The translations under genes were made by a program, and so were the position numbers. 64,000 nt of DNA from Rhodothermus bifroesti. Its GTDB lineage: Bacteria; Bacteroidota; Rhodothermia; Rhodothermales; Rhodothermaceae. Shown piece by piece: positions 1 through 64,000 of the stretch (its first letter is position 1; each line of letters begins with the position of its first letter). The notes below the pieces were generated by a model, which saw only the letters and a list, made by a program, of their open reading frames with translations, made no database searches and was not told the DNA's origin. The stretch lies in the NCBI RefSeq assembly GCF_017908595.1, contig NZ_JAGKTL010000001.1:789001-853000 (forward strand). The letters run 5' to 3'.

Positions 1-1251
1 CCCCCAGTGATTTCCAGTGTGGGACGGCCTACCTCTGTCCCGGGTAACGAACCAGTAACGGTTACCATTGAAGTGGCTCCCGATCCCAACCGACAGCTTG
101 CGCGCGTAGAGGTGCACTACTACACCAGCTCGAATCCCGATACCCAAGTGGTGCAGGCTACGGCTGCGGGGGGTAAGGCCATGGGCCCAGGTGTGCAGGC
201 CGTCTACCAAGCGCAAATTCCTGCAGCGCCCGATGGTGACTTTGTAATCTACTGGGTCGAAGCCGAAGACAACACCGGTGCGCGCACGCGCTCGCCTAAT
301 CAGAACTACCGTGTGCTTTATGGCGGTATTACACAGGTAGCTCATATTCAAGAGACCGCCACAGGTGGACCGGGTGGCAGTCCTTTTGCTGGGATCACGA
401 CCAACATGGATTTGCACGTCGTCGTCCAAAGCCAGCCGTCGGTTTCAGGTTTGGTTGCTGTACAGGACGATCCTAACCTGGGACCGTGGTCAGGCATCTT
501 ACTCAACCTGCCAAGCGGCGTGCGCGACACGCTCCAACGGGGCGACCGCTTGCATATCACGCGGGCAGAGATCCGCGAAAACTTTGATGTAACCGAACTG
601 CGCAATGTGACCCTTACCCGTGAGGGCAGAGGCGACTTCTACGGCTATAAAACGGTCACCACCAACGCCATGCGGGACTTAGCCATTGCCGAAGCCCATG
701 AAGGCATGCTCGTGCGCTTTGAGAATGTGACAATCATCAGTCCTGATGAAGGCTTTGGAGAATGGTCTTTCTCATCAGATGGCACGGCTGCAAACAAAGT
801 CAAAGCCGATGATCGATCGAATGCGGTGGCTTCAGACTTTGCTGTAAACACGTTCCGCGCAGGTGACCAGGTGAGCTTTATTCAGGGCATCTGGTGGTAT
901 TCGTTCGGCGAGTACAAGCTGGTGCCTGAAGATCCAGCTACCGACATCGGCACCATTACCGATGTAGAGCTACGGGAACATCTGCCAGCCACGTTTGGGC
1001 TCTTGCCAAACTACCCGAACCCATTTGCTGAGTTGACTACGCTGCGCTATGCGCTGCCCCAAACAGGGCCAGTACGACTTGAGGTGTTTGACCTGCTAGG
1101 GCGCCGAGTCGCTGTGCTCGTTGAAGGCGTGCAGCCAGCCGGTATCCATGAAATGAAGCTGGATGGCCGGAATCTCTCCAATGGGCTTTATGTCGTGCGC
1201 TTAACTACCGAATCCGGAACAGCCACGCGCACCATTGTGCGCATGAAGTAA
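1..1251 (+). CDS. T9SS-secreted protein with nuclease-associated OB-fold region, 5' truncated
   Basis: The reading frame is already open at base 1, so the N-terminus lies upstream; the GTG at 7 is not a credible start. What remains (about 416 residues) shows a beta-sandwich stretch ending in YWVEAEDNTG. This is followed by an OB-fold-like region (GLVAVQDD, then LQRGDRLHITRAEI) resembling the domain that accompanies secreted extracellular nucleases. The last 80 residues form a type IX secretion sorting domain (NYPNPF, VFDLLGRRVA, GLYVVRL). The protein is therefore probably exported through the outer membrane and anchored or released at the surface. It heads a surface operon that ends with a second T9SS-tagged enzyme of the nuclease/phosphatase fold. 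No catalytic nuclease motif is visible in the part present. The CTD is certain; the nuclease link is inference from the OB-like segment. Confidence 0.75.
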   Translation, partial: PPVISSVGRPTSVPGNEPVTVTIEVAPDPNRQLARVEVHYYTSSNPDTQVVQATAAGGKAMGPGVQAVYQAQIPAAPDGDFVIYWVEAEDNTGARTRSPNQNYRVLYGGITQVAHIQETATGGPGGSPFAGITTNMDLHVVVQSQPSVSGLVAVQDDPNLGPWSGILLNLPSGVRDTLQRGDRLHITRAEIRENFDVTELRNVTLTREGRGDFYGYKTVTTNAMRDLAIAEAHEGMLVRFENVTIISPDEGFGEWSFSSDGTAANKVKADDRSNAVASDFAVNTFRAGDQVSFIQGIWWYSFGEYKLVPEDPATDIGTITDVELREHLPATFGLLPNYPNPFAELTTLRYALPQTGPVRLEVFDLLGRRVAVLVEGVQPAGIHEMKLDGRNLSNGLYVVRLTTESGTATRTIVRMK

Positions 1252-1261
1252 TCGGCCTATG

Positions 1262-1301
1262 TTGCGTGGGCGGCAGCCTTCTAGGCTTGCCGCCCACGCA
1301 A
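1262..1301 (+). terminator. Strong stem-loop after the first gene
   Basis: Arms 1262-1278 and 1284-1301 are complementary over 17 pairs with a one-base bulge and a 5-base loop (ttcta). It begins 11 bases after the stop codon and has no T-run, so it may act as an attenuator or a 3' stability element rather than a full terminator. Its position inside the upstream extension of the next reading frame argues that the next gene starts after it, at 1319. Confidence 0.7.
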
Positions 1302-1318
1302 ATGCAAAACCGCATCCC

Positions 1319-2914
1319 ATGCGCACGCTGCTAAAAATAGGCTTCCTAAGCGGATTGATGCTGGGCGGCTGCGATACCGGTTTTATGGGGACGCCCCTAC
1401 CGAACCAGCCTCCCGAGACGTACCTGAGCGTACGCGACAGCTCGCTGGTCGACAAGCTTCCCGAGCGCCTCGTCAGCACAGTGTATGTAGCTTGGACAGG
1501 CGACGACCCGGATGGCTATGTCGTGGCTTATGAGCTGCGTTATTACGCGCTGGGCTTAAGTCCCCCTGGCTGGATTCGGACTACGCGAAACGACACGCTA
1601 ATCGTACTGCCTATAGAAGCAGGGAGTCAGACCGCCGACGTGGTTTTCGAAGTGCGCGCGATTGACAATGAAGCTCTGGCCGATCCCACACCGGCGCGCA
1701 CGGTCTTCCCCATTCGCAACTCACCTCCTGAAATCCGTTTGGTGGGTTTTGAGCTGCCTCCAGATACCACGTTCCCGGTCTTTTCTTTTAGCTGGCAGGT
1801 TTCCGATCCCGACGGCGCTATAAACCTAGCCCGCATTGAGGTGAGCTTCAACGACTCGAGCCAGTTTGTTGCGTTGCCGCCCGAAGTTGACTTTGTGACG
1901 TTTGTGGGCAACGTTGACCGGGACGACCCCCTGCAGCTTGAGACCAGCGCTCGGGTATACACGGGGCGTGCATTCCGCTCTACAACCATCGAAGTGCCTG
2001 GGTTGCGTCTTGATGCGGAGAACACGTTGTATGTGCGGGCAGTGGATCAGGCCGAGGCCCGCAGTCGTCTTGTCCACTACACCTGGCATGTTAAAAAGCC
2101 TAAAAGCCGGGTGTTGCTTGTAAACGACTATCGCAAGGCCACCGGTGGGGTGGTTATGGCCTATCATCGGGCGATTTTGCGCGACTATCTGCCTGCGGGA
2201 ATGCCTATCGATGAATGGGACCTCTCCCAACCCTATGTGACTGGTTCGGCAGGCAATACGCCGCGCTCTGATGCACTGCCTCCAGTAGCCGACCCAACAT
2301 TGCGGCAAACCCTAGCGCTTTGGGACTATATCTACTGGGTTTCAACTGCAACCGTCAACAGCATTGTGGGCAACAACTTGCCCTATGCTGCTGGGGTTAT
2401 GGATCTGTTCTTCGAGCAAGGCGGGCGCATCTTGGTGCATAGTCCGGTTACCCAGCCGCGTGACCCAGAGGCCAACTTAGGCAATCCTGCTATTTTGATG
2501 CTTCCGCTAAGTGATTTGCTTGTGCTGCCCGATTCGGTGCGGCGGCTCGAGTTGGCTAGTGGTGCAGCCATTACACCTGTAAATGTGCTGCCCCGCACCG
2601 GAGAGTCGCTGCCACCGCTTAAAGCCCATCGGTTCTTTATTAACGAGCTGCCGTACTTTGCCGAGGGCGGAGCAGTTGTGCCTTTGTACGAAGCAGACTA
2701 TCAGTATTTAAACCGAGCTGGGCAGCGACGTCCATGGCCGCGTCCACGTACCATAGCTTCGATAAGCGCAGATGCGCGTGTAGCGCTCTTTGGGTTGCCA
2801 TTGGTGAATGAGCTCACCGGCGGACCTGAGCTGGTTGGTGCTGATGGCGATCCAGAAGCCGGCCGCCAGGCTGTCATGCGGTTGCTGCAAAGTCTTGGAT
2901 TCCCCCAACGATGA
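1319..2914 (+). CDS. Surface lipoprotein with Ig-like repeats and a C-terminal Rossmann-like domain
   Basis: Starting at the ATG at 1319 gives a textbook lipoprotein signal (MRTLLKIGFLSGLMLGGC), with the lipidated Cys near residue 18. The upstream ATG at 1259 would place coding sequence across the hairpin at 1262-1301. Residues about 35-250 hold two fibronectin/Ig-like units, recognisable by the DPDGYVVAYELRYY and VSDPDGAINLARIEVSF segments. The C-terminal half begins with KSRVLLVNDY and contains WDYIYWV and FEQGGRILVHSP. This looks like a glutamine-amidotransferase/flavodoxin-like alpha-beta domain of unknown substrate. Its stop overlaps the TonB-receptor start by four bases (ATGA), implying co-translation and a role as a surface partner of that receptor. 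No function can be assigned. Confidence 0.75.
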   Translation: MRTLLKIGFLSGLMLGGCDTGFMGTPLPNQPPETYLSVRDSSLVDKLPERLVSTVYVAWTGDDPDGYVVAYELRYYALGLSPPGWIRTTRNDTLIVLPIEAGSQTADVVFEVRAIDNEALADPTPARTVFPIRNSPPEIRLVGFELPPDTTFPVFSFSWQVSDPDGAINLARIEVSFNDSSQFVALPPEVDFVTFVGNVDRDDPLQLETSARVYTGRAFRSTTIEVPGLRLDAENTLYVRAVDQAEARSRLVHYTWHVKKPKSRVLLVNDYRKATGGVVMAYHRAILRDYLPAGMPIDEWDLSQPYVTGSAGNTPRSDALPPVADPTLRQTLALWDYIYWVSTATVNSIVGNNLPYAAGVMDLFFEQGGRILVHSPVTQPRDPEANLGNPAILMLPLSDLLVLPDSVRRLELASGAAITPVNVLPRTGESLPPLKAHRFFINELPYFAEGGAVVPLYEADYQYLNRAGQRRPWPRPRTIASISADARVALFGLPLVNELTGGPELVGADGDPEAGRQAVMRLLQSLGFPQR

Positions 2915-5832
2915 GTGCCCCTATTGCTACATACAGACTACAAAAACTAGGACTGCTGGTTTTCTTGTTGTTGTGGACCTTGCCGGCGCAAGCCCAGGGG
3001 AGCTTGGCAGGCAGGGTACGCGACGAACGCGGGGAGCCGTTACCTGGTGTGAACGTGATCGTTGTAGGCACAGCCTACGGTGCAGCAACCGATCTGGAGG
3101 GACGTTTTCGCATTGATGGATTGCGCCCGGGGGAGTATTCGGTGCGCGTGTCATTTGTAGGGTTTGAAACGGTGCTTTTTACAGGGGTGCGCGTGCGCGA
3201 GGGTGAAGTAACTGCGCTGGAGGTCACGCTACGCGAGCAGGTTGTGGTGGGGGAAGAAGTGGTGGTAGTCGGTGCGCGCCCGCTGATCGATGTAGAACAG
3301 TCCTCTAGTGCCTATGTGGTTTCCCGTGAGCAGATCGAAGCGGCACCGTTGCGCTCGGTGCAGGAAGTCGTTGGTCAGCAGGCAGGGGTGCTGCGTGACC
3401 CGACGGGCCTGTACATTCGGGGTGGGCGTGCCTATGAAACTGGCTACTATGTCGACGGCGTTTCAGCCCGCGACCCACTGGCAGGTACAGGCTTTGGACT
3501 CGATTTAGGCACCAACGCTTTTCAGGAAGTCGAAGTCATCACAGGCGGCCTTGATGCCCGCTATGGCGACGTCACCTCAGGTGTGGTGAGCATCCAAACC
3601 CGCGAAGGCGGCGAGCGCTTTTCGGGCACCTTTACGCACAAGCGGGATAACTTCGGCAGCCTGAACGAAAGCTGGGGCAGCAACTTTCACGAAGACCTCT
3701 ACGAGCTAACCTTTGGTGGGCCGCTCGGCACCCAGAAGCTTCGCTTCTTTGCCGCTGGTCAGGTCCAGCTCTCTGATGGATTTACACGGCACGTCTCCGA
3801 TCCCGACTCGGTGCGCTCCTCCCTGGTGCGCTGGAATTTTCTGCTGCCACGGGCCAACAATCGCTGGAATGGCTTTTTAAAGCTTACCTATGCCCCCTGG
3901 CCTGGGTTAAAGCTGCAAGGCGCTTATCAGCGCTCCTTGACTGTCAACCAAAACACCCGCATGTTGCAGGTAACGGGCAACGAGGCGGTGGTTGCACCGG
4001 GCTTCCAGTACGCTTTCATCCTTCAACCTGAAAATGCCAATACTTTTGCGCACGACAACGTGCTGGCTTATTTGAAAGCTTCGCATGTGATCAATGAGCG
4101 CTCATTTTATGAAGTGCAGCTTAGCCGCCTATTCACCCGGCTGCGTGCCGATGCCAACGGGCGGCGCTGGCGGCCCCGGGCTGTGACCAGCGAGCTGGAC
4201 CCAAGTAGCATCGTCACCTATCCTGCAGCCCTTTTCGTGGATGAAAATGGCCAACCCTTCGATCCAAACGCGCTTTTTGTGCTTCCTGGGCCTGGACTAT
4301 TCAACAACGGAGGTATTGCTACACGCTTTCACGATCACTTCGCCGAAGAATGGACGTTGCTGGGCAGCTATACGCTCTTCTCGGTAGACCGAAACCATCG
4401 CTTGAATGCAGGCCTGGAGGTCAAGTTGAACGACTACCAATGGATCGATGTGATTCGACCCTGGGTAGGCGCACCGATTGGTTCAGAAACCGCTGAAGCT
4501 ACCGGTCGATTGGGTGAAAGTGCGGACATTTGGCGTGTTAAGCCGCGCCGAGGGGCGTTGTTCGCAACCGGACAAGTACGCTACCGGGGGCTCATTCTCA
4601 ATACCGGGCTCCGACTAGAATGGTGGTCGCCCGGACGCTACGTCGATCGACTGGTAGAGGACCCCAGGGCGCCTATTCTGGAAACGGTCCGCCAAGCCTA
4701 TAAAGACGGCACCGTGCCTTTTTTAGGGCTGCGTACCAAGTTCTTCCTACTACCCCGGCTGCGCGTGTCGTTTCCTATTCGGGAAAATCAGGTGCTCTTT
4801 TTCAATTACGGCCGCTCCACGCGCCTGCCCCACCCAACGTTCGTCTATGCAGGACTCGACCCGTTTTACCAAGACCGATCGTTTTTTGCCGACTTGGGTA
4901 ATCCTAACCTAAACCCGGAAGTGGACATCTCCTACGAGCTGGGCCTGCGCTACCAGCTTAGCAGCAACGATGTGCTCAGCCTAACGGCTTTCTGGCGAGA
5001 TAAGTATGATTTTATCACCGTTGAAAACGTCGTTATTCGTGATCCCACCGGCCGCGAGACCGTCCGTGCCTTCCGCATTAATGGGGACTTTGCGCGCGTG
5101 CGCGGGCTAGAAGCCAGTTACCTCAAACGCATTGGCGACTGGTTTCTTGGGCAAATAGCCGGTACCTTCTCTCGGGCTACCGGACTAAGCTCAACCAACA
5201 ATGACGCTTTGGTGCAATTTTTGGCCCGAGGCGACATTGAAAACACATTCGAGACACCACTGGCTTGGGACCGGCCGCTCGACGCAAAGGCCAGCGTGAC
5301 ATTTACGTATGATCGACCCCAGCCTTTACTGGGGCTCCCTGGCTTGAACCGATTGCAAGTGTTCCTGTCCTCAACGTTTCGAAGTGGACAGCGCTATACC
5401 CCGGCCGAGTTCAAGGGCTATCAAACGAATCCCTTTACGGGCGAACCTAACTGGAGGCCGATTTATGAGCTTGTCTCTGCGCCAACAGCGCGCTATAGCC
5501 GTCTAGGTGAGCCCTGGTGGTGGTTCGACCTGGCGCTACGCCGACGCATTCGTTTGGGACGAACCGATTTGGAGCTTTCCTTGGAAGTCACCAACCTGTT
5601 CAACCAGAAAAACAGTGTGATCATCAACCCGGTCACAGGTAAAGCCTATCCAGACGTAGACCCACAGAAAACGAATTTCGCTGCCTTGCGCGGTAACCGT
5701 AACTTTGATGTGCCTATCGATGTGCGTGACCCGCGCTATGAAGACCCGCGTACGGCCGGACTGCCCCCACTTAACCCTGCGCGCTTTCTGCCTCCGCGTC
5801 ATGTGTTGTTGGGTATTTCCTATGCGTTTTAA
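2911..5832 (+). CDS. TonB-dependent outer-membrane receptor
   Basis: A 973-residue TonB-dependent receptor. A signal peptide ends around AQAQG (residue 29). A carboxypeptidase-regulatory-like domain follows at about residues 31-115 (GRVRDERGEPLPGVNV and a YSVRVSFVGFE strand). The plug is at about 130-240 (LYIRGGRAYETGYYVDGVSARDPL, GGLDARYGDVTSGVVSI), and the rest is the 22-strand barrel ending in LLGISYAF, a typical barrel C-terminus. The family imports large or scarce substrates using TonB/ExbBD energy. No SusD-like gene is adjacent, so it is not a classic SusCD pair. It overlaps the lipoprotein before it (ATGA) and the PorV-like gene after it (11 bases). The substrate is unknown; the flanking nuclease-type proteins suggest nucleic-acid-derived or phosphorylated compounds. 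Confidence 0.92.
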   Translation: MSAPIATYRLQKLGLLVFLLLWTLPAQAQGSLAGRVRDERGEPLPGVNVIVVGTAYGAATDLEGRFRIDGLRPGEYSVRVSFVGFETVLFTGVRVREGEVTALEVTLREQVVVGEEVVVVGARPLIDVEQSSSAYVVSREQIEAAPLRSVQEVVGQQAGVLRDPTGLYIRGGRAYETGYYVDGVSARDPLAGTGFGLDLGTNAFQEVEVITGGLDARYGDVTSGVVSIQTREGGERFSGTFTHKRDNFGSLNESWGSNFHEDLYELTFGGPLGTQKLRFFAAGQVQLSDGFTRHVSDPDSVRSSLVRWNFLLPRANNRWNGFLKLTYAPWPGLKLQGAYQRSLTVNQNTRMLQVTGNEAVVAPGFQYAFILQPENANTFAHDNVLAYLKASHVINERSFYEVQLSRLFTRLRADANGRRWRPRAVTSELDPSSIVTYPAALFVDENGQPFDPNALFVLPGPGLFNNGGIATRFHDHFAEEWTLLGSYTLFSVDRNHRLNAGLEVKLNDYQWIDVIRPWVGAPIGSETAEATGRLGESADIWRVKPRRGALFATGQVRYRGLILNTGLRLEWWSPGRYVDRLVEDPRAPILETVRQAYKDGTVPFLGLRTKFFLLPRLRVSFPIRENQVLFFNYGRSTRLPHPTFVYAGLDPFYQDRSFFADLGNPNLNPEVDISYELGLRYQLSSNDVLSLTAFWRDKYDFITVENVVIRDPTGRETVRAFRINGDFARVRGLEASYLKRIGDWFLGQIAGTFSRATGLSSTNNDALVQFLARGDIENTFETPLAWDRPLDAKASVTFTYDRPQPLLGLPGLNRLQVFLSSTFRSGQRYTPAEFKGYQTNPFTGEPNWRPIYELVSAPTARYSRLGEPWWWFDLALRRRIRLGRTDLELSLEVTNLFNQKNSVIINPVTGKAYPDVDPQKTNFAALRGNRNFDVPIDVRDPRYEDPRTAGLPPLNPARFLPPRHVLLGISYAF

Positions 5833-6850
5833 GCTGCTAAAACGGGTGCTTGTATGCCTTTTACTGGGCGTGGTAGCGCTCGGCCGGACAGCCTATGCGC
5901 AACTTTTGCCTTCTTATGGGCGAGACCGGGCGGGTACATCAGGGTTTCAGTTCTTGAAGATTCCGCTTGATGCGCGTTCGGCTGCTTTAGGCGAAACGGT
6001 AGTTGCCCATGCCTTCGATGCTTCGGCGCTGTTTTGGAATCCCGCCTTAGCAGCGCAGGTCGAGAAGTTTCAGATTGGCCTAGGTCATACGGCTTATTTT
6101 GTCGATGTGCGGCTCGATTATTGGGCGCTGCTTGTACCGCTTTCTCGAAGTGGCGTCCGCTTAGGGCTGAGCCTGCAAATGCTGGACTCGGGCGAAATGC
6201 CGGTTACTACCGAGTTTCAGCCTTATGGCACCGGAGAAATGTTTCAGTTCCGAGATGTAGCTTTAGGGGTTTCGTTTGCTCAGCCGTTGACCGATCTGTT
6301 TAGCTATGGCCTCACGGCACGCTACGTGCGGGAAAGCGTGGCTGGATTGGTTGCGCAGACAGTGCTCTTAGACCTGGGCATTTTCTATCGTGTAGGGGAT
6401 ACTGGCGTGCAAATGGGCATGGCTATCCGACATTTTGGGTTTGACGGCCGTCCCAAAGGCCGTTTAGAACGTCCCATGATTGGCGGAGAAGGCCGCGTGC
6501 AGGAGACCCATTTTGATGTTATCACACCCCCAACTACGTTTTTGCTCGGCTTTAGTTATGCCCTTTGGCAGCATCACCCGCAGCATCGGCTCGCGTTGTT
6601 AGGACAACTCACCAAGCCTAACGATAATGCGGAAAGCTTTAACATAGGCACGGAGTACACTTGGAATCGAACCTTATTCGTGCGCATAGGCTATCGCTTG
6701 GGTGTGGAAGAAATGCGCATGCCAACGCTGGGTGTGGGTTTGCAGCTTCCAGAAGTGTTCTCGGGCTTAGGCGCTCGTTTTGATTACGGCTTCCAAAACC
6801 TGGAACGGCTAGGTACGGTGCATCGCGTCGGGCTTAATCTGGAATGGTAA
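5822..6850 (+). CDS. PorV/PorQ-family outer-membrane beta-barrel protein
   Basis: The start at 5822 (MRFKLLKRVLVCLLLGVVAL) gives a signal peptide cleaved after AYAQ and an 11-base overlap with the receptor gene. Longer frames upstream lie wholly inside that gene. The mature protein begins with the family signature: FLKIPLDARSAALGETVVA, then ASALFWNPALAAQ. It continues as a FadL-like barrel. In T9SS bacteria PorV shuttles cargo to the attachment complex, and paralogues of this family are often encoded next to specific T9SS cargo. Here it sits between two T9SS-tagged products, so a dedicated cargo-handling role is plausible but not shown. The next gene begins inside its last codons (6844). Confidence 0.82.
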   Translation: MRFKLLKRVLVCLLLGVVALGRTAYAQLLPSYGRDRAGTSGFQFLKIPLDARSAALGETVVAHAFDASALFWNPALAAQVEKFQIGLGHTAYFVDVRLDYWALLVPLSRSGVRLGLSLQMLDSGEMPVTTEFQPYGTGEMFQFRDVALGVSFAQPLTDLFSYGLTARYVRESVAGLVAQTVLLDLGIFYRVGDTGVQMGMAIRHFGFDGRPKGRLERPMIGGEGRVQETHFDVITPPTTFLLGFSYALWQHHPQHRLALLGQLTKPNDNAESFNIGTEYTWNRTLFVRIGYRLGVEEMRMPTLGVGLQLPEVFSGLGARFDYGFQNLERLGTVHRVGLNLEW

Positions 6851-8124
6851 CCATGAGAACCAGTAAGGGCAACCAGAAACGATCTTTCGGCCCGATGCTA
6901 CTGGCTATGGCGTTGGGCTTGCTGCTAGCTGGATGCGATGCGCTGCTGGGCAGTAAGCAAGACCCCACCACGGAAGAAATTTTCCGCGTAGGACGTAGCG
7001 AGCCAGGTCTGTTTCGCGAAGTAGAGTATGTTCCCCTTTTTCCTTTTTACACGCTAGGAGGTGATGGCGCTCCGCTCCAAGCGCCCCAAGATGTATACGT
7101 AGGCTTCGATACGTTTATCTATGTGGTGGATGCTCGCGGGCTGCACGTGCTGGATCAAGCTGGACGGCCCGCCCTTTTTATTCCCATACCTGGAGGAGCA
7201 ACTTCGGTTATTCAAGATCGGCGGCTGCATGTGTACGTAACAGCACGTCGGGATACCCTGATCGGCAACCGCACGTGGAACTTGCCGGTTGTGCTGCGCT
7301 ACGCAGGGATTCCTACCGGCAACCCACAATTGGTAGACATCATCTGGCATCCGTTTGACGATCGCTCACGCCGACTTAACCGGCCTGATCCTATCCCAAC
7401 GGATGAGGAGGTTGCCTTTACAGGTGTAGCTGTGCTGGCCAACAACGCGATCTACGTCGCTCGGCGAGGCCCGGTCAATGACCCGACTTCTGCGATTTTG
7501 CCTCATAACACCATCTTGGAGTTTACGCCTGAAGGCCTCAATACCCAAGCGCTGGTAACGCTTGATCCGAGGCAACCCACGCTACGCAGCGCGGTCAATC
7601 CAGCCGATGTGTTGACGTTTGTGCATCCGCCGCAGCGTACTACGTTCCCGTTTTCACGTGACTTCTACATTGCCCAAACGCCTCCTGAGGGCGAACGGCT
7701 GCGCTATGCCGTACTGTCGATCCGGGCTGTGGAGACGCCCGATGGCATTGAGTACCGCCCAGATGCCGAAAAAATCCAAATCGTAGGGGATACCACGCGA
7801 GGTGAAGGGTTCCTGTACGAAGAGTTTAAGTTTGCCTGCCCCTCGGACTTGGCCTTTGCGGCCGATGGCACCAACTATCTGTTTGTGCTGGACGCCTGCA
7901 AAGACAGTTTGTTTGTCTTTACCGCAGCAGGTGTCGAGGGTGTGGCCCCGCCGCCTGGCTCATCCAGCACCCGACCCGTCGTGGTGTCCTTTGGCGGTCG
8001 TGGTGATGGCGCGCGCCAGTTTAACCGTCCCCAAGGCGTCGCTTATGGGCGTCGCATTGTCTACGTGGCCGATACAGGCAACCATCGCATTTCACGTTTT
8101 CGGCTCAACACCGATTTCGAATGA
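6844..8124 (+). CDS. NHL-repeat surface lipoprotein
   Basis: The signal peptide carries a lipobox, LLLAGC, with the lipidated Cys near residue 31. A second ATG at 6853 is an equally good start. The mature chain shows beta-propeller blades: DVYVGFDTFIYVVDARGLHVL near the N-terminus and a clear NHL repeat at the C-terminus (ARQFNRPQGVAYG, YVADTGNHRISRFRLN). NHL propellers bind proteins, sugars or nucleic acids. The gene overlaps the PorV-like gene upstream (7 bases) and the secreted EEP enzyme downstream (8121-8124, ATGA). It is therefore part of one translational unit and probably a surface component of the same receptor assembly. The specific ligand is unknown. Confidence 0.78.
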   Translation: MVTMRTSKGNQKRSFGPMLLAMALGLLLAGCDALLGSKQDPTTEEIFRVGRSEPGLFREVEYVPLFPFYTLGGDGAPLQAPQDVYVGFDTFIYVVDARGLHVLDQAGRPALFIPIPGGATSVIQDRRLHVYVTARRDTLIGNRTWNLPVVLRYAGIPTGNPQLVDIIWHPFDDRSRRLNRPDPIPTDEEVAFTGVAVLANNAIYVARRGPVNDPTSAILPHNTILEFTPEGLNTQALVTLDPRQPTLRSAVNPADVLTFVHPPQRTTFPFSRDFYIAQTPPEGERLRYAVLSIRAVETPDGIEYRPDAEKIQIVGDTTRGEGFLYEEFKFACPSDLAFAADGTNYLFVLDACKDSLFVFTAAGVEGVAPPPGSSSTRPVVVSFGGRGDGARQFNRPQGVAYGRRIVYVADTGNHRISRFRLNTDFE

Positions 8125-9305
8125 AGGCGCGGTTGATTGGCGTTTTTTGGTGGGTTGCTGTTTCGGCCTGGGCACAGATTCCTCAGGTAGGAACCCCGAT
8201 TACCCTAGAAGTAGCCACGTGGAACGTAACGTGGTTTGGCGATCCTTCCTACGGACCTTCGGATGAAGCGCGGCAGCAGGCAAACGTGCGCCAGGTCCTC
8301 GAACAAAGCGCCATAGATCTTTGGGCGTTGCAAGAAGTCGCTAATCCGGCAGCCTTTTGGGCATTGCTCGATAGTCTGGGTAGCGACTACGAAGGGATCC
8401 TTGGCCAGAACGCTTCGCCTGCCGTAACGCAGCGATTGGCTTTTGTCTACCGACGCAGCGTGGTGCAGCGCCGTCGCACCGAGCAGCTCCTAAGTGAATT
8501 TGCTGAAGCGTTCGCCTACCGGCCCCCCTTGCTGCTGGAAGCAACCATCCGACTGCCCGATACAACGCTAACCGTGATCTTTATCACCTTGCACCTTAAG
8601 TCGGGCAGTAACCTAGACGACTACAGACGTCGCCAAGAAGCTGCGCAACGCCTCAAAAATCGATTGGATCTACTCTATCCCAATCGACCCGTAGTCGTGC
8701 TCGGAGACTGGAACGACGAGCTGCACGGCTCCATCATCTCTGGGCTACCCTCTCCTTTTGAAGACTTTCGTACCGACACCGCGCACTACCGCTTTCTTAC
8801 CGAAACGCTCGACGCTGCCAACCTGCCAACCTGGTGTGGTAGCAGCAGCACTTGTCGGACCGGATCAACGCTGGATCATATGCTCATCACCGACGAATTG
8901 TTTGGCGCCTATGAGGAAAGCTCAACCGATCGCTTTACGGCACTGCTTGAGGCCATCCCAGGTTACGTGTTTTCTACCTCCGATCATCTGCCTGTCTACG
9001 CCCGCTTTCAATTTAGCCGCACTGCTGCTGTGGGCGAAGCGCTGACCCGTGAGCCCTGGACCCTACACCTTTATCCTAATCCGGCGCGCACGCAGGTTAC
9101 GCTGCGTTGGGAGCGCCGCGGGCATGCGGCGCAGGTGCGGCTTTGGGACATGCTGGGTCGGGAGGTGGCCCGTCATCTGCTGCCGGTTCAGGCAGGTATG
9201 CAAGCCCTTACGCTTTCCCTAGAAGGATTTCCTGCAGGAGTCTACTTGGTTGAAGTATGCGAAGGGGGGAGGCGGCTCACTCAGCCGCTGGTACGCCTTC
9301 CCTAG
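8121..9305 (+). CDS. T9SS-secreted endonuclease/exonuclease/phosphatase-family enzyme
   Basis: A signal peptide (about 1-19, ending AWAQ) precedes an endonuclease/exonuclease/phosphatase (EEP) domain at about residues 28-300. The usual catalytic elements are visible: ATWNVTWFG, WALQEV (metal-binding Glu), TLHLKSGSN, VVLGDWND (Asp/Asn pair), STLDHMLI, and a terminal SDHLPVYARF with the catalytic His. The C-terminal 80 residues are a T9SS sorting domain (LYPNPARTQVTLRW, DMLGREVARH). The EEP fold covers DNases, phosphodiesterases and sphingomyelinases, so the substrate is not fixed. Export to the cell surface together with a TonB receptor points to external degradation of DNA or another phosphodiester. 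It overlaps the convergent dipeptidase gene by 29 bases. Confidence 0.88.
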   Translation: MKARLIGVFWWVAVSAWAQIPQVGTPITLEVATWNVTWFGDPSYGPSDEARQQANVRQVLEQSAIDLWALQEVANPAAFWALLDSLGSDYEGILGQNASPAVTQRLAFVYRRSVVQRRRTEQLLSEFAEAFAYRPPLLLEATIRLPDTTLTVIFITLHLKSGSNLDDYRRRQEAAQRLKNRLDLLYPNRPVVVLGDWNDELHGSIISGLPSPFEDFRTDTAHYRFLTETLDAANLPTWCGSSSTCRTGSTLDHMLITDELFGAYEESSTDRFTALLEAIPGYVFSTSDHLPVYARFQFSRTAAVGEALTREPWTLHLYPNPARTQVTLRWERRGHAAQVRLWDMLGREVARHLLPVQAGMQALTLSLEGFPAGVYLVEVCEGGRRLTQPLVRLP

Positions 9306-10563
9306 CGCGCAATGCGGCAGCTGCATGTTCGACCTGGGACAGCACGCGAAGTAAATTGCCACCGAGAAGTTTTTGAATGTCAGTTGCGCTATAGCCTCGC
9401 TGGTAAAGGCCATAGGTGATCCAAGGCAGGCGCGTTACGTCTTCGAGCCCCGAGGGCAATGCAAAGAGCCCGTCAAAATCTGAGCCTAATCCCACGTGGT
9501 CAATGCCCGCGACCTGCACGGCATGGTCGATGTGGTTGAGCACGTCTTCCAAGGTGGCACCAGGCAGACGCCGCTCCCGGGCAATGGCATAAACGGCATC
9601 CCAGAGCTGGCGCAGGTTGCCGCCTGTGCGCTGTTCGGCTTCGGTATAAACCTCGGCTGTAAAGTTGGGATTGACCAGCGCATCAAAAAAGTTGATCAGT
9701 ACAACACCTCCATTTTGGGCCAAGGCACGAAGCATTTCGTCGCTTGCGTTGCGCACGGTAGGTACCAGTGCGCGCATGGATGAGTGTGAAAGGATAACCG
9801 GGGCTTGGGTAACGGCCAGCACGTCAAAAAACGTAGCATCGGAAGCATGAGACAGGTCGATCAGCATGCCTAGCCGGTTCATTTCGCGGATGAGCGCGCG
9901 ACCTTTTTCGTTTAAACCGTTCCAGCGCGGCCGATCCTGAGAAGCATCGGCCCAGCTATGGGAACTCACGTGCGTCAGCGTAACGTAGCGGATGCCGGCT
10001 TCGTAGAGTGCCCGAAGCGTGTCAGGCGAGCCGGCAAGGGCATGACCCCCTTCAAGCCCAAGCAAGATCGCTTTGCGCCCGCTGCGCGTAATGCGTAGCA
10101 CATCGGCTGCTGAATAGGCCAGTGCAACGCTGTCGGCATGGGCAGCTACCTGACGTTGCACTTCCGCTATCATGCGGCGGGCGTAGCGGACGGCTGCTGC
10201 GCTTTCTCCATAGGCAGCAGGTACGTAAATCGCGAAAAACGCGGCATCTAAGCCCCCTTCAAACATGCGCGGCAGGTCTACATGTCCATTGGCGCGCGCG
10301 TGACGCCGGCCAAAGTCGAAGCTTTGGAGCATACGGGAAGGCGTGTCGAGGTGGCCGTCGAAGACCAGCGTCCGATAGTGCAGCGCAAGCACTGTTGCCC
10401 AGCTTGTGTCTTGCTGCAAGAGCGCATAACGTCGCGCAGCCGGTAGCGCAATCTGGCCACCATCTTCGGCGTGCAACTTATCGGCCTTGGGGCTAAAGGT
10501 GGGCGTCTGTGCTCTGCAGGCCCAAACCAGCAGGAGCACAATAGAGCAGAGCAGCCGCTGCAT
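9277..10563 (-). CDS. Membrane dipeptidase (peptidase family M19)
   Basis: A 428-residue zinc dipeptidase of the renal-dipeptidase family. Metal ligands and signatures are present: FDGHLDTP (His71, Asp73), LLGLEGGHAL (bridging Glu), LTHVSSHSWAD and IDLSHAS (His ligands), and ILSHSSMRAL. The C-terminus carries the family motif (KLLGGNLLRVL). The N-terminus is hydrophobic and contains VWAC, a weak lipobox, so the enzyme may be a lipoprotein or simply periplasmic. It would hydrolyse dipeptides, including ones with D-residues in some members. The gene converges on the EEP-enzyme gene and shares 29 bases with its 3' end. The upstream region carries a ggggag stretch suitable as a ribosome-binding site. 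Confidence 0.92.
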   Translation of the reverse strand: MQRLLCSIVLLLVWACRAQTPTFSPKADKLHAEDGGQIALPAARRYALLQQDTSWATVLALHYRTLVFDGHLDTPSRMLQSFDFGRRHARANGHVDLPRMFEGGLDAAFFAIYVPAAYGESAAAVRYARRMIAEVQRQVAAHADSVALAYSAADVLRITRSGRKAILLGLEGGHALAGSPDTLRALYEAGIRYVTLTHVSSHSWADASQDRPRWNGLNEKGRALIREMNRLGMLIDLSHASDATFFDVLAVTQAPVILSHSSMRALVPTVRNASDEMLRALAQNGGVVLINFFDALVNPNFTAEVYTEAEQRTGGNLRQLWDAVYAIARERRLPGATLEDVLNHIDHAVQVAGIDHVGLGSDFDGLFALPSGLEDVTRLPWITYGLYQRGYSATDIQKLLGGNLLRVLSQVEHAAAALRAREGVPAAE

Positions 10564-10910
10564 AGGACGCTCCCCAAAAATTACAATTTGGGCTAATGCG
10601 CCTGTTCCGGACAGGCAACGGCCCAGTACGGCGCCAAACGTGGTCTTATAACATAACGCCGTACGGTGCTGAGCCTAGGTGCGTTTTGGTTAGGCCCAGA
10701 ATGCTGTCTGCATTTTTAGGCCCATGTCGATCCTGCCGTAGAAGGCTCAGGCCATTTTAGCAGGCATGTCGAAATTACGCTGGACAAACATGTCCTGGGT
10801 AGCGATGAGCACCCCGTTGGTCCAGAAAGACCAAAAATCAGCGCTGCACGCCGCTATATGGGGTGACTTAGGCTAGCGTATTCGCGCCAATCCATTACTT
10901 CCGCCTTTGT
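10564..10910. other. 347-bp gap with an inverted repeat and a possible coding remnant
   Basis: Between the dipeptidase start and the korB stop. Two things are visible. First, an 8-bp perfect inverted repeat, gtacggcg at 10626-10633 and cgccgtac at 10657-10664, with a 23-base loop. Second, on the minus strand, an open stretch from 10872 to the stop at 10747 reads like protein (for example FWSFWTNGVLIATQDMF and then VQRNFDMPAK). It has no good start codon and is preceded by a stop. It may be the tail of a decayed gene. The dipeptidase promoter probably lies in the AT-rich part at 10575-10600. No RNA gene was recognised. Confidence 0.4.
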
Positions 10911-12077
10911 TCATGCCTGCTGCTGGGCCATTGGGGGCTCAGCTTCAATGATCCAGGTGTCGCCACTGCGCAGTAGGGCCTCCAGATCGCCTTTGCCTTT
11001 CCGGGCTGTGACTTCCGCAATCTGCTGATGCAGCAAGTCTTCGTAGGTAGGGCGCGTTTCGCGATAAAAGACCCCAAAGGGCTGCGGCAAATCGGGCCGG
11101 AAGAACATCCGAGCTATCAGGTGCGCCAGTTCCCGGTTGGTTTCGTCATACACCAGGCAGTCATGGACAGACCAAGAGCTGTTGGTCAGATCGATAGCTT
11201 CCAGGCGAAAGCCGTCGAGCCGGATACCTTTGCGTCCTTCGTCGTACAGGAGCGGCTTGCCGTGCTCGAGAAACAGGGTCCGGAGCGGCTTGGTGTCGCG
11301 CTCGGTAAACTGGAAAAAGGCCCCGTCGTTGAAAATATTGCAGTTTTGGTAAATTTCCACAAAGGCAGCGCCTTTATGCTCATGCGCTCGGCGAAGGATA
11401 TCTTGTAAATGTTTAGGATCGCGATCCATGGAGCGGGCGACGAACGAAGCGTCGGCGCCCAGGGCCAGTGCTACGGGATTAAAGGGATGGTCAATGGTGC
11501 CATAGGGTGAGCTTTTGGTGATCTTCCCTTCCTCAGAGGTAGGGCTATACTGGCCCTTGGTGAGGCCGTAAATCTGATTGTTGAAAAGCAAGATCTGGAC
11601 GTTCAGGTTGCGGCGCAAAATGTGTATCAGGTGGTTTCCGCCAATCGAGAGGGCATCCCCATCGCCCGTGATGATCCACACGTCGAGTTCAGGGCGACTG
11701 GCTTTTAAGCCGGTGGCGATAGCTGGAGCGCGACCATGGATGGTATGCATGCCGTAGGTGTTCATGTAGTAGGGGAAACGGCTGGAGCATCCGATGCCGC
11801 TGATGAACACCAGGTTTTCGCGAGGGATGCCTAGCTCTGGCAATAGGCGCTGCACGGCTGCCAGGATAGCATAGTCGCCGCAGCCTGGGCACCAGCGCAC
11901 GTCCTGGTCTGAGGCAAAGTCTTTGCGCGACAGGCGGGCTTTGCCGTCGCCGTCGGGCTGGGCTGCTGGAGGTGCCGTTGGCTTAGCAGGGCGTGCCACA
12001 GGCGGCGTAGCCGTTGGAGGCAAGGCCGGGCGTACGGCCCGGGGGGTAGATTCGTCAAGGCGTTTGGGGTCCGACAT
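10911..12077 (-). CDS. korB: 2-oxoacid:ferredoxin oxidoreductase, beta subunit
   Basis: The thiamine-pyrophosphate-binding subunit that oxidatively decarboxylates a 2-oxoacid, probably 2-oxoglutarate, to the acyl-CoA and passes electrons to ferredoxin. Visible signatures are the cluster-binding cysteines in VRWCPGCGDYAIL and GIGCSSRFP plus a further Cys in YQNCNIF. The TPP/Mg2+ motif GDGDALSIGGNHLIHIL is followed by NNQIYGLTKGQYSPTS. Before the catalytic domain lies an unusual 45-residue extension rich in Pro, Ala and Thr, with no sign of a signal peptide. It lies 23 bases after korA on the same strand, so the two are co-transcribed. The choice between 2-oxoglutarate and pyruvate or branched-chain acids is by overall resemblance only. 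Confidence 0.9.
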   Translation of the reverse strand: MSDPKRLDESTPRAVRPALPPTATPPVARPAKPTAPPAAQPDGDGKARLSRKDFASDQDVRWCPGCGDYAILAAVQRLLPELGIPRENLVFISGIGCSSRFPYYMNTYGMHTIHGRAPAIATGLKASRPELDVWIITGDGDALSIGGNHLIHILRRNLNVQILLFNNQIYGLTKGQYSPTSEEGKITKSSPYGTIDHPFNPVALALGADASFVARSMDRDPKHLQDILRRAHEHKGAAFVEIYQNCNIFNDGAFFQFTERDTKPLRTLFLEHGKPLLYDEGRKGIRLDGFRLEAIDLTNSSWSVHDCLVYDETNRELAHLIARMFFRPDLPQPFGVFYRETRPTYEDLLHQQIAEVTARKGKGDLEALLRSGDTWIIEAEPPMAQQQA

Positions 12078-12100
12078 CGCAACAACAACCGGTTGGCTTT

Positions 12101-13963
12101 TTAGACCTGAAGCAACGATACGACAAACGCTTCAATTTCACGGGCCTGGAAGGGCAAGCCCTGGATTTTATTTAGCGGCACAAAAGGCCGCAGGTACGCA
12201 TCGCGCAGCACGCGCACCAGCTGTCCGTTATTCAGCTCAGGCACGATAAGATGCTGGTAGCGATCAAACAGCAAGGGCAAATCGGGTGGCAATGGATTCA
12301 AGTAGCGCAGGTGCACGCTACCAACGCGTAGCCCGCGGGCTTGGAGGCGCTCAACGGCAGCTTCGATAGCACCGCGCGTTGAGCCCCAGCCGATAAGCAG
12401 CACATCGCCTTCTGGGTCGCCAAACACTTGGCTGGGCGGAATCTCGCGGGCAATGCGGGCGACTTTCTCTGCCCGTAGTTTGACCATGCGCTGGTGGTTA
12501 GCCGGATCGTAGGATACGTTACCGGTTTCGTCTTCCTTTTCCAGGCCTCCGATCCGGTGTTCCAAGCCAGGTGTTCCTGGGCGTGCCCAAGGCCGGGCCA
12601 AAGTTTCGGGGTCGCGCCGATAGGGCAAAAATGCGGCTTCGCCGTTTTTGTGGAAATTGGGCTCCGTGGCAAAGCGTACCTCAAAGGAGGGTAGGTCCTC
12701 TAGGTCGGGCACGCGCCAGGGTTCAGCCCCATTGCCTAGGTAACCATCTGCCAGCAGAATCACTGGCGTCATGTAGCGTACGGCAATGCGGCAGGCTTCG
12801 TAGGCAGCCTCAAAGCAGTCGCCAGGAGAGCTGGCCGCCAGCACGGGTACGGGCGCCTCGCCATGGCGACCGTAGAGGGCAAAAAGCAAGTCGCTCTGTT
12901 CGGTTTTGGTAGGTAAGCCCGTAGAGGGACCGCCGCGTTGCAGGTCGATGATCACCAGCGGCAGTTCGGTCATAACGGCCAATCCAATCGTTTCTGCTTT
13001 GAGCGTCATGCCCGGACCGCTGGTAGCCGTTACGCCCAAGGCGCCCCCAAAGCTGGCTCCAAGCGCAGCACCGATAGCCGCAATTTCGTCTTCGGCTTGA
13101 AAAGTCATCACACCGAAGTTTTTATGGCGGCTCAGCTCGTGGAGCAGTTCCGAAGCCGGGGTAATCGGATAGGATCCGTAAAACAGCGGCAAGCCGCTTT
13201 TGACGCTGGCAGCGATCAGTCCCAGGGCCAGTGCCTCGATGCCTTGAATAGCCCGGTAAAGGCCGGGTTTGAGTTGAGCAGGTCGTACCTCGTAGCGAAC
13301 GGCAAAAAGTTCGGTCGTCTCGCCGTAGTGATACCCCTTATGCAAGGCTTGTAGGTTGGCGTCTCGAATGGCCGGTTTATGCGCGAACTTTTGCCGCAGC
13401 CAGGTTTCAACGGGTTCTAGGGGACGCGAGTAGAGCCACAGCACTAGCCCTAGGGCAAACATGTTCTTGCAGCGGTCGATCTCCTTCTTATCGAGACCAC
13501 TGTCGGCTAGTGCTTCGTGCGTCAGACGCGTAAGTTCAACCGGAATAACTTGGTAGCCCGCTAGCGAGCCGTCTTCAAGCGGATTGGTGGCGTAGCGGGC
13601 GAGCTCTAGGCCGCGACGATCGAAGGCGTTGATGTTGAGCAGCAACGTGCCGCCTCGGCGCACGCGGGGCAAGTGCACTTTGAGCGCTGCTGGGTTCATC
13701 GCCACCAGCATATCGACCGCATCGCCAGGCGTGCGCACGGGAACTGAGCCAAAATGCAGTTGGTAGCCGCTGACGCCATAGGTGGTACCAGCCGGGGCCC
13801 GAATTTCGGCAGGATAGTCAGGAAGTGTAGCCAAATCGTTCCGGGCTAAGGCCGTTGCTCGTGCAAACTGCAGGCCCGTAAGCTGCATGCCATCACCCGA
13901 GTCTCCCGCAAAAAGCACCGTCGCCTCAGGGAGAACCTCTACGGGTTTTTCTAGAAAGTCCAT
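12101..13963 (-). CDS. korA: 2-oxoacid:ferredoxin oxidoreductase, alpha subunit (gamma-alpha fusion)
   Basis: A fused gamma-alpha subunit of about 620 residues, the usual architecture for KorA. The gamma domain occupies about 1-190 (LFAGDSGDGMQLTGLQFA, YPAEIRAPAGTTYGVSGYQ). The alpha/pyrimidine domain follows (FYGSYPITPASELLHEL, FQAEDEIAAIGAALGASFGG, TSGPGMTLKAETIGLAV, QRGGPSTGLPTKTEQSDLL). The C-terminal transketolase-like domain has LIGWGSTRGAIEAAVERL. The ATG at 13963 is preferred over one eight codons upstream because the family begins just before the DSGDG motif. With korB it forms an electron-donating step of central metabolism. Together with apaG it defines a divergent promoter region (13964-14093). 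Confidence 0.92.
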   Translation of the reverse strand: MDFLEKPVEVLPEATVLFAGDSGDGMQLTGLQFARATALARNDLATLPDYPAEIRAPAGTTYGVSGYQLHFGSVPVRTPGDAVDMLVAMNPAALKVHLPRVRRGGTLLLNINAFDRRGLELARYATNPLEDGSLAGYQVIPVELTRLTHEALADSGLDKKEIDRCKNMFALGLVLWLYSRPLEPVETWLRQKFAHKPAIRDANLQALHKGYHYGETTELFAVRYEVRPAQLKPGLYRAIQGIEALALGLIAASVKSGLPLFYGSYPITPASELLHELSRHKNFGVMTFQAEDEIAAIGAALGASFGGALGVTATSGPGMTLKAETIGLAVMTELPLVIIDLQRGGPSTGLPTKTEQSDLLFALYGRHGEAPVPVLAASSPGDCFEAAYEACRIAVRYMTPVILLADGYLGNGAEPWRVPDLEDLPSFEVRFATEPNFHKNGEAAFLPYRRDPETLARPWARPGTPGLEHRIGGLEKEDETGNVSYDPANHQRMVKLRAEKVARIAREIPPSQVFGDPEGDVLLIGWGSTRGAIEAAVERLQARGLRVGSVHLRYLNPLPPDLPLLFDRYQHLIVPELNNGQLVRVLRDAYLRPFVPLNKIQGLPFQAREIEAFVVSLLQV

Positions 13964-14093
13964 AATGCAAGAATCTTCTAACAACAAAAGCGCTTTAACT
14001 GCTTAGAGTGCAACGCAAAAAAATAAGGCGAGTTCAACGCTGGTGGCGCATGCAGCGCTTTCCTATTTTTGAAACTTCCAATAAGCGAATTTC

Positions 14094-14477
14094 ATGGTTC
14101 CTTATGCAGCCACAACACGCGGCGTGACGGTCACCGTACGTCCGATATATCTCGATGATCCATCGGATTTTTTTGAGCGCCGGTTTGTCTTTGCGTATTT
14201 CATTAGCATCGAAAATCATACCGAAGAGCCGTTGCAACTGCTTCGTCGCTACTGGCGCATTGAAGAGGCTGATGGCTCCGTGCGCGAAGTGGAAGGTCTT
14301 GGTGTGGTGGGGCAACAACCCCTGATCGAGCCAGGTCATGCCCATCTTTATAGCAGCTACTGCATTTTGGCTTCTTTGAGTGGGACGATGGAAGGGTACT
14401 ACCTTATGCAGCGTCCTGATGGGCGACGCTTTCGGGTGAAAATCCCTCGCTTCGATCTTCGGGTGGCCGCTAATTAA
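14094..14477 (+). CDS. apaG: ApaG-family protein (DUF525)
   Basis: A 127-residue protein that is entirely an ApaG domain, an immunoglobulin/fibronectin-like beta fold. Typical segments are ATTRGVTVTVRPIYL, FVFAYFISIENHTEEPLQLLRRYWRI, a VVGQQPLIEPG loop, and YSSYCILASLSGTMEGYY. The last of these corresponds to the family's Y-x-S-G-x-M-x-G core. The length equals that of E. coli ApaG (125). The biochemical role is not settled; the gene is linked with diadenosine-tetraphosphate and stress phenotypes in enterobacteria. It is divergent from korA and its 3' end faces the small minus-strand gene with only four bases between. Confidence 0.93.
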   Translation: MVPYAATTRGVTVTVRPIYLDDPSDFFERRFVFAYFISIENHTEEPLQLLRRYWRIEEADGSVREVEGLGVVGQQPLIEPGHAHLYSSYCILASLSGTMEGYYLMQRPDGRRFRVKIPRFDLRVAAN

Positions 14478-14481
14478 GGGC

Positions 14482-14742
14482 TTAAAACATCTCCACCTCA
14501 ATCGTAAGCTCAGGTGTCAGCAGTTCGATCGTGCGGTTTTCGTTCGTCAGGCGGTAGTCGAGAATCTCGGCAGGCAAAAGCTCTCGGGGTGTATGCATTC
14601 GGAAGAGTGTGTCGGCCACCACGAACCAATCTTCTTGCGTTAGATGCACCTGGGCTCGGCCGTTTTCGGCCACCAGGGGAGCATAGGCCAGCACGCGCTG
14701 AAGGTGGTTGATGCCTTGCTTTTGATGCAGCGTCGGATCCAT
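14482..14742 (-). CDS. Small conserved-looking protein of unknown function (86 aa)
   Basis: Starting at the ATG at 14742 gives an 86-residue acidic protein (MDPTLHQKQGINHLQRVLAY ... ending LTPELTIEVEMF). It has no signal peptide, membrane segment, metal motif or recognised domain. Longer upstream frames run into thyA and have poor composition. The body reads as a genuine soluble alpha/beta protein (VHLTQEDWFVVADTLFRMH, LPAEILDYRLTNENRTIELL). It is divergent from thyA across 79 bases and convergent with apaG. I do not recognise the family. Confidence 0.6.
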   Translation of the reverse strand: MDPTLHQKQGINHLQRVLAYAPLVAENGRAQVHLTQEDWFVVADTLFRMHTPRELLPAEILDYRLTNENRTIELLTPELTIEVEMF

Positions 14743-14821
14743 AGGCTTTTCGGCTGCCAAAGTTGTTTTGTAGATTCCAGTTGTCTTCCAAACCGAAGAC
14801 ACAACCCCTGCGTTCCGGAAC

Positions 14822-15655
14822 ATGCAGCAATACCACGATTTCCTCCGCCACATTCTCGAATGCGGGACGCGCCGCGTAGACCGCACAGGCGTTGGCACCC
14901 TCAGTGTATTTGGCTACCAGATGCGGTTTGACTTGCAAGCAGGATTCCCGCTTTTAACCACCAAGAAGATCCACGTCAAAAGCGTTGTGGCCGAACTGCT
15001 CTGGTTTTTGCGGGGAGATACGAACCTAAAGTATTTGCACGATCGCGGAGTGACCATCTGGGACGAGTGGGCCACCGAAACAGGAGAGCTAGGGCCTATC
15101 TACGGCAAGCAGTGGCGGCGATGGCTTGCACCAGACGGGCGCGAAATTGATCAAATCGCAGCGGTGGTGCGCTCGATCCGAGAGCGACCTTGGTCGCGGC
15201 GGCATGTGGTGAGTGCTTGGAATGTCGCAGACCTGCCCGATGAGCAATGCTCTCCACAGGAAAACGTCCGCCAAGGACGCATGGCGCTGGCACCCTGCCA
15301 TGTGCTGTTTCAGTTTTATGTGGCTGACGGTCGCCTTTCTTGCCAGCTTTACCAACGTTCAGCTGATGCCTTTTTAGGCGTGCCTTTCAACATTGCTTCC
15401 TACAGCCTCCTTACCCATATGGTAGCGCAGCAGACAGACCTCGACGTAGGTACGTTTATCTGGACCGGCGGTGACTGCCATATTTATCTCAACCATCTTG
15501 AACAGGTAAAAGAGCTGCTTTCCCGAGAGCCTTACCCACCACCTCGGCTGGTGATTAAGCGCAAACCGCCCTCGATTTTTGCCTATGAGCTAGAAGATTT
15601 TGAATTTGTCGACTACCAATATCACCCGCCCATCAAAGCGCCTATTGCGGTGTAA
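14822..15655 (+). CDS. thyA: Thymidylate synthase
   Basis: Converts dUMP to dTMP using methylenetetrahydrofolate, yielding dihydrofolate. All ThyA landmarks are present in 277 residues: [18 protein letters not shown], the folate/nucleotide loop [20 protein letters not shown], the phosphate-binding arginines RRHVVSAWN, the catalytic Cys in [30 protein letters not shown], and [10 protein letters not shown]. The final strand is IKAPIAV. The stop overlaps the folA start by one base (TAATG). This couples the enzyme that produces dihydrofolate to the one that recycles it. A palindrome gttccggaac lies immediately before the start codon (14811-14820). Confidence 0.97.
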
Positions 15656-16173
15656 TGGCAGCTGCAGCGCGTCCCGAAATCGTTTTAATTGCCGCACTGG
15701 CCCAAAAAAACCGGGTCATTGGGCGTGAAGGCCGTCTGCCCTGGCATTTGCCCGAAGACCTGCGGCGGTTCAAACGGCTGACTATGGGGCACCCGCTGCT
15801 CATGGGACGCAAGACGTTTGTCTCGCTGCTGGAACAATTCGGCGGTCCCTTACCTGGACGACGTCACCTGGTACTTTCGCGCACGTGGGGCAATCTGGAA
15901 ATGGCGGGTGTAGAAGTGTATCCGGATGTCGAAGCAGCCTTGGCTGCGGTACAGGACGTGCCCGTGCTCTTCATTGCTGGGGGTGCCGATATTTATGCGC
16001 AGTTTTTGCCGCACGCTGACCGGCTAGAACTGACACTGGTAGAGGGCGACTACGAAGGCGATGCGTTTTTTCCCCCTTACGAACATCTCATCGGACCGGT
16101 TTTCGAAGCGGTGGCGGTCGAAACGCACCCCGGCTTTCGCTTCATCACCTATCGCCGCCGCGCTGGAGCTTAA
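15655..16173 (+). CDS. folA: Dihydrofolate reductase
   Basis: Reduces dihydrofolate to tetrahydrofolate with NADPH. The 172-residue chain has the expected order: LIAALAQKNRVIGREGRLPWHLPEDL (Met20-loop region with the WHLPEDL substrate-binding Asp/Glu site), FKRLTMGHPLLMGRKTF (NADPH phosphate-binding), LSRTWG, and VLFIAGGADIYAQFL (the GG dinucleotide-binding turn). The start codon shares its A with the thyA stop, so translation is coupled. Only 81 bases separate it from the ribonucleotide reductase gene on the same strand, consistent with a deoxynucleotide supply cluster. Confidence 0.96.
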   Translation: MAAAARPEIVLIAALAQKNRVIGREGRLPWHLPEDLRRFKRLTMGHPLLMGRKTFVSLLEQFGGPLPGRRHLVLSRTWGNLEMAGVEVYPDVEAALAAVQDVPVLFIAGGADIYAQFLPHADRLELTLVEGDYEGDAFFPPYEHLIGPVFEAVAVETHPGFRFITYRRRAGA

Positions 16174-16254
16174 AGCAACCCGCACAAGCCAAATCTATTG
16201 GGCCCTTAAAGCGTTGTATGTTTTAAACTTTATAACAATGAGGAGTAGGGAATC

Positions 16255-18117
16255 ATGAAAGTAACGCTTGGGCCAGAACTGGCGCCGCATTTTCACGAAC
16301 CGGTTTCTTGGCAAATTTGGGATGCCAAGTATCGCTATCGTGAAGGTACGCAACTGCGCGATCAGACCATTGAGGATACCTGGCGCCGGGTTGCCCAAGC
16401 AGTGGCAGCTGCCGAACCGGAAACAGAACGGGCGCGCTGGGCTGAACGCTTCTACCAAGTGCTCTACGGCTTTAAATTTTTGCCCGGCGGTCGCATTTTA
16501 GCTGGGGCCGGGACGCGCCACCGCGTGACGCTTTTCAACTGCTTTGTGATGGGCATCATCGAAGATTCGCTGGAAGGCATTCTCGACAGCCTCAAGGAAG
16601 GCGCTCTGACCATGCAGCAGGGGGGAGGGGTAGGGTACGATTTTTCTACGTTGCGACCTGCTGGCACGCGAGCACGCACTACAGGCACGATCGCTTCAGG
16701 GCCGGTCTCGTTTATGCACATCTGGGATGCTACTTGCGCTACACTGCTTTCGACGGGCGTCCGGCGCGGCGCGATGATGGCCACGCTACGCTGCGACCAC
16801 CCCGACATCGAAGCATTCATTACGGCCAAGCACCAAGCCGGCGTACTCACCCATTTCAACCTATCGGTACAGGTCTTCGATGCGTTTATGGAAGCCGTAC
16901 GCCGCGACCTCGATTGGCCGCTGGTTTTCCCAGCCGCTTCCTTAGAAAGCGAGCCCCTGGGCGATAGGCCCATCGTATATCGACGCTGGACAGGCACCGA
17001 TCGCCCGGTCCCCTGCCGCATACTCCGCGTGGTCAAGGCTCGAGCGCTTTGGGATGCGATCCTGCGCTCGACCTACGACTACGCTGAACCTGGCGTGCTC
17101 TTCATAGACACGATCAATCGCGTCAATAACCTCGCCTATCGGGAGTATATCACTGCTACAAACCCCTGCGGCGAGCAACCGCTGCCCCCTTACGGCGCCT
17201 GCAACCTGGGATCGCTCAACCTGACGCGCTTTGTGCGCCATCCTTTTACACCGGAAGCCGCGCTGGACTGGGAAGGACTCCGCGAAACCGTGGCAGTAGC
17301 CGTACGCTTACTCGACAATGTGATCGATGTATCGGGTTTTCCGTTGCCAGCCCAAGCCGAACAAGCCCGTGCTACACGGCGCATTGGGTTAGGCATTACT
17401 GGACTGGCTGATGCGCTCATTATGCTGGGGCTGCACTATGCCTCGGAAGAAGCGCGCCGGCTGGCTGCACAACTGATGCGAACCATCTGCTACACGGCTT
17501 ACCGGACTTCGATCGCTCTTGCCCGAGAAAAAGGCCCTTTCCCCTTTTTTGAACGTGAGCGCTACCTCGAAAGTCCCTTTATTCAGGCATTGCCTGAAGA
17601 TATTCGGCAAGGTATTGCTACCTACGGGATCCGGAATAGCCACCTGCTCTCCATTGCTCCTACAGGCACCACCAGTCTTCTGGCCAATAATATTTCCAGT
17701 GGCATTGAACCTGTCTTTGCCTACCGTTATACCCGACATGTGCTAAACGCTAACGGCGAGCGGCAAAGCTATACGCTTACGGACTACGCCCTGCGTTTGT
17801 GGCACCAGCTTCATGGGGAAACAGCCGCGCTGCCTGAAGCCTTTGTAGATGCGCAGCACCTAGACCCCTTTGAACATCTGAAAATGCAAGCAGCCCTGCA
17901 GCCGTATGTGGACGGGGCGATTTCCAAAACGATCAACGTGCCTCCCGACACGCCGTTTAGCACGTTTCGGCAGCTGTACGACTGGGCCTACGATCACGGC
18001 CTTAAGGGATGCACAACCTACCGGCCCAGTGCTGTGCGGGGTGCCGTACTAGAAGTGGTGAGCGGTAGCATGGGTGAAAGCACCCACTGCTGCAGCATCG
18101 AACGCGAAGCCGACTAA
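16255..18117 (+). CDS. nrdJ: Adenosylcobalamin-dependent (class II) ribonucleotide reductase
   Basis: Makes deoxyribonucleotides by a radical mechanism started by coenzyme B12, so it works with or without oxygen. In 620 residues: the N-terminal active-site Cys in TLFNCFVMG, the glycine-rich MQQGGGVGYDFSTLRP, the radical-bearing Cys and Glu in ATNPCGEQPLPPYGACNLGS, and the SIAPTGTTSLLANNISSGIEPVFA block. The C-terminal tail carries a vicinal Cys pair (HCCS) for re-reduction. It is shorter than many NrdJ proteins because it lacks a C-terminal zinc-ribbon. A good ribosome-binding site, aggag at 16241-16245, precedes the ATG. No class I small subunit and no cobalamin riboswitch are visible in the 81-base leader. 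Confidence 0.94.
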   Translation: MKVTLGPELAPHFHEPVSWQIWDAKYRYREGTQLRDQTIEDTWRRVAQAVAAAEPETERARWAERFYQVLYGFKFLPGGRILAGAGTRHRVTLFNCFVMGIIEDSLEGILDSLKEGALTMQQGGGVGYDFSTLRPAGTRARTTGTIASGPVSFMHIWDATCATLLSTGVRRGAMMATLRCDHPDIEAFITAKHQAGVLTHFNLSVQVFDAFMEAVRRDLDWPLVFPAASLESEPLGDRPIVYRRWTGTDRPVPCRILRVVKARALWDAILRSTYDYAEPGVLFIDTINRVNNLAYREYITATNPCGEQPLPPYGACNLGSLNLTRFVRHPFTPEAALDWEGLRETVAVAVRLLDNVIDVSGFPLPAQAEQARATRRIGLGITGLADALIMLGLHYASEEARRLAAQLMRTICYTAYRTSIALAREKGPFPFFERERYLESPFIQALPEDIRQGIATYGIRNSHLLSIAPTGTTSLLANNISSGIEPVFAYRYTRHVLNANGERQSYTLTDYALRLWHQLHGETAALPEAFVDAQHLDPFEHLKMQAALQPYVDGAISKTINVPPDTPFSTFRQLYDWAYDHGLKGCTTYRPSAVRGAVLEVVSGSMGESTHCCSIEREAD

Positions 18118-18124
18118 AACGAAA

Positions 18125-18155
18125 AGCCCCTACCTTAGGGACTAAGGCAGGGGCT
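18125..18155 (-). terminator. Terminator between nrdJ and clpB
   Basis: Arms 18125-18138 and 18142-18155 pair over 14 positions with one mismatch and a 3-base loop. Reading on the minus strand the stem is followed by TTTTCGTTTT, the expected U-rich tail, so it mainly terminates clpB. It lies between the two convergent stops and may also limit nrdJ read-through. Confidence 0.85.
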
Positions 18156-18177
18156 TCGGGCCGCCGGTAGCGGAGTC

Positions 18178-20814
18178 TCAGGTTACCGGCTCAGCCTCGA
18201 CCTGGGCGATCTTCTCAAAGACCAACCCAGAACCATCGGGTGCCACATCGATCCGGATCAGATCGCCTTCGGTAAACAGACCAGAGAGAATCTCTTCAGC
18301 CAGTTTGTTGGTGATTTCCCGCTGAATTACCCGCTTGAGCGGCCGTGCACCAAAGACCGGATCAAAACCGTGCTGGGCCAACCAATCTTTGGCTGCATCG
18401 CTCAGTTCTAGTTTAAGCTTATGGCTCCGCGCTGCCAGTTGCTGGATCCGCGCAAACTGGATCTCGACGATTTGACGGATCTCTTCGTGGCCCAGAGGCC
18501 GGAAGACAATGATTTCATCGATCCGGTTCAAAAACTCAGGCCGCAGCCGCTGCCGCAAAAGCTGGAGGATTTCCTCGCGCATCCGCTCGTAGGCCTGCGG
18601 AGGTACCTTTCCGTCAAAGGCATCGATGCGCTCGCGGATCAGCTCCGAGCCCAGGTTACTGGTCATGATGATGAGGGTATTTCGGAAGTCGGCTGTGCGG
18701 CCTTTATTATCCGTTAGCCGACCATCGTCGAGTACTTGAAGCAAAATGTTAAAGACTTCTGGATGTGCCTTTTCGATCTCATCGAGCAAAATGACCGCAT
18801 AAGGACGGCGCCGCACAGCTTCGGTAAGCTGGCCACCTTCTTCGTAGCCAACGTACCCCGGCGGCGCACCGATCAAACGGCTGACCGAGTGGCGCTCCTG
18901 ATATTCGCTCATATCGATGCGGATCATCGCATTCTCATCGTTGAAAAGCGCCTCGGCCAGCGCTTTGGCAAGCTCAGTTTTGCCGACTCCCGTTGAGCCT
19001 AGAAAGATAAACGATCCAATAGGCCGGTTCGGCTCCTGGAGCCCGGCGCGGCCGCGCCGCACGGCGTTCGCCACGGCCGAGATGGCCTCGGGCTGTCCGA
19101 CCACCCGCTTGGACAGCTCCTCTTCGAGCCGCAGCAGCTTTTCGCGCTCGCTTTCGAGCAGCCTGGCCACCGGAATGCCTGTCCAGCGCGCCACGATCTC
19201 AGCAACGTCTTCTGCGGTCACCTCTTCTTTTAGTAAAGCGCCATTTTTTTGAACTGCTGCTAGCTCTTCTTGGGCTTGCTTAAGCTGTTTTTCTAGCTCA
19301 GGAATGCGGCCGTAGCGGATCTCGGCCACGCGGCCGTACTCACCCTGCCGCTCCAGTTGCTCCGATTCGATCCGGAGCTGTTCGATTTCTTCCTTGATGC
19401 TCCGAATGCGCTGGATCAGCTCTTTTTCCTGCTGCCAGCGCGCCCGGAGCGCCCGCCGCTGCTCTTCGAGGTTGGCGAGCTGCTCGTTGATCGCCTTGAG
19501 CTTCTCCTGATCGTTGTCGCGCTTGACGGCCTCCCGTTCGATTTCGAGCTGGCGGATCTGCCGCTCGAGCTGGTCCAGCTCTTCGGGCATCGAGTCGATC
19601 TCGATCCGCAGCCGGGCGGCCGCCTCGTCGATCAGGTCGATGGCCTTGTCCGGCAGATGCCGGTCGGTGATGTAGCGGTGCGAGAGTTCGGCGGCGGCGA
19701 TCAGCGCGCCGTCGGTGATGCGCACGCCGTGGTGCACCTCGTAGCGATCCTTGATGCCGCGCAGGATCGAGATCGTGTCTTCCACCGACGGTTCCTCGAC
19801 GAGCACGGGCTGGAAGCGCCGCTCCAGCGCCTTGTCCTTTTCGATGTATTTCCGGTACTCGTCGAGCGTCGTGGCGCCGATCACGCGGATCTCACCCCGC
19901 GCCAGCGCCGGCTTCAGGATGTTGGCGGCATCGACGGCCCCCTCGGCGGCACCGGCACCCACCACCGTGTGCAGCTCGTCGATGAACAGGATCACCTGGC
20001 CTTCGGAGGCCGCCGCCTCGCGGACGACCGCCTTCAGCCGCTCCTCGAATTCACCCCGATACTTGGCACCGGCCAGCAGGGCACCCATGTCGAGCGCCAC
20101 GATGCGCCGGTCCTTGAGGCTTTCGGGCACGTCGCCCTGCACGATGCGCAGCGCCAGCCCTTCGACGATGGCCGTCTTACCGACGCCGGCCTCACCGACC
20201 AGCACTGGGTTGTTCTTCATCCGGCGCGAGAGGATCTGGAGCACGCGCCGGATCTCTTCGTCGCGACCGATGACGGGATCCAGTTTGCCCTTGCGGGCCA
20301 GCTCCGTCAGGTCGCGACCGTAGCGCTTGAGTGCCTCGTAGCGCTCCTCGGCATGGGGATCCGTTACGCGCTGGCTACCCCGAACGTCTTTCAGCACGTT
20401 CAGAATTTTTTCCTTCGTGACCCCTTGGTCCCGAAGGGCCTGCCCAACCTCTGTAGGACTTTCAGCCAGGGCAATGAGCAAATGCTCGGTCGAAACGTAC
20501 TCGTCCTTAAGCAAATCAGCTTCGGCTAGGGCCCGGTCGAACACTTTTTTGAGATCACTACCCAGGTACTGACCCGAGACCGAAGCCCCATGCACGACAG
20601 GCAACTTGGCCAGCGCCTGATCTGCCTTGGTGTTTAAATACGCTAAGCTGGCTCCAAGGCGCTGCAAGATGGAAACGACCGTGCCTTGAGGATCGCTCAG
20701 CAACGCCTTGAGCAGGTGCGGGGGCTCCAACGCTTGATGGTTTTTTTGAGCAGCAAGCTCTAAGGCCTGCTGCACGGCTTCTTGAGCCTTTACGGTAAAC
20801 TTTTGCAGGTTCAT
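18178..20814 (-). CDS. clpB: ATP-dependent disaggregase ClpB, with mosaic base composition
   Basis: An 878-residue Hsp100 chaperone that, with DnaK, rescues aggregated proteins. Domains in order: N-domain (1-145, two Clp-N repeats), NBD1 with Walker [15 protein letters not shown] and [12 protein letters not shown], coiled-coil middle domain (about 400-530, [19 protein letters not shown]), NBD2 with Walker [15 protein letters not shown] and [20 protein letters not shown], and the C-terminal D2 small domain. Nothing is missing. The base composition is odd. The DNA encoding roughly residues 158-460 and 536-598 is strongly GC-rich (44 of 60 bases in 19681-19740) while other parts are not (25 of 60 in 18721-18780). 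This suggests partial replacement by a homologous allele from a GC-richer relative. No CIRCE-like element was seen upstream. Confidence 0.97.
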
Positions 20815-20916
20815 CGGTTAAATCCCAAGGTTTTGCGCTACCTGACACGTTGTCTGGCTTGTGCATGGCCGATGGTTTCACGAAAAATGTACCGATTGAC
20901 AGGATGGCAGAATCGC

Positions 20917-23022
20917 TCAGCTGGTGTGCAAGCGAGCGCGTAGCAACCGGGCGGAATTGCCCAGAATGCCCAGATCTGGCAGCGACTGGGCGGCCGCCGC
21001 CAGCACGGGTGGCAGATAGCCCAGCGCGGCGAGCGTGACTCCGACCAGGTTGTAGAGTGCCGTAAAACCGAGGTTGACGGCAATGGTGCGGCGTGTGCGT
21101 CGGGCCAGCCGGAACAGGGCGGGCAGCTGGCGCCAGTCGTCGCGGAGCAGCACGAGGGCGGCCGTGTCGAGCGCCACGTCGGTGCCCGAGCCCATGGCGA
21201 TGCCCACGTCGGCCTGCATGAGGGCCGGGGCGTCGTTGACGCCGTCGCCGATCATCACGACCGTGTGGCCCCGGGCCTGGTATTCCCGGACGATGCGGAT
21301 CTTGTCGTCGGGCAGCAGGCCGGCCCGGCAGCGCAGGCCCAGCCGGCGGGCCAGCGGTTCGGCCGCGCGGGGATGATCGCCGGTGAGCAGTTCCAGATGG
21401 TGCACGCCCAGCGCTCGGAGTGCCTCCAGCGCCTCGCGGAGGCCCGGCCGCTCGGTGTCGGCAGCGGCCAGCAGCGCAGCCGGTCGGCCGTCCACTTCCA
21501 TGAGAATGAGCGTTTTGCCCTCGGCCGCCAGCCGGGCAGCTTCCGGGAAGGCGTCGGGTTCGGACAGCCGCCGCAGGCGCACCCGGTGGCCGTCGATGCG
21601 GGCTTCGATGCCGATGCCCGGCAACGGACGGGCTTCGTCGGGGCGACGTAACGGCAGGCCGCGTGTGCGCGCCGCTTCGCGAATGGCTTCGGCCAGCGGA
21701 TGCTCCGAGGCGTACTCGGCCGTGGCGGCCAGCGCCAGCAGCGCGTCCGGCGCCTGACCGTCGAGCGGCACCAGGTCGGTGAGCCGGGGACGGCCAAGCG
21801 TGAGCGTGCCGGTTTTGTCGATCAGGACCACGTCGGCGCGGGCCAGCGCTTCCAGGTAACGGCCGCCTTTGATCACAACCCCCTGGCGGGCGGCCGCCCC
21901 AATAGCAGCCAGCACAGCCACAGGCGTAGCCAGGGCAAACGCACAGCTGCAGGCCACGACGAGGACCGCTACGGTGGCCATCACATCGCCGCGCAGCAGG
22001 TAGGTACCCAGTGCCAAGGCCGCCACCACCGGCAGATAGTAGGCCGAAAAGCGATCGGCCAGGCGCTCGGTGGCGCTTCGGTTTGCCTCGGCGGTTTCGA
22101 CCAGGTGCAGGATGCGGCCGAACGTGGTAGCAGCGCCCGTGCGGGTGGCCTTCAGGCGCAGGTAGCCCTGGCGAACGAGCGAGGCGGCCAGCACGGCATC
22201 GCCCGGACCCACCTCGGCGGGCATCGACTCGCCTGTGAGCGCCGCGGTGTCGAGCGTGGCCGTTCCTTCCAGCACTTCGCCGTCGACCGGCACGCGCTCG
22301 CCCGGACGCACCAGCACCACGTCGCCCGGCTGCACGGCTTCGGCGGGCACTTCGAGCAGCTCGCCGTCGCGCTCCACGCGGGCCGTACGCGGCATCAGTC
22401 GGTTCAGCCCCCGCAATGCGCTTCGGGCCTGCTCCGTCGTGAAGCGCTCTACGTAGTCGCCGACCCGCATGAAGAAGACTACGACGGCAGCTGTGGGCCA
22501 TTCGCCAATAAGTAGCGCAGCCAGTGCCCCTACGCTCATGAGCGTGTAGGCCAGAATGCGCCCCTGAAGCAACGCCTGCACCACCTGACGGAACACCGGA
22601 TAGCCCATCAAGACAACCAGCGCAATCCCGACAGGCAAGGGTACGCGGGCGGTGAGCTCCTCAAAGAGTCCCAGCCATTCGCCCAGCACCACGACCGTCA
22701 GCACGGCGCCAAACAGAAAGGCCAGCAGGCCGGCCACGCGACGCGCCGGGGGCGCAGTCGGTGCAGGCGTTTCGGTGCGGGGTACCCGATAGCCGGCGGC
22801 CTCGACGGCCCGGCGGAGGGCGTCCGGCTCCGGCGGGTGGGCCGGATCCAGCTCCAGCACCGCCTTTTGCGCCGCCAGCAGCACCTCGACGCGGCAGACG
22901 CCCGGCACCTGCTCGAGCGCCCGGGCCACGTGGCGCGCGCATTCGGCGCAGTCCATGCCTTCGACGGGTAGCTCGATCGTCTTCATGGCACGTTGTAGTT
23001 TCATGGCACGTTGTAGTTTCAT
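20917..23022 (-). CDS. Heavy-metal P1B-type ATPase with a CSC membrane motif (probable Cd/Pb/Zn exporter)
   Basis: A metal-exporting P-type ATPase of about 690-701 residues. Order: an N-terminal HMA domain (VEGMDCAECARHV), a Pro/Ala linker, membrane segments, the actuator (TGESMPAE), transmembrane 6 with VVACSCAFALATP, the phosphorylation site DKTGTLTLG, the hinge GDGVNDAPAL, and the last helices with LYN and QSLPDLGILGNS. The membrane site is CSC, not the common CPC or SPC. The last helix lacks the MxxSS of copper pumps. The CmtR-like regulator directly upstream suggests Cd(II)/Pb(II). Three in-frame ATGs (23022, 23004, 22986) come from a tandem 18-bp duplication; 22986 fits the family N-terminus best, whereas 23022 overlaps the regulator's stop. 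The gene is GC-rich (43 of 60 bases in 22261-22320) compared with the gene upstream. Confidence 0.9.
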   Translation of the reverse strand: MKLQRAMKLQRAMKTIELPVEGMDCAECARHVARALEQVPGVCRVEVLLAAQKAVLELDPAHPPEPDALRRAVEAAGYRVPRTETPAPTAPPARRVAGLLAFLFGAVLTVVVLGEWLGLFEELTARVPLPVGIALVVLMGYPVFRQVVQALLQGRILAYTLMSVGALAALLIGEWPTAAVVVFFMRVGDYVERFTTEQARSALRGLNRLMPRTARVERDGELLEVPAEAVQPGDVVLVRPGERVPVDGEVLEGTATLDTAALTGESMPAEVGPGDAVLAASLVRQGYLRLKATRTGAATTFGRILHLVETAEANRSATERLADRFSAYYLPVVAALALGTYLLRGDVMATVAVLVVACSCAFALATPVAVLAAIGAAARQGVVIKGGRYLEALARADVVLIDKTGTLTLGRPRLTDLVPLDGQAPDALLALAATAEYASEHPLAEAIREAARTRGLPLRRPDEARPLPGIGIEARIDGHRVRLRRLSEPDAFPEAARLAAEGKTLILMEVDGRPAALLAAADTERPGLREALEALRALGVHHLELLTGDHPRAAEPLARRLGLRCRAGLLPDDKIRIVREYQARGHTVVMIGDGVNDAPALMQADVGIAMGSGTDVALDTAALVLLRDDWRQLPALFRLARRTRRTIAVNLGFTALYNLVGVTLAALGYLPPVLAAAAQSLPDLGILGNSARLLRARLHTS

Positions 23023-23034
23023 GGCACGTTGTAG
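22984..23034 (-). repeat. 18-bp tandem repeat duplicating a stop/start overlap
   Basis: The unit catggcacgttgtagttt occurs at 22984-23001 and 23002-23019, with a partial third copy at 23020-23034 (2.8 copies). On the minus strand each unit contains the ATG preceded by the same bases. The copy nearest the regulator also supplies its TGA stop. The repeat therefore adds MKLQRA units to the ATPase N-terminus or offers three alternative starts. Confidence 0.95.
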
Positions 23035-23354
23035 CGTGTGCAGTGATAAACGCCTCGGGCTACGTCGGCCAGCACCTGTTCGGCCAGCTGCAGCAGCTCG
23101 GCGATGCGCTCGTCGCTGAGCCGGTAGACCACGAAGCGCCCCCGACGGCTGCGCCGCACCAGCCCGCAGTCGAGCAGGCAGCGCAGGTGGTTAGAAACAT
23201 TAGGTTGCGTGAGTCCCGTGGCCTCTACCAAGGCCGTGACCGTTTGCGGCCCCTGGCGTAGCACCTCGAGAAGAACCAGCCGCGACGGATCGGCAAAACC
23301 CCGGAAAAGTTTGGCTTTGAGGGCAACAGCCGTTGATGCTTTTTCTAAAAGCAT
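23019..23354 (-). CDS. ArsR/SmtB-family metal sensor, CmtR-like
   Basis: A 111-residue winged-helix repressor. The ATG at 23354 is chosen because the longer TTG start at 23381 falls inside the likely operator. The helix-turn-helix reads VTALVEATGLTQPNVSNHL and the wing RRGRFVVYRLS. The recognition helix carries Cys59 and Cys63 (HLRCLLDCGLV), and a further Cys105 lies near the C-terminus. This C-x3-C plus C-terminal Cys pattern is that of mycobacterial CmtR, a Cd(II)/Pb(II) sensor (Cys57, Cys61, Cys102), and not the ELCVCDL site of arsenic sensors. The stop overlaps the ATPase start (ATGA). It probably represses its own operon until metal binds. Confidence 0.9.
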   Translation of the reverse strand: MLLEKASTAVALKAKLFRGFADPSRLVLLEVLRQGPQTVTALVEATGLTQPNVSNHLRCLLDCGLVRRSRRGRFVVYRLSDERIAELLQLAEQVLADVARGVYHCTRYNVP

Positions 23355-23374
23355 TGCAGGATTTTTAAATTTAC

Positions 23375-23394
23375 ATATCAAAATTTAATGATAT
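23375..23394 (-). promoter_or_regulatory. Palindromic operator of the CmtR-like repressor
   Basis: A perfect inverted repeat, atatca at 23375-23380 and tgatat at 23389-23394, with an 8-base AT spacer. It lies 20 bases upstream of the regulator's ATG in an AT-rich stretch that would also hold the promoter. Sites of this size and AT-rich make-up are typical for ArsR/SmtB repressors. Assignment is by position and symmetry. Confidence 0.65.
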
Positions 23395-23441
23395 AAAAAT
23401 AATAACGCAAGTAGTAAATGCAGGCTTAATGACAATGCATG

Positions 23442-24779
23442 TTACCCTTCTGGGAAAGTCCAACCGTTGTGGTAGGTGGGGCGCACGTAAGCTTGGGCTT
23501 CAGGGTCGTCGAGGATCTGTTTTCGTGCAGCGTCCCAGCGCAGCATGCGTCCGGTGCGATACGCAATGTTGCCCAAATGCGCGTTCACGGCAGCAACGGC
23601 GCCGGCGTGCACGTCGCAGGCTAAGCGAGTGGGGTCGTTGGCCTTGATCGCTTCGATAAAGTTTTGCACATGAAAAGCCAGGTAGTCCCCCTGGCGGGTT
23701 TGGCGTGGCATGGCTTCCATGCGGTAGACACGCCGACCATCTTTCAGGTCAGTTTCTGGGAGGAGTTCCCAGCCATCGCGGTTGACGACGAGCGTTCCGT
23801 TGTTGCCGATGAAAGCGATGCCTTCGCTACGGCCGTAGTTGCCGCCGTCGATACCGGTAGCGTGTTCCCACAGGAGCGTAAACGTGTCGTAGGCAAAGAG
23901 GGCCTGTAGTGTGTCGGGGGTTTCGGAGGCGTCGTCGGGGTAGCCGAGCTTGCCACCGCTGGCCTGAACGGTTCGAGGCGCCTCGGCGTGCATAGCCCAT
24001 AGGGCAATGTCCAGCTCGTGCACCCCCCAGTCTGTCATCAGACCTCCAGCATAGTCCCAGAACCAGCGGAAGTTGAAGTGAAAGCGGTTGGGGTTAAAGG
24101 GGCGAAGGGGGGCAGGTCCTAGCCACAGGCGATAGTCTACGCCAGGAGGAGGGTCTCCGTCGGGTTGCACGGGGATGGGTTTCATCCAGCCTTGATAGGC
24201 CCAGGCTTTGACCAGGCGGATGCGCCCTAAGGCACCGGACCGAACCAGCGCGACGGCTTGTGCATAATGCGGTCCGCTGCGTTGCCACTGGCCCACCTGA
24301 ACAATGCGTCCGGTCCGGCGAACGGCAGCTTCCATCGCCTGACATTCTGCAATCGAGTTGGCCAGGGGTTTTTCGACGTAGACATGCTTACCGGCCTCGA
24401 CGGCATCGACGAGCATGCGGCAGTGCCAGTGATCGGGCGTAGCAATGATTACCAGATCGAGGTCTGGATCTTCAAGCAGGCGGCGGTAGTCGGAAAATAC
24501 GCGCGGGGCGCGTCCGCGAAGTTGTTCCAGTTCGTTTGCGCGGCGTTGAAGCACGCGGGCATCTACGTCACACAAGGCTAAAGCTTCAACTTCCGGCACG
24601 CCCAGGTGGGCGCGGAGGTTGGTCCAGCCCATGCCGTTACACCCAATAACGCCTACATTCAGGCGCTCGCTCGGCGGTGCCCAGGGTTTGCGGGCGAGGG
24701 CTTCTAAAGAAGGCCAACCCAATAGGCCAGAGCCGACCAGCAGTGTTTGCTGCAAGAACGTGCGGCGGGAGGTAGACAT
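23442..24779 (-). CDS. Tat-exported Gfo/Idh/MocA-family oxidoreductase
   Basis: A 445-residue NAD(P)-dependent oxidoreductase. The N-terminus has a twin-arginine signal (SRRTFLQQTLLVGSGLLG), so the enzyme is folded with its cofactor in the cytoplasm and exported. The Rossmann fold starts at LNVGVIGCNGMGW. The family motif VEKPLANS and DHWHCRMLVDAVEAGKHV follow, and the C-terminal domain has YAGGLMTDWGVHELDIALWAM. Members act on sugars, inositols or their derivatives; the substrate cannot be read from sequence. It is monocistronic, separated from the GC-rich metal unit by an AT-rich gap and from the TPP riboswitch by a divergent region with a palindrome at 24792-24805. Confidence 0.88.
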   Translation of the reverse strand: MSTSRRTFLQQTLLVGSGLLGWPSLEALARKPWAPPSERLNVGVIGCNGMGWTNLRAHLGVPEVEALALCDVDARVLQRRANELEQLRGRAPRVFSDYRRLLEDPDLDLVIIATPDHWHCRMLVDAVEAGKHVYVEKPLANSIAECQAMEAAVRRTGRIVQVGQWQRSGPHYAQAVALVRSGALGRIRLVKAWAYQGWMKPIPVQPDGDPPPGVDYRLWLGPAPLRPFNPNRFHFNFRWFWDYAGGLMTDWGVHELDIALWAMHAEAPRTVQASGGKLGYPDDASETPDTLQALFAYDTFTLLWEHATGIDGGNYGRSEGIAFIGNNGTLVVNRDGWELLPETDLKDGRRVYRMEAMPRQTRQGDYLAFHVQNFIEAIKANDPTRLACDVHAGAVAAVNAHLGNIAYRTGRMLRWDAARKQILDDPEAQAYVRPTYHNGWTFPEG

Positions 24780-24791
24780 AAGGCGTCTGCG

Positions 24792-24805
24792 TTTGGTTTA
24801 CCAAA
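24792..24805 (-). promoter_or_regulatory. Candidate operator for the Gfo/Idh/MocA gene
   Basis: tttggt and accaaa flank a 2-base spacer, giving a perfectly symmetric 14-bp site 12 bases upstream of the start codon. TGGT-N-ACCA-type palindromes are used by several GntR- and LacI-like repressors. No matching regulator is encoded beside it, so this is a candidate only. Confidence 0.4.
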
Positions 24806-24876
24806 ACATACAACGTAAGCCCACTGCTTACAAGTCGGGATCCTTAGCCAGATAATCGCTGTAAGCCCCAAAAGGC

Positions 24877-24966
24877 GAAGCTAGGGGTGCCCGGCTTTAA
24901 AGCAAGCTGGGCTGAGAGCATACCCTTTGAACCTGATCCGGGTCATACCGGCGTAGGGAAGGCTTC
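24877..24966 (+). ncRNA. TPP riboswitch (THI element)
   Basis: The conserved thi-box sequence is plain: ggggtgcc near 24884, gctgagagcataccctttg, gaacctgatccgggtcatac and cggcgtagggaag. The closing helix P1 pairs gaagc (24877-24881) with gcttc (24962-24966). The aptamer binds thiamine pyrophosphate and lies 60 bases before tenA. No clear terminator hairpin is visible between the aptamer and the start codon, so control may be at translation. It would lower expression of tenA and the MFS gene when TPP is plentiful. Confidence 0.97.
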
Positions 24967-25025
24967 GGTTTGCGGCCAGGCTTTTCCTGCATTCGCCTCT
25001 CCTTTCCTAAACTCTCTAAGGTGCT

Positions 25026-25736
25026 ATGGCAAAGACAGAAACTATCGAACGAGTTTTCACCGTGCCTCCCTTTGCACAGGCATGTTTGGAAGCTGCTGCC
25101 GAGGCTTGGGGTGCTTCATTTCGGCATCCGTTCGTACGGGCTCTGGCCGAGGGTACGCTTGACGCAGAGCGATTTCGCTTCTATCAGATGCAAGATGCGC
25201 GCTACTTAGAGGCTTTCGCCGACGCCTGTAGCCTGATCGCCACGCGGTGCGTGCGTCCGGAAGACAAGCTTTGGTTCATTGAAGCGGCCCGGTTGGCATT
25301 GGTCGTTGAACGCGAATTGCATGCAGGCTATGGACAAAAGCTAGGGTACACGCTCGAAGAGGTAGCCCGTATCGAGCTTACGCCCAATAACCGGGCTTAT
25401 CAAGATCACATGATCGCCACGGCCATGCGTGGCACGCTGGTTGAAGCGGTGGCGGCTGTTACACCTTGCCCGTGGTTGTATATTGAATTAGGGCAGCATT
25501 TGGCGCGTGAACTGGGCACGATTCCTGATACGCATCCCTATGCCGACTGGCTGCGGATGTACAGCAACCCAGCGTTTAACACGTACATGGAAAATCTACT
25601 CGAACGGCTTGAACGCTTTGCCCGTGCAGCCGACGAAGCAGCGCGGGAACGTGCGAAAACAGCCTTTCTCGTGAGTGTACGCTACGAGTGGATGTTTTGG
25701 CAGCAAGCCTGGGAATGCCAACATTGGCCCATTTAA
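25026..25736 (+). CDS. tenA: TenA-family aminopyrimidine aminohydrolase (thiaminase II)
   Basis: A 236-residue all-helical TenA protein that hydrolyses aminomethyl-pyrimidine breakdown products of thiamine to HMP for salvage. Active-site residues are in place: the substrate Asp in RFYQMQDARYLEAF, the catalytic Cys in AVTPCPWLYIELG, YSNPAF, and the C-terminal Glu in SVRYEWMFWQQAWE. It is directly downstream of the TPP riboswitch. An aagg ribosome-binding element precedes the ATG. The MFS gene starts one base after its stop, so the pair forms a salvage-and-uptake operon. No thiamine-biosynthesis gene accompanies it in this window. Confidence 0.94.
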   Translation: MAKTETIERVFTVPPFAQACLEAAAEAWGASFRHPFVRALAEGTLDAERFRFYQMQDARYLEAFADACSLIATRCVRPEDKLWFIEAARLALVVERELHAGYGQKLGYTLEEVARIELTPNNRAYQDHMIATAMRGTLVEAVAAVTPCPWLYIELGQHLARELGTIPDTHPYADWLRMYSNPAFNTYMENLLERLERFARAADEAARERAKTAFLVSVRYEWMFWQQAWECQHWPI

Positions 25737-25737
25737 T

Positions 25738-27006
25738 ATGGCAGATCGTGTAACGACCGATGCCGCAACGCTTCGCTTAGGGTTGCGGGCCAACTGGCTG
25801 CAGTTTAGCCTGCTGGTGGTAGTGAATGCCTTCGTGGGTGCCATGGTGGGGATGGAGCGGGCTATTTTGCCTCTATTAGCCGAGCAGGAATTTGGCATTG
25901 CTTCCCGGACGGCAACGCTCTCGTTTGTGGCCAGTTTTGGCTTGGTGAAGGCGCTAGCGAACCTATTGGCCGGACGACTTGGCGACCAAATTGGTCGAAG
26001 ACGTGTGCTGATGGTGGGTTGGCTGGCAGGATTGCCTGTTCCTTGGATCCTGATGTGGGCGCCTTCTTGGGGTTGGGTCGTAGCAGCAAACGTGCTCCTA
26101 GGACTCAATCAAGGTCTGGCTTGGTCGATGACGGTGATCATGAAGATCGACCTGGTGGGTCCGCGGCAGCGCGGACTGGCCATGGGGCTCAACGAAGCCG
26201 CCGGCTATCTGGCGGTATCGCTAGCAGCGTTGGCCACCGGCTATGTCGCGGCCGCTTATGCCCTGCGGCCCCACCCGTTTTACCTAGGTGTGGGATTGAC
26301 CCTAGCCGGTTTGCTGCTTTCGGTGCTGTTTGTACGCGAGACGCAGCACCACGCTGCCTTAGAAGCGCAAGAGCGCTTTGCAGCCTGGGAGGCCTTACCT
26401 TCATTCAAGGAAGTATGGATACGCACTTCGTGGCGTGACCGGCGACTGTTTGCCGTGTGTCAAGCCGGATTGGTAAACAACCTAAATGATGGGATGGCCT
26501 GGGGGTTGTTCCCGTTGTTTTTTATGGCCTTGGGCTACAGCTTGACCCAAATCGGATGGCTAGCGGCGCTCTATCCAGCTGTTTGGGGACTAGGCCAGCT
26601 TGTAACCGGTGCCCTCTCCGACCGCATTGGTCGGCGGCCGCTCATCACAGGTGGGATGCTATTGCAAGGGCTAAGCATTGGGGCCATGCTGCTCTCTAGC
26701 AGCTTCGTGTGGCAGGCAATGGCTATGGTGGGCCTAGGGATCGGAACAGCCATGGTGTATCCAACCCTGCTGGCCGTGATTGGCGACGTAGCCCACCCCG
26801 CTTGGCGTTCGACAGCAGTCGGTGTCTATCGGCTTTGGCGCGATAGTGGCTATGTATTTGGGGCCTTGCTGGCTGGAATGCTTGCCGATGCCTTCAGCAT
26901 TCCTTGGGCTATTGCCGCTGTTGCTGCGCTTACGGTGCTTTCGGGCCTGGTGGCTGTGGCGACGTTAGATGAAACGCGCCCCCTAGCTTCTTCGCTTAAC
27001 GCTTAA
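25738..27006 (+). CDS. MFS transporter in the TPP-riboswitch operon (candidate thiamine-precursor importer)
   Basis: The start at 25738 (MADRVTTDAATLRLG) lies one base past the tenA stop; longer frames only extend into tenA. About 422 residues form 12 membrane helices. The major-facilitator loop motif appears twice: AGRLGDQIGRRRVL between helices 2 and 3, and GALSDRIGRRPLITG in the second half. The protein has the general form of sugar or organic-anion MFS permeases. Sharing a TPP-controlled transcript with tenA implies transport of thiamine, HMP or a degraded pyrimidine. MFS proteins (ThiU) have been predicted in thiamine regulons elsewhere, but I cannot tell whether this is the same subfamily. 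Its 3' end overlaps the convergent cupredoxin gene by 11 bases. Confidence 0.88.
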   Translation: MADRVTTDAATLRLGLRANWLQFSLLVVVNAFVGAMVGMERAILPLLAEQEFGIASRTATLSFVASFGLVKALANLLAGRLGDQIGRRRVLMVGWLAGLPVPWILMWAPSWGWVVAANVLLGLNQGLAWSMTVIMKIDLVGPRQRGLAMGLNEAAGYLAVSLAALATGYVAAAYALRPHPFYLGVGLTLAGLLLSVLFVRETQHHAALEAQERFAAWEALPSFKEVWIRTSWRDRRLFAVCQAGLVNNLNDGMAWGLFPLFFMALGYSLTQIGWLAALYPAVWGLGQLVTGALSDRIGRRPLITGGMLLQGLSIGAMLLSSSFVWQAMAMVGLGIGTAMVYPTLLAVIGDVAHPAWRSTAVGVYRLWRDSGYVFGALLAGMLADAFSIPWAIAAVAALTVLSGLVAVATLDETRPLASSLNA

Positions 27007-27346
27007 CCACCAGGGTGCCCTTCGTCATCCCCATGCCACAAGTAAACTGAAACGCTCCAGCTTTGGGTACGGTGACCTCGATGACTACGGGTTGGTTTAA
27101 AGGAAGCGTTACTGGGCCAATCCCTAGATCCGGAATTTGCACCTGTTCTAGGCAGACGCTGTCGATTGTGCGGGTGAAGACGAGTCGGACGGCCCTTCCA
27201 GCTGGAATCTCGATTGTCGAGGGACGAAAGCCCACCATGCCAGCCTCAATTTGAATCTCGGTTGGCATCGTGGCCGTGCCTACATTGCAAGCTATGCCGG
27301 CTAAGAGAAGTAGGCTGAGGGTGATGCAGTAAAATCCGTGTGGCAT
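26996..27346 (-). CDS. Cupredoxin-like lipoprotein of the copper operon
   Basis: A 116-residue protein from the ATG at 27346, which overlaps the stop of the upstream gene (ATGA). The signal peptide has a lipobox (LLLLAGIAC), so it is probably anchored in a membrane facing the periplasm or the surface. The rest is one cupredoxin-like beta domain: MVGFRPSTIEIPAGRAVRLVFTR, then IPDLGIGPVTLPL and FQFTCGMGMTKGTLVV. The Cys-Gly-Met-x-Met loop and a second Cys (SVCLEQ) could bind Cu(I). The domain is plainly paralogous to the C-terminal domain of CusB in the same operon. It is the last gene of the operon. Function is inferred: a periplasmic copper/silver carrier. Confidence 0.8.
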   Translation of the reverse strand: MPHGFYCITLSLLLLAGIACNVGTATMPTEIQIEAGMVGFRPSTIEIPAGRAVRLVFTRTIDSVCLEQVQIPDLGIGPVTLPLNQPVVIEVTVPKAGAFQFTCGMGMTKGTLVVKR

Positions 27347-28851
27347 CAAAGGCTCGGCTTTGCAGCAGGCCAAGTCAGTTGCAAGCGAAAAAATCCCCCG
27401 TCGAATCGGGCGGGCTTGTCGCGCCATTGGCTAGGAATGCCCCAGCCGCTGTAGAGATCCCCATCGTGATCGTAGGACACGCCTACGACGAGTTCCAGCG
27501 TAGGACGTCGATATCCCAAAAGCAGCGTAATGCGTCGGTTAAAGGGGACCACTTGGTCTGGGAAGTTCCGCCGGAAAGGCAAGTTAATGGTGCCGCTCTG
27601 TCGTGGACCGCGCACCTTGCGGTCTTCCACGTTGAGCTCTACTGCGCTCCAAAATCCGGTGGGCGTAAGGTAGCTGATGCGTGCTTTACCGGTCAGACGG
27701 CGTTCGCGAAAGTCGTGTGGATTGCGATACGCTGCAGGCAAAGCAGCGCCTTCGATTTGGTCTTTGTTGATAGCGCGGATCCATTCGGTGCGCAGTTCCA
27801 GTCGCCACCACTGCAAGGCCCCATGCAGGCCTAGGGCACTGGTGTATTCGCGGGTGCGGAAGTCGTAGGGATAGGGAACCTGGCAGCGGTCTAGGCCCCT
27901 GGCCGCGTTCCAACAGCCCGTGCTGTCGGCGCTCGGGGTGCGTACCAGGCGGCCATAGCGTCCACGATAGGTAGCGCCCAGGGTGAAAAACGGCCCCGGA
28001 TATTCCACCAGCGCACCTATGTAGCGAATGGCCTCCGTGTTGTAGAACGTGGCCAGGTGTTCCGTTAGAAAGCCGCCATAGCCAGGAATGCGGGCTACGG
28101 TTGCGTCAACGCGGGCCCTTGAGCGACGCTGCGTGCCAGCGGTTAGCTCCGCACGTAGCGGCCAGCTCAAAGGCGTAGTGGCTTCTAGAGCAACGAAAAA
28201 CGGCTGTTCAAGGTAGCGTTGACGCGTGTCAAAACCACGGTTGCTATTTGCAATGAGGTGATAAACGAAGTTGCTGGTCCAGTCGAGCAAACCCAATTCA
28301 ACGTGCACTCCCCCTTGCGCTAGAGAGCGCCACGTGTAATGAAGCGACAGGTCCAGGTCTTCTTTGTCCATGCCCAATGTATGCTGCAGGCCTAGGTGGT
28401 GTTGGGGTGCCAACCCATAGGAATAGCCTACCTCGACAAAAAAACGGCGAGCACGCAGGTTTTCTTCCTGAAGGCCAAAAACGCGAAACGTGCTGCGTTG
28501 GCCTAGGGTTACTGTATGACGAAGCTGGCTTTCGGTAACAAATTCGCCGTAGTCAATGCTGCCGGTGTAGACCCGGTAGCCACCACTGGCTCGCGTCCAT
28601 AAGAGATCCTCAAACAGGCTGAACCGATAGGTGAGCAGGTCCAGCTCATACTCGTGATCCATGGCCCGCGTGAACGTGCGGAAAAGCTCGCCTTCGTAGT
28701 AGCGGCCGCCGTAGCCGTGTGTGCGGTCCAGGACCAGGCGGCGCATTTCAGCGCTCCATTCTAGCAGGGTGGCCCGAGGAGGCGTCGACTGGGCCTGCGC
28801 AAGGTGCACGGCCATGCACAGGCCCAGCCACAGCGTAAGGCGTCTGTGCAT
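27346..28851 (-). CDS. Outer-membrane beta-barrel protein of the copper/silver efflux operon
   Basis: The ATG at 28851 gives a normal signal peptide (MHRRLTLWLGLCMAVHLAQAQ); the frame extends 23 codons further up without a signal. About 501 residues follow, with alternating-residue strands rich in Tyr, Trp and Arg (YELDLLTYRFSLFEDLLW, FFVEVGYSYGLAPQHHLGL), ending FFRLQLTWPA. It looks like an outer-membrane barrel. No specific family is recognised. It lies after cusA and couples by ATGA to the cupredoxin lipoprotein, so it may pass or sense metal at the outer membrane. It does not replace the TolC-like CusC, which is also present. Confidence 0.65.
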   Translation of the reverse strand: MHRRLTLWLGLCMAVHLAQAQSTPPRATLLEWSAEMRRLVLDRTHGYGGRYYEGELFRTFTRAMDHEYELDLLTYRFSLFEDLLWTRASGGYRVYTGSIDYGEFVTESQLRHTVTLGQRSTFRVFGLQEENLRARRFFVEVGYSYGLAPQHHLGLQHTLGMDKEDLDLSLHYTWRSLAQGGVHVELGLLDWTSNFVYHLIANSNRGFDTRQRYLEQPFFVALEATTPLSWPLRAELTAGTQRRSRARVDATVARIPGYGGFLTEHLATFYNTEAIRYIGALVEYPGPFFTLGATYRGRYGRLVRTPSADSTGCWNAARGLDRCQVPYPYDFRTREYTSALGLHGALQWWRLELRTEWIRAINKDQIEGAALPAAYRNPHDFRERRLTGKARISYLTPTGFWSAVELNVEDRKVRGPRQSGTINLPFRRNFPDQVVPFNRRITLLLGYRRPTLELVVGVSYDHDGDLYSGWGIPSQWRDKPARFDGGFFRLQLTWPAAKPSL

Positions 28852-28928
28852 TTCCAATGGCCGAAACAGTTTGAGATCAGGCTGGGGGAAATTAGCATAC
28901 AGACGCCCTACAAAAAACACGCCTATCG

Positions 28929-31900
28929 TTAGTTGTCTGTGGAAGTAGCCAGCAGCATTTCAGAGGGCTCTTGAGTCCTGCGCTGCCACCGATAGCGCTC
29001 CACGAGCAAATACAAGGCTGGTAGTACGACCAAGGTTAAAGCGGCCGCAGTGAATAGTCCACCAACCATTGGCGCTGCGATGCGCTTCATTACTTCGGCG
29101 CCGGTTTCAGTGCCGAACATGATGGGCAGCAGGCCAATGAGCGTGGTCGATACGGTCATCAGCAGAGGCCGCAAGCGCAGCAATGCGCCTTCTTCGATCG
29201 CTGCGCGAAGTTGTTCAATGGTGCTAAGCTGTCCTGCCTGACGATAGCGACGTACGGCTTCGTCCAGAAACGTGAGCATCACCACGCCGGTCTCCACGGC
29301 CAAGCCTACCACACCGATGTATCCTACCGCCACCGCGACGCTCATGTCGAAGGCCAGCGCCACCATCAGCCATACCGCACCAATGGCTGCCAAGGGCAGC
29401 GTAGAAAGCAACATCAGGGGTTCCCGGAGGTTACGAAAGTGTAGCATCAAAATTAGAAAGACTAAACCAAGGGTCAATGGCCCTAAGATTTGCAGGCGGC
29501 GATTGGCCCGCTCCATGTACTCAAATTGGCCGCTCCAAACCAAAGCATAGCCTGGAGGGAGCGAAAGTTCACGTGCCAGGAGCTGTTGGGCCTGTTGCAC
29601 GTAGGTGCCAATGTCTACGCCTGGGGCCAGGTCGATATACACCCATACGGTTGGGCGGGCATTTTCGCTGCGGATCATCGATGGGCCTTCGGTGAGCTCA
29701 AAGTGCGCGAGCTGGCCCAAGGGTACCTGAGCCCCGGAAGGGGTTGGCACCAGCACCTGGCGTAAAGCCGGTAAGTTGTCGCGCAGGTCTTGGGGATAGC
29801 GCACGAGCACGGGATAGCGTTCCAGCCCTTCAATGGTGGTGGTTACGTGGAGCCCACCAATAGCAGCTTGGGCAACATCGAGCACCTCACCTATGGTCAG
29901 CCCATAGCGAGCAGCTTCGGCGCGGTTGACTACAATGTCCAAATAACTGCCGCCAGTAGCACGCTCGGCATAGACCGATCGCGTGCCGGGCATGTTGCGC
30001 AGCAGGCTTTCCAGCGTAGTGCCTAATCGATCTAGCGTAGCTAGCTCGGGCCCCATCAGCTTGATCCCCAGGGGTGTGCGCATGCCGGTAGCCAGCATGT
30101 CGGTGCGGTTCTTGATCGGCATGGTCCAGGCGTTCGTAACGCCAGGAATCTGCAGTGCTCGGTTCATTTCTTCGATCAAGCGGTCAAGCGTCATGCCTGG
30201 CCGCCATTCCCGAGGATCCTTAAGCTGAATAATGGTCTCAAACATCGAGAGGGGTGCCGGATCGGTGGCGGTTTCGGCGCGGCCCGCTTTGCCTGTTACA
30301 GAAGCTACCTCAGGAAAGCTTTTGATAATACGGTTGCTCAACTGCAGCAGTTCTTTGGCTTTTTGGGGCGAAAGGCCTGGGAGCGTAGTGGGCATGTAAA
30401 GCAGGTCACCTTCGTTGAGCGGAGGCATGAATTCCGACCCAATCTGAGGAAACGGAATCGCTACCCGGCCCCAAAGCAAGCGTTGAACTGGCAGTAGTGT
30501 TAGCCCAAGCAGTAGCAGGCTACCTACGATAACCTGCCAGGGATGGCGAAGTGCGTAGCGGATGACCGGTTGGTACATTTGCATCAGCAGGCGAGCTAGG
30601 GGATTTTGCGCTGCAGGGCGGATTTTCCCTCGCACAAAAACCACCATCAGGGCAGGCACCAGGGTCACTGCGAGCAGCGAGGCTGCTGCCATGGCAAACG
30701 TTTTGGTTAGGGCCAAGGGTCGGAACAGGCGACCTTCGATATTTTGCAAGGCAAAAACGGGCAAGAAGCTCAGGGTCACCACCAGCAGTGAAAAAAACAA
30801 GCTGGGGCCAGCTTCTCGGGCGGCCTCTAGCACAGCCTGCATATGCTCGCTGTGACGCAGCGGGCGATTGTGCTGCGCGCGCAATCGCTCCAGGTGGCGG
30901 TGCGCATTTTCTACCATCACCACCGAGGCATCGACCATGACCCCGATAGCCACGGCAATACCACCCAGGCTCATAATGTTTGCGTTAATGTCGAGGAGAT
31001 ACATAATCAGCAGTGAGATCAGCACCCCCACAGGCACCGCGACTAAGGCCACAAAAGCGCTGCGCACATGCAGCAGAAAGACCAGTACAATAAGCGCTAC
31101 GACAGCCAGCTCTTGCCAGAGCTTGATGGTAGCGGTGTGCACGGCCTCGCGAATAAGCCGTGAGCGGTCGTAGTCTACAACCACCTTCACCCCTTCCGGT
31201 AGGCTGGCCTGAAGCTCGGCCAAGCGGGCTTTTACGCGTTCGATAACACGCAATGCATTTTCTCCATAGCGCATAACCACAATGCCGCTTACCACCTCGC
31301 CTTCGCCATCACGCTCGGAGATGCCCTGGCGTAACTCTGGACCTACTTGCAGACGGGCCACATCACCTAGGGTAATGACAGTGCCGTTTTGCGCTTTAAG
31401 CGGGGTTTGCCGTAGATCGTCGATCCCTTGCAGATAGCCTGGAATGCGCACCAGGAATTCTCGCTCACCTAATTCTAAAAGTCGGGCACCGACTTCCTGG
31501 TTAGCGTGCGCAATGGCCTGGCGCACCTGATCGATGGAGATGCCATAGGCCAGTAGCTTTTGTGGATCGACAACGACCTGATACTGTTTGAGAAAGCCTC
31601 CTACGGTGGCTACTTCTGAGACGCCTTCAATGGACTGGAGTTCGTATTTGAGAAAGAAATCCTGCAGGGCTCGTAGGTCAGCCAAGTCATGCCGGCCCGT
31701 GGTATCAATTAGGCTGTACTGAAAAACCCAACCGACGCCAGTGGCATCCGGGCCCAAGCTGACTTGAGCCCCTTCAGGTAAGGTTACTTGATTTAAGTAT
31801 TCCAGTACACGGCTTCGCGCCCAGTACAGGTCGGTGCCATCTTCGAAAATCACATAAACAAACGAAGTCCCAAACATCGAATAGCCCCGGACTGTACGGG

Positions 31901-32135
31901 CCCCGGGTACCGCCAGCATGGCGGTAGCCAAGGGATAAGTGATCTGCGCCTCGACAATTTGGGGCGCTTGACCCGGGTACTCCGTACGGATGATCACTTG
32001 GGCATCCGATAGATCTGGGATAGCGTCGATCGGCGTGTTCAGTGTAGCCCACAGCCCCAAAGCGCTGATAAGGAGCGTAAGCGTTAAAATGAGCAAGCGA
32101 TTGTGGGCGCTCCAGGTAATAAGGCGTTCGATCAT
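28929..32135 (-). CDS. cusA: CusA-type heavy-metal RND efflux permease
   Basis: A 1068-residue inner-membrane proton/metal antiporter of the HME-RND family, which forms a trimer with CusB and CusC. Expected features: MIERLITWSAHNRLL at the N-terminus, TPIDAIPDLSDAQVIIRT, the membrane proton-relay region GGIAVAIGVMVDASVVMVENAHR, and the metal-pathway segment NAWTMPIKNRTDMLATG characteristic of Cu/Ag exporters. The second repeat of transmembrane helices contains VGYIGVVGLAVETGVVML. Its similarity to CusA rather than CzcA, together with the CueR-like regulator, points to Cu(I)/Ag(I). It follows cusB after 15 bases. Confidence 0.93.
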   Translation of the reverse strand: MIERLITWSAHNRLLILTLTLLISALGLWATLNTPIDAIPDLSDAQVIIRTEYPGQAPQIVEAQITYPLATAMLAVPGARTVRGYSMFGTSFVYVIFEDGTDLYWARSRVLEYLNQVTLPEGAQVSLGPDATGVGWVFQYSLIDTTGRHDLADLRALQDFFLKYELQSIEGVSEVATVGGFLKQYQVVVDPQKLLAYGISIDQVRQAIAHANQEVGARLLELGEREFLVRIPGYLQGIDDLRQTPLKAQNGTVITLGDVARLQVGPELRQGISERDGEGEVVSGIVVMRYGENALRVIERVKARLAELQASLPEGVKVVVDYDRSRLIREAVHTATIKLWQELAVVALIVLVFLLHVRSAFVALVAVPVGVLISLLIMYLLDINANIMSLGGIAVAIGVMVDASVVMVENAHRHLERLRAQHNRPLRHSEHMQAVLEAAREAGPSLFFSLLVVTLSFLPVFALQNIEGRLFRPLALTKTFAMAAASLLAVTLVPALMVVFVRGKIRPAAQNPLARLLMQMYQPVIRYALRHPWQVIVGSLLLLGLTLLPVQRLLWGRVAIPFPQIGSEFMPPLNEGDLLYMPTTLPGLSPQKAKELLQLSNRIIKSFPEVASVTGKAGRAETATDPAPLSMFETIIQLKDPREWRPGMTLDRLIEEMNRALQIPGVTNAWTMPIKNRTDMLATGMRTPLGIKLMGPELATLDRLGTTLESLLRNMPGTRSVYAERATGGSYLDIVVNRAEAARYGLTIGEVLDVAQAAIGGLHVTTTIEGLERYPVLVRYPQDLRDNLPALRQVLVPTPSGAQVPLGQLAHFELTEGPSMIRSENARPTVWVYIDLAPGVDIGTYVQQAQQLLARELSLPPGYALVWSGQFEYMERANRRLQILGPLTLGLVFLILMLHFRNLREPLMLLSTLPLAAIGAVWLMVALAFDMSVAVAVGYIGVVGLAVETGVVMLTFLDEAVRRYRQAGQLSTIEQLRAAIEEGALLRLRPLLMTVSTTLIGLLPIMFGTETGAEVMKRIAAPMVGGLFTAAALTLVVLPALYLLVERYRWQRRTQEPSEMLLATSTDN

Positions 32136-32150
32136 GGCCGTGCCTGTTGA

Positions 32151-33869
32151 TTAGTTAGCATGTACCAGCAACGTCCCTTTGAGCATGTTCATCCCGCAGG
32201 TGAACAGGTAGGCCCCCGCGCGTGCTGGTGTGAAGGTGAGCGTTACGGGTTGGTGTAGGGGCAAATCTACCGGACCAATGCCCAGCTCGGGAAACTGAAT
32301 GGCCGTGGCACAGGTCTGGTCTGTGGTGCGCGTAACGGTTAGGCGAACCGGCCGTCCAGACGGAACTTCGATGCGTGAAGGCACAAAGCCGTTGGCATCA
32401 ATCCGTAAGGAAACAACCGTTGTATCCTGATTGGCGCTGTGCCCCTGGTGTTCAGGCATGCGCGGCAAAGGTTGGGGTTGTGTTTTAGGTGCTGGGCTCG
32501 TGCCGTGCTCTTGGTGTTCGGGCGCGCGAGGCGAAGGCTGGAGCTGCGTCTCAGGAGCTGGGGTCGCGCCATGTTGATGGCCGCCCATGAACGCAGCTAA
32601 GGCTTGCTTTAGCCGTGCTTCGGAGTCAATCAAAAATTGCGCGCGTGCCACAATTTGTTCGCCACCCTGCAAGCCTTCTAAGATTTGCACATAGCCTTGA
32701 GCCTCTAAGCCAGGCTGCACGCGCACGGGTCGAAAGCGCCCTTCTCCCAGCGCCAAAATCACCCAGGCCTCTGCGCCATAACGCACGAGCGCCTCGGTGG
32801 GAATGCGGGGACGCGGCGGCGTAGGCTGCCCCTGGAGGGTTGCGAGGGCATACATGCCCGGTTTTAGGCGCAGGCCAGGATTGGGAACGACAATGCGTGC
32901 ACGGGCCGTGCGTGTCTCCGGATTAAGCGTGTCGTAGATGTAATCCACCCGGCCTTGGAGCCGAACGGTGGGGTCATAGGGCAGCGTAATTTCGGCGGTA
33001 ATGCCTGGCTTGATCCAACTCAGATCGTGTTCGTAGACGTCCACCTGCAGCCAGAGCGTTGAGAGATCGGCCAGTACGAAGAGCGTTTGTCCCGGCTGCA
33101 CTTGTTGGCCTTCAACCACCTCTTTGCGTAGTACGGTACCTGAGGCAGGGGCGTAAAGGGTGAGCGTTTTACGTGCTTGGCCAGAGGTTTCAAGCTGGCG
33201 GATTTGCTCTGCAGTGATGTCCCAAAACAGCAACCGCCGACGCGCTGCTTCAAGCAAGCGTTGGGCATCGGTTTGGGCCGGTGTACCCGCCAGCTGCTGC
33301 ACATTGCGCAGCGCCAGTAGATATTCCTCTTGGGTAGAGACCAGTGCTGGACTGTAGAGCTCCAGCAATGGGTCGCCTTTTCGGACGCGGGCGCCTTCAT
33401 AGTCGACGTAGAGGCGTTCCACCCAGCCCTCGATTTTAGGCGATACAGCCACAAGCTGCTGCTCGTTGACCTCCAGGCGTGCTGTGGTCCGAACCGTAGG
33501 AGCCAAGGGAGCTACTTCAACCGTCGTCAACCGCACGCCAAAATTCTGCAACATCGCAGGATCAATGCGGACAGTGCCTTCTGCCTCCTGATTGAGGGCT
33601 TCGTGAACAGAGACAGGCACGAGGTCCATGCCACAGTCGGGGGCTTTCCCTGGGGCATCTTGGACAATCCAGGGATGCATGGGGTCTTGATAGACGATGC
33701 CGTCGCCATCAAGGTCGAAAGCAGCCAGCCCTTGGGGCGACGGGGCCTGGGCAGTGGTAGAGGTATCTGGGGTTGTAGAAGTAGCAGGAGTGCGCAAGAG
33801 CGCATATGTGGCATAGGCAATAAGCAGCAGGCCTAGCACGCCTGCGATAATCCATAAGGGCAAGCGCAT
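32151..33869 (-). CDS. cusB: CusB-type periplasmic adaptor with heavy-metal-binding and cupredoxin-like domains
   Basis: A 572-residue membrane-fusion protein linking CusA to CusC. After an N-terminal membrane anchor (LWIIAGVLGLLLIAYATYAL) come: a heavy-metal-binding domain (YQDPMHPWIVQDAPGKAPD, then CGMDLVPV), the lipoyl/hairpin adaptor core (about 120-420; SPKIEGWVERLYVDYEG, LYAPASGTVLRKEVVEGQ), and a His/Pro-rich linker made of two 22-residue repeats (434-477). Last is a cupredoxin-like domain (about 485-572) ending TCGMNMLKGTLLV. The usual CusB ends after the core or a CusF-like domain, so this C-terminal fusion is unusual. The final domain matches the free lipoprotein encoded at the end of the operon, suggesting metal hand-over between them. 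Confidence 0.93.
   Translation of the reverse strand: MRLPLWIIAGVLGLLLIAYATYALLRTPATSTTPDTSTTAQAPSPQGLAAFDLDGDGIVYQDPMHPWIVQDAPGKAPDCGMDLVPVSVHEALNQEAEGTVRIDPAMLQNFGVRLTTVEVAPLAPTVRTTARLEVNEQQLVAVSPKIEGWVERLYVDYEGARVRKGDPLLELYSPALVSTQEEYLLALRNVQQLAGTPAQTDAQRLLEAARRRLLFWDITAEQIRQLETSGQARKTLTLYAPASGTVLRKEVVEGQQVQPGQTLFVLADLSTLWLQVDVYEHDLSWIKPGITAEITLPYDPTVRLQGRVDYIYDTLNPETRTARARIVVPNPGLRLKPGMYALATLQGQPTPPRPRIPTEALVRYGAEAWVILALGEGRFRPVRVQPGLEAQGYVQILEGLQGGEQIVARAQFLIDSEARLKQALAAFMGGHQHGATPAPETQLQPSPRAPEHQEHGTSPAPKTQPQPLPRMPEHQGHSANQDTTVVSLRIDANGFVPSRIEVPSGRPVRLTVTRTTDQTCATAIQFPELGIGPVDLPLHQPVTLTFTPARAGAYLFTCGMNMLKGTLLVHAN
32439..32570 (-). repeat. Two-copy 66-bp repeat encoding the His/Pro linker of CusB
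   Basis: Encodes residues 434-455 and 456-477 as two imperfect 22-residue copies (GATPAPETQLQPSPRAP-EHQEH and GTSPAPKTQPQPLPRMP-EHQGH). Each ends in a short His-containing motif. The linker is probably flexible and may bind metal through the His residues. Confidence 0.9.
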
Positions 33870-33890
33870 GGCAGTTTCCTCCGTTTTGAT

Positions 33891-35141
33891 TTAGGGTTGA
33901 GGCAGCAGGCCCAGCACCATGTCGGCCTCCGCGGCCATGACCAGGAGTCGGGTGAAGGTTTCTAAGCGCTGGAGCTCCAGCTCAAAAAGCGCACGTTCGG
34001 CATCGAGTAACTCGAGATACGAAGCCTGTCCTGTCGTGTAGGCACTGAGCAGGGATTCGCGGGTAGTGCGGCCTGCGGGCAGGAGCGTCTGCTCCAGCAA
34101 CGTCAGGCTTGCCTGGGCAGCAGCAAACTGGCTTTGCAGTGCTGCAAAACGGCTTGTGAGCTGATTGCGCAGGTCAGTATACTGCGCTGCCCAGCGTTGT
34201 GCGTTTAGCTGCGTTTCCTCGATATAGGCAGCGCGACGCGGTCGCTGCACCGGCAGCACCACGCCCAAGCGGATGCCCAGGCGTGGACCCAAGTCTTGCA
34301 AGGGAGTGACTGGCGTATTCATCATGTCCATCAGGCCCACACCCAAGACCAGGTCGGGCCAGTATTCTCGACGGGCCCGCCGGAGCTCCGTTCGGGCTTG
34401 CTGCTCGCGGAATGCCAGCGCCAAGGCTTCTGGATGGCGGCGCAACGCTTCCTCGATGGCTGCCGTAGGCAAGGCGGTAGGCAGTGCCGGCGCTTCCAGC
34501 GCTACGGTGTCGGGCCAGTCGATGCGTCCAGTAAGCTGGCGCAGGTTAGCAAACTGCGCTTGCCAGGCTTCCTTTAGCGCCAACAGTTGTTGCGTGAGGC
34601 TGTGCCGCTCGAGTTGCAGGCGCAACACAGCGGCTTGCGACTCTTGGCCGACTTCGTAGCGCACCGTTGCTGCTTCAGCAAAAGCAGCAAGGCGCTCCCA
34701 AAAGGCCTCAATCAAGCGCCGCGTTTCTGCCAAACGATAGAGCTCGTAATACGTGGTGCGTAAGGCGTAGACGAGTTTGAGTGCTTGCGAAGCGGCTTCA
34801 TAAGTCATAGCCTCAGCTTCCAAGCGAGCTGCTTCGCTTTCTAGTGCCTTTTTTCCTGGGAAAGGCACCTCTTGCATAAGCATGAACGACGCAGGCACTG
34901 CCCCGTCTAAACCGCCTAGCGCTAGTGGACGATAGCCTATCTCCAGGGCAGGATCTGGCCACGCTCGGGCTTGCACCGAACGGGTACGTTGGGCTTGGGC
35001 AGCCAAGCGGGAAGCCTGCAGGGCCGGATTGGCCTCGAGCGCTTCCTGAATCAGTGCCTGTAGCGATATTGTATCGGGCCTGAGTTGAGCCGTAGCCGAC
35101 GGCACAAGGAGTAACCAAAGGCACAGGTAACGTGCAACCAT
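33891..35141 (-). CDS. cusC: CusC/TolC-family outer-membrane efflux protein
   Basis: The ATG at 35141 is chosen because aggag (35152-35148 on this strand) sits six bases upstream; the ATG at 35147 would touch it. About 416 residues: a signal peptide (VARYLCLWLLLVPSATAQ), then two outer-membrane-efflux repeats with long helices (SLQALIQEALEANPALQA, AAIEEALRRHPEALALA). The segment WPDPALEIGYRPLALGG is typical of heavy-metal TolC members. It forms the exit duct of the CusCBA pump. The ribosome-binding site lies in one arm of a 15-bp inverted repeat whose other arm holds the stop codon of the preceding gene. Expression may therefore depend on translation of that gene. Confidence 0.92.
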   Translation of the reverse strand: MVARYLCLWLLLVPSATAQLRPDTISLQALIQEALEANPALQASRLAAQAQRTRSVQARAWPDPALEIGYRPLALGGLDGAVPASFMLMQEVPFPGKKALESEAARLEAEAMTYEAASQALKLVYALRTTYYELYRLAETRRLIEAFWERLAAFAEAATVRYEVGQESQAAVLRLQLERHSLTQQLLALKEAWQAQFANLRQLTGRIDWPDTVALEAPALPTALPTAAIEEALRRHPEALALAFREQQARTELRRARREYWPDLVLGVGLMDMMNTPVTPLQDLGPRLGIRLGVVLPVQRPRRAAYIEETQLNAQRWAAQYTDLRNQLTSRFAALQSQFAAAQASLTLLEQTLLPAGRTTRESLLSAYTTGQASYLELLDAERALFELELQRLETFTRLLVMAAEADMVLGLLPQP

Positions 35142-35147
35142 ATACAT

Positions 35148-35235
35148 CTCCTGATTTGATGGTAAAGAAGGCAAAACAAGCCCTAAACCGGTTTGGCGCA
35201 CTACGGCGCCGCACACCAGCCCATCAAATCAGGAG
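35148..35235 (-). promoter_or_regulatory. 15-bp inverted repeat sequestering the cusC ribosome-binding site
   Basis: Arms 35148-35162 (ctcctgatttgatgg on the + strand) and 35221-35235 (ccatcaaatcaggag) are perfectly complementary, with a 58-base loop that contains its own ggcgc/gcgcc hairpin. In the mRNA the 3' arm contains the cusC Shine-Dalgarno aggag and the 5' arm contains the TGA stop of the upstream ORF (35224-35226). Ribosomes ending there would open the stem. This is direct sequence evidence for structure; the coupling role is inference. Confidence 0.75.
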
Positions 35236-35637
35236 CACCGAAAGCACCAAGTGTCGACGTGCTCGACCCGATCTTCGGCTTGGGAAAGCCGTCCGTTGTA
35301 GAAGAGGTGGAGTGAAGAAAACAAGAGGCCCCCACTCCAAACCAAACCCTACCAGCGCTAAGCTAAGGCCAAAGGGTCGCAGTTCGGGAGCTGAGCTAGG
35401 AGGCGTGGCCGGACGCACCTGGCAGCAGGCCATCCAGGCTACGCACGAAGCCGAGGGTGCGGCCTCGGGCTCTGGCATGGGGTGTTCTGCACAGGCCGAA
35501 GTTGGAGTGGCCTGTGCCGCAGGTCCGGGAAAGCTCAGGCAGGCTTGCAGCAACGAACCTACCTGGCCCACAGCCATCCAGCTTAAAAAGCCGATGGCCA
35601 GTAGGCGTATGATCCTAGGTTGTTGCTGCAGACGCAT
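35224..35637 (-). CDS. Cys-containing small exported or membrane protein of the copper operon, unknown
   Basis: A 137-residue protein starting MRLQQQPRIIRLLAIGFLSW, a signal or anchor segment. A middle region with five Cys, one His and several Met residues follows (SACAEHPMPEPEA, ASCVAWMACCQ), then a hydrophobic stretch (FGLSLALVGFGLEWGPLVFF) and a basic tail. It resembles in size and layout the small unclassified proteins often found inside metal-efflux operons, but I do not recognise a named family. The Cys/Met-rich centre is suited to Cu(I) or Ag(I). Its stop codon lies in the inverted repeat that masks the cusC ribosome-binding site, so it may act partly as a coupling leader. Confidence 0.6.
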   Translation of the reverse strand: MRLQQQPRIIRLLAIGFLSWMAVGQVGSLLQACLSFPGPAAQATPTSACAEHPMPEPEAAPSASCVAWMACCQVRPATPPSSAPELRPFGLSLALVGFGLEWGPLVFFTPPLLQRTAFPSRRSGRARRHLVLSVLLI

Positions 35638-35649
35638 GTCCGTACACCG

Positions 35650-35856
35650 TTATTCGACAACCCCATAGCCTTCCGCTTCAATGGCCGCCTTGATGCGTTT
35701 CCGGTCAATTTGGGCTGGATCATAGGCGACCACTGCGCGGCCAATTTCGACTACATGCACCTCAACCTCAGGAAGCTGCTTTAAGGCACGTTCGACCGCC
35801 TGCACGCAGTGCTGGCAGCTCATGCCTTCAATGCGAAGCGTCTCCTGCGTTTTCAT
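35650..35856 (-). CDS. copZ: CopZ-like copper chaperone (HMA domain)
   Basis: A 68-residue heavy-metal-associated domain protein with the ferredoxin-like fold. The Cu(I)-binding loop is GMSCQHCVQAVERAL, followed by the usual strand and helix and a C-terminal EAEGYGVVE. It would carry Cu(I) to the N-terminal HMA domain of the CopA ATPase encoded just upstream, whose loop [13 protein letters not shown] is similar. The start overlaps the 3' end of the small membrane-peptide gene by 29 bases. A gene of this size between copA and the cus genes shows that cytoplasmic and periplasmic copper export are co-regulated. Confidence 0.92.
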   Translation of the reverse strand: MKTQETLRIEGMSCQHCVQAVERALKQLPEVEVHVVEIGRAVVAYDPAQIDRKRIKAAIEAEGYGVVE

Positions 35857-35965
35857 GTTTCTTTACGGTTGGTTTAGCAGAAAGTTCATAGAGCCAAAAG
35901 TACCACACGACCCAAACCATGGCCAACAGGCCTAAAAGCGTTACAATCCAAGCTGTGGTGTCCAT
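35828..35965 (-). CDS. 45-aa single-pass membrane peptide between copA and copZ
   Basis: An ORF too short for usual gene callers: MDTTAWIVTLLGLLAMVWVV, then WYFWLYELSAKPTVKKHENA, then GDASH and TGA. It has one aromatic, strongly hydrophobic helix (residues about 5-26) and a basic/His tail. Its ATG lies three bases after the copA TAA, and it overlaps copZ by 29 bases, the spacing expected of a translated operon member. It may be a small subunit or stabiliser of CopA, as small peptides are for other P-type ATPases. No known family was recognised. The evidence is the reading frame, composition and spacing only. Confidence 0.6.
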   Translation of the reverse strand: MDTTAWIVTLLGLLAMVWVVWYFWLYELSAKPTVKKHENAGDASH

Positions 35966-35968
35966 GGC

Positions 35969-38437
35969 TTAAGGTAATTGTTCCACTTGAAAGCGCCGCA
36001 GGCGCAAACTGTTGGTGACGACCGAGACGCTTGAAAGCGCCATGGCTGCCGAAGCGATCACCGGACTGAGCAGTAGGCCGGTGAAGGGGTAAAGCACACC
36101 TGCAGCAATGGGAATTCCCAGCACGTTGTAGATGAACGCAAAAAACAGGTTTTGCTTGATGGTGCGAAGCGTTCGGGCTGAGAGCCGAAAAACATCAACC
36201 ACCACCTTCAAGTCTGGGCGCATGAGGGCTACGTCGCCTGCTTCGATAGCCACATCCGTGCCTGAGCCCATAGCAATCCCAACGTCGGCCTGGGCCAAGG
36301 CGGGTGCATCGTTGATGCCGTCGCCTACCATGGCTACCACATGTCCTGCTGCTTGAAAGGCTGCAATGGCGGCGGCTTTGTCTTGTGGCAACACGTTGGC
36401 GTGCACTTCATCGATGCCCAATTGCCGGGCTATCGCTGCGGCAGCCGTTTCGCTGTCGCCGGTAAGCATGGCCACGCGCAACCCCATGCGATGCAGGAGG
36501 CGAATAGCCGGCTCGGCCGAAGGGCGCAGCGTATCCGATAAGGCCAGCAAGCCTGCAGGCCTTCCTTCGAGCGCCATGGCTACTACGGTGTAGCCTTCGG
36601 CGGCTAGGGCAGCTGCAACCTCTTGGGGTACCGGCTGGCCGCGTTCGGCCAAAAAAGCTGGGCGACCGATTTCGACCCGCTGGCCATCAACGCGGGCTTC
36701 AACGCCTAAGCCAGCGGTAGCCCGAAAGTCGGCAACCGGTGGAAGCGTGAAGCCGCGCGTTTCGGCTGCTTGCACAATAGCGCGAGCTAGCGGATGCTCT
36801 GAGCGCTGCTCGGCAGCCGCGGCCAATATGAGGAGCCGATCCGGATCGTGGCCGTTAAGCGGCACAACGCGCTCCAGGCGCGGTCGGCCTTCAGTGAGCG
36901 TGCCAGTTTTGTCGAAGACTACCAGGTCGACTTGGCGCAGCCGCTCTAAGGCATCACCGCCTTTTACAAGCACACCAAGCTGAGCTGCGCGACCAGTGGC
37001 GACCAAGATGGCTGTAGGCGTGGCTAAGCCCAGCGCACAGGGGCAGGCGATGATGAGTACCGAAACAAACGTGAGCAGCGCGTGCGTTAGGCGCGGCTCA
37101 GGCCCGAAGTCGAACCAGAGCACAAACGTGGCGATGGCGACCAAAAGTACCACTGGGACAAAGATCCCGGCTACACGGTCGGCTAAGCGCTGAATCGGAG
37201 CCTTGCGGGCCTGAGCTTCTTCAACAAGCCGGACAATCTGTTGGAGCACCGTGTCGCGTCCGATGCGGGTTACCCGTACCACTAGCGCGCCACTTTGGCT
37301 TACCGTGCCCCCAATAACAAAATCCCCAGGTTTTTTATCGACCGGAACCGATTCCCCCGTGATCATGCTTTCGTCGACGGCGGCGATGCCTTCTTCGACG
37401 ATGCCGTCTACCGGAATTTTTTCCCCTGGGCGTACCACGACGCGATCGCCCACGCGTACGGCTTCGATAGGAACCTCTTCTATGCGGCCGTTTCGCTCAA
37501 GGCGTGCGCGGGGCGGCTGCAGGTCAAGCAGTTTCTCAATGGCTGCACTGGTTTGAGCGCGCGCCCGGGCTTCCAGCGTGCGCCCAAGTAGAATAAGCGT
37601 CACAATAACCGCTGCGGCCTCGAAGTAAACGTCTGGTGCGCGGCCAGCAGCTTCAAAAAAGCCTGGAAAAACGGTGGCTACTGTACTGTACAAATAGGCA
37701 GCACCCACACCTAGGGCCACCAGTGTGTTCATATCTGCCGCGTGGTGGCGAAAAGCCCGCCAAGCACCGGTAAAGAATGGACGGCCAGCCCAGAAAACAA
37801 CGGGTGTTGTGAGTAAAAGCTGGACCCACAGAGAGCCCGGGAACTCCAGTGTGTCGTGCCCCATGGCAAGCACAACGACAGGAAGACTCAGGAGCGCAGC
37901 TGTCCAAAAGCGTCGGCGTACGTCTCGGTACAGCCGCTCTCGCTCGCGTCGGAGTGCCTCACGGTTGCTTGAACTGGTTAGGTGTTCAGGCGCGGCAAGC
38001 AGGCCGGCCGCCATAAGCTGCTGTTGCAGCAGGGTCGGGTCAGCGATCACGGGCACGTAGCGCAGCCGAACGGCAGGCGCACTGTCTTCGGTTACCACTT
38101 CCCAGGTGAGTACGCCATTGATGCGGCCAAAGAGCGCTGCCAGTTCGTCGGCTGAAGGCCTGCGCGTAAGCTTACACGTGAGCGTTTCGGTACGGACGCC
38201 GTAGCCTGCAGCTTCTACGGCTGTGATAAGCTGTTCCAGGTGCACGGCCTGGGGGTCGATCTGCACGGCGGCTTCGCCTGTAGCGTAGTTCACACTGGCT
38301 TCGCGCACGCCCGGCAGGCGCCGCAGGTGCCGTTCAATGCGCACCGCACAGGCGGCACACTCCATGCCCTCCACAGGCAGACGGAGCGCAAGCTCCGTTT
38401 CAGGAGTGGTGGTTTCCAATGTGGTCGGGCGCTCCAT
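35969..38437 (-). CDS. copA: Copper-exporting P1B-1 ATPase
   Basis: The ATG at 38437 ([18 protein letters not shown]) is preferred; longer frames run back into the regulator gene. About 822 residues: an N-terminal HMA domain ([15 protein letters not shown]), an HMA-like second region lacking the Cys pair, eight membrane helices with the metal site [16 protein letters not shown] in helix 7 (FIYNVLGIP) and [16 protein letters not shown] (MxxSS) in helix 8. It also has DKTGTLTEG and [10 protein letters not shown]. This is the complete Cu(I) signature set. It pumps cytoplasmic Cu(I)/Ag(I) to the periplasm for CusCBA to remove. It starts inside the last 38 bases of the merR-type gene. Confidence 0.95.
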
Positions 38438-38834
38438 GATCGTCGTGCAGAGCGTGCAAAATAGGACAGTGCTCGATCGGCGCCTGGCCATCGCAGCTGG
38501 CTACCAGGCGGCAGAGCGTATCGCGCATGCGCGCTAGGTCGCGAATTTTTGCTTCGATTTCAGCGATTTTGGCCAACGCGCGCTCACGTACCAAGCCGCT
38601 ATGGGCACCTGGCATTACTTCGAGCGCCAAAAGCTCTTCGATTTCGCGAAGCGAAAAACCCAGCTCCTGTGCCCGTTTAATAAAGCGCAAGCGGGCTATG
38701 TCGGTGGTGTTGTAAGTTCGATAGCCTGAGGCGTTGCGCTGCGGTGGAGGCAATAGCCCCCGCTGCTCATAGTAGCGAATCGTTTCAGCATGGACGCCGG
38801 CCGCTTCGGCCAACGCGCTGCGCGTCAGGAGCAT
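38400..38834 (-). CDS. cueR: CueR-like MerR-family metal regulator
   Basis: A 144-residue MerR activator: winged helix ([39 protein letters not shown]), a long dimerisation helix, and a metal loop with Cys108, Cys114 and Cys123 ([16 protein letters not shown]). At the start of the dimer helix it has Ser79 (GAHSGLV) where CueR has Ser77. Divalent-metal sensors have Cys there, so a monovalent Cu(I)/Ag(I) sensor is likely. The loop spacing (nine) is one longer than in CueR. A His-rich tail (HIGNHHS) ends the protein. It is the first gene of the copper operon and has a classic MerR palindrome 37 bases upstream. Confidence 0.88.
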
Positions 38835-38870
38835 GGTGTTCCCTGTTAGGTTGTGGTAGCATATAAAACG

Positions 38871-38890
38871 CCTTGTAGTAAGCTACAAGG
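38871..38890 (-). promoter_or_regulatory. MerR-type operator/promoter of the copper operon
   Basis: The perfect dyad ccttgtag-N4-ctacaagg spans 38871-38890. Downstream in the transcription direction it is followed by cgttttatatgc, a plausible -10, while ttgtag in the left arm could serve as -35. Placement of the dyad between long-spaced -35 and -10 elements is the hallmark of promoters twisted open by MerR/CueR activators. Confidence 0.85.
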
Positions 38891-38896
38891 TTTCAG

Positions 38897-38914
38897 GCAT
38901 AAAAATCTTTATGC
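38897..38914 (-). terminator. Short hairpin between the ROK gene and the copper promoter
   Basis: gcataaa (38897-38903) and tttatgc (38908-38914) form a perfect 7-bp stem with a 4-base loop. It lies 22 bases after the ROK gene stop and just upstream of the CueR-type promoter. It could end ROK transcription or be part of the promoter's upstream region. It is AT-rich and has no T-run, so it is weak. Confidence 0.4.
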
Positions 38915-38935
38915 AAGCTTCACGTTGTGTTGGGC

Positions 38936-40216
38936 TTAGTAGACGGTGCCTGTAGTGCGGCGCGTGGTATTGGGTTCGCCGTTGGTTTTAAGGAGTACGT
39001 GGGGTGCTGGTGCCAGGTGGACATACATGGGTAGCGTAGCCAGTCCTAAGGCAGCAGCGTCAATGCCGGCGGTGCTAGGGAGGAGGCGTGCGGGGGGTTT
39101 TTCTTCGATACGCATTTCGGCTAGGCGTTTTTCGAGCCATTCAATGCTGTAAGTAATTAGCGATTGGGGTAAGCGGCCGCCAAAAAAGATGGCCTCGGGG
39201 TCGATCAGGTATTCAATAGCCAGGATCACCGGTGCCAGGTGTTCCAGACCGAGCTGTAGCCATTCGAGCAAGACGGGATTTTGATCGCGAAAGAGTTGGT
39301 CGAGGTCTTCCAGGGAACGCGCCATGTAGCCGGCCTCGCGCAGGCGCCGGTAGAGGCGGGGTACGTTGAACAGAATACCTAAGTGCGGTTTTTGAAAAAT
39401 GGCCAGGTCTTCCGCAGAGGTGTAGGCTGGGGGTAGGTAACAGTAGCCCAGTTCGCCTGCATTGCCGGTATGGCCGTCGTAGGGTTGGCCGTTGATGATC
39501 AGGCCACCGCCAAGGCCTTCGCTGAAAAAGACATAAAAAAACGTGGCGATGTGCTGGCCAGCGCCGTACCAGCGTTCACCGATAGCGGCAGCAGTGGCGT
39601 TGTTTTCCAAAAAGACCGGTAGTTGCAGCCGTTTTTCCAGGATGGCTACGACGGGTACGCGATGCCAACCTGGAAAGGCTTTAGGGTTGGCAACGTTTGT
39701 AACGTGTCCATCTGGGGAGACATCTAAGGGTCCCGGAATGCCTACGCCGATGCCCCAGATTTTCTCTGGGGGAAGCTGGGCTGCCTGAAGCAATTCGTAG
39801 ACCGTGTGTGCAAGCAAGTCCATGGCTTTTTCAGGGGGTAGCACCTCGTCGAGCGTATGGTGAATGCGCTGACGGACCTGCCCAGCAAAGTCTACCAGTA
39901 AAGCAGTCAAATGGTCTCGGTCGAGGTCTAAGCCAATCGAATAAGCCCCATCCGGATTGATGGTAAGTAGAATGGACGGGGCTCCTCGGCCATCGCGCTG
40001 TCGCTCGGCTTCATAGATCAAGCCCAAGTCTAGCAATTCACGGGTGATGTTCGAGATGGTCTGCGCGGTCAGTTCAGTACGACGGGCAACCTCGGCCCGT
40101 GAGATGGGGCCAAAGCGACGAATGGTTTCTAGAACAATCCGAAAATTGTAGGCTTTTGCATGTTTTAGGTTGGTGCCGAGCAGCATAGGGCGGTTTGGTT
40201 TATTCGCGGAAGCCAA
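38936..40216 (-). CDS. ROK-family transcriptional repressor
   Basis: A 426-residue NagC/XylR-type regulator. The N-terminal winged helix is at about residues 20-85 (ILETIRRFGPISRAEVARR, TAQTISNITRELLDLGLI). The ROK domain follows (YSIGLDLDRDHLTALLVDF, WGIGVGIPGPLDVS, ENNATAAAIGERWYGAG, GLGGGLIINGQPYDGHTGNAGELGY). The zinc-binding CxCGxxGC motif usual in ROK proteins is absent, replaced by CYLPPAYTSAEDL. A sugar or sugar phosphate is the likely effector. It is divergent from a TonB receptor that begins a sugar-use locus, so it probably controls that locus. The ATG at 40186 is an alternative start. Confidence 0.9.
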   Translation of the reverse strand: MASANKPNRPMLLGTNLKHAKAYNFRIVLETIRRFGPISRAEVARRTELTAQTISNITRELLDLGLIYEAERQRDGRGAPSILLTINPDGAYSIGLDLDRDHLTALLVDFAGQVRQRIHHTLDEVLPPEKAMDLLAHTVYELLQAAQLPPEKIWGIGVGIPGPLDVSPDGHVTNVANPKAFPGWHRVPVVAILEKRLQLPVFLENNATAAAIGERWYGAGQHIATFFYVFFSEGLGGGLIINGQPYDGHTGNAGELGYCYLPPAYTSAEDLAIFQKPHLGILFNVPRLYRRLREAGYMARSLEDLDQLFRDQNPVLLEWLQLGLEHLAPVILAIEYLIDPEAIFFGGRLPQSLITYSIEWLEKRLAEMRIEEKPPARLLPSTAGIDAAALGLATLPMYVHLAPAPHVLLKTNGEPNTTRRTTGTVY

Positions 40217-40471
40217 CGCTTTCCATACTCTGGGTAGGGCGATAAAGATTCGAAAATAAACTTAAGTAAAAACAAAATATAGGTTTGCATTTCTTGCTTT
40301 GGATCGCCAAAAATGTTGTGATTTTGTGAATATGGAAGCCCTACCAGTGGAAATGCCTTGCAGGAATCTGGCATTTTACGTATATATCGACATTAGTAAA
40401 ACAAATTGATTAAAATATTTTATGGTCTGGCATCCGAAGGGCCAGGCTATGGTCAAGCGGGAAGGCATGCT
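40217..40471. promoter_or_regulatory. Divergent regulatory region between ROK repressor and TonB receptor
   Basis: An AT-rich 255-bp gap. It contains a 7-bp perfect inverted repeat, aaatgcc at 40351-40357 and ggcattt at 40370-40376 (12-base spacer). A second symmetric core, acttaagt, is at 40260-40267 inside aaaataaacttaagtaaaa, reminiscent of AT-rich ROK operators. The stretch tacgtatatatcg (40377-40389) downstream of the first repeat could contain the -10 of the receptor operon. Both sites are candidates for ROK binding; neither is proven. Confidence 0.45.
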
Positions 40472-43400
40472 ATGAAAAAAATCTTTTGGAATCGCTTTCG
40501 GTTTGGATGGTGGGTATTGCTGCTTGGTCTAGGCGGGCTTGTGGCAACGGAGGCATATGCGCAGGCAACGCTGCGGGGAAAGGTGACTGACCGGGATACA
40601 GGAGAGCCGCTTCCCGGAGCAAATGTGGTGATCCAAGGCACGCTGCGTGGGGCAGCTACGGATGTGGATGGGAATTTTCTCATTCCCAGTGTAGCTCCAG
40701 GTCAGTACACCTTGGTGATTTCGTATGTGGGCTATGAGCGGGCCGAGGTGCCCGTAACGGTGGCTGAAGGCGCGCGTACCGTTGAAGTGAATGTGCAGTT
40801 GGTGTGGGTAGGCATCATGGGGCAGGAGGTGGTGATTACGGCGCAGGTTGCGGGTCAGCTTGCGGCCATTAATGAGCAGTTCTCTTCGTCTGTGGTCAAA
40901 AATGTAGTTTCGCGTGACCGCATCCTAGAGTTGCCCGACAACAATGCTGCCGAGTCGATCGGTCGCCTTCCAGGCATTGTGATTTTGCGTTCCGGGGGTG
41001 AAGCGACCAACGTGGCCATTCGGGGTCTTTTGCCCAAGTATAACACGGTCACGGTCAACGGCGTGCGTTTGCCCGACACCGACCCCAGCAACCGGGTGGT
41101 GGACCTTTCGCTAATTTCTTCCAACATCCTCGACGGCATTGAAGTACGCAAGGCGATTACGCCCGACATGGATGCCGATGCGGTGGGGGGAAATATCGAC
41201 TTGCGGTTGCGCAGCGCTCCTTCGGGCTGGATGGTTGATCTATTGGCAACTGGAGGGTATGCGGGGCTTCAAAATTATTGGGGCAATTACAAGTTTGTGG
41301 GCACAGCCAGCAATCGCTTTTTTGGCGACCGCCTAGGAGTGATTGCTACGTTTAACGCTGACCACTACAATCGCAGCGCCGATAAGCTGGGCATCAACTG
41401 GACCGCCGACGACATCAATCCCCAAACCAACGAGCGTGAACCCCGATTCGACAGCTTTAATCTGCGCGAAGAAACGGTCTTCCGAGGACGGACTGGTGGC
41501 AGTGTCCTGTTGGACTATACCATTGCGGGTGGCCGGCTTTTAGGCAACCTGTTCTACAATGCGCTGAAAGATGATGCTTTTATTCGGCGTTATGGCCCTT
41601 CGGTAGACAACCTGCAGGGCAGCGTAGAAGACTACAACACGCGCACGTCCATCTTGACCAGTGGACTAGGTATCGAACAAAACTTAGGGGCATTCCGCTA
41701 CGATGCCCAAGCTTTTTATACCCGCTCGCGCCGTAGGGCACCAGAAAACTACGTTTGGGAGTTCTGGCGGGATGGCACAGCGCTCGGTGTAGGGCGGGCA
41801 GAGCTATTTGGCCTATCGCCAGACAGCGTTTGGCATTTGGTGCGGCATGACTCTACGATGCAGCTCACTTCGATTTGGGTAGATCAAGAGCGTTTGGACG
41901 AAGACCAATGGGGCCTTCAGGCAAACCTGCAGAAGCCATTCCATTGGGGGTGGGTATCGGGGTATGTCAAAGTAGGAGGTAAGCTGCGCTGGCTGGAGCG
42001 TGCCTTTGACCGCGAGCGAAACGGCCGTCAGGGATTGCGCTATCCTAGCGACAATGTCGAACGGTGTTTGCTGCAGACGTTAGGGCCAACGTGGGAGGAG
42101 CGCTATGCCCTTGCCGATTCGGTCTATGGCGTGCCGGGCCTTCCTATAGCTGTCATTCAGCGTAGTTATGGGCGTCAGGGGCAGTTTTTAGAAGGACGCT
42201 ACGGCCTAGGGCCCGTAGCTGACGAGCACCTGCTGAAGGAGCTTACGCGAGCGCTGCAGGCCTCGCCTTGCCAGGCTGAGTATCAGAACAACACGATTGA
42301 GTCGCTGGGGCGCGATTACGATGGCATCGAGCGCTACCAAGCAGCTTATGTGATGGCCGAGTTAAAACTGGGGCGCTACATCACCCTTATTCCAGGCATT
42401 CGCTACGAACGGGACTTTTCACGCTACAACGGCCAGCGTTTCCGCGAAGTCACTTCGGGCTACAACTATGCTCCTCCAGCCGATCTAGAGCCTCTGCGGG
42501 TGGAGCGTGAAAACATCTTCTGGCTGCCCATGATTCACCTAGACGTGCGTCCGGTCAGCTGGATGGCTGTGCGGCTAGCCCGCACGGAGACTATCTCTAG
42601 ACCCAGCTACTACCAATATGCGCCTATCACGTCGATTAATACCTGGCGCTCGTTCATCTGGGCTGCAAACGCTAAACTGCGGCCTTCCCACGCTACGAAC
42701 TACGATGCCTCGTTGCAATTTGCCACATCACGCTTTGGCTTGTTTGGAATTTCAGTCTTTTATAAGCGGATAGATGACCTGCTCATTGAGGTCGAATATC
42801 CCGCACAGCTCTTCCGGAATGTCAATGGCGACACCACGGTCATTGGCGTCCCTGAAGGTACCAACGTGCCGCTGGCATGGCTCATTGGCGCTAGTCCCCA
42901 ACTGCAAACGACCATCAACAACGAAGAGCCCGCCAAGTACTGGGGTTATGAACTGGAGTGGCAAACGAACTTTTCCTACCTACCTGGGGCGCTTAAAGGG
43001 CTGGTGCTAAGCTTTAACTATACCCGAGGTTTTTCAGAGACAACCTACCATTACTATCGTAAGTTGCGCGAGTATGTCCCAGGTTCTCGCCCGCCGCGCT
43101 ACATCTATTCGCTGATCGACACCACGCGCACGGGCCGCATGCCAGGGCAAGCAGCACACGTGCTCAACGTCACCTTAGGATACGATTATAAAGGGTTTTC
43201 AGCGCGTCTTTCCTACCTCTATCAAAGTGATATTGCCGACTACGTCAACCCCCGCGAGCGCCTGAACGACGTTTTTGTAGGGCCTTATTCCCGCTTCGAC
43301 CTTTCGATTCGGCAAAAAATCCGTGCCAACCTTGAACTCTACGCCAACCTGAACAACGTCAATAACCGTCCAGACGAACGCTACACTGGCCAAGATACCC

Positions 43401-43492
43401 TAAACCCAGACTATCACTTTAGCCGGCAGTATCTCTCTTACCGAGAACTCTACGGCTACACCGTTGATGTGGGCTTTCGCTATCGATTTTGA
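40472..43492 (+). CDS. TonB-dependent receptor of the carbohydrate locus
   Basis: From the ATG at 40472 (MKKIFWNRFRFGWWVLLLGL) a signal peptide ends at AYAQ, followed by a carboxypeptidase-regulatory domain (GKVTDRDTGEPLPGANVV, LVISYVGYERAEV). The plug has LPDNNAAESIGRLPGIVI, VAIRGLLPKYNTVTVNGVRL and DMDADAVGGNIDLRL, the pattern of TonB receptors of the Caulobacter/Xanthomonas sugar type. A barrel of about 750 residues ends in VDVGFRYRF. It should carry an oligosaccharide across the outer membrane. It is divergent from the ROK repressor and followed after 40 bases by a T9SS-secreted protein. There is no SusD partner. Confidence 0.92.
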   Translation: MKKIFWNRFRFGWWVLLLGLGGLVATEAYAQATLRGKVTDRDTGEPLPGANVVIQGTLRGAATDVDGNFLIPSVAPGQYTLVISYVGYERAEVPVTVAEGARTVEVNVQLVWVGIMGQEVVITAQVAGQLAAINEQFSSSVVKNVVSRDRILELPDNNAAESIGRLPGIVILRSGGEATNVAIRGLLPKYNTVTVNGVRLPDTDPSNRVVDLSLISSNILDGIEVRKAITPDMDADAVGGNIDLRLRSAPSGWMVDLLATGGYAGLQNYWGNYKFVGTASNRFFGDRLGVIATFNADHYNRSADKLGINWTADDINPQTNEREPRFDSFNLREETVFRGRTGGSVLLDYTIAGGRLLGNLFYNALKDDAFIRRYGPSVDNLQGSVEDYNTRTSILTSGLGIEQNLGAFRYDAQAFYTRSRRRAPENYVWEFWRDGTALGVGRAELFGLSPDSVWHLVRHDSTMQLTSIWVDQERLDEDQWGLQANLQKPFHWGWVSGYVKVGGKLRWLERAFDRERNGRQGLRYPSDNVERCLLQTLGPTWEERYALADSVYGVPGLPIAVIQRSYGRQGQFLEGRYGLGPVADEHLLKELTRALQASPCQAEYQNNTIESLGRDYDGIERYQAAYVMAELKLGRYITLIPGIRYERDFSRYNGQRFREVTSGYNYAPPADLEPLRVERENIFWLPMIHLDVRPVSWMAVRLARTETISRPSYYQYAPITSINTWRSFIWAANAKLRPSHATNYDASLQFATSRFGLFGISVFYKRIDDLLIEVEYPAQLFRNVNGDTTVIGVPEGTNVPLAWLIGASPQLQTTINNEEPAKYWGYELEWQTNFSYLPGALKGLVLSFNYTRGFSETTYHYYRKLREYVPGSRPPRYIYSLIDTTRTGRMPGQAAHVLNVTLGYDYKGFSARLSYLYQSDIADYVNPRERLNDVFVGPYSRFDLSIRQKIRANLELYANLNNVNNRPDERYTGQDTLNPDYHFSRQYLSYRELYGYTVDVGFRYRF

Positions 43493-43532
43493 AGTAACGG
43501 GCTAAACTTACCAACCAAACCACGAGGGTACT

Positions 43533-46193
43533 ATGCGAGGTCTCTACTACTTGGGGGCCGTGGTTTTGCTGGCGCTTTGGGTCGGAGCACGTCCGGCCAC
43601 GGCGCAAAGCTACACGGTTTGTCCCCCCAATCAGAACGAATGCGTCGTGGAATGGGCCAGCGAGACCGGCGAGCCCATCATGAACGCACTTACGCTAACG
43701 GTTGCCAACGATGCCAACCGCCCCGCAGGCCGCGTCTATAAGCTTAAACGTGGTGGCTTTTACTACATCACCGAGCACCTGTCCAACAGCGGCTTTAACC
43801 TGCGCCTTATCGGGCAGACGGCTGAAGAAGGCGCAGCCGCAGGCGAAAATATTTGCGGTCAATCAGGCAATGAGGACTGCGGTCCCGCAATCATCCAACG
43901 CTTTCGTCGGGATGACGGCACTGTAGACCCGCGTATGATTGAAAGCAGTGGGGACGGGAATGGCGGACTTGAACTACGTCACCTGTGGCTCATGGGCCAG
44001 GACAACACAGGCGTAACGGCCAACTACGAACCCATTACGATCAACTCCAAAAATTCCCGCTTTATCTTTGACTACGTCATCTTCGACCGCAACGACTGGC
44101 ATCACTTGGGCTTCAAGGCCGAAGGAAATGACATTATCATTACCAACTGCCTGTTCAGAAACTTGGTAGGGCCCTCGCAAATCTGGGAAGGGCGTGCTAT
44201 CCGTCTAGAGGCAGGGGCCGACACAGTTATTTTTGAAAACAATTCTTTCTTCAATTTGACTTCTTTCCCCTTCCAGTCTGAGGCTGCACCGGTAGAGTAC
44301 TTCCTGTTTAACCATAACACGCTGGTGAACTTTGGCCGGAACTTCAACGCAGGCGGTCTCTGGAAGCGGGCCTATGTGACCAACAACCTGATGATTAACC
44401 CCTTCTGGCAAGGTGAAAGCCAACAACAGTACACGGACCGCTATAACAGCTGGGTAGGCGCTGGTAACGATCCGGGTTATTTCACCCAGTGCTGTGAGCA
44501 TATCGGCATTTTTGGCATTCAGCCGCTGCCGGCACGCTACGGGTTGGAATCAGACCGGCGTATTGTGCTGGCCAACAACAACTGGTGGCTAGATCCTGCC
44601 GTGGCGCAAATTCATCAGGAGCTTGGCGTGCGCTCGCAGCCATTGGTGAGCGACACAACGGCGCGCTGGTTTGCGCTTCGTGACGGCATGGTGATGCAAA
44701 ACAACACCAATTTGCCTGTTCAGCTAGCCAATGCGCCTACGGTGGCCTCGGTGTATCAACAAATGCGGACGTTTATCAGTCAGTGGATTAATAACCAACC
44801 CACGCCTTGGGCACTGGTGGTGTGGGACCCCGGTCGCGACCCAGACCCCACGTTCAACATCTGGCCTGTACCTGAGGACTTCTCCTACACCCATAGCCAG
44901 TTGCAGACGGCTGGCACCGACGGTCTGCCGCTGGGCGACTTGAACTGGTTCCCTGAGGCCAAGCAGAATTACTTGGCGAATCGTAATGCCTATATCCAGG
45001 CCATTGAAGACATTGCTGGTGGTGCACCTGAGCAGCCGGTAGGCCAGCAAGTGGTTGAAGGCGAGAAAGGTGTCATTGAAAACGGCGAAATCTACCGGCC
45101 TCAAGGCTTTACCAGCTTTTTCTTCGAGGGCAGCGGCCGCGTCCGCTGGGTGTTTAATGCGCCTCAGGATGGCCAATACATCTTGCGCGTGCAGACCAAC
45201 CTAGGGAACGAAACGGAGCGTGGCCAACACATCCGGATTGACGGTGTTGGCCTGCGCAACTCGAATACCTATGGAGAATTTTTCTTCTGCTCCACGGCCA
45301 GCAGCAATGCGGAATGCAAGTTCAAGCTCCAGCCCAATACGTGGGCATGGGTAGAAATCCGGCAAAGTGATCTGGTGGCCGGTTCGTTGGAGCTAACAGC
45401 CGGCGAGCATACCTTGGAGATCGCGCCTTCGTGGGGCTGGCAGTGGTTCTCCTCGGTTGAGATTAAGCTGGCAGCAACGGGTGAAACCGTGGCGATGCTC
45501 ACCCCAGCCGACGCCGTTGAGCTGGTTGCGGCCCGGCTGCAGTGTGAAGATGCTGAAGCCTTCTGCCCCTCAGGCTTTCAGGCAGCGCTGCTGCAGGCTG
45601 GCGGCAGCGTGACCTGGACCATCGAAGTGCCAGAGGGCGTGCGGAGCGGTCTGGCCCGGATCTTTTACCAGGCAGAAACAGGGGCTTCAGGCACGTTGAT
45701 CGTCGATGGACAGGAGGTGGCCACGCTGTCATTCCCACCAGCCACAGGTACGTCGGCTTCTGAGGCGCAATCACCGCGCTTTAGCATCCAAAGCGGCGCC
45801 AAAACGGTCGAACTGGGTTCGGGTACACACACCATCGGCATCGCCAGCGCTAGCGGTGGACTGATTGTAGACTACGTCATTGTGCTCTACTACTATGGCG
45901 TGGTCGCCACCGAACGCAACACGCTACCAGAAGGCTATGCGTTGGAGCAGAACTATCCTAACCCCTTCCAGCGGGCCACAACGATTCGCTATACTTTGCC
46001 GCAACCAGGCAAGGTGCGCTTGGTTGTCTATGACTTGCTAGGCCGCGAAGTTGCCCGTTTGGTTGATCGCGAAGTACCTGCGGGTGCCCATGCCGTACGG
46101 TTTGAACCTACCGGCCTAGCCAGTGGGCTGTACTTCTACCGACTGGAGACGCCCGAAGGCGCATTGGTGCGCACGATGACGCTGATGAAGTAA
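43533..46193 (+). CDS. T9SS-secreted parallel beta-helix protein with C-terminal carbohydrate-binding-like modules
   Basis: An 886-residue exported protein. The signal peptide ends at PATAQ (about 25). Residues about 60-330 form a right-handed parallel beta-helix, with rungs such as IIITNCLFRNLVG, VIFENNSFFNLTS, FLFNHNTLVNFGR and AYVTNNLMINPFW. Two beta-sandwich modules follow (about 505-660 and 665-790; VRWVFNAPQDGQYILRV, SVTWTIEVPEGVRSGLAR), resembling sugar-binding modules. A T9SS sorting domain closes the chain (QNYPNPFQRATTIRYTL, YDLLGREVARLV). Beta-helix proteins of this kind are often polysaccharide lyases or glycan hydrolases. I cannot identify catalytic residues. A gaggg ribosome-binding site precedes the ATG. 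It probably binds or cuts the polysaccharide imported by the neighbouring receptor. Confidence 0.78.
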   Translation: MRGLYYLGAVVLLALWVGARPATAQSYTVCPPNQNECVVEWASETGEPIMNALTLTVANDANRPAGRVYKLKRGGFYYITEHLSNSGFNLRLIGQTAEEGAAAGENICGQSGNEDCGPAIIQRFRRDDGTVDPRMIESSGDGNGGLELRHLWLMGQDNTGVTANYEPITINSKNSRFIFDYVIFDRNDWHHLGFKAEGNDIIITNCLFRNLVGPSQIWEGRAIRLEAGADTVIFENNSFFNLTSFPFQSEAAPVEYFLFNHNTLVNFGRNFNAGGLWKRAYVTNNLMINPFWQGESQQQYTDRYNSWVGAGNDPGYFTQCCEHIGIFGIQPLPARYGLESDRRIVLANNNWWLDPAVAQIHQELGVRSQPLVSDTTARWFALRDGMVMQNNTNLPVQLANAPTVASVYQQMRTFISQWINNQPTPWALVVWDPGRDPDPTFNIWPVPEDFSYTHSQLQTAGTDGLPLGDLNWFPEAKQNYLANRNAYIQAIEDIAGGAPEQPVGQQVVEGEKGVIENGEIYRPQGFTSFFFEGSGRVRWVFNAPQDGQYILRVQTNLGNETERGQHIRIDGVGLRNSNTYGEFFFCSTASSNAECKFKLQPNTWAWVEIRQSDLVAGSLELTAGEHTLEIAPSWGWQWFSSVEIKLAATGETVAMLTPADAVELVAARLQCEDAEAFCPSGFQAALLQAGGSVTWTIEVPEGVRSGLARIFYQAETGASGTLIVDGQEVATLSFPPATGTSASEAQSPRFSIQSGAKTVELGSGTHTIGIASASGGLIVDYVIVLYYYGVVATERNTLPEGYALEQNYPNPFQRATTIRYTLPQPGKVRLVVYDLLGREVARLVDREVPAGAHAVRFEPTGLASGLYFYRLETPEGALVRTMTLMK

Positions 46194-46219
46194 CTGCGAA
46201 AAAAAAACCTTCTGTCCTA

Positions 46220-46255
46220 ATCCGGGAGCAGGGCACAACCGCCTTGCTCCCGGAT
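46220..46255 (+). terminator. Terminator-like hairpin after the beta-helix gene
   Basis: atccgggagca (46220-46230) and tgctcccggat (46245-46255) form an 11-bp perfect stem with a 14-base loop, followed by cctttg. It lies between the secreted protein and the symporter gene, so the latter may have its own promoter in 46256-46318 or depend on partial read-through. Confidence 0.75.
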
Positions 46256-46318
46256 CCTTTGTAAAACTACAAGACCTGAAAATAGCTGCTCAGGAGCCTT
46301 GGGGTAGGGAACACACCC

Positions 46319-48190
46319 ATGACACTTCACCTTTCGACGCTCGATCTGCTCATTATCTTGGCCTATGGCCTGGTTACGATCGGTGTGGGCATCTGGATTT
46401 CTAAACATGCTGCAGCCAGCATCCGCAACTACTTCTTAGGAGGCAACCGCATCCCTTGGTACATGCTTAGCCTGTCGAACGCTTCCGGCATGTTCGACAT
46501 CAGTGGGACCATGTGGATGGTGTATCTGCTGTTCGTCTATGGCCTCAAAAGTATTTGGATTCCCTGGCTCTGGCCCGTCTTTAATCAAATCTTTCTAATG
46601 GTTTACCTTTCGATTTGGCTGCGGCGCTCAGGGGTGATGACCGGTGCAGAATGGATCACATTTCGCTTTGGAACCGGGCGCGGAGCACAGCTGGCCCACC
46701 TCATCGTTGTGTTGTTTGCCATTTTCAACGTCATAGGCTTTTTGGCCTATGGCTTTATCGGGATTGGGAAGTTTGCTGCCACGTTTTTGCCTTGGAAACT
46801 CTCTGAAGATCCAGTAACCAACATCCATCTCTATGGACTACTCATCACGGCCCTGACCACGATTTATGTCGTTAAAGGAGGGATGTTTAGCGTGGTGGCT
46901 ACCGAGGTGCTGCAGTTTTTTATCATGACCCTTGGCTGTGTTGTTTTGGGGATCATCGCCATGCAACGCATTTCTCCAGAAATGGTGGCTGCTGTGGTAC
47001 CGGAAGGTTGGTTTAGCCCATTTTTTGGCTGGCACCTGGATCTGGACTGGTCGCGCCTGATGCCAGCAGCACAAGAGAAGATCGCTGCTGACGGATGGGA
47101 GCTGTTCTCGGCCTTTTTCATGATGATGCTCTTCAAAGGGGCCCTTCAGGCTATGGCGGGACCGGCCCCAAACTACGACATGCAGCGGGTGCTTTCGGCC
47201 CGTACGCCCCGCGAAGCGGCTAAAATGAGCGGCCTGGTTAACGTTGTGCTGCTGGTTCCGCGCTACATGCTCGTAACGGGTCTGACCGTCCTGGCTCTGG
47301 TGTTTTTCTCTGACGAACTCAACGCCATGGGGTCAGCGGTTGACTTTGAGCTTGTGCTGCCGTTTGCCCTGCGGGAGTTTGTACCGGCGGGTTTGGCAGG
47401 ACTGCTCATTGCAGCACTGATTGCTGCATTTATGTCCACGTACGCAGCTACCGTGAATGCTGCTCCAGCCTACATTGTCAACGACATCTATAAGCGCTAC
47501 ATCAACCCCAATGCTAGCGAGAAGACCTACGTATGGATGAGCTACCTCACGTCGTTCGTTGTGGTGGTCATCGGTACCGCCGTAGGCTTGTTTGTCTACT
47601 CGCTCAACGACATCATCCAATGGATTGTAGCTGCGCTCTACGGAGGCTATACAGCCTCGAATCTGCTCAAATGGCACTGGTGGCGCTTTAATAGCTACGG
47701 CTACTTTTGGGGCATGGTGGCCGGTATGATAGCTGCACTGATTGTGCCTGCGCTGATGCCCTCTGTGGCTACGATCTACACGTTCCCAATCATCCTGGGG
47801 ACTTCGCTCATTGGTTGCATTGCCGGAAGCCTGTTTACCGAGCCCGACGACGAGGAGGTGCTCAAGAACTTTTACCTTAGGGTGCGCCCCTGGGGCTTTT
47901 GGAAGCCGATTCATGATAAGCTAGCGGCAGAATTCCCTGCATTGGAAGCTAACCGCAACTTCCGGCGCGACCTGCTCAACGTCGCCGTAGGTATTGTCTG
48001 GCAAACAGCGCTGACGGCAGCAGGCATCTACCTGGTGCTCGAACGCACCACCGAGTTGCTCGTCTGCGCCGGTCTGATCGTCGCCTGCTCCCTCTTTTTA
48101 AAGTACAACTGGTACGATCGCATGGAAGACTGGCCGCGCGACCTTGCTTATTACCCCCAGGTGGCTACTTCCGAGCGCATTGCTTCGTAA
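46319..48190 (+). CDS. Sodium:solute symporter (SSS family)
   Basis: A 623-residue inner-membrane transporter with about 13-14 hydrophobic helices. SSS hallmarks: [19 protein letters not shown] at helix 1, [19 protein letters not shown] with the family's S/N-rich Na+ site ([12 protein letters not shown]), [10 protein letters not shown], and the signature helix [19 protein letters not shown]. Members couple Na+ to sugars, acids or amino acids. The downstream neighbours are a disaccharide phosphorylase and epimerase (next gene 23 bases away), so a mannose-containing or cellobiose-type disaccharide is the likely cargo. A long C-terminal cytoplasmic and membrane extension (about 500-623) is present. 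Confidence 0.9.
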
Positions 48191-48213
48191 AAAAACACCA
48201 TCAACACAGCAAA

Positions 48214-50654
<2,441 letters not shown>

Positions 50655-50680
50655 ACGAAACCCTCCAAAACGGCGTACTC

Positions 50681-50732
50681 TTTGCTATGCAATGCAGAGA
50701 GCAGTTTTAAAGGACTTGACGTGCATAGCAAA
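50681..50732 (+). promoter_or_regulatory. Inverted repeat over the DUF493 translation start
   Basis: tttgctatgca (50681-50691) and tgcatagcaaa (50722-50732) are a perfect 11-bp inverted repeat with a 30-base loop. The right arm covers the GTG start at 50721 and ends just before the ATG at 50733. The loop contains the likely ribosome-binding site aaagga (50709-50714). Folding would hide the start codon. It may be a translation switch, or a terminator for the sugar operon. Confidence 0.6.
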
Positions 50733-51008
50733 ATGGGAAGTTTATCTCAAAACGCCTGGTGGGATCGATTTCAAGCATTGCTGGATGATCAAAACGACTG
50801 GCCCGCGGAATATCTTTTCAAGTTCATTGCCCCTTCAACGGAGCGCGAAGCCTTACGTGCCGTGTTCGGCCACTACCCGGTTACCATCCGAGAGTCGCGT
50901 AAAGGAAACTACGTGAGCCTGACCGCGCGCATGGAGGTCCAGTCGAGCGACGAGATTATCGCTATCTACAAAGCAGCCGCCCGTGTGCCTGGAATCATTG
51001 CCTTGTAG
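50721..51008 (+). CDS. DUF493 (YbeD-like) protein
   Basis: A small alpha/beta protein of about 91-95 residues. GTG at 50721 has aaagga six bases upstream, the best start signal; ATG at 50733 would also work. The DUF493 pattern is visible: WPAEYLFKFIAPSTEREAL, YPVTIRESRKGNYVSLTARM, and SSDEIIAIYKAAARVPGIIAL at the C-terminus, the helix and strand of the YbeD fold. The role of DUF493 proteins is not established; the fold is like an ACT-type regulatory domain. It lies at the 3' end of the sugar locus and converges with the receiver-like gene. Confidence 0.85.
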   Translation: MHSKMGSLSQNAWWDRFQALLDDQNDWPAEYLFKFIAPSTEREALRAVFGHYPVTIRESRKGNYVSLTARMEVQSSDEIIAIYKAAARVPGIIAL

Positions 51009-51020
51009 GACCTCTTGCGG

Positions 51021-51455
51021 TTAGGCCAGGTCAAGTGCAGCAGCCAACGATTCAAAAAGCGTCCCCAGCGTAAACGGTTTACACAGGTAGCCCGAAAAGC
51101 CTAGTTCCAGAATTTGTGCGCGCTCGGCCTGGCTTCCTACGGAGGTCATGGCAACAATAAGAGGAGGGTCTGAGGTTGCCTCGCGTACTAACTGACGCGT
51201 CAGCACTGCATTCTCCAGAAGGGGCAAAGTAGGGTGTCCTACCGATTCCAAGGAAATAAGCGCAAGCTGATAGCGATACTGGGACAGAAGCTGTTGGGCT
51301 TCTTGAACAGAGGTGGTGGCATGGCATTCCAGTTGGCGCAGCGCTGCGTAGGGTGCCCGTCGTAAAGCAGCCTGGATAAACGGATGCAAGGCCGCGTCGG
51401 CATCCAGTAGAAGCATAAGCCAACGCTGGCCATTGGCAACTTGGGGGACAGACAT
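51021..51455 (-). CDS. Stand-alone receiver-fold protein lacking the phospho-acceptor Asp
   Basis: A 144-residue CheY-like domain with no output domain. The beta1 acidic pair is kept (LMLLLDADAAL, Asp18/Asp20), as are the conserved Thr (IVAMTSVGS, Thr104) and Lys (YLCKPFTLG, Lys126). Where the phosphorylated Asp should close beta3 the sequence is LALISLESVG, with Ser68/Glu70 and no Asp. The protein is therefore unlikely to be phosphorylated in the usual way and may be a constitutive or ligand-driven pseudo-receiver. It has no kinase beside it. It is convergent with DUF493 and divergent from the coiled-coil gene. Confidence 0.8.
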   Translation of the reverse strand: MSVPQVANGQRWLMLLLDADAALHPFIQAALRRAPYAALRQLECHATTSVQEAQQLLSQYRYQLALISLESVGHPTLPLLENAVLTRQLVREATSDPPLIVAMTSVGSQAERAQILELGFSGYLCKPFTLGTLFESLAAALDLA

Positions 51456-51694
51456 AAAGGCCTACAAAAACAACCGCACGCTAGAGGGTGAGGTAGTCGA
51501 TGAAACCGTACTTTCTAAGTATAAAGATGCCTGTTGGCTCAATGAATCAGAGGGTAGTTTTGACGCATAGAATTGTTTATCCGTGGTAGAAATGGCGCAA
51601 TGTCCAAGGGTTACAATTTTTTTGAGTAGCTTTGGGATCCGATGGCGCCGATTGCCGTCGAAGACTATAGCACATGGTTTAGATTCTTGGCGCC

Positions 51695-52075
51695 ATGGCA
51701 GATCCCTTCCAAGAGCGGACATTGCAGTGGGCTTCGACGGTGTCGGATGGCGCAGCGGACAGAGAAGCCCTGCGCATGCTAGAACGACTGGCCCAGGAAC
51801 TTACCGCGCTGGCGCGAGAGTTGGAACGGGCGTATGCAGATGGATGGCAGTTGCTGCAGCACGTGCAGGCAGGAGGGCGACCCGATCTACTGCGTAACGC
51901 GGCCCATCTTCAAGTTCGGCTGGAAGGATTACAGGATCAAATTCACGAAGTGCAGGAGTTGGTCGAGCGGTTATGGCGGGCAGGAATGGCTGGTATGGCC
52001 GAGCGTTTGCCCATGGGCCGCATCGAGCGGCCTTCGGTGCTAACGGCTACCCCTATGCAGACCGAGCCAGCGTAA
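51695..52075 (+). CDS. Coiled-coil protein of unknown function (126 aa)
   Basis: A soluble helical protein. Residues about 20-100 have heptad-like spacing of Leu (ALRMLERLAQELTALAREL, HLQVRLEGLQDQIHEVQELV), predicting a coiled coil or helical bundle, followed by a short Pro/Thr tail. There is no signal peptide and no known domain. Its last 36 bases overlap the convergent HAD gene. The 239-bp gap upstream (51456-51694) separates it from the receiver-like gene and holds only an AT-rich promoter-like stretch. Translation is plausible from composition; the function is unknown. Confidence 0.55.
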   Translation: MADPFQERTLQWASTVSDGAADREALRMLERLAQELTALARELERAYADGWQLLQHVQAGGRPDLLRNAAHLQVRLEGLQDQIHEVQELVERLWRAGMAGMAERLPMGRIERPSVLTATPMQTEPA

Positions 52076-52777
52076 AAGCTTGGGCCAATGCGCAAAAGCA
52101 AAGACGCCTGCAGCTGCAGCAGCAGTGGGTTCCGACGGGTGGTACCAGGCCACCTGCCAACCAGCGTGGTATGCACCTTGCACGTCGCTGTGCCAGGAGT
52201 CGCCCACGTAGAGCAGTGCCTCAGGAGGAAGGCCTGCAGCAGCTGCGGCATGGTTAAATAGTTCGGGATGGGGCTTGGCCACCCCCACTTCTTCACTAAT
52301 AATCACACAGCGGGCATGGCGGCTCAGCTCGGGGAAGTGAGCTAACTTGGCCCGCTGAATGGGGGCAAAACCGTTGGTCAGCAGGCCTACCGGAAAGTGC
52401 TGCGCTATGGTAAGAAACGCCTTTTGAGCTCCCTGAGTCCAGCGCCAGTGTCGAGGGTAATGCGCCAAGTAAATGGTGTTCAATTGTTCAGGTGTTACGT
52501 CGACAAGCTGTAGGGCTTCGATGAGCTGAGCAAAGCGGCTATGCAGGAGTGTAGCGCGATCGATTGCGCCTTGCTGGTACTGTTGCCATAGGGCTGTGTT
52601 GATCGCATGGTAGGTGGCCTGCAGCTCGTCTATAGCGACGTGCGCAAAGACGTGGGGCAGGAGGGTTTTGAGATCTGCCAAGGCAGCCCGTTCGGCTGCG
52701 CGGTGATCGAGCAGCGTATCGTCTAGGTCAAAATAAATGAAGCGAATAGGCTTAGAGGGGCCTTTCGTAGAGCGCAT
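52040..52777 (-). CDS. HAD-superfamily hydrolase (YjjG/phosphoglycolate-phosphatase type)
   Basis: About 245 residues from the ATG at 52777, inside the end of the acyltransferase gene. All HAD motifs are present: motif I IYFDLDDTLLDH (nucleophile Asp and the +2 Asp), motif II VGLLTNGF (Thr), motif III Lys in ISEEVGVAKPHPELF, and motif IV YVGDSWHSDVQGA. The helical cap between motifs I and II marks subtype IA. Such enzymes dephosphorylate nucleotides, sugars or glycolate. Co-transcription with the serine palmitoyltransferase and acyltransferase genes allows a role on a phospholipid precursor, but this is speculative. Its 3' end overlaps the convergent coiled-coil gene. Confidence 0.88.
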   Translation of the reverse strand: MRSTKGPSKPIRFIYFDLDDTLLDHRAAERAALADLKTLLPHVFAHVAIDELQATYHAINTALWQQYQQGAIDRATLLHSRFAQLIEALQLVDVTPEQLNTIYLAHYPRHWRWTQGAQKAFLTIAQHFPVGLLTNGFAPIQRAKLAHFPELSRHARCVIISEEVGVAKPHPELFNHAAAAAGLPPEALLYVGDSWHSDVQGAYHAGWQVAWYHPSEPTAAAAAGVFAFAHWPKLLRWLGLHRGSR

Positions 52778-53921
52778 AGGCTTTGTCGACCACAGCACCC
52801 AGATGCTCTAAGGCGTTAAGCAGGACTTTATTGGTATCAAGCACCCAGCTCATTTCACAGGCTTCATAGCCGCGTAGCTTGCCGCGTTGGATGGTTTCTA
52901 AAACCAGAAGCGCATCTAAACCTCGGCCGTGATAGGCCTTGCGAATACCCATCAGCGGCATGCGGGTTTCGTAAACCACACCCAGCTGCATGGCCAGCAG
53001 CAGTTTGATTAGACCAAATGGGAACAGTCTGCCATTGCGCACGTGGCGAAGCGCCTGGTTGAGGTTAGGGATGATGAGTGAGAAAGCGATGGGACGACCG
53101 GCATCTTCCAAGATAAACACAAGCTCTGGATCGATTACTTGCCGCATGGCTCGGGCCAGGTGCCGAAATTCATTTTCTGTCATAGGCACGTGACCCCAAT
53201 TATCCGACCAAGCTTCATTGTAAATGTCCAGCACAATACGGGCCTCTTCCTCGTAGCGGCTCAGGTCCAACGTGCGTAGCGTAATGGTCGGGTTGCGGCG
53301 GCGAACCAACGCGACTCCCCGTTCCAACTTTTCGGTTTTTAGGTATTTTTTGTGGACGTAGTAGGCCCACATGGTCATGACGCGCCTAAAGCCTGCCTGT
53401 TCGAGAAAGGTAGCGTAGTAGGGTGGGTTGTAGGGCATGAGAATCGAAGGGGCGCGGTCAAACCCATCGACGAGGAGGCCGGCAACGTCGTTAAGCGAAG
53501 GATTGGTGGGGCCGCGCATGTACCTAAGGCCTTGGTGGCGTAGCCATTCGGCTGCTGCATCGAAGAGGGCCTGTGCGACGGTAAAGTCCGGCACACACTC
53601 AAAAAAACCAAAAAATCCAACGCCATCGTTGTACTTTTTTAAGTGCATGCCGTTGACGATAGCCGCAATGCGGCCTAGCACGCGGCCTTGCGCATCCAGC
53701 GCCAGAAAAGGCTGCATCGTGCCATGCTCAAAAAACGGATTTTTTTTCGGATTGAGCGTTTCCGCTACGTCCCGCCGTAGCGGCGGGACCCAGTAGGGGT
53801 GGTTACGATACAGCCGATAGGGAAAGCCAATAAAGCGCCGCAGTTGCCAAAAGTGTGCGACTGGGACGACGCGTACCGTCTTTGCAGCCGGCGTATGTAC
53901 CGAAACGGTGGCAGCTTCCAT
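52752..53921 (-). CDS. GNAT-fold acyltransferase next to serine palmitoyltransferase (candidate ceramide synthase)
   Basis: A 389-residue protein with a double GNAT-type layout: an N-terminal half (FIGFPYRLYRNHPYWVPPL, FFGFFECVPDFTVAQALF, PSLNDVAGLLVDGFD) and a C-terminal half (VFILEDAGRPIAFSLIIPNL, MGIRKAYHGRGLDALLVLE). The last segment resembles the acyl-CoA-binding loop. It begins five bases after the stop of the serine-palmitoyltransferase gene. In some sphingolipid-making bacteria the N-acylation of the sphingoid base is done by a GNAT-fold bacterial ceramide synthase encoded near spt. Position and fold make this a good candidate here. It could alternatively be an unrelated YghO-like acyltransferase. 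Confidence 0.72.
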   Translation of the reverse strand: MEAATVSVHTPAAKTVRVVPVAHFWQLRRFIGFPYRLYRNHPYWVPPLRRDVAETLNPKKNPFFEHGTMQPFLALDAQGRVLGRIAAIVNGMHLKKYNDGVGFFGFFECVPDFTVAQALFDAAAEWLRHQGLRYMRGPTNPSLNDVAGLLVDGFDRAPSILMPYNPPYYATFLEQAGFRRVMTMWAYYVHKKYLKTEKLERGVALVRRRNPTITLRTLDLSRYEEEARIVLDIYNEAWSDNWGHVPMTENEFRHLARAMRQVIDPELVFILEDAGRPIAFSLIIPNLNQALRHVRNGRLFPFGLIKLLLAMQLGVVYETRMPLMGIRKAYHGRGLDALLVLETIQRGKLRGYEACEMSWVLDTNKVLLNALEHLGAVVDKAYALYERPL

Positions 53922-53925
53922 AAAC

Positions 53926-55191
53926 TCAAATGACGCCGTGGCGCTTACCTACCCGATAGAAGGCTTCTAGAATATAATCGAGTTCCTCGTCGGTATGGGT
54001 AGCCATGAACGAAGTGCGCATCAGCGCTTGGCCTTGCGGTACAGCCGGGGGTACCACGGCGTTGACAAAAACGCCTTCTTCGAGCAGGTCGCGCCAGAAC
54101 CGGAAACAGGTCATCATGTCGCCGATCACAACCGGGATAATAGGCGTTTGGCTGTTCCAGACGTTGAAACCTGCGCTGCGGAATCCTTCGCGCATGTAGT
54201 CGGAGATTTTCCAGAGGCGTTCTAAGCGCTCAGGCTCGCTTTCAAGAATGTCTAGGCACTTGAGTACCGTAGCTACGTTAGCTGGCGGCATGGAGGCCGA
54301 GAAGATATGCGCTGAGCTGGTATGGCGAATGTATTCGATCACGTCGCGGTCGCCTACGCAAAAACCTCCTAGAGAGGCAAAGCTTTTGGAAAAAGTCCCG
54401 ACCGTTAGGTGCGCTTTGTGCTCCAGGCCAAAGTAAGCCGCTGATCCGCGCCCGCCAGGACCAATCACGCCTACGGCGTGTGCGTCGTCGAGCATTAGGG
54501 CGGCACCGAATTCTTCGGCAAGTTCTACGAGTTCGGGCACGCGGGCAATGACCCCGCTCATCGAAAACACCCCGTCGGTTACGATGAGCTTCCCAGCCTC
54601 TGGGTGCTCAAGTTGTGCCCGTTCCAGCAGACGGCGCAGGTGGTTAAGGTCGTTATGCCGGTAACGTACCGTGGTAGCCAGGCTGACTTGCGTGCCGGCC
54701 ACAATGCTTGCATGGTTGTCTTTATCTGAAAAGATGATATCGTTTTTGGACGTGAGGGCTTGGATGACGCCCATGTTCGTCATGTAGCCCGTGGAAAACA
54801 AAATGCAGGCCTCGCGTCCCATAAAGCGGGCCAAGCGGGCTTCAAGCTCCAGATGCAGATCGAGTGTGCCATTGAGAAAGCGGCTACCGGTGCAGCCAGT
54901 CCCATACTTGCGAATGGCTTCGATGGCTGCCTCCTTGACCCGAGGGTCTGAAGTGAGGCCTAAGTAATTGTTCGACCCGGCCATGATGACCTCACGGCCG
55001 TTAATGATTGCCCGTGTACCTTCGTTGCGCTCAATAGGTCGAAAGTAGGGATATAACCCTGCAGCACGGACACGCGCATAATCTCCCGTTGGATCAAAAA
55101 ACCGATGGCATTTGACAAACAGGCTGGGCTCTGCGGTAGACACCTGCGGGACGGCCAGCCGGTCCTGTGGATTGTGAACGGTGTCAGACAT
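53926..55191 (-). CDS. spt: Serine palmitoyltransferase-like alpha-oxoamine synthase
   Basis: A PLP enzyme of about 421 residues from the ATG at 55191 (MSDTVHNPQ), condensing an amino acid with acyl-CoA. AOS motifs: MAGSNNYLGLTSDPRV, YGTGCTGSRFLNGTLDLHLE, NHASIVAG, DDAHAVGVIGPGGRGSA, and the PLP Lys in TVGTFSKSFASLGGFCVG. The N-terminal segment (YFRPIERNEGTRAIINGREV) and length match bacterial serine palmitoyltransferases rather than KBL (about 400 residues) or BioF. This would be the first step of sphingolipid synthesis, as known in Bacteroidetes relatives. It is followed by a GNAT acyltransferase and preceded by a glycosyltransferase on the same strand. Confidence 0.85.
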   Translation of the reverse strand: MSDTVHNPQDRLAVPQVSTAEPSLFVKCHRFFDPTGDYARVRAAGLYPYFRPIERNEGTRAIINGREVIMAGSNNYLGLTSDPRVKEAAIEAIRKYGTGCTGSRFLNGTLDLHLELEARLARFMGREACILFSTGYMTNMGVIQALTSKNDIIFSDKDNHASIVAGTQVSLATTVRYRHNDLNHLRRLLERAQLEHPEAGKLIVTDGVFSMSGVIARVPELVELAEEFGAALMLDDAHAVGVIGPGGRGSAAYFGLEHKAHLTVGTFSKSFASLGGFCVGDRDVIEYIRHTSSAHIFSASMPPANVATVLKCLDILESEPERLERLWKISDYMREGFRSAGFNVWNSQTPIIPVVIGDMMTCFRFWRDLLEEGVFVNAVVPPAVPQGQALMRTSFMATHTDEELDYILEAFYRVGKRHGVI

Positions 55192-55317
55192 GGGAATCTC
55201 CCAGCGTTGATTCATGGAAAAACAGGTGATGCCGCTTGCCAAAAGCGCATCTTGTAAAATCGACGCTACAACGCAGCGTGTTTAAGAAGGATCTATGGCG
55301 TAGAGGTTGCATTTTGC

Positions 55318-56451
55318 TCAAACCGAAAATCGTAGGATATTTTCATGTAGGGTTTGCACACGCTTGCCCCGGTAAGCACGCCTTTCCAGACGCAGCAGCA
55401 GCTGCTCGATGCATGCTAGCGCAGCTTCGTTCCCTGGTCGCTTGGGGTAAGCCCATAACCGGGAGCGGTAATAAGGAAGGTTCTCTAAAAAGCGACGGAC
55501 GTCTTCAGGGCGCAGCAAGCGGTCGTAGACAGCCATGCCCATTCCGTCACGCTCAAGAAACAAAGCATTCAAGGTTTGTTCAAAGATACCCCGATTCGGC
55601 ATGACCAAAAGTGGCTTGCCCAGATAAAGTGCTTCACTGATGAGCGTAAACCCGGCGGTGCACACTACCGCTTGAGCGCAGGCTAGGTCGTGAAGAAATT
55701 CATCAAGCGAGGGTTTTTTAAAGATTAGGTTCGGATAGCGTGCGGCATCTTCTGGGGGTGGCAGGTTATAAAGGATAAACGGTACAGCTAGTTGTGCGAG
55801 CACCTGCGGTAGATGACCAACGCCTTCGGGCTGATTGACGTAAACTAGAATGGCTTCTCCAGAGACGGGCCTAAGCTGTTGTATTTCAGAGCGGATGATG
55901 GGAGGGATCAATGTGGTGCGTTCGGGCCGGCGCAGTGGAGGAAAGAAAAAGGAGGTCAGCAGCACATGTAGCGGTCGTTTAGGTGCAATCAGGCGGATAG
56001 CTAGGCAAGCTAGCGCCGCATCTAGCCAGTAGCGTAAAGGAAGCGGGTAACGCGTTTCTGTAACAATCTGTTGATGATTGAAGGAAAGCACAGGCACCCC
56101 AAGACGCTCAGCTGCTCGGGGCGTGAGAGCTTCAAAATCGGTAATAAGCAAATGCGGTCGAAAGGCGGACAGCTTTTCGGTCAGCTCATCTAGCAGGGTC
56201 CGTAGCTTACGTAGAGTAGTAGCATTGGCACGCAGTGTGGCTAGGAGTTGCATGCGGTTGCCATGCAATACCTGGCGTAAGGAAGGAACAGGCAGGACCG
56301 TTTCGCCGCTGGCTTGCAGCACGTCGCATGCTGTACCACCGCCGCAGAAGAGCAATTCATGGCCGCGTTGCCGAAGCTCTCGCGCGATGGCCAGTACACG
56401 CGAAGCATGGCCACGTCCTTGTCCACTTAGCGCATAAACGATCCGTGCCAT
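55318..56451 (-). CDS. MurG-like glycosyltransferase (GT28/MGT fold)
   Basis: A 377-residue GT-B enzyme. The N-domain has YALSGQGRGHASRVLAIA, with the glycine-rich loop, and HELLFCGGGTA. The C-domain has VNQPEGVGHLPQVLAQL, VVCTAGFTLISEALYLGKPL (sugar-nucleotide binding) and MPNRGIFEQTLNALFLE. There is no signal peptide; it is probably a peripheral membrane enzyme using a UDP-sugar. It resembles the MJ1255-type family, whose acceptors are mostly unknown. It lies upstream of the spt gene with a 126-base gap, so it may glycosylate a sphingolipid. This link is by position only. Confidence 0.85.
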   Translation of the reverse strand: MARIVYALSGQGRGHASRVLAIARELRQRGHELLFCGGGTACDVLQASGETVLPVPSLRQVLHGNRMQLLATLRANATTLRKLRTLLDELTEKLSAFRPHLLITDFEALTPRAAERLGVPVLSFNHQQIVTETRYPLPLRYWLDAALACLAIRLIAPKRPLHVLLTSFFFPPLRRPERTTLIPPIIRSEIQQLRPVSGEAILVYVNQPEGVGHLPQVLAQLAVPFILYNLPPPEDAARYPNLIFKKPSLDEFLHDLACAQAVVCTAGFTLISEALYLGKPLLVMPNRGIFEQTLNALFLERDGMGMAVYDRLLRPEDVRRFLENLPYYRSRLWAYPKRPGNEAALACIEQLLLRLERRAYRGKRVQTLHENILRFSV

Positions 56452-56522
56452 AAATGCGGACTTGGTGGTAGGGCAAACTGCGCTAAAGATCGTAAAAATT
56501 AGCCAGAAAAGGAAACGCCTTG

Positions 56523-57044
56523 CTAAAATTGCAAGCGCAGGCGTGCCTGTGCGCCCCCAAAAGGCAAGGGGTGGAGCGTAAGGCTCAGGCGGTCGCTTAC
56601 ATCAAACGTGTACAAGTGAGCGTGGACATAGGCATCCAAGACGCTTAGGCCATACCATAAGCCAATGGCAATGTACGAAAGATCCCGGTTTCGGCGATAG
56701 CGGTCACGGTAGTGCCGCAACAAGTCGGCGCGACCGGCTTCGATGACAAAGCGGAAACGCTCGGCTTCTTCTCGGTACTGGGGATACTGCTGCGGTGCAA
56801 TGGCATACAAGTAGGCATGGCGGTAGAGCAGATAGCGCTCGTTGAGCAAATGGGCTAATGTTGCAAACCCGGCCAGCCCAGCGTAGACAAAAGGGACTTT
56901 CCAGTACTGCCGGTTATAGACTTGTCCCCATCCAGGCAATACAAGTGCCCGCCACAGGGCCGCCTGTGGGGTGTGCACCGAATCCGGCGGTGAGGGCTGC
57001 CTGCCTGCAGGGAGGGTGAGCAATACCAGCATGAGCACCTTCAT
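56523..57044 (-). CDS. DUF5683 membrane protein next to parB
   Basis: A 173-residue protein with a signal or anchor (MKVLMLVLLTLPAG), the DUF5683 core (ALWRALVLPGWGQVYNRQYWK, with the PGWGQ turn), two membrane helices (VPFVYAGLAGFATLAHLL, YIAIGLWYGLSVLDAYVHAHL) and a beta-type C-terminus. Its ATG overlaps the parB stop (57041-57044), so it is translated with parB. DUF5683 genes beside parAB are common in Bacteroidetes-related genomes; the function is unknown. A membrane attachment related to the partition system is conceivable. Confidence 0.85.
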   Translation of the reverse strand: MKVLMLVLLTLPAGRQPSPPDSVHTPQAALWRALVLPGWGQVYNRQYWKVPFVYAGLAGFATLAHLLNERYLLYRHAYLYAIAPQQYPQYREEAERFRFVIEAGRADLLRHYRDRYRRNRDLSYIAIGLWYGLSVLDAYVHAHLYTFDVSDRLSLTLHPLPFGGAQARLRLQF

Positions 57045-57997
57045 TCGCCCAGTAGAAGCGCCAGTAGACGCTCGAGCTCTTCGTCAGAAAAATACACAAT
57101 TTCGATGCGACCGCTTCGGCTACTGGTACGGTGGCGGATATGTACGCGCGTGCCCAAGCGCCGTCGCAACTGGTCTTCGTAAGCGCGCAGCTGGAGGGTT
57201 TCTGCATCACCGGGTTCAGCGCTTGAGGCGCCTTTCGTTGCTTCCCGTTTCTCTTGTGCACGGTGCCAGGCACGCACGCGGTCTTCAACCTCACGGACAG
57301 ACAGCTGCTTGGCTTCGATTTCCTGGAGTAGGCGCAGTTGGACCGTTTCGGGCAGTCCAATTAGAGCACGGGCATGCCCAGCCGTGATCGTGCCGTCGCG
57401 TAAACTGGCCTGAATGCGGGGGGGCAGCTTGAGTAAACGTAAAAAGTTAGCAACCGTAGCGCGGTTTTTACCTACTTTCTCGGCCACTTGCTCTTGCGTC
57501 AGCCCGCATTCTTCCATAAGGCGCTGGTAGCCCAAAGCTACTTCAATGGGGTTGAGCTCTTCGCGCTGGACGTTTTCAACCAGCGCCATTTCCAACATTT
57601 CTTCACTACCGGCCTCACGAATGTAGGCCGGGATGCGCTTTAGACCCGCGCGGCGCGCTGCCCGCAAACGCCGTTCCCCTGAAATCACTTCGAACTGATT
57701 ATTGCCCAAAGCGCGAACAGTAATCGGCTGAATAATGCCCAACTGAGCAATCGACTGCGCTAGTTCCTCTAGGGCTTGCTCGTCGAAATCTTTGCGGGGC
57801 TGGTATGGATTGGGGCGAATGTGGTCGATGTCAATCTCAGCTACGCGACCTAAAAGCCGTAGCCGTTCCTCAAAGTGATAAAGTCGGCTTTTAGGCGTTT
57901 CTACACCCGCAAGTTCATCGGTTGCCGTTTCCTCTCGCGCCGGAGGCGGAAGCAGCGCATTTAACCCACGCCCTAAGGCTGCCTTACGTGTTGCCAT
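57041..57997 (-). CDS. parB: Chromosome-partition protein ParB
   Basis: A 318-residue CTP-dependent DNA-binding clamp. The N-terminal nuclease-like domain has IRPNPYQPRKDFDEQALEEL, the CTP-binding motif VISGERRLRAARRAG and LVENVQREELNPIEVA. The HTH follows (LTQEQVAEKVGKNRATVANFLRLL) with the C-terminal dimer domain (RIEIVYFSDEELERLLALLL). It spreads from parS sites and loads SMC. It follows parA by 33 bases and overlaps DUF5683. I did not see an obvious parS (tgtttcacgtgaaaca-like) site in this window, though I could not search systematically. Confidence 0.96.
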   Translation of the reverse strand: MATRKAALGRGLNALLPPPAREETATDELAGVETPKSRLYHFEERLRLLGRVAEIDIDHIRPNPYQPRKDFDEQALEELAQSIAQLGIIQPITVRALGNNQFEVISGERRLRAARRAGLKRIPAYIREAGSEEMLEMALVENVQREELNPIEVALGYQRLMEECGLTQEQVAEKVGKNRATVANFLRLLKLPPRIQASLRDGTITAGHARALIGLPETVQLRLLQEIEAKQLSVREVEDRVRAWHRAQEKREATKGASSAEPGDAETLQLRAYEDQLRRRLGTRVHIRHRTSSRSGRIEIVYFSDEELERLLALLLGE

Positions 57998-58030
57998 TGA
58001 TTGTTGGAGCTTTGGCTAATGCCCTAAAGG

Positions 58031-58885
58031 TTAAGAAGCGGGTGAAGCCCGGTGCATGGCCGAAGGCAAGATGCCGTTGGTTGCTGGGGCTTCTTCCGAG
58101 GTCGTGTCGTTTTGCAAAAAGCGCTGATTGTTTTGCAAAATTTCTCGCGCCAAGGCCATGTAGTTGCGGGCGCCAATACTTGTAATGTCGTACAGCAGTA
58201 CGGGCCGCCCAAAACTGGGGGCTTCTGAAAGCCGCACGTTCCGCTGCACAATCGTCCGAAATACTTTGTCGCCAAAGTATCGTTGCACTTCCTCGGCTAC
58301 TTGATTGGATAGCCGCAGCCGCGTGTCGAACATGGTCAGCAGCACACCCTCGATTTCTAAATTAGGGTTTAGGTGCTGGCGGACAATCTTAATGGTGTTG
58401 AGCAATTGGCCCAGGCCTTCCAAGGCAAAATACTCGGCTTGCACAGGGATAAGCACCGAGTTGGCAGCAGTGAGCGCGTTGAGCGTGAGTAAACCCAGCG
58501 AAGGCGGGCAATCGATAATCACAAAATCGTACTTGCGGCGGGCCCGTCGGAGCGCATGGGCCAAAATGCGCTCGCGTTCCGCCACGTCGATCATTTCAAT
58601 TTCAGCCCCAACCAGATTGATATGGCTCGGTACGATTTCTAAAAAAGGCAGATCAGTGGGCAGAACGGCTTCCTCTAAAGCGATGTTACCAATGAGCACC
58701 TCATAGGTGGATTTCTGCACGGTACGCGGATTAACGCCTACCCCCGAAGAGCAATTCGCCTGAGGGTCGATGTCAATCAGCAGCGTTGGGCGCTCGGTAG
58801 CTGCTAGGGAAGCCGCCAGGTTAATCGCGGTGGTCGTTTTGCCGACCCCGCCTTTTTGATTGGCTATGGCAATGACTTTACCCAT
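58031..58885 (-). CDS. parA: Chromosome-partition ATPase ParA
   Basis: A 284-residue Soj/ParA ATPase that binds DNA nonspecifically and drives origin segregation. Deviant Walker A is [18 protein letters not shown] with the signature Lys. Walker A' is [17 protein letters not shown] and Walker [18 protein letters not shown]. The segment [19 protein letters not shown] and the downstream [20 protein letters not shown] are standard. The 20-residue C-terminal tail is extra and poorly conserved. It is the first gene of the parAB operon, divergent from the helicase gene across a 228-bp region. Confidence 0.97.
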
Positions 58886-59113
58886 GAGTACCCACCGTCT
58901 TGCAGCCGCGAAAGCCTTTCATAGATAGCGCGAAAACGGATAAGGCCCGCCTTTGTTGCGCCTTCCTAACCAAACGCGCTTCACGCTGTCGGTTAATCTA
59001 TAAAGAAACCAACGATTAAGCCAGACTTTTTTCGCACAAAAAGCGAAGATTGGATCACGCTTAGCCGCCTTGCGTTTTGTCGGGTGCATACAAGGCGCGC
59101 ATTCCTGGTCCCC

Positions 59114-61147
59114 ATGGCCCGACGCTTTGTCTTAAAGGCTGACCCCACAACGCCGAAAGCCACGCTTACTGTCGATTATGCTGGGCAGCTCAATGCGCAA
59201 CAATATGCAGTGGCCACAGCAGGAGGCGGTCCGGTGCTCGTTGTGGCCGGTGCCGGTACGGGCAAGACGCGGGCACTGGTTTACCGCGTGGCCTACTTGG
59301 TCGAAACCGGTACGCCACCCGAGGAAATCGTGCTGCTTACCTTTACCCGACGGGCTGCGCGGGAGATGTTGGCTCGTGCAGCAGCTTTGCTCGATGGCCG
59401 CTGCGAGCGCGTCCAAGGTGGCACGTTCCACGCCTTTTGCCTGGGAATTCTCCGTCGCTACGCAGCACGCCTAGGCTATCCGAGTACATTTACCGTATTG
59501 GACGCTTCGGACGCGGCCGATGTGATTGATCTGTTGCGCACGGCGCGTGGATTAGGCCGCAGCGCCCGCCGATTCCCACGAAAACAAACGCTACAAGACC
59601 TCTTTTCGGCAGCTGCTAACCATCCTGACTTGTCGCTGCAGGCCTTACTTGAAGCCCGCTATCCCCAGTTTCTGGAGCATCTAGAAGCCATAGCAAGCCT
59701 GCAGCAAGACTACGCGCGCTATAAGCGTCAGCATGGCCTGATGGACTATGATGACCTGCTGGCCTGCACGCTAGAACTTTTTGCGCTTCACCCCGACGTG
59801 CACCGCCAGGTGGCTTCCCGATGCCGCTACGTACTGGTTGACGAATACCAAGATACCAACCGCCTTCAAGCTGAGCTGGTGCAGCAGCTTGCGGCCGTGC
59901 ACGGCAATGTGATGGCCGTTGGCGACGATGCCCAATCGATTTATCGGTTTCGAGGGGCCGACTGGCGGAACATCTTCGAATTTCCACAACGCTTCCCGGG
60001 CACCCGCATCCTTAAACTGGAGCAAAACTATCGTTCAAGGCAGCCTATCTTAGATCTAGCAAACCAAATCCTGCAACGGGCCCACCACCGCTACGACAAG
60101 GTGCTTTTCAGCCATCGCCAAGACGGGGAAAAACCAGCCATTATCCCTGCCCCCGATGAACGCACCGAAAGCCGGTTCGTATGCCAAATGATCCTAACGC
60201 TGCGCGAGCAAGGCGTGCCTTTGCACCAAATGGCTGTGCTGTTTCGCAGTAGCCACAATGCTTTCGCCTTGGAATTGGAGCTCAACCGGCACGGCATCCC
60301 TTACGTAAAGTATGGTGGACTCAAGCTGAGTGAGGCCGCTCATGTGAAAGATCTTTTGGCCTACGTGCGCCTTTTGGAAAATCCGAAAGATGCAGCCGCC
60401 TGGAACCGCGTGCTGCAGCTCATCGAGGGCATTGGCCCGCGCACGGCGCAACAGCTGATCGCTTGGCTTGTAGCTGCGCAAAGCGAACCCTTTCGGCTCG
60501 CCGAACGGCCTTTTTCCCCGCGCTACGCCGAGGCCTTGATGCAACTTTTTACGCTGCTACGCCAGCTTCGGGAAACGGACTGGCCACTGGAGGCACAGCT
60601 CGATGCGCTGCTGCGGTACTACACGCCGCTTTGCGAGCGTCGCTACTATGAAGACTTCCCTCGCCGGCTGCAAGACTTGGAACACGTGGTTAGCCTCAGT
60701 GCACGCTTTCAAAGCCGAGCGGCATTTCTGGAGGCAATGGTCCTAGAGCCGCTGGAGCTTACCGCGCTTGAGGTAGATCCCGTGCTCGAAGACGAGCCCC
60801 CGTTGGTGCTGTCTACCATTCATTCGGCCAAAGGCCTGGAATTTCACACCGTGTTTATCATTCATGCGCTCGAGGGTGTGTTGCCCTCGGCTTACGCCCT
60901 CAGCGATCCGGAAGCCCTCGATGAAGAGCTCCGGTTGTTGTACGTAGCTATTACGCGCGCCCGTGAGCACCTGTTTATCTCGTATCCCGTCGTGCGCTAT
61001 CAGGCTAGCATGGGAACGTACCTGGCCCATCCAAGCCGTTTTATACGAGAGCTTCCTGAATCGATCCTAGAGCCCTGGATGCTGGTAGAAGAACCTGGGC
61101 CACCTGGGCTTCCGGCCCCCTCCAATGTAGCCAACGGCCATCCATGA
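59114..61147 (+). CDS. UvrD/Rep-family superfamily 1 DNA helicase
   Basis: About 677 residues from the ATG at 59114 (MARRFVLKADPTTPKA), the first likely start. Helicase motifs in order: Q-motif and Walker A (LNAQQYAVA, VVAGAGTGKTRALVYRVA), TFTRRAAREML, GTFHAFCLGILRRYA, Walker B VLVDEYQDTN, motif III VGDDAQSIYRFRGAD, LEQNYRSRQPIL, STIHSAKGLEFHTVF, and LLYVAITRAREHLF. It is a 3'-to-5' helicase for repair or replication restart. It is shorter than full UvrD/PcrA, with a trimmed C-terminal tail. Its stop overlaps the GNAT gene (ATGA). Confidence 0.94.
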   Translation: MARRFVLKADPTTPKATLTVDYAGQLNAQQYAVATAGGGPVLVVAGAGTGKTRALVYRVAYLVETGTPPEEIVLLTFTRRAAREMLARAAALLDGRCERVQGGTFHAFCLGILRRYAARLGYPSTFTVLDASDAADVIDLLRTARGLGRSARRFPRKQTLQDLFSAAANHPDLSLQALLEARYPQFLEHLEAIASLQQDYARYKRQHGLMDYDDLLACTLELFALHPDVHRQVASRCRYVLVDEYQDTNRLQAELVQQLAAVHGNVMAVGDDAQSIYRFRGADWRNIFEFPQRFPGTRILKLEQNYRSRQPILDLANQILQRAHHRYDKVLFSHRQDGEKPAIIPAPDERTESRFVCQMILTLREQGVPLHQMAVLFRSSHNAFALELELNRHGIPYVKYGGLKLSEAAHVKDLLAYVRLLENPKDAAAWNRVLQLIEGIGPRTAQQLIAWLVAAQSEPFRLAERPFSPRYAEALMQLFTLLRQLRETDWPLEAQLDALLRYYTPLCERRYYEDFPRRLQDLEHVVSLSARFQSRAAFLEAMVLEPLELTALEVDPVLEDEPPLVLSTIHSAKGLEFHTVFIIHALEGVLPSAYALSDPEALDEELRLLYVAITRAREHLFISYPVVRYQASMGTYLAHPSRFIRELPESILEPWMLVEEPGPPGLPAPSNVANGHP

Positions 61148-61608
61148 CCGAAGTATATCGCACAACCGTGCCTACCGATGCTGTACTAAGCATTGAAGAA
61201 GTCGGGCTGGATCAACTGGAATTGATCCGCGAGCTTAACCTGCGCATTTTCGAGGAAGAGCGCGTTATCAACACCTTTGATCGCGAAGATTTATTGATTT
61301 TGCTGGCGCGCGTTAATGGCGTGCCGGCAGGGTTCAAGATCGGCTATCGTGAAAACGGCCGCACGTTTTACAGTGCCAAAGGCGGCGTGTTGCCAGAATA
61401 CCGTCGCCAGGGTATTGCCCGTCAGCTGCTTTATGTGATGATGGACTGGGCACGCCAGAAAGGCTATAAGCGGTTTGCTTACGATACGTTTCCCAACCGG
61501 CATCCTGGCATGACCGTCCTGGGGCTTATCGAAGGCTTTCGCGTAACACGGGCCGATTATAACACCTACTATCGCGACTACCGGCTGCGACTGGAAAAAG
61601 ACCTGTAA
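61144..61608 (+). CDS. GNAT-family N-acetyltransferase
   Basis: A 154-residue acetyl-CoA transferase. The acceptor-side strand VNGVPAGFKIGYRENGRTF leads into GGVLPEYRRQGIARQLLYVMM, where R-R-Q-G-I-A is the acetyl-CoA pyrophosphate loop. The terminal part has DTFPNRHPGMTVLGLIEGF. The substrate is unknown; the size and FYSAKGGVLPEYR segment resemble cytoplasmic GNATs that modify small amines or proteins. It overlaps the helicase stop and is followed six bases later by a DinB-fold gene, forming a short operon. Confidence 0.88.
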   Translation: MTEVYRTTVPTDAVLSIEEVGLDQLELIRELNLRIFEEERVINTFDREDLLILLARVNGVPAGFKIGYRENGRTFYSAKGGVLPEYRRQGIARQLLYVMMDWARQKGYKRFAYDTFPNRHPGMTVLGLIEGFRVTRADYNTYYRDYRLRLEKDL

Positions 61609-61614
61609 CCTCCT

Positions 61615-62130
61615 ATGGCAAACGAACCCTGGCTGGAGGCTGACCAAACTGAAGGCGCACAAGCACGCCGCGCAGATCTCCTCAAAGGGTTACGCCAAGT
61701 GCAGTACTGGATCGATGAAGCGCTCGCCCAGGTGCCCGACGAAACTGCGCTCTGGTGGGAACCCGCAGCAGGTGTTCCTTCAATTGGAGCGCGCCTGCAG
61801 CATATTCTGGGTGCCAGTCGGCGACTGGCCGCCTATGCCTTAGCTGCCGATCCCGATCCCGAAAGCCTGGCCGCAGCCGCCCGATCGGATTGGACCCCTC
61901 AGATGCTGCCCAAAGCGAGCTTGGCGCAGGAAGTTCGCGACTTTTTTGCTGAATTGATCCACCGTCTTGAAGCACTGCCCGAGGAGGCAATGGACGAGCT
62001 GCGCCCGCTTGGCCGAAAACGACTGCCCGTACGGCGCTGGACGATCTTGCATCACCTTGTCGAGCATGCGGCCTATCATAGCGGCCAGCTTATCTTGCTC
62101 GTGCGCCTCTACACGCACCACGTTGGCTAA
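61615..62130 (+). CDS. DinB-like four-helix-bundle protein
   Basis: A 171-residue member of the DinB/YfiT superfamily. The metal ligands are three His: one in ARLQHILGASRRL and two in HLVEHAAYHSGQLILLV. The first helix (LLKGLRQVQYWIDEALAQV) and WWEPAAGVPSIGA are typical. Such proteins often are thiol-S-transferases or metal-dependent hydrolases acting with bacillithiol or glutathione, but the substrate here is not identifiable. It is the third gene of the helicase operon, with 6 bases before it and 77 after. Confidence 0.85.
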   Translation: MANEPWLEADQTEGAQARRADLLKGLRQVQYWIDEALAQVPDETALWWEPAAGVPSIGARLQHILGASRRLAAYALAADPDPESLAAAARSDWTPQMLPKASLAQEVRDFFAELIHRLEALPEEAMDELRPLGRKRLPVRRWTILHHLVEHAAYHSGQLILLVRLYTHHVG

Positions 62131-62207
62131 AAAAGGCCTTCTTGCTTGCAACTCTGCGGCTTAAAGTGCCGTAGGCTAGGCATCAAAGAACAGGCTTAGG
62201 GCCAAGC

Positions 62208-63443
62208 ATGTCGCTACTGCTGTTCGAAATCGGAGAAGGATTTCGGAGCGCTCTGCATGCGATCATGGCGCACAAGCTGCGCGCCGTTTTGACTACGCTA
62301 GGCATCATTATCGGCATTGTGGCCGTAACGCTAATGGTGACCGTGATCAATGGTGTCGAGCGTGGACTGAATGCAACGCTTTCGGTTCTAGGTGCCGATG
62401 TGCTTTATGTTGAGAAATTCCCCTGGGCCTTTAACCCTTCGCGCTGGTGGGAGTACATCAACCGTCCTGAGCTGAAACCTGAGCTGGCGGCCCTCATTGC
62501 GCAACGTGCACGCTACGTCAGTGCTGCAGCTCCGGTTTATTGGCATCAAGGCTATGCACGCTATGAACGCGTGACCGTATCGCAACTCTCAATTGTAGGC
62601 ACGACGGCCGATTACGTGCGCGTGCACACCTTTGATGTGGCGCTAGGCCGCTTTTTTACCGAAGTAGAAGACCGCAGCGGCCGTCCCGTATGCGTGCTAG
62701 GAGCTGAAGTGGCCGCGCGTTTGTTTCCTGTAGCCCAGCCTTTGGGAAAGTTTATCCGCTTAAACAACCACCGCTGTCAAGTCATTGGCGTGATGGATCG
62801 CCAGGGTACCGGACCGGACAGTCCTGCGGGGCTTGATTTGCAGGTACTGATTCCGCTGAGCACGTTTAGTCGTTTCTTTGGCCTGCAGGGCCGAAGGGTT
62901 TCTATCCAGGTTAAAGCAGTGCACCCCGATCTTTTAGCATTGGCCCAAGATGAGGTGACAGGCATTTTGCGGGTGGCACGTAAGTTGGACGCTTTGGAGA
63001 AAAATAACTTTGAAATCAACACCCTGCAGGCTTTTCAAAGGCAGATGGCACCGGTCAAGGGAGCTATCTATGGGGTGGGTATTTTTCTAACGGCCCTTTC
63101 GCTGTTTGTAGGTGGCATTGGGGTGATGAACATCATGTTTGTTTCGGTTAAAGAGCGCACCCGGGAAATTGGCATCCGAAAAGCTGTTGGTGCTACGCCG
63201 CGGGCAGTTCTGACGCAGTTTCTGATGGAAGCCGTGATGGTTTGTTTGGTAGGCGGGGTGATTGGGGTGCTGCTGTCTATAGGACTGACGGCGATCGTGG
63301 ATTTAATGCTGCCTACGTATTTACCAGCCACTACGGTGATGTTGGCGTTTCTAATTTGCATTTTGACTGGTGTAACGTTTGGGTTGGCGCCGGCCTGGAC
63401 GGCTGCACGTGCCCAGCCCATTGAAGCACTCCGCTACGAATGA
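62208..63443 (+). CDS. MacB/FtsX-type ABC transporter permease
   Basis: A 411-residue permease. One N-terminal helix (LRAVLTTLGIIIGIVAVTLMV) is followed by a periplasmic MacB-like domain of about 240 residues (VLGADVLYVEKFP, VCVLGAEVAARLFPVAQPLG). Three C-terminal FtsX helices include VGIFLTALSLFVGGIGVMNIM, FVSVKERTREIGIRKAVGATP and GLTAIVDLMLPTYLPATTVML. It needs an ATPase subunit, which is not present in this window. The next gene, nine bases downstream, is a second permease of the same type, so the functional unit is probably a heterodimeric MacB-like exporter. Confidence 0.92.
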   Translation: MSLLLFEIGEGFRSALHAIMAHKLRAVLTTLGIIIGIVAVTLMVTVINGVERGLNATLSVLGADVLYVEKFPWAFNPSRWWEYINRPELKPELAALIAQRARYVSAAAPVYWHQGYARYERVTVSQLSIVGTTADYVRVHTFDVALGRFFTEVEDRSGRPVCVLGAEVAARLFPVAQPLGKFIRLNNHRCQVIGVMDRQGTGPDSPAGLDLQVLIPLSTFSRFFGLQGRRVSIQVKAVHPDLLALAQDEVTGILRVARKLDALEKNNFEINTLQAFQRQMAPVKGAIYGVGIFLTALSLFVGGIGVMNIMFVSVKERTREIGIRKAVGATPRAVLTQFLMEAVMVCLVGGVIGVLLSIGLTAIVDLMLPTYLPATTVMLAFLICILTGVTFGLAPAWTAARAQPIEALRYE

Positions 63444-63452
63444 CGGCTGCCT

Positions 63453-64000
63453 ATGGAATGGCGTGAAGCTTTTCGTATGGCCTGGATGGCGCTTCAGGCA
63501 AACAAGCTGCGCTCGAGCCTGACGCTGCTAGGAATGGTAGTAGGCATTTTTGCCATCATTAGCTCGGTAACAGCGGTGCAAGTCATCGACGTGTACTTTC
63601 GCGAGTCGATGACGTTTTTGGGGGTTTCTACCTTCACGATTACCCGCTATCCGGCTATAGAAATTAACGGCGGCCAACAGGAGTACCGGCGCCCTATTAC
63701 GTATGCCCAGGTGGAACAGCTCCGGCGTACCCTGACGCTGCCTGTGTACCTTAGCGTGCTGGAAGGGTTTGCGATGGGATCACTGCAATATGAGTCCCAG
63801 AAGACCGAGCCTGGGGTGATCCTGATTGGGACCGACGAGCACTTTTTGGAGAACTATGGCTATGAACTGGACATAGGTCGCTTTTTTACTGCCCAGGAAG
63901 TGCACTATGGGCGCATGGTTACGGTTTTAGGTTCGGTAGTCGCCGAAGAGTTGTTTCCCAACATATCCCCTGTAGGGAAGGTGGTGCGTTTTCAAGGGCA
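63453..64000 (+). CDS. Second MacB/FtsX-type ABC permease, truncated by the window edge
   Basis: Open from the ATG at 63453 to the right edge (182 codons seen) with no stop. The N-terminus is MEWREAFRMAWMALQANKLR and a first membrane helix SSLTLLGMVVGIFAIISSV. The periplasmic MacB-like domain follows, with DVYFRESMTFLGVSTFTITR, VILIGTDEHFLENYGYEL and VTVLGSVVAEELFPNISPVG. The layout matches the preceding gene, so it is the partner permease. The C-terminal FtsX helices and any downstream ATPase would lie beyond the window. Confidence 0.9.
   Translation, partial: MEWREAFRMAWMALQANKLRSSLTLLGMVVGIFAIISSVTAVQVIDVYFRESMTFLGVSTFTITRYPAIEINGGQQEYRRPITYAQVEQLRRTLTLPVYLSVLEGFAMGSLQYESQKTEPGVILIGTDEHFLENYGYELDIGRFFTAQEVHYGRMVTVLGSVVAEELFPNISPVGKVVRFQG

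Follow-up and report, generated by a model that had tools for sequence, protein, structure and literature searches.

A hairpin between gene X and cusC as a probable translational-coupling element in a Rhodothermus copper operon

The copper cluster and its intergenic hairpin

The window, that is, the whole stretch of 64,000 nucleotides that was analysed, comes from a heat-loving Rhodothermus and contains on its minus strand a copper cluster formed by a MerR-type regulator, copA, a small ORF, copZ, a gene here called X, cusC, cusB and cusA. An inverted repeat joins the end of X with the start region of cusC. The genes and the parts of the hairpin are located as follows:

38400..38834, minus strand: MerR-family (CueR/MerR-like) regulator, head of the cluster
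35969..38491 (counted from the first ATG), minus strand: copA-like copper P-type ATPase
35828..35965, minus strand: 45-aa membrane-like ORF between copA and copZ, overlapping copZ and starting MDTTAWIVTLLGLLAMVWVVWYFWL
35650..35856, minus strand: copZ-like HMA copper chaperone
35224..35637, minus strand: gene X, a 137-aa Cys-containing protein with a hydrophobic N-terminal stretch and without Pfam family
35221..35235, minus strand: 5' arm, CTCCTGATTTGATGG, the last three codons and TGA of X plus 3 nt
35224..35226, minus strand: TGA stop codon of X, within the 5' arm
35163..35220, minus strand: 58-nt loop, with a second hairpin (GGCGC...GCGCC, outer GCTGGT/ACCGGT) and a small third hairpin
35148..35162, minus strand: 3' arm, CCATCAAATCAGGAG, containing the cusC AGGAG, with terminal CAGGAG
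35148..35152, minus strand: AGGAG Shine-Dalgarno (SD)-type motif, 6 nt before the cusC ATG (35139-35141)
33891..35141, minus strand: cusC, a 416-aa outer-membrane efflux protein of the OEP/TolC family
32151..33869, minus strand: cusB-like adaptor with a heavy-metal-binding domain and a C-terminal cupredoxin-like domain
28929..32135, minus strand: cusA/czcA-family RND pump

The order copZ-X-cusC is common to all seven genus members, namely the window and six relatives (L007 to L012) that were reached via cusC and used for comparison. The stop codon of X and the cusC ATG are separated by 82 nt, the longest gap in the copZ-X-cusC-cusB-cusA series, the other gaps being of 12 nt (copZ-X), 21 nt (cusC-cusB) and 15 nt (cusB-cusA). 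No promoter-like site was found in the X-cusC spacer by a sigma-70 scan, whose model may not fit this organism, nor was a terminator-like site found there, the sole match of the terminator scan being located inside cusC. Lying on the same strand in a conserved order, X and cusC would presumably share one transcript, together with the other genes of the cluster. Two further observations concern the neighbouring genes. Sequence similar to the 45-aa ORF occurs at the equivalent place, between copA and copZ, in the relatives, and the C-terminal domain of the CusB-like adaptor corresponds to Cupredoxin_1 of Pfam (residues 478-569), present besides the heavy-metal-binding domain.

Gene X, present in all seven genus members with a length of 130-165 codons, encodes an apparently exported protein for which, as for its relatives, no family exists in Pfam. 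Outside the genus, a search of 114 genomes of the order gave only two matches, both weak, partial and interrupted by a stop. The dN/dS values of X, 0.18-0.36 between most relatives, indicate purifying selection in most comparisons and agree with a real protein; the value for the close pair L009/L010, 0.67, derives from very few changes. The gene is fast-evolving and genus-restricted, and is always placed between copZ and cusC.

The arms of the inverted repeat (35148-35162 and 35221-35235) are complementary at 15 of 15 positions, with 58 nt between them. In minus-strand orientation the 5' arm reads CTC CTG ATT TGA TGG (mRNA CUC CUG AUU UGA UGG), and the 3' arm corresponds as mRNA to CCAUCAAAUCAGGAG. 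The first-pass annotation had described a perfect 15-bp repeat bearing the cusC AGGAG in one arm and the upstream TGA in the other, and the arm sequences confirmed both points. RNA folding, which it had proposed as a check, yielded a stable structure: the minimum free energy (MFE) of the 101-nt RNA was -46.8 kcal/mol versus -29.2 +/- 3.3 kcal/mol in dinucleotide shuffles (z = -5.3). Two in-frame ATGs follow the AGGAG (ATGTATATG), and since the first one abuts the motif, the second is the likely start of cusC.

Perfect repeats of at least 15 bp with a loop of 21-100 nt are represented by this single case in 464 kb, made up of the window and 400 kb from elsewhere in its genome, the latter containing none. 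The exact 15-mer has one occurrence in the genome, besides three matches with two mismatches, and its uniqueness led to the rejection of an origin from a mobile element or repeat family. An intrinsic terminator was also rejected, as no T-run follows the 15-bp stem. The Rfam covariance models gave no match for the element up to E = 5.

Modelled masking of the cusC start and relief by a terminating ribosome

Both the MFE structure and calculations of opening cost predicted that the cusC ribosome-binding site is sequestered by base pairing. The opening cost was obtained from the energy model at 65 C for a stretch comprising the ATG and the 13 nt that precede it, and a terminating ribosome was modelled as an idealised 30-nt block at the X stop codon. 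For the 150 control sequences, synonymous shuffling was applied to the last 20 codons and dinucleotide shuffling to the spacer, of which the 11 nt adjoining the ATG were left intact. Opening the site in the window costs 7.9 kcal/mol, a value reached by one of the 150 controls (3.9 +/- 1.3 kcal/mol). In an earlier control, in which the spacer alone was shuffled, the cost in the window was not exceptional (26 of 200 shuffles were as costly); that control was too weak because about 10 of the 15 pairs stayed in place.

The partner arm, with the last three codons and the TGA, lies under the terminating ribosome of X, and the 30-nt block at the stop relieved 5.1 of the 7.9 kcal/mol, while the relief in controls was 0.0 +/- 0.6 kcal/mol and none of the 150 reached 5.1. 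The first-pass annotation had claimed that translation of X to its end would free cusC and that the Cys-rich frame could sense metal or thiol stress. The first half of that claim, masking and opening by the terminating ribosome, stands as a computed result and the arrangement is kept in two related genomes; the Cys-based sensing is not supported, as detailed below. In 124 other same-strand neighbouring gene pairs from the 464 kb, relief attained a maximum of 4.2 kcal/mol (mean 0.12, sd 0.96). The X-cusC pair was outside this automatic survey, and its value of 5.1, modelled separately, is set beside it. An antisense ORF of 178 aa overlaps X and probably displaced it from the survey. Sizeable relief at an upstream stop was also computed for two other gene pairs of the sample, both without SD motif, at positions 62130-62207 of the window (plus strand; 3.3 kcal/mol) and G000:C1:96912-97009 (plus strand; 4.2 kcal/mol).

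How much the masking of AGGAG would matter depends on the use of such signals in this lineage. Within 400 kb, about 16% of the long ORFs have an SD core at the right distance, versus 6% at a control distance, and a survey of 2011 reported for R. marinus the absence of an SD logo and a changed last base of the anti-SD (PMC3155529). With SD signals in a minority of genes and no logo in R. marinus, the masked AGGAG may matter less than it would in E. coli. The motif is presumably used for cusC initiation, and masking of the start region would be expected to hinder initiation with or without SD pairing.

Conservation of the structure in the genus

A DNA search with the element in 40 related genomes gave a match in the window's own genome only, and the comparison was therefore made at the orthologous place in the six relatives. 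Identity of their cusC to that of the window is 63-66% (65-66% for L009 and L010). The cusC tree shows the window as a long branch beside two groups, the close pair L009 and L010, which we take to be R. marinus-type, and the four others.

The same helix between stop codon and SD motif is kept in both R. marinus-type relatives with a 4x4 internal loop, CUCCUG-AUCU-GAUGGCCC pairing with GGGCCAUC-UAUC-CAGGAG. Six plus five pairs are shared with the helix of the window and the four middle pairs are replaced by the internal loop; three new G-C pairs are gained inside, and others beyond the motif. The AGGAG and its spacing to the ATG are retained, only the second of the two ATGs being present, and the GGCGC/GCGCC stem of the loop occurs in these two genomes too. 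Calculated as for the window, opening costs 9.0 kcal/mol in L009 (0 of 150 controls) with a relief of 3.2 (2 of 150), and 8.8 kcal/mol in L010 (0 of 150) with a relief of 5.5 (0 of 150). L012 has a different and shorter helix, in which UGAGCCC pairs with GGGCUUA and so covers the GGG motif and the start of this relative (relief 3.7 kcal/mol, 4 of 150). In L007, L008 and L011 folding and opening-cost calculations revealed no stop/SD helix, which indicates that the helix is not essential to the operon. Some form of the arrangement thus occurs in four of the seven genus members, three of which share one and the same form. The spacers of L007, L008, L011 and L012 contain a distinct local hairpin shortly downstream of the X stop codon (for example, GGCTGCC...GGCAGCC in L007), similar in place but partly different in sequence.

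L009 and L010 agree at all 18 non-coding positions of the helix arms but differ at 14 of the 67 positions in the rest of the spacer (Fisher p = 0.034). When the window was compared with the R. marinus-type relatives, conservation of the spacer was higher at positions paired in the fold of the window than at unpaired positions (p = 0.006 and 0.036, in tests that are not independent); for the non-coding columns of the main helix alone, the excess of conservation was not significant (9/12 vs 29-30/58, p ~0.1). The consensus fold has 29 pairs, three of which carry changes on both sides, none of these within the main helix. The shared core pairs are invariant and display no covariation in the three sequences, two of which are close. 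The first-pass annotation had named arms that do not covary among the refuting outcomes, and this was found in part: the core does not change, and in the R. marinus-type genomes four pairs in the middle have been lost. The sequence comparison shows that the place and the predicted strength of the structure are kept, which is not a proof by covariation.

Translational coupling and alternative roles

The hairpin probably couples translation of cusC to that of X through RNA unfolding. In the transcript of the copper operon, the end of X including its UGA would pair with the cusC ribosome-binding site and hide it. A ribosome finishing X would cover the 5' arm, the helix would open, and a new ribosome could start cusC at the opened site, 82 nt downstream. 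Synthesis of cusC would then take place while X is translated and would be low when X is untranslated; from the modelling we infer that such coupling may operate in the cell.

Several known systems resemble this arrangement. In the unfolding type of coupling, as in E. coli rpmI-rplT, genes VII-IX of phage f1 and coat-lysis of phage MS2, sequence of the upstream gene likewise hides the downstream site and upstream translation opens it. In rpmI-rplT a ribosomal protein also binds the structure, a feature with no known counterpart here. The present case differs from these three systems in that the upstream stop codon lies at the centre of the 5' arm, and also in its genes, which code for an outer-membrane channel and for a Cys-containing protein that is apparently exported. 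Attenuation by erm and cat leader peptides shares the feature that the position of a ribosome on an upstream frame decides downstream masking; X differs from such short leaders in being a gene of 130-165 codons under purifying selection in most comparisons, with its Cys codons far from the arm. In most studies, re-initiation couples genes only weakly once the gap exceeds ~30-40 nt, although one study saw coupling over a longer range; unfolding is favoured where a gap allows a new ribosome to load, as in rpmI-rplT, whose gap of +52 nt is comparable with the +82 nt found here (PMC12548453). The +82 nt gap, together with the location of the 5' arm under the terminating ribosome, makes unfolding fit better than plain re-initiation.

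Other roles have to be weighed against coupling. Structured gaps between operon parts can set differing amounts of those parts. The X-cusC spacer, the longest gap from copZ to cusA, harbours a multi-branched structure of high stability, which could accordingly be an mRNA processing or stability element between copA-copZ-X and cusCBA. We consider this unlikely: such an element has no need of arms that cover a stop codon and a ribosome-binding site, yet that placement is kept in the R. marinus-type relatives and, in another form, in L012. It is slightly less likely still that the 15-bp repeat is a by-product without role, its arms fixed by Leu-Leu-Ile-stop coding on one side and by AGGAG on the other. 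The rarity of the repeat in 464 kb, the control with shuffled gene ends and spacers, and the retention of the helix with added pairs in diverged relatives all speak against chance, although coding and motif alone explain six of the pairs (CTCCTG/CAGGAG) and three relatives have no helix.

An RNA thermometer, in which heat would melt the helix and free cusC without a ribosome on X, is very improbable. The opening cost in the window is 14.5 kcal/mol at 37 C and declines, as that of any helix would, to 6.5 at 70 C, but close to the temperatures at which Rhodothermus grows, at 65-70 C, 6.5-9 kcal/mol are still needed in the window and in both R. marinus-type relatives.

As a mechanism, coupling by unfolding is an added example of a known control and introduces no new principle; a search of the accessible literature retrieved no paper on cusC coupling, or on RNA structure and translation in Rhodothermus. 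If real, it would represent coupling centred on a stop codon in a lineage with few SD signals, whose use is in doubt, and for that reason the hairpin would allow SD use by Rhodothermus ribosomes to be tested directly. Synthesis of the outer-membrane channel in step with the preceding protein, from one copper operon, would be explained as well.

The proposed response to metal or thiols is not supported by the positions of the Cys codons. X has 5-9 Cys residues, with five invariant positions (33, 49, 65, 71 and 72), and their codons are confined to the first two thirds of the gene. In the seven genomes the last of them lies 132-195 nt before the stop (195 nt in the window, 132-144 nt in the relatives), and in none are the Cys codons placed where a stalled ribosome would control the pairing. 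A ribosome held at the last Cys codon would leave the arm free to pair, so that cusC translation would be lowered rather than raised. Attenuation by ribosomes slowed at these codons, switching cusC through the hairpin, is hardly credible, despite the Cys content of X and its location in a copper operon, as the helix would stay closed and a MerR-type metal sensor already heads the cluster. A related reading is a long shot: were translation of X itself copper-dependent, its exported Cys-containing nascent chain being slowed, for instance, by copper or by the export machinery, the hairpin could act as a second, post-transcriptional copper switch on the amount of channel, below the MerR-type regulator. 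X also varies in length within the R. marinus-type pair; the gene of G001 (L009:880-1374) has an insertion of ~35 residues, absent from its close relative G004, that resembles a tandem duplication of neighbouring sequence.
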